From assembly GCA_028287415.1 (NCBI GenBank), contig JAQBPS010000808.1, positions 1 to 11,514 on the forward strand: a stretch of 11,514 bases of DNA, in the 5' to 3' direction. A model generated the notes under the pieces. It did not search any database and was not told the origin of the DNA. It worked only from the letters and a program-made list of their open reading frames with translations. The translations under genes and the position numbers were made by a program. The stretch's first letter is position 1. Each line of letters begins with the position of its first letter. Shown one piece after another: positions 1-11,514 of the stretch. This stretch comes from Bacillota bacterium. Its GTDB lineage: Bacteria > Bacillota > Sulfobacillia > Symbiobacteriales > Symbiobacteriaceae.

Positions 1-302
1 ATGTGGTAGAGGGCGGTGCCCAGGGCCGAGCCGGTCGCGGCGACGAACGGGTGCAGCAGCAGCATGGTGGCGACGTCGATCGCCATGGAGATCGACACGT
101 CGCCCCGGGCCCCGCGAATGGCGACCCGCCAGAACTGGGCGGCCCACACCAGGACAGTCACGAGGGCCGCGGCGGGCACCAAGGTGACCGGCGGAATCAG
201 GACCAGGCCCGGGGCCGGGAAGGCGAGGGGCAAGAGGAAGGCCGCCCCTGCCGTCACGATCATCGTGAGGGCCGTGGTAAGGACGGCGTTGGGCCTGCGC
301 AC
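1..302 (-). CDS. Multi-span membrane protein, N-terminal part (runs off left edge)
   Basis: The leftward reading frame from GTG at 302 to the window edge gives about 100 residues with no stop. It starts VRRPNAVLTTALTM and contains three strongly hydrophobic stretches, around residues 9-28, 30-56 and 72-100, the first two separated by a Pro-rich turn and the last two by a charged loop (WRVAIRGARGD). The frame begins 31 bases after the mobA stop, and an AAAGGA lies 10 bases upstream of the GTG; an in-frame TTG 24 bases further upstream is an alternative start. The third hydrophobic segment, with its SISMAIDVATMLLL beginning, resembles the membrane anchor found in front of some GGDEF or HD-GYP signalling domains, but the part that would decide this is outside the window. 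The function is therefore unassigned. The long rightward ORF across this region is its antisense shadow. Confidence 0.6.
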   Translation of the reverse strand, partial: MRRPNAVLTTALTMIVTAGAAFLLPLAFPAPGLVLIPPVTLVPAAALVTVLVWAAQFWRVAIRGARGDVSISMAIDVATMLLLHPFVAATGSALGTALYH

Positions 303-333
303 AGCATCACGTTCCTTTGGAATCAAAATAAGT

Positions 334-936
334 TTATGGCTCCCGCCTCCAGATTTTAGCCTGCTCAAACTCCGCCGGCGTGTTGCAGTTGAAGAAGAGC
401 TGTTCGGGGTCGCCAAATTGGCGAATCTCAGCTTCGGTCACGGCACGGAGCAGCGCACCATCGAAGATCGACGTCAGGCGGAGGCGCCGGCTCTCCAGGT
501 GCGCCTGGATGCGTGGCAGCAGCGAGCGGCTGTAGATGGCGTGCATCGGCTCAAACTCGCCGTCCAGCTGCGGTACGACGATATCGTGGCCGGGAGCCAA
601 CGCAGCCAGATGCCGGACCAAGGCCTCATTCACGAACGGCATGTCGCAGGCACAAAAGAAGGCATGATCAAAGCGGCTGGCGGTAAGCCCCGCCTCCAGC
701 CCGCCGAGCGGGCCGAGGCCGGGCACGCGGTCAGCGGTCATGGGCAGGTCCAGGAAGGCGTAAACGTCGGGCGTGTTGGTCACCACCACGACCTGGGCAA
801 ACCAGCGTTGAAACCGCCGGGCGAGGCGCTGGACGAGCGGTTCGCCCTCAAAGTCCAGCAGGGCCTTGTTCACCCCCATGCGGCTGGACTTGCCACCTGC
901 CAGAATCACGCCGCAGGCGTTCAGTTGGGCTTCCAT
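334..936 (-). CDS. mobA: Molybdenum cofactor guanylyltransferase MobA
   Basis: This 200-residue protein links GMP to molybdopterin to make the guanine dinucleotide form of the molybdenum cofactor, using GTP in the cytoplasm. The family signature LAGGKSSRMG is at residues 12-21 with the following Lys24 (nucleotide-binding loop), GPLGGL is at 75-80, and CDMPF at 97-101 carries the metal-binding Asp98. The length matches MobA, which is usually about 190-200 residues. I chose ATG 936 because GAGGTGA sits 7 bases upstream and the protein then begins just ahead of the nucleotide-binding loop; the longer frame from 957 adds seven residues inside the preceding gene. The start overlaps the stop of the damaged LCP gene by 16 bases, which suggests translational coupling in a leftward operon. 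Its presence implies at least one molybdoenzyme of the MGD type elsewhere in the genome. Confidence 0.93.
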   Translation of the reverse strand: MEAQLNACGVILAGGKSSRMGVNKALLDFEGEPLVQRLARRFQRWFAQVVVVTNTPDVYAFLDLPMTADRVPGLGPLGGLEAGLTASRFDHAFFCACDMPFVNEALVRHLAALAPGHDIVVPQLDGEFEPMHAIYSRSLLPRIQAHLESRRLRLTSIFDGALLRAVTEAEIRQFGDPEQLFFNCNTPAEFEQAKIWRREP

Positions 937-1707
937 GCGTGCGTCACCTCGTTCCATTTCGTGCGGTCGAGCAGCCAGTCGCCCGATGCATCGTCGGGCG
1001 TCCCGGGCAGCATCTGCACGGCCACGTTGTTGCGAGCCTTGAACAGGGCAACTGCCAATTGCAGCTGATCCGCCGCGGGCAGGTTCGTATGGAGATTATC
1101 ACGCATTGTGCCGGCCAGGCTGCGTGCCTGGAACAACGTTGCGGGCGAGAGCAGCGCCTGGCGCAGGGCCTGGAGGAACTGCTGTTGCCGCCCAATGCGG
1201 GCGATGTCGCTGTTGGTCACCCCGTCGTACCGGAGCCGGACAAATTCCAGGGCGGTCTTGCCGTCCATCTGCTGGCGCCCGGCCGGGATGTTGATGTGCA
1301 GATCCTGATAGGGATCATCATAGACGTAATGTTTGTCGACCGTCATTTCGACGCCGCCCAGCTGGTCAACGATCTGGACGAATGCCTGGAAGTTCATCGA
1401 CACGTAGTACGGACGGGGCACGCCCAACGCACTGCTGACGACTTCCGTGACGAAATCAGCACCGCCGGTACTGTAGGCGGCGTTGATTTTCGATCGCCGG
1501 CGGCTGCCCCGCCACCATCCGGGGGGCGCTGCCCTCCGCTTTGAGCGGGAGGCCGTCCCGTACGGTGGTCCAGGTGCGCCAGCCGGCCAGCGGGAGCAGG
1601 AGGACCAGGAGTAGCGCAAGGCGGCGGGACCAATACTGCGGGCGTTTATGCGGCCGGCGCTGCCGTGGGGCCTGGGGCTGGGCCGGAGCCGGAACTGTCG
1701 TTGCCAA
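921..1707 (-). pseudogene. LytR-CpsA-Psr (LCP) family protein, internally deleted and frameshifted
   Basis: LCP proteins are membrane-anchored enzymes that transfer glycopolymers from undecaprenyl carriers to peptidoglycan. The N-terminal part starts at TTG 1707, with GGAGG 8 bases upstream: a Pro/Arg-rich cytosolic tail, then a membrane helix (LALLLVLLLPLAGW, residues 30-43). That frame stops at 1456. The C-terminal half is in another frame from about 1490: KINAAYSTGG, then DDPYQDLHI, MDGKTALEFVRLRYDG and IARIGRQQQFLQAL, all typical of the second half of the LCP domain. The first half of the domain, with the LLLGxDxR, RSDT and SIPRDT motifs, is absent: about 30 residues separate membrane helix and KINAAY where roughly 100 or more are usual. 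The gene as written cannot make a complete LCP enzyme. A real deletion or a collapsed assembly would both explain it. It overlaps mobA downstream. Confidence 0.85.
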
Positions 1708-1838
1708 TCGCTAAGCCTCCGATCGGATCCGGGCTGTGGCGGGGGTAAATCCGCCACTCGTTAATTTCGTGATGCCGAACCACATTCCTACGTAGTGGTA
1801 GCACTCAGTCGGCGCCTGGACCGGCTGGTGCTGGCATG

Positions 1839-2012
1839 CTACCGCAAGGGATAGGCCGGTGCCTTCGCCGCCCACGTCCGCACCTCTTCGGTCAGGGGGA
1901 TGCGGTGCAGGTCCAAACTCCCTTTTGCGGATATCGTTCCCCGTTTGGCAGGGTCGGGCGGCACGGCCTTACGCTCTGGGACATAAATTGGGGCGAGGTG
2001 AGTGATCGCCAT
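1839..2012 (-). CDS. Candidate small protein (57 aa), unrecognised
   Basis: A leftward frame from ATG 2012 to TAG 1839 encodes 57 residues beginning MAITHLAPIYVPERK and ending in TEEVRTWAAKAPAYPLR. The last 25 codons have mostly G or C in third position and a protein-like composition, as real genes do here. Against it, no ribosome binding site is visible, and an in-frame stop lies two codons upstream. It could be a genuine small gene, a gene remnant, or chance. It starts head to head with the rightward small ORF at 2011, sharing the CATG, and ends 132 bases before the LCP start on the same strand. I recognise no family. Confidence 0.3.
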   Translation of the reverse strand: MAITHLAPIYVPERKAVPPDPAKRGTISAKGSLDLHRIPLTEEVRTWAAKAPAYPLR

Positions 2013-2172
2013 GCAGGGTCAGTGGGGTCAGACCTGGTTTCCCGCTCGCACAAATGCCGGCCCAGAGGTTCCCCGCGGTTATGCCGTCGAGTTTGGGAGC
2101 GGCCGCGTGGTGGTGCAGGGGCCCGTTCTCCAGCCGCGCATACAAGCTAAACCCATACGCAAAGGCGGCTGA
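2011..2172 (+). CDS. Candidate small protein (53 aa), unrecognised
   Basis: ATG 2011 opens a 53-residue frame (starts MQGQWGQTWFPAR, ends RIQAKPIRKGG) ending at TGA 2172. GAGGTGA lies 9 bases upstream, a plausible ribosome binding site. A stretch around residues 24-41 (GYAVEFGSGRVVVQGPVL) would suit a small beta-stranded fold. No signal peptide or membrane helix is seen and the tail is basic. A long hairpin 50 bases downstream could end its transcript. It is the better supported of the two small ORFs here because of its ribosome binding site, but without homologues it remains a guess. Confidence 0.35.
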   Translation: MQGQWGQTWFPARTNAGPEVPRGYAVEFGSGRVVVQGPVLQPRIQAKPIRKGG

Positions 2173-2222
2173 GGTAAGGGCAAATGACCCGTGTGGTCAG
2201 GGAAGTTAAGTGGTCGCGGTCA

Positions 2223-2253
2223 GCCCCCGTGACGGCCCAGCCGTCACGGGGGC
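2223..2253. terminator. Long GC-rich hairpin, probable bidirectional terminator
   Basis: A perfect 13-bp stem (GCCCCCGTGACGG / CCGTCACGGGGGC) with the 5-base loop CCCAG. It lies 12 bases past the stop of the leftward serine hydrolase gene and 50 bases past the rightward small ORF. There is no clear T-run on either strand, so termination would be atypical. The stem sequence recurs in the guaA terminator. Confidence 0.65.
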
Positions 2254-2265
2254 CTCTGTCGTAAC

Positions 2266-3081
2266 CTACTTGCTCCCGGCTCCCCATGCTTCGTAGACGG
2301 CCTGGGAGACCCTGGCCAGGGTGAGCGAGCCCTCGTTATCGTGGTAGAAACGGCGGTCCTTGCAATCCTTGGAGAACATGCTGAGCACGTAGGTCGCCGC
2401 GGGCGCCCAGATCAGGGCGACGTCGTTGCGCACGCCCCGTATCCAGCCGCTCTTGGAGGCGATTTGCACGGCTGGCGTGTCATCCTCCGAGTCGGTCTCC
2501 GGGAGGTACCGGTTGGTCAGTTCCTTGTGCTTCTGCCGCTTGAGAATATCGATCAGTTCCAGGCAGGCCTGCGGGTTGATCACGTCATGCCGGGCGATCA
2601 GCTCCATCAGCCGGGCCATGCCCGCCGGCGTGGCCTCACCGAGGGGCAGCTCCAAATGGATGCCGATCTTGCGGTTCATGCGGACGCCAAGGACCTCAAG
2701 CTCCCGCATGCTCTCGTTCAGCGCCGTAGTACCGCACAGGTCGACGAGCATGTTGGTGGCCGTGTTGTCGCTGACAACGATCATGAGGGTGGCGACATCC
2801 CGGATGCTCAGCTCGATGCCGGGGGTCAGGTCGCTCAGCACGCCGGAGCCGTCCACCATGTTGGCTGCGGTCAGGGTCAGCTTGTCCGAGAGGTCCCAAC
2901 GGCCGAGGGAAGCGCCCTTGAAGATCTCGTACAGCAGGGGCAGTTTGATGGTGCTGGCCGGGTAAAAGCTGAGGCCGCCCTGGTGGTCGAACCGCTCGCC
3001 AGTGGTGAGGTTGACGGCGGCAATGCCGAGGGTGCCACTGAAAGCCTGGTCGATCGTCGCAACGCGGGATGCAAGGTCCAT
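2266..3081 (-). CDS. Class A beta-lactamase-like serine hydrolase
   Basis: This 271-residue protein has the fold signature of class A beta-lactamases and related penicillin-recognising hydrolases: STIK with nucleophile Ser43 and Lys46, SDN at 104-106, and KSG at 210-212. The general base loop of true class A enzymes (ExxxN, Glu166 in standard numbering) is not recognisable; the stretch between SDN and TPAGMARLMELI is about five residues shorter than in TEM, with only IHLELPLGEA in that place. No signal peptide or membrane helix precedes the domain, so it appears cytoplasmic, odd for an antibiotic-degrading enzyme. ATG 3081 has AGGAGG 10 bases upstream. It lies 90 bases after the stop of the exporter gene on the same strand and may be cotranscribed with it. 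The safest name is beta-lactamase-related serine hydrolase, substrate unknown. Confidence 0.85.
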   Translation of the reverse strand: MDLASRVATIDQAFSGTLGIAAVNLTTGERFDHQGGLSFYPASTIKLPLLYEIFKGASLGRWDLSDKLTLTAANMVDGSGVLSDLTPGIELSIRDVATLMIVVSDNTATNMLVDLCGTTALNESMRELEVLGVRMNRKIGIHLELPLGEATPAGMARLMELIARHDVINPQACLELIDILKRQKHKELTNRYLPETDSEDDTPAVQIASKSGWIRGVRNDVALIWAPAATYVLSMFSKDCKDRRFYHDNEGSLTLARVSQAVYEAWGAGSK

Positions 3082-3171
3082 GCCGGGGACGCCTCCTCTG
3101 ATGATCAGCAGTGCAGCGAACGCAGATGCCGCGCTACCCCTAAACGTTCGGCATGCGAAAATCTGCTCCTG

Positions 3172-4227
3172 CTACGAAGCACCGGGAAGTTCGGGCTCTA
3201 CCATGCCTAGCAGCACACGGGTAAGCGACTCCATGCGGGCAGTCATATGGCGGATGTTGGTCAGGAGGCTGTGGAGGGCCAGGCCCCTCGCCCGGCTGTG
3301 GGGGTCCGCCACGCGTTCCGCCACCAGCCGTTCGAGTTCGGCCAGCGCCGCCTGGCAGTCGACGGCGACCGCTGGATCCGGAGCGCCCATCCCGAGTGCT
3401 GCCGCCACGACATCCTCCTTATAGCGGAGCACAGTTTTGAGGGCGGTGGCGACCGTGCCCAGTTCGGCGCCTGGCTGGAGCCCGCCTGTCTGCAGCAAGC
3501 TCTTGTGGATGTCCATGATCCGCTCCACGAACACAAACAACGAGGATTTGGTCTTCTCAAGCGGCAGGTGACTTGCCTGATGCGCGTCGGAGTCGTGGTA
3601 GAGGTCCAGCAGATACCGGGCGGCCTCCAGCTCTTTCAAGATCGCCGTCGCCTCGCCCTTGATCTGGTCCTTGTGGTAGTGCTCCGGCGAGCCCAGGCTG
3701 GCCAGGAGGTGGCTGCCGAACTTGTCGATGCCCTCCGAGGCCTCCTGCAAGGCTTCGCTCACACGCCTGGTGTAGTTAGGCGGGCGGATGAATCGGTTGA
3801 CGAGGTAGCCGATCAGCATGCCGCCGGCGATGGCGCCGACCCGGGCCGCCGTGTAGACGAGAAAGTCGTGCTGGGGGCGGTCGAGGATGAAGATGACGGA
3901 GACGACCGCGCCCGCGGCGGCCTCGGTTAGTCTCAGTTGGGTGCACAGGCCCAGGGTGAGCACGACCCCGATCGCCATGGCGGATGCGGTCGGCCCGAGC
4001 CACCGGCCGAGCGCCGCAGCCATCGCCCCGCCGATCAGGTTGCCCGCAAGCTGCTGTAGGAAGGCGCTGCGCGCCCGGGAGACAGCGGGTTGGACGGCCA
4101 GGATCGCCGCAACCGCCGCAAAGGTGCCGTAGGCGGAGCCCAGCCACTGAAACGCGGCGAGCGAGATAAAGACTGCCAGGCCTGTCTTGATGATCCGGGC
4201 GCCCAGGAAGGGCCGGAGAACCCGCAT
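3172..4227 (-). CDS. Aromatic acid exporter family (FUSC/DUF939-type) membrane protein
   Basis: The 351-residue product has an N-terminal membrane region of about six hydrophobic segments in residues 10-155, including ILAVQPAVSRARSAFLQQLAGN, the small-residue-rich helix LIGGAMAAALG and VGAIAGGMLIGYLVNRFI. A soluble, mostly helical C-terminal half follows (EALQEASEGIDKFG, ILKELEAARYLLDLYHDSD). This order matches Firmicute aromatic acid exporter family members with a DUF939 C-terminal domain; the transported compound is not known. I chose ATG 4227 because AGGTGG is 8 bases upstream; the frame extends to TTG 4269, but that start would sit in the -35 region of the divergent promoter and lacks a ribosome binding site. 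The -10 region of that promoter reads TATACA on this strand, so a shared divergent control region is possible. Confidence 0.85.
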   Translation of the reverse strand: MRVLRPFLGARIIKTGLAVFISLAAFQWLGSAYGTFAAVAAILAVQPAVSRARSAFLQQLAGNLIGGAMAAALGRWLGPTASAMAIGVVLTLGLCTQLRLTEAAAGAVVSVIFILDRPQHDFLVYTAARVGAIAGGMLIGYLVNRFIRPPNYTRRVSEALQEASEGIDKFGSHLLASLGSPEHYHKDQIKGEATAILKELEAARYLLDLYHDSDAHQASHLPLEKTKSSLFVFVERIMDIHKSLLQTGGLQPGAELGTVATALKTVLRYKEDVVAAALGMGAPDPAVAVDCQAALAELERLVAERVADPHSRARGLALHSLLTNIRHMTARMESLTRVLLGMVEPELPGAS

Positions 4228-4262
4228 GGGGAGATCCACCTGCATCACGCTCCAGCCAGTTA

Positions 4263-4291
4263 TTGACAAATGCGCTTTGGATTTGTATAGT
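4263..4291 (+). promoter_or_regulatory. Near-consensus sigma-A promoter for yyaC
   Basis: TTGACA (4263-4268), exactly 17 bases, then TATAGT (4286-4291), in an AT-rich patch unlike the GC-rich surroundings. Expected transcription start is about 4297-4299, only 7-9 bases before ATG 4306. The DNA between the promoter and the ATG has no Shine-Dalgarno sequence. Confidence 0.85.
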
Positions 4292-4305
4292 AATAATTAC
4301 CAGTT

Positions 4306-4968
4306 ATGGAACGGAAGGAAGTCGCCAAGGCGGTTTCCCAAGGGGGAGTTTATTTGTCCCACGAGTTGGTGAGCCCGGTATCGTCGACCCTCCTGGCAGA
4401 TGTTCACTTCCAGGACGCCGAGGCCTCCCAGCTACTTACCGCCGCCCTCCGGGAGCATTTCCAGGCAGAGCAAAAGGGCGACAAGTACCTGCCGGTCTTC
4501 TTCATGGTCGGTGCGACCAGCTCCACGGGGGACGCTCTCGGTCCGTTTATCGGTTGGTTCCTGAAGCGCAAGGGGTTCACCGGGGAGTATCTGGGGGACC
4601 TGAACGAGCCGGTGCATGCCACGAACATCAAGGAAAAAGTGAACGAGGCCTGGCTGAAGGCGATGAAGCGCAACAAGTTCCCGTACATCATCGCGGTGGA
4701 CGCAGCAGTGGGTCGCCCGGGCCGCATCACGCTCAACCGGGGCCCGCTCAAGCCCGGGGCAGGCATGGGCAAGACACTTCCACAGGTCGGCTCCGTCCAT
4801 ATCATGGGCGGCACAGCGCACTTCCCCTTCATGATCTGGTTCACCGGCCTGGACCAGACCGTGGCCATGGCTGAAGTGATCGCAGACGGCCTGCTGGCGT
4901 TCTACCAGGAGTACGAGTCCGGCCAGTTGCGCCGAACCGAGGCACCTCCGCACACGGGCTCCGCTTAG
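4306..4968 (+). CDS. yyaC: Sporulation protein YyaC family (DUF1256, GPR-like fold)
   Basis: The 220-residue protein matches the YyaC/DUF1256 family, relatives of the germination protease and hydrogenase maturation proteases found in endospore formers. Family features visible: FFMVGATSSTGDALGPFIG (65-83) with Asp76, DLNEPVHATN (98-107), IIAVDAAVGRPG (128-139) with Asp132, and GPLKPGAGMGK (146-156). The role of YyaC in spores is poorly defined; a peptidase-like activity is inferred from the fold only. ATG 4306 is 14 bases past the -10 box and has no ribosome binding site, so translation from it would be nearly leaderless; an alternative is TTG at 4354, which has GGGGGAG just upstream and would trim 16 residues. 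The C-terminal 20 residues extend past the usual domain. The next gene follows after about 80 bases on the same strand. Confidence 0.88.
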   Translation: MERKEVAKAVSQGGVYLSHELVSPVSSTLLADVHFQDAEASQLLTAALREHFQAEQKGDKYLPVFFMVGATSSTGDALGPFIGWFLKRKGFTGEYLGDLNEPVHATNIKEKVNEAWLKAMKRNKFPYIIAVDAAVGRPGRITLNRGPLKPGAGMGKTLPQVGSVHIMGGTAHFPFMIWFTGLDQTVAMAEVIADGLLAFYQEYESGQLRRTEAPPHTGSA

Positions 4969-5047
4969 GCGGGGTCCTTTTCGCTTGACGGGGGCCGGAC
5001 AGGTCGCGTTAACTAGGAGGAAGAGCCATCATCAGGAGGTGCCGGCA

Positions 5048-6283
5048 TTGCTCAAAGTCAACGCGGAACGTCTCAACCAGCGCCTGGCCTTCTTGTCACA
5101 GTTCGGCAGCAGACCCGACGGGGGCGTCACCCGGTATGCCCTCTCGGCCGAGGAAAAGGCTGCGACCGACACGGTTGCGGGGTGGATGGCTGAGGCCGGC
5201 CTTGAGGTGCGGCGGGACGCTGTCGGCAACCTGTTCGGGCGGCTGGCGGGCAAGCGGCAGGGGCCCGCGGTGCTCACCGGCTCCCACCTGGACAGCGTGC
5301 CCAATGGCGGCAACTACGATGGGCCGGCGGGCGTGCTCTGTGCCCTGGAGGCCGTCGCAGCGATGAAGGAGCAGGGGATTGTCCCGGCGCTGCCAATCGA
5401 GGTGGTCAGCTTCATCGGGGAGGAGGGGAGCCGCTTCGCGTGGGGGCTGCTGGGCTCGAGCTTCCTGGCGGGCGAATTCCCGGTTGCGCAGATCGGCGAG
5501 TTGAAGGATCGGAGCGGGGTGACCCTGGCGGATGCGCTCCGTAGCTACGGGGCGAACCCGGAGGCGGCGCGTACTGCGAAGGTGGAGCCGGGCGCCTACA
5601 AGGCGTATGTAGAGGTGCACATCGAGCAGTCGGGGCTGCTGGAGGCGAGGGGGCTGCCGGTCGGCATCGTGAGCGGGATTGCCGGCATGTGCCAGCTGAC
5701 GGGCGTGATTCGGGGTCGGGCGGAGCATGCGGGGGCCTGTCCGATGGAGCTGCGGCGGGATCCGATGCCGGCGGCGGCTGAGGTGGTCCTGGAGGTGGAG
5801 CGGGCGGCGCGGGAGTCGGGGCCTAGCACTCGTGCGACGGTTGGGTTTGTGCAGGCGAGGCCGGGTGCGGCGAATGTGATTCCTGAGTCGGTTGAGTTGA
5901 GTTTTGATATTCGTGATTTGGATGCGGAGCGGCGGGATGCTTGTGTGGAGCGGGTGAGTTCGTACTTCCGGGCGGTGTGTGAGCGTCGCGGGTTGAGCGG
6001 GGAGATGGTGCTTCAGCATACGTCTACGCCGATTCGTTGTGATGATGGTGTGGTTGGCGTAATGAGGGATGCGGCGGCGGTTGTTGGGGTGGAGCCGTTT
6101 GAGCTGGCGAGTGGGGCGGTTCATGATGGGGCTAATGTGGCTGCTGTGTGCCCGGTGGGCATGATCTTCCTGAGGAGTCGTGATGGGTTGAGTCATGCGC
6201 CTGGGGAGTTTACGTCGGTTGAGGATGTTGGTGTTGGTTGTCAGTTGTTGGGTGAGACGTTGGTGCGGTTGGCTGGGGCGTAG
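5048..6283 (+). CDS. M20-family amidohydrolase, N-carbamoyl-L-amino acid hydrolase / allantoate amidohydrolase type
   Basis: A 411-residue metal-dependent amidase that would cleave an N-carbamoyl or ureido group, as in hydantoin, pyrimidine or allantoin breakdown. Visible motifs: GSHLDSVPNGGNYDGPAGV (78-96) with His80 and Asp91, GEEGSRF (124-130) with the Glu pair, YVEVHIEQSGLLEARG (187-202) with His191, EHAGACPMELRRDPM (226-240), and GAVHDGANVA plus SRDGLSHAPGEFTS near the C-terminus (His359, His383). The length fits the family. Start TTG 5048 is preceded by AGGAGGTG with a 6-base gap; the open frame reaches back to TTG 4985 without a comparable site. Substrate cannot be fixed: the same motifs serve carbamoylases, beta-ureidopropionases and allantoate hydrolases, and no pathway neighbours help. 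From about codon 270 the third positions switch from C/G to T/G, a clear compositional break. Confidence 0.88.
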   Translation: MLKVNAERLNQRLAFLSQFGSRPDGGVTRYALSAEEKAATDTVAGWMAEAGLEVRRDAVGNLFGRLAGKRQGPAVLTGSHLDSVPNGGNYDGPAGVLCALEAVAAMKEQGIVPALPIEVVSFIGEEGSRFAWGLLGSSFLAGEFPVAQIGELKDRSGVTLADALRSYGANPEAARTAKVEPGAYKAYVEVHIEQSGLLEARGLPVGIVSGIAGMCQLTGVIRGRAEHAGACPMELRRDPMPAAAEVVLEVERAARESGPSTRATVGFVQARPGAANVIPESVELSFDIRDLDAERRDACVERVSSYFRAVCERRGLSGEMVLQHTSTPIRCDDGVVGVMRDAAAVVGVEPFELASGAVHDGANVAAVCPVGMIFLRSRDGLSHAPGEFTSVEDVGVGCQLLGETLVRLAGA

Positions 6284-6302
6284 GGCGGTTAGGTTAGGCG
6301 GT

Positions 6303-6594
6303 CGGGCGCCGCTCGGAGTGTCCCTGCTCCATGGATACTGCGCCAACGGGCAGTAGGCTGCCTTACAGGGCGCCATTTTTCGGAAGCGCGGTTGCAGGGA
6401 ACGCCATTAGGGACGCACCGCCCGAGAGCGACGCCAGTCGCACGAGCCCGGCAGGCGTTTCCTTTGGAAACGCCGAGAGGGGAATAATGGCGGCTGGCGG
6501 AGCGGCCAACTGCCCGTAAGCTCCGTCTCCGTACGTCGCTACGGGACACTGCCGACCGGCGCCCGCCCCCGGTGTTGCCCAGCCCCCCTTTTTG
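6303..6594. repeat. Nested palindromic repeat element, copy A
   Basis: This copy is alignable over its whole length with 7186-7467 in the same orientation, with long identical blocks such as GCGCCAACGGGCAGTAGGCT, GAGCCCGGCAGGC and TTCCTTTGGAAACGCCGAGAG. It folds on itself through successive nested pairs: CGGGCGCC 6303-6310 with 6558-6565; AGTGTCCC 6317-6324 with 6543-6550; ACGGGCAGT 6346-6354 with 6509-6517; CGCCATTTTT 6371-6380 with 6483-6492 (one mismatch); and the apical hairpin GGCGTTTCC-TTT-GGAAACGCC 6454-6474. A side hairpin CCGTA/TACGG lies at 6529-6545. It begins 20 bases after the amidohydrolase stop. It could be a structured RNA or a palindromic mobile repeat; no known family is recognised. 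Confidence 0.8.
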
Positions 6595-6621
6595 CCTGCC
6601 CGTAGAGTCTGTTAGGGGCCA

Positions 6622-6652
6622 GCCCCCATGACGTCATGGCCGGCATGGGGGC
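6622..6652. repeat. GCCCCCATG hairpin
   Basis: GCCCCCATG (6622-6630) pairs perfectly with CATGGGGGC (6644-6652). An overlapping 14-base perfect palindrome CCATGACGTCATGG (6626-6639) offers an alternative fold. The CCCCC(A)TGACG beginning matches the stems of the two CCCCCGTGACG hairpins elsewhere in the window. No T-run follows. Confidence 0.5.
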
Positions 6653-6733
6653 ATCGGCTCCGGCGCAGGTTGGCCCTCTTGCACTGGAGCCGGTCAGGTT
6701 TCCCCGTCGAAGGCTAGTTGACCGTAACGAACG

Positions 6734-6787
6734 AAACGTCACCATTTTTCCGCCATTGGCAACGCAGGTGCAAAAATGGTGACGTTT
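6734..6787. repeat. Long hairpin, copy 1 (16-bp perfect inverted repeat)
   Basis: AAACGTCACCATTTTT (6734-6749) and its exact reverse complement (6772-6787) enclose a 22-base loop. The A/T pairs are at the apex and no T-run follows the stem, so it does not look like a terminator. It is preceded by GTTGACC (6717-6723) and TAACG, as the second copy is preceded by GTTGACA and TAACA. Confidence 0.8.
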
Positions 6788-6956
6788 GATGAGTGCCATT
6801 GCCTCTCCGTCCATAGTGTGAGCAGTACCGGTTAGCAGCTCAAGGTGGGAAATGCAGGCGGGGTGCGGTCTGCACGAATCCGGCTTGCGAACTGGGGACA
6901 GCTGCGTTCGCCGGGGGGCCCGCATCCAGGCCATTTGGTTGACATAACACGAGAAA

Positions 6957-7014
6957 CGTCATCATTTTTCCTGCCTGGGCCATCGGGGCCATCGGCAGTG
7001 GAAAAATGATGACG
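6957..7014. repeat. Long hairpin, copy 2 (15-bp perfect inverted repeat)
   Basis: CGTCATCATTTTTCC (6957-6971) pairs exactly with 7000-7014, with a further TGCC/GGCA stem inside (6972-6975 / 6994-6997) across a 2-base bulge. The loop contains a perfect 9-bp tandem duplication GGCCATCGG (6978-6986, 6987-6995). Compared with copy 1, one stem pair is changed on both sides (C-G to T-A), preserving pairing. The upstream flank also matches copy 1. Confidence 0.8.
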
Positions 7015-7070
7015 ATCCATGAGCAGCGAGTATGCCGCCCCCTTTCGTGCCCTTGCGATCGGCCATCCCC

Positions 7071-7130
7071 GGCCCGCTGCAGGTCGACCGGGCCGCTCCG
7101 TGTCGCACCTGCCCGCTGCAGGTCGCCCAC
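7071..7130. repeat. Three degenerate 19-20-bp tandem units
   Basis: GCCCGCTGCAGGTCG occurs at 7072-7086 and 7111-7125, 39 bases apart. The segment between them (GCCGCTCCGTGTCG from 7092) is a degenerate third copy, giving three head-to-tail units of 19-20 bases. Confidence 0.5.
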
Positions 7131-7185
7131 AGCCGCGGTGAGCCCGCCATCTCTTCGACCCAGGGCCTTGAATGTTTTTCCACGC

Positions 7186-7467
7186 CGGGCCCCGCTCGCG
7201 AGTGTCCCTGGTCCACGGCTATTGCGCCAACGGGCAGTAGGCTATCTTACCGGGCGCCGTTTTTGCGGAACCGCGCTCATAGGGATCGCCTTGAGGGACG
7301 CCCCGCCCGACGGCGACGTCAGGCGCACGAGCCCGGCAGGCATTTCCTTTGGAAACGCCGAGAGAGGAAAAATGGCGGCTGGCCAACTTCCCGTAGGCTC
7401 TTCTCCGTGACGTCGCTACGGGACACTCGACCGGCGCCTGCCCCCTGTGTTCCCAGTCCCCCCTTTG
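7186..7467. repeat. Nested palindromic repeat element, copy B
   Basis: This is the second, diverged copy of the 6303-6594 element, in direct orientation about 880 bp away. The same nested pairs are kept: CGAGTGTCCC 7199-7208 with 7420-7429 (10 bp, longer than in copy A); ACGGGCAGT 7230-7238 with 7386-7394 (one mismatch); CGCCGTTTTT 7255-7264 with AAAAATGGCG 7368-7377 (all pair, one as G-T); and the apical hairpin 7339-7359 with one A/C mismatch. The outermost arm is weaker. It ends 9 bases from the SRPBCC stop. Confidence 0.8.
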
Positions 7468-7475
7468 TGAGGGGG

Positions 7476-7907
7476 CTATGGCGTTTCGACCAGGTTTTTT
7501 AGTTTTCCGAGGAAATGTCGGTCGTACTTGGCGACTCGGCGGGCCATGAACAGTTTTTCGATGAGGCGGCCGATCAACCCTTTCAGGTGGAACTCGTCTC
7601 TCAGCAGGACGACTGTGGCGCCCTCTTTGGGCGCCAGGAGGAAGGTCATGCGGTAGGTGGCTTTGTTGTCGGCGCCTTCCCACGCCAGGGTGCGGTTTTC
7701 GGCGTACTCCGTGACCGTAGCCTCGTAGCCGAAGCGCTTGGGGCCGCTCTGGCCGGTGACGCTGATGCGGCTGCCTTTGGCGAGGGGGCCGGGGGAGAGT
7801 ACCCGGATCTCCGGGCCGTACCATTGCTTCATCCGCTCGGGCCGGAAGCGGTTCCAGACCCGGCTCGGCGAGGCATTGATCCGCTCTGTGGTGTCACAAC
7901 GGGCCAT
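7476..7907 (-). CDS. SRPBCC-fold (START/polyketide-cyclase-like) protein
   Basis: The 143-residue product has the pattern of the SRPBCC ligand-binding fold: an initial strand with ASPSRVWNRF (a helix after the first strand, residues 12-21), the WYGPEI turn with a following strand, paired strands around GSRISVTG, YEATVTEYAENRTLAW and YRMTFLLAPKEGATVVLLRDEF, and a long C-terminal helix from about residue 108 to the end (basic, ARRVAKYDRHFLGKLKNL). Members bind hydrophobic ligands or act as cyclases or heat-shock activators; nothing here fixes the ligand. No signal peptide is present. ATG 7907 has GGAGG 10 bases upstream. It is transcribed away from hpt, sharing a 129-base intergenic region, and its 3' end touches repeat copy B. 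Confidence 0.8.
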   Translation of the reverse strand: MARCDTTERINASPSRVWNRFRPERMKQWYGPEIRVLSPGPLAKGSRISVTGQSGPKRFGYEATVTEYAENRTLAWEGADNKATYRMTFLLAPKEGATVVLLRDEFHLKGLIGRLIEKLFMARRVAKYDRHFLGKLKNLVETP

Positions 7908-7926
7908 CTCTTCGCACCCTCCAAAC

Positions 7927-7968
7927 TTGACGCTTACCAGTCCTTGCTATTAGACTTTGGGATATACT
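7927..7968 (+). promoter_or_regulatory. Candidate promoter region for hpt
   Basis: TTGACG (7927-7932) with TAGACT (7951-7956) after 18 bases is one reading; TATACT (7963-7968) is a better -10 box but has no good -35 at 16-18 bases. Either would give a leader of roughly 60-75 bases before hpt. No purine riboswitch is recognised in the leader. Confidence 0.4.
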
Positions 7969-8036
7969 AACCCAGATTTGGACGGATTGGTAGTGCCGGG
8001 GCGACCTGGCCGCACCGATAGAGAGGAGACGCGTAC

Positions 8037-8582
8037 GTGCTTCAGGATGTAGAACGGGTTCTAATCTCCGAGGCGGAGATGCAGAAGCGGATTCGGGAAA
8101 TGGGCGCGCAGATCTCTCAGGACTATGAGGGAAAGGACCTGGTGGTCGTCGGCATCCTCAAGGGCGCTGCGCTCTTCTGCTCCGACCTCTTCCGCTCGAT
8201 CACGATTCCGGTCGAACTTGACTTTATGCGTATCTCATCCTACGGCGCCTCCACAAAGTCGACCGGCGTCCACCGCGTCCTGCTGGACCTGGACTACTCG
8301 CTTGAGGATAAGCATGTCCTGATTGTGGAGGACATCGTGGACACCGGGCTGACGATCAAGTTCCTGCTCGGCTACCTGGGCCAGCGTCACCCGGCATCCC
8401 TGCGGACCGCCACCCTGCTGGACAAGCCCAGCCGGCGCAAGCCCGAGGCCGCGGTGCCGATCGACTACCGGGGCTTCGAGGTGCCGGACGAGTTCGTCTG
8501 CGGGAACGGCCTGGACTACGCGGAAAAGTACCGCAATCTGCGGGATATCGTGATCCTGAAGCCATCAGTCTATAGCAAGTAG
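8037..8582 (+). CDS. hpt: Hypoxanthine(-guanine) phosphoribosyltransferase
   Basis: A purine salvage enzyme that joins hypoxanthine or guanine to PRPP, giving IMP or GMP in the cytoplasm. The 181-residue protein is standard length. Visible motifs are LKGA (41-44), the flexible-loop region with SSYG (67-70), the PRPP-binding loop VLIVEDIVDTGLT (94-106), LLDKPSRR (127-134), and the C-terminal purine-contact stretch DEFVCGNGLDYAEKYRN (151-167). Start GTG 8037 is preceded by AGGAG with an 8-base gap. It lies immediately ahead of guaA in the same direction with a 63-base gap containing a hairpin terminator, so the two are neighbours in GMP supply but probably only partly cotranscribed. Confidence 0.96.
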   Translation: MLQDVERVLISEAEMQKRIREMGAQISQDYEGKDLVVVGILKGAALFCSDLFRSITIPVELDFMRISSYGASTKSTGVHRVLLDLDYSLEDKHVLIVEDIVDTGLTIKFLLGYLGQRHPASLRTATLLDKPSRRKPEAAVPIDYRGFEVPDEFVCGNGLDYAEKYRNLRDIVILKPSVYSK

Positions 8583-8591
8583 CACGCAAAA

Positions 8592-8618
8592 AGGCGGGAG
8601 TTTGATCCCGCCTGTTTG
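8592..8618 (+). terminator. Rho-independent terminator after hpt
   Basis: AGGCGGGA (8592-8599) pairs with TCCCGCCT (8606-8613) across the loop GTTTGA, followed by GTTTG. An A-run precedes the stem. It begins 9 bases past the hpt stop. The T-tract is short, so read-through into guaA is plausible. Confidence 0.75.
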
Positions 8619-8645
8619 ACCTAACGCCAAAACCCAGGAGGACGT

Positions 8646-10187
8646 ATGTCTCATCATACTGATCTGATCGTGGTTGTCGACTTCGGAGCCCAGTACGGGC
8701 AGCTGATCGCTCGCCGAGTCCGGGAATTCAACGTGTACTGCGAGATCTGGCCCCACAACACGCCCGCCCAGCGTTATCAGGATGAGCAGGTCAAGGGCAT
8801 CATCTTCTCCGGCGGCCCGTCGAGCGTTTACGGCGAGGGTGCGCCCAAGTGCGACCCGGAGATCTTCCGGCTCGGCATCCCCATCTTCGGCATCTGCTAC
8901 GGCATGCAGCTGATGAGCAAGGAGCTCGGCGGCGACGTGCGGCGGGCCGAGCGCCGGGAGTACGGCAAGGCGATGCTGGCGGTCCAGGAGGCCGGCCACC
9001 CGCTCTTCGCCGGGCTCGGCGCCCAGACCCAGGTTTGGATGAGCCATGGTGACTCCGTGCTCGCGGCGCCCCCCGGCTTCCGCATTCTCGGCTCGACGGA
9101 TAACACCCCGACCGCGGTCATCGGCGATGATGACCGGAAACTCTACGGCGTCCAGTTCCACCCGGAGGTGGTCCATACCCACCAGGGCAAGGAGCTCATG
9201 GAGAACTTCCTGTACAAGATCGTGGGCTGCACGGGTGACTGGACGACCGCCTTGTTTATTGATGAACAGGTGGCGAGCATCCGGGAGCAGGCGGCCGGCC
9301 GCAAGGTGCTCTGTGCCCTGTCGGGCGGCGTTGACTCAAGTGTGGCCGCAGTGCTTGTCCACCAGGCGATTGGCGACGACCTGACCTGTATGTTCGTCGA
9401 CCACGGCCTGCTGCGCAAGGGCGAGGCGGAGCAGGTGGTCCGGACCTTCCGGGACCGGTTCCACATCAATCTCATCCATGTCGATGCGTCCGAGCGTTTC
9501 CTGTCCAAGCTCGCCGGGGTGACCGACCCCGAGCAAAAGCGGAAGATCATTGGGCGGGAGTTCATTTACGTCTTCCAGGACGAGGCCCGCAAGCTCGGCC
9601 AGGTCGACTTCCTGGTCCAGGGCACCCTCTACCCGGATGTGATCGAGTCCGGCACCGCCACCGCCGCCGTGATCAAGAGCCACCACAACGTGGGCGGCCT
9701 GCCGGAGGACATCCAGTTCAAGCTGATCGAACCCTTCCGGGAGCTGTTCAAGGATGAGGTCCGGGCTGTCGGCCGGGCATTGGGCGTGCCCGAGGAGATC
9801 GTCGGGCGCCACCCGTTCCCGGGGCCGGGGCTGGCAATTCGGGTGTTGGGCGAGGTCACCCCGGAGAAGCTGGCGATCCTGCGGGAGGCGGACGCCATCT
9901 ACCTGGAGGAGATTCGCAACGCCGGCCTGTATGACCAGATCTGGCAGGCGTTCGCCGCCCTGCCCAACATCAAGAGCGTCGGCGTGATGGGCGACGAGCG
10001 TACCTACGCCTACCCGATCATCTTGCGGGCGGTTACCTCGGACGACGGCATGACGGCCGACTTCTTCCGCTTCCCGTGGGATGTGCTGGAGCGGATCACG
10101 AACCGGATCATCAACGAAGTGCCCCACGTTAACCGGGCCGCCTACGACATGACGTCGAAGCCGCCCGGGACGATCGAGTGGGAGTAA
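8646..10187 (+). CDS. guaA: GMP synthase (glutamine-hydrolysing)
   Basis: This enzyme converts XMP to GMP with ATP and glutamine, the last step of de novo GMP synthesis. At 513 residues it is the usual two-domain single-chain form. The glutaminase domain shows SGGPSSVYG (55-63), GICYGMQ with nucleophile Cys84, and FHPEV with His172 and Glu174. The ATP pyrophosphatase domain has the P-loop [11 protein letters not shown] (225-235), and the dimerisation domain ends in the conserved KPPGTIEWE. Start ATG 8646 has AGGAGG with a short 4-base gap. It follows hpt across a terminator, and no separate promoter or guanine riboswitch is evident in the 63-base gap. It ends in front of a strong hairpin terminator. 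No anomalies are seen. Confidence 0.98.
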
Positions 10188-10204
10188 CATAGGCCCGTGA
10201 CAAG

Positions 10205-10237
10205 AAACCCCCGTGACGTCGGCCGTCACGGGGGTTT
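10205..10237 (+). terminator. Hairpin terminator after guaA
   Basis: AAACCCCCGTGACG (10205-10218) pairs perfectly over 14 bp with 10224-10237 around the loop TCGGC, ending in TTT. It lies 18 bases past the guaA stop. The CCCCCGTGACG stem is the same as in the hairpin at 2223-2253. Confidence 0.85.
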
Positions 10238-10263
10238 CGCATTGGTGGAGCCTCCGCGGGACA

Positions 10264-10398
10264 TTTATATGGCCACGGATTGCGGGTTACACCGATTTAT
10301 GGAGAAACACCGATTGATACATAAAAATATATATTTTACCTGGTCATCAGTGTTTGAATTTAAAATCCGTGAAACCCGTGAAATCCGTGGCCATTAAA
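10264..10398. repeat. AT-rich long palindromic element
   Basis: ATGGCCACGGATT (10269-10281) is the exact reverse complement of 10382-10394. Inside this the arms stay related (CGGGTTACACCGATTT against a region reading AAAATCCGTGAAACCCG), with AAACAC/GTGTTT arms further in. The centre (10324-10337) is a perfect self-complementary AAAATATATATTTT. The outer arm extends by TTTA/TAAA across a one-base bulge. The central part is far more AT-rich than the rest of the window. ATCCGTG repeats at 9-10-base spacing in the right arm. Confidence 0.85.
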
Positions 10399-10571
10399 GG
10401 CAACTACAGTAGCAGACAAGCGATCGATCAGCTACGTCGGTCCCGCTTTTTTTCGTTAAACCTCGAACAACAGGCGGTACGATTCGTACTTAATAGTGAG
10501 TGCATGAACATCCACAATTACAGCCCGGTGCTGGTGGGGGCTATCCGGTAGACAAGAGGAGCGTGTCGCCT
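10399..10571. other. Upstream region of the DUF1444 gene
   Basis: No gene is seen. It contains a T-run at 10447-10453 with no good stem before it, and a perfect inverted repeat GTACGA-T-TCGTAC (10477-10489) about 80 bases before the gene, which could be an operator. No convincing promoter pair was found, although TAATAG and TACGAT are possible -10 boxes. Confidence 0.4.
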
Positions 10572-11402
10572 ATGACGGCAAAGGTGGTAAATGAAGCGGA
10601 GTTCAGCCGCATCGTGATCAACCGGGTACAGCAAGAGCGCCCGGATATCAAGGTGACCGCCGTGGGCAATTTCCTGCTGACGGTCGAGGCCGAGCCCGGC
10701 CGCCAGCGCATGGTCTCGATGGCGGGCCTCTACCGGGCTTACTGTGAATACCCGCTCGACCGGGACGAAGTGATCGGAAATTTCCTCAGCTCCCTGGTCT
10801 ATGACGAACCGGCCGTGATCCGGGGCAGCTTCGCGGAGAACCGGCACAAGGTGATGCCCCAGGTGGTGCCGCCCACCCTGCTGGATTTCTGCCGGCGGGA
10901 CAACCGGGAGCTCGCATCGGTGGCATTCATGGACGGCCTGGCGATCGCCTTCGTGGTAGATGAGCCCGACCGCTATGCGTACCTGCACCGGAGCGTCGCT
11001 GAGCAATGGGGTGTCGGTGAGACTGACCTGCTGACGGCAGCCATCGAAAACCTTCAGTCCCTGGACGACGAGGACTCGGCGTTCTACCAGTTCGGCCACG
11101 GGCTGCACACGACCCTCGCCTGGGAGACGTTCGACGGCTACGATGCCAGCCGGGTGCTGCTGACCCGTGAGCTGAACGAAATGGCGACCGTGGTGCCCGG
11201 AAACCCCGTGATCGGGCTTCCGCACCGTGATTACCTGGTCATGTTCGGCGATGCCGACCCCGAGTTCGTGAGCGTCATGGCGGAGCGGGTCCGTGAGCAG
11301 TTTGAGGAGCACAGCTATCCGATTACGCCGACCCTGTACACCCTGGAGGACGGGCAGCTGGTACCCTACGCCGGAGCGGAGCGCAGGCGGCCGGTCAACT
11401 AG
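10572..11402 (+). CDS. ytpQ: DUF1444 family protein, YtpQ-like
   Basis: The 276-residue product matches the DUF1444 family of Firmicutes (B. subtilis YtpQ), whose function is unknown. The N-terminal region is FSRIVINRVQQERPDIKV with a LTVEAEPGRQRMVSMAGLYRAYC core, and the C-terminal region is VIGLPHRDYLVMFGD followed by VSVMAERVREQFEEHSYPI and a short tail reading TLYTLEDGQLVPY. It has no signal peptide or membrane helix and is acidic. ATG 10572 has GAGGAG 10 bases upstream; the frame is open back to 10500 and includes GTG 10563, which sits too close to that site. It stands alone after the AT-rich palindrome, with no partner gene to suggest a role. The antisense frame over the same bases is a shadow. 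Confidence 0.82.
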   Translation: MTAKVVNEAEFSRIVINRVQQERPDIKVTAVGNFLLTVEAEPGRQRMVSMAGLYRAYCEYPLDRDEVIGNFLSSLVYDEPAVIRGSFAENRHKVMPQVVPPTLLDFCRRDNRELASVAFMDGLAIAFVVDEPDRYAYLHRSVAEQWGVGETDLLTAAIENLQSLDDEDSAFYQFGHGLHTTLAWETFDGYDASRVLLTRELNEMATVVPGNPVIGLPHRDYLVMFGDADPEFVSVMAERVREQFEEHSYPITPTLYTLEDGQLVPYAGAERRRPVN

Positions 11403-11472
11403 CGCCGCAGGCAGGGACGCAGGCGAGCCAGCCCGAATCAAGCTGCTATATCCATATCAGGGGGCTGATGCC

Positions 11473-11514
11473 ATGTTTCCACCCAGAACCGGTCGACTGA
11501 TCGTCTCCTGCCAG
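11473..11514 (+). CDS. Start of a probable NanE-type epimerase (runs off right edge)
   Basis: ATG 11473 begins MFPPRTGRLIVSCQ and is still open at the window edge, with GGGGG 8 bases upstream. The (G)LIVSCQ start is characteristic of N-acylmannosamine-6-phosphate 2-epimerase (NanE), which converts ManNAc-6-P to GlcNAc-6-P in sialic acid breakdown. Fourteen residues are too few for certainty. Confidence 0.4.
   Translation, partial: MFPPRTGRLIVSCQ

What the first reader, a model, noticed from the sequence alone, without database searches (positions are those of the whole stretch)
6303..7467. Two copies of an unrecognised nested palindromic element fill a convergent intergenic region
Copies at 6303-6594 and 7186-7467 share a complete series of nested complementary arms plus an apical hairpin, and in several arms the copies differ in ways that keep pairing (G-T in place of A-T in the CGCC(A/G)TTTTT arm; an AGTGTCCC arm that is longer in copy B). 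The whole ~265-base unit could fold as one structure. Each copy abuts the 3' end of a flanking gene. I recognise no Rfam class or insertion sequence; a structured ncRNA (including a HEARO/omega-type or intron-derived RNA) or a palindromic mobile repeat both fit.
Basis: partly seen in the sequence, partly recalled or inferred. Interest (0 to 1): 0.72.

Follow-up and report, generated by a model that had tools for sequence, protein, structure and literature searches.

The report
Multi-copy structured hairpin repeat in Symbiobacteriaceae
Two copies of a long folded hairpin sequence sit between the genes here; they belong to a scattered repeat family whose shape is kept while its letters change, and the DNA beside many copies carries an unusual one-sided base bias.

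Summary
Copies A and B are 84% identical long imperfect hairpins, from a family with at least 22 copies in the own genome and 7 in a second genome of the same family. Other relatives and a 398-genome phylum sample gave no convincing match; no Rfam family matches.

Pairing is kept by compensatory change: 67 double-change cells against 19 in shuffles; in 21 of 24 copies the 5' arm pairs best with its own 3' arm. Some copies carry an extra ~60-nt module. Outer-arm mismatches favour the minus strand as the folded one (25 to 4); core counts do not.

Copies lie beside unrelated genes in either orientation. One site is shared between genera, two are empty in relatives. No conserved ends, target duplication or Y1 transposase was found.

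Unexpectedly, flanking DNA is C-depleted on one strand, in a ~1 kb gradient toward the element. Three of four neighbouring genes compared are less skewed in relatives without the element; HU is not. Mobility and function remain inferred.

The parts
6297..6570 (-). Copy A, long-type hairpin element; minus strand is the folded strand as inferred from the outer arms
7188..7438 (-). Copy B, long-type hairpin element, 84% identical to copy A
6345..6518 (-). Conserved core of copy A (helix A with A.A mismatch, helix B, apical region, module)
   Evidence: model R1 match; pair counts
7229..7395 (-). Conserved core of copy B
   Evidence: model R1 match; pair counts
6423..6481 (-). Optional two-hairpin module in copy A, absent from short-type copies
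   Evidence: module sequence, coordinates read; alignment
7308..7366 (-). Optional two-hairpin module in copy B
   Evidence: module sequence, coordinates read; alignment
5101..6296 (+). Flank of copy A, mostly inside the M20 gene: plus-strand GC skew rises from +0.14 (5101-5400) to +0.51 (6001-6300) toward the element
4985..6283 (+). Peptidase M20-family gene whose 3' end abuts copy A
7476..7907 (-). Polyketide_cyc2/SRPBCC-like gene whose 3' end abuts copy B

Best explanation
A family of non-coding, dispersed hairpin elements. SHOWN: many copies per genome in two genera; pairing of one rod-like fold kept by compensatory change (conserved core, copy-specific co-evolving arms, optional module); strand-asymmetric mismatches in the outer arms; copies present at some sites and absent from the same sites in relatives, and kept at one site; a one-sided C-depletion gradient in flanking DNA. 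INFERRED: the unit acts as a folded single strand (RNA or ssDNA, probably the window's minus strand) and spreads, or spread, as a passenger of an enzyme not identified. The hairpin also acts on its DNA site: polymerases stall at it, or a hairpin nuclease such as SbcCD cuts it, so the flanking plus strand is repeatedly single-stranded and accumulates C-to-T and some A-to-G changes.
For: 22 copies in own genome, 7 in G002. 94.8% of pair cells paired vs 80.3% shuffled; 67 double-change cells vs 19.1 shuffled and 8-19 in slid versions. Own arms pair best in 21 of 24 copies, mean score 37.4 vs 16.3 swapped. Outer-arm isolated mismatches: A.C 32, G.T 7, other 31, the others all pyrimidine-pyrimidine on plus; 25 to 4 after collapsing, p 1e-4. 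Shared site etfA-element-3-hydroxyacyl-CoA dehydrogenase in two genera. Empty sites HU-S4 (G001-G005) and LytS-LytR (G001, G003, G004). Left-flank GC skew mean +0.19, 20 of 23 positive, falling to about 0 by 1.5 kb; weaker in orthologous S4, LytR and LytS genes without the element.
Against: No mobilising enzyme found; no target duplication or conserved termini. Core counts do not favour the minus strand: G.T 10 vs A.C 3 by column, isolated mismatches 10 minus vs 7 plus. Right-flank skew depends on gene orientation, which a simple two-sided break does not predict. The HU gene and the own genome's etfA end beside copies are not skewed, nor is the gene beside G2C104. Absence in a relative may be loss rather than gain elsewhere. 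No transcript data. Own genome 77.8% complete.
Confidence: 0.5

Rival explanations
1. A trans-acting structured non-coding RNA, present in many copies, expressed from its own promoter and bound by a dedicated protein; dispersal is duplication rather than transposition.
For: Conserved core with kept motifs (A.A mismatch in 20 of 21 copies), variable closing stem that still pairs, minus-strand MFE lower in 18 of 26 copies, a site kept between genera.
Against: No promoter search was run on the flanks; by eye no shared sequence lies beside the copies. The apical region is replaced or shortened in some copies. Does not explain the flank gradient.
Confidence: 0.22
2. An element acting in mRNA (ERIC/NEMIS-like): a co-transcribed hairpin that changes transcript stability or termination of neighbouring genes.
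For: Copies lie beside genes, in eight cases with the core 50-104 nt after the end of a gene in plus orientation; long stable hairpins.
Against: Orientation is mixed even inside co-directional gene pairs: minus strand antisense in six (C199, C210, C202, C445, C595; G2C244) and sense in five (C195, G2C74, G2C91; G2C294; C139, once one search identified its neighbour). No terminator-like U-run at a fixed place, by eye.
Confidence: 0.13
3. The flank skew came first: the elements settle preferentially where DNA is already single-stranded or R-loop prone, and do not cause the bias.
For: Right-flank skew appears mainly beside genes running in plus orientation, as transcription-linked exposure would give.
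Against: Orthologous S4, LytR and LytS genes without the element are less skewed, though only three genes; the left gradient peaks at the element.
Confidence: 0.15

Closest known systems
ERIC/IRU and Correia/NEMIS palindromic repeats (non-autonomous MITE-like elements)
   Same: Multi-copy small repeats whose transcripts form one long stem-loop by 5'-3' end pairing; NEMIS also comes with or without an internal segment of ~50 bp, compare the ~60-nt module here (PMC2229807: passages and section 6 read).
   Different: Those are ~100-200 bp with terminal inverted repeats, TA ends and target duplications (same paper). Here termini are not conserved and no target duplication was detected; conservation is central; arms differ between copies yet pair; flank composition gradient.
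REP/REPIN elements mobilised by RAYT (Y1) transposases
   Same: Palindromic, dispersed, extragenic repeats; a folded single-strand route is from recall.
   Different: REPs are 20-40 bp (abstract of PMC3733652 in a listing), these several times longer; no Y1_Tnp gene found in own genome or eight relatives.
HEARO / omega RNAs and other large structured RNAs in Rfam
   Same: Large conserved fold, several copies per genome (from recall).
   Different: No Rfam match at the element in the window or nine loci; no RRXRR protein found, test inconclusive.

Membership tests
ERIC/NEMIS-type MITE | conserved terminal inverted repeats with TA ends | tested here: not met
   TA outside the arm at 2 of 23 left and 2 of 23 right ends; no shared end sequence seen. 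Ends are defined only by loss of pairing.
ERIC/NEMIS-type MITE | target-site duplication | tested here: not met
   longest shared flank word 4.04 vs 4.07 for shuffled pairs, 23 of 29 copies; a duplication away from the inferred ends could be missed
ERIC/NEMIS-type MITE | multi-copy extragenic long stem-loop | tested here: met
   one of 24 copies overlaps a called ORF ahead of its first Pfam domain
REPIN/RAYT | Y1 transposase in the genome | tested here: not met
   0 of 9 genomes; control rings in 5 of 14; own genome 77.8% complete, G002 91%
Rfam RNA families incl. HEARO and introns | covariance-model match | tested here: not met
   window E<=1 (2 matches, elsewhere); nine loci E<=10 (11 matches, none at the element)
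IscB/omega RNA system | IscB (RRXRR) gene in the genome | tested here: inconclusive
   no hit in own genome, but the 14 control genomes also silent
Self-folding structured element (RNA or ssDNA) | compensatory base-pair changes above controls | tested here: met
Transcribed non-coding RNA | a transcript | not testable with these tools
   no RNA-seq available

The most novel reading that the evidence does not exclude
The element marks, or makes, a recurrent single-stranded DNA zone: a dispersed structured repeat that imposes a directional ~1 kb C-to-T (and weaker A-to-G) mutation gradient on neighbouring genes, either as a programmed mutator/initiation site or as the scar of repeated hairpin cleavage and resection.
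Probability: 0.35. Interest if true: 0.82.

Novelty: new variant of a known kind. Interest (0 to 1): 0.6.

Why it matters
It gives a structured repeat family without an Rfam match, with clear copy-by-copy co-evolution of its arms and a usable covariance model. The flanking composition gradient, weaker in three of the four orthologous genes compared that lack the element, makes testable whether chromosomal hairpin repeats leave or drive a strand-specific mutation footprint in bacteria.

Tried and rejected
Rfam with permissive thresholds: no match at the element; the microRNA-family matches at 10263-10399 fall on an unrelated inverted repeat. RRXRR/IscB and Y1 transposase: none. A genome-collection pattern scan gave 66 stretches; with one from the viral scan 67 were tested, and model R1 kept 2 at E<=0.1: the Symbiobacteriaceae record L083 (the same place as the G002 C204 copy) and an Arthrobacter match (L105, 52 nt against a 116-position model, away from the pattern match), taken as chance. 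Matches in G003 and G018 were judged false by eye. Target duplication and conserved ends: none. The window's SRPBCC gene has no match in six relatives, so the window site itself could not be compared with an empty site. A first count over whole local alignments gave G.T 52, A.C 72, other 275, no clear bias; the later count of isolated mismatches in the outer arms was biased. One search failed on a pattern and was repeated, whose trimming of copy C139 was wrong and was mended; a second trimming slip for C139 was mended.

Rows dropped, of 29 copies in all: A1 used 13 and A2 21 (left out: C371, C605, C817, which are cut or rearranged, and C746, G2C247, G2C294, G2C244, G2C204, found later). Searches used 26 (RNAalifold: 12), one search used 23, one search used 24. 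One search left out the left flanks of C145b and C423i and the right flanks of C145a and C423, and flanks shorter than 200 nt; one search kept C423i on the left. One search counts 32 A.C, one search counts 30 (alignment ties). A weak match at C779 was not inspected. Gene calls are by a simple ORF rule and include some doubtful ORFs.

Full report
WHERE IT IS. The window is contig C145 of an unnamed, fragmented assembly (822 contigs, 77.8% complete). G002, a genome of the same family, matches a record titled 'Symbiobacteriaceae bacterium isolate L_E1_T20_C_bin.52': the genome behind that record (G101) gave matches at the same contig coordinates as G002. Copies A and B lie between a peptidase M20-family gene (4985-6283, plus) and a Polyketide_cyc2/SRPBCC-like gene (7476-7907, minus), which converge.

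THE OBSERVATION. Copy B matches copy A at 84% identity. As plus-strand RNA, copy A is more stable than all 100 shuffles (z -2.99) and copy B than 191 of 200 (z -1.64); the minus strands give z -2.69 and -1.51. The spacer between the copies holds two smaller palindromes of its own.

A FAMILY. Sequence search finds 18 matching places in the own genome (some are pieces of one copy) and none in 60 relatives. A covariance model from 13 aligned cores (A1, R1) and a second from 21 (A2, R2) find more: in all 22 distinct copies in the own genome, of which C371 and C817 are cut by contig ends and C605 is rearranged or cut, and 7 in G002 (the weakest, C204, at E 0.005, keeps the core motifs by eye). Of 101 genomes searched with R1, 3 had a match: own, G002 and G003. 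Of 31 searched with R2, 4 had: own, G002, G003 and G018. The G003 and G018 matches were judged false by reading them. A sample of 398 genomes of the phylum, with stricter filters, matched only in the own genome.

ANATOMY. Two types exist. The long type, including both window copies, carries a module of 59-60 nt with two hairpins after a conserved CGC(A/C)CCGCC stretch; the short type lacks it at that point. The shared core has a helix A with a single A.A mismatch in 20 of 21 copies, a helix B, and an apical region with conserved unpaired stretches. In one subfamily and in some G002 copies the apical region is replaced or shortened.

COVARIATION. On A1, 9 of 24 pairs show double-sided change and 97.4% of cells pair (90.0% shuffled). 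On A2, 94.8% pair (80.3% shuffled), with 67 double-change cells (19.1 shuffled; 8-19 when the partner is slid) and covariation score 0.401 (0.149 shuffled). Pairs with a double change are 14 (9.8 shuffled, 1 of 500 shuffles reaching it); the number of further pair types (24 vs 22.3, 124 of 500 reaching it) does not exceed shuffles. Outer arms: in 21 of 24 copies the 5' arm pairs best with its own 3' arm (mean score 37.4 against 16.3 swapped); the exceptions are C677, C423i and C746. For the outermost 28 nt alone it is 17 of 24.

WHICH STRAND. Isolated mismatches between paired bases in the outer arms are A.C 32, G.T 7 and others 31; the others are all pyrimidine-pyrimidine on plus. Read on the minus strand these become G.U wobbles and purine-purine mismatches, kinds commonly tolerated in folded RNA (general knowledge). 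Collapsing similar sites leaves 25 for minus and 4 for plus (p 1e-4). Minus-strand folds are more stable in 18 of 26 copies, and RNAalifold gives -29.1 (minus) against -23.2 (plus) for 12 copies. Against this: in the core the isolated mismatches are 10 minus to 7 plus, and a column count over 25 core pairs gives G.T 10 and A.C 3, towards plus (helix A alone G.T 6, A.C 0). A cruder count over whole local alignments gave G.T 52 and A.C 72. So the minus strand is favoured by the arms only. G.T wobbles also occur in single-stranded DNA, so RNA is not proven.

SITES AND TURNOVER. By a simple ORF rule, 23 of 24 copies lie between genes (up to 60 nt overlap allowed); G2C91 overlaps a called ORF ahead of its first Pfam domain, and a called ORF overlaps the core of G2C294 by 30 nt. 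Neighbours are unrelated and orientations mixed: within co-directional pairs the minus strand is antisense in six cases and sense in five. The own genome's C139 copy and the G002 C74 copy occupy the same site, between etfA and a 3-hydroxyacyl-CoA dehydrogenase, proteins 78% and 73% identical. Elsewhere presence differs. Between HU and the S4-domain gene the own genome has a copy, while the printed spacers of G001-G005 (64-169 nt) hold none. Between LytS and LytR the own genome has a copy and G001, G003 and G004 have none; LytS was not found beside LytR in G002, G005 and G006. No Y1 transposase in nine genomes. No target duplication (4.04 against 4.07 shuffled) and no common terminal dinucleotide.

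AN UNEXPECTED FOOTPRINT. In the window, plus-strand GC skew climbs from +0.14 (5101-5400) to +0.51 (6001-6300), inside the M20 gene, and is about 0 inside the element. Over 23 left flanks the mean is +0.19 for GC skew and +0.16 for T-A skew, 20 of 23 positive for each; mean absolute values in 551 control windows of the same contigs are 0.075 and 0.098, and none of 20000 random draws reached the observed means. The 20 right flanks average +0.096 and +0.034, 14 and 11 positive. In distance bins the left GC skew falls from +0.213 (50-150 nt, 24 copies) to +0.009 (1.5-1.8 kb, 17 copies), not quite monotonically; C goes from 32% far out to 23% near, T from 18.5% to 25%. Both genomes show it, though in G002 the nearest GC-skew bin is lower (+0.105) than the next. 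Twelve left neighbours in plus orientation have +0.230 over their last 300 nt and +0.050 over their first, against +0.033 and +0.020 for 102 control genes; at third codon positions +0.306 against -0.023. Two of the twelve are hardly skewed (C445 +0.08, G2C104 -0.01). Nine left neighbours in the opposite orientation show the same plus-strand direction more weakly (coding strand -0.048 GC, -0.132 T-A over the first 300 nt). On the right, seven genes in plus orientation have +0.203 over their first 300 nt (control +0.020), eight in the opposite orientation +0.058 over their last 300 (control +0.033); in G002 the right flank is negative at 450-1000 nt.

ORTHOLOGS. S4 gene: +0.33 in the own genome against +0.03 to +0.18 in four relatives. 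LytR first 300 nt: +0.18 against -0.01 to +0.07 in six. LytS last 300 nt: +0.13 against 0.00 to +0.08 in three. Against: HU beside the same C445 copy is +0.06, inside the relatives' range (-0.05 to +0.15), and the etfA end beside the C139 copy is -0.03 while that beside the G002 copy is +0.35.

INTERPRETATION. The simplest account is a dispersed, non-coding hairpin element selected for its fold, mobile or once mobile by an unidentified route. C-to-T and A-to-G change on one strand is what prolonged single-strandedness produces (general knowledge). Hairpin cleavage and resection, polymerase stalling, or R-loops could each expose the plus strand; the dependence of the right flank on gene direction speaks for a transcription part. 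This is inference.

LITERATURE. Searches for Symbiobacterium or Symbiobacteriaceae with repeat, palindromic, intergenic, structured-RNA and small-RNA terms listed no paper whose title or abstract describes such an element; only listings were seen, and one search listed 10 of 1,201. Searches on ERIC-like repeats, HEARO, covarying repeats, skew and SbcCD were seen as listings; of PMC2229807 I read passages and one section.

CHECK.

Noticed in passing
window 6734-6787 and 6957-7014: Two related near-perfect palindromes with CGTCA(C/T)CATTTTT arms in the spacer between the copies; no further copies in the 25 contigs or loci checked with the window.
   Followed up: partly
window 10260-10400: Long inverted repeat around an AT-rich centre after guaA; gives weak microRNA-family matches in Rfam.
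   Followed up: no
L127 45-159 and 386-499; L128 3460-3572 and 3927-4037: Other copies also come in close pairs: a short-type pair ~340 nt apart in the same direction and a pair ~470 nt apart in opposite directions, of different subfamilies by eye.
   Followed up: partly
L124 (C139) helix A; L147 (C746) 3' arm: Extra sequence inside element copies: a ~80-nt insert in helix A of C139 and extra sequence in the 3' arm of C746.
   Followed up: partly
window ~7457-7475; also L129, L127, L131 beside their copies: CCCCC(T)n...GGGGG-like motifs recur close to several copies, perhaps another repeat or terminator (by eye).
   Followed up: no
window 921-1757: LytR_cpsA_psr gene looks split: the Pfam match starts at profile position 37 and an overlapping ORF 1456-1707 in another frame carries a plausible N-terminus, suggesting a frameshift or assembly error.
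   Followed up: no
window 2266-3081: Beta-lactamase2-family gene (PF13354) on the minus strand; described only.
   Followed up: no
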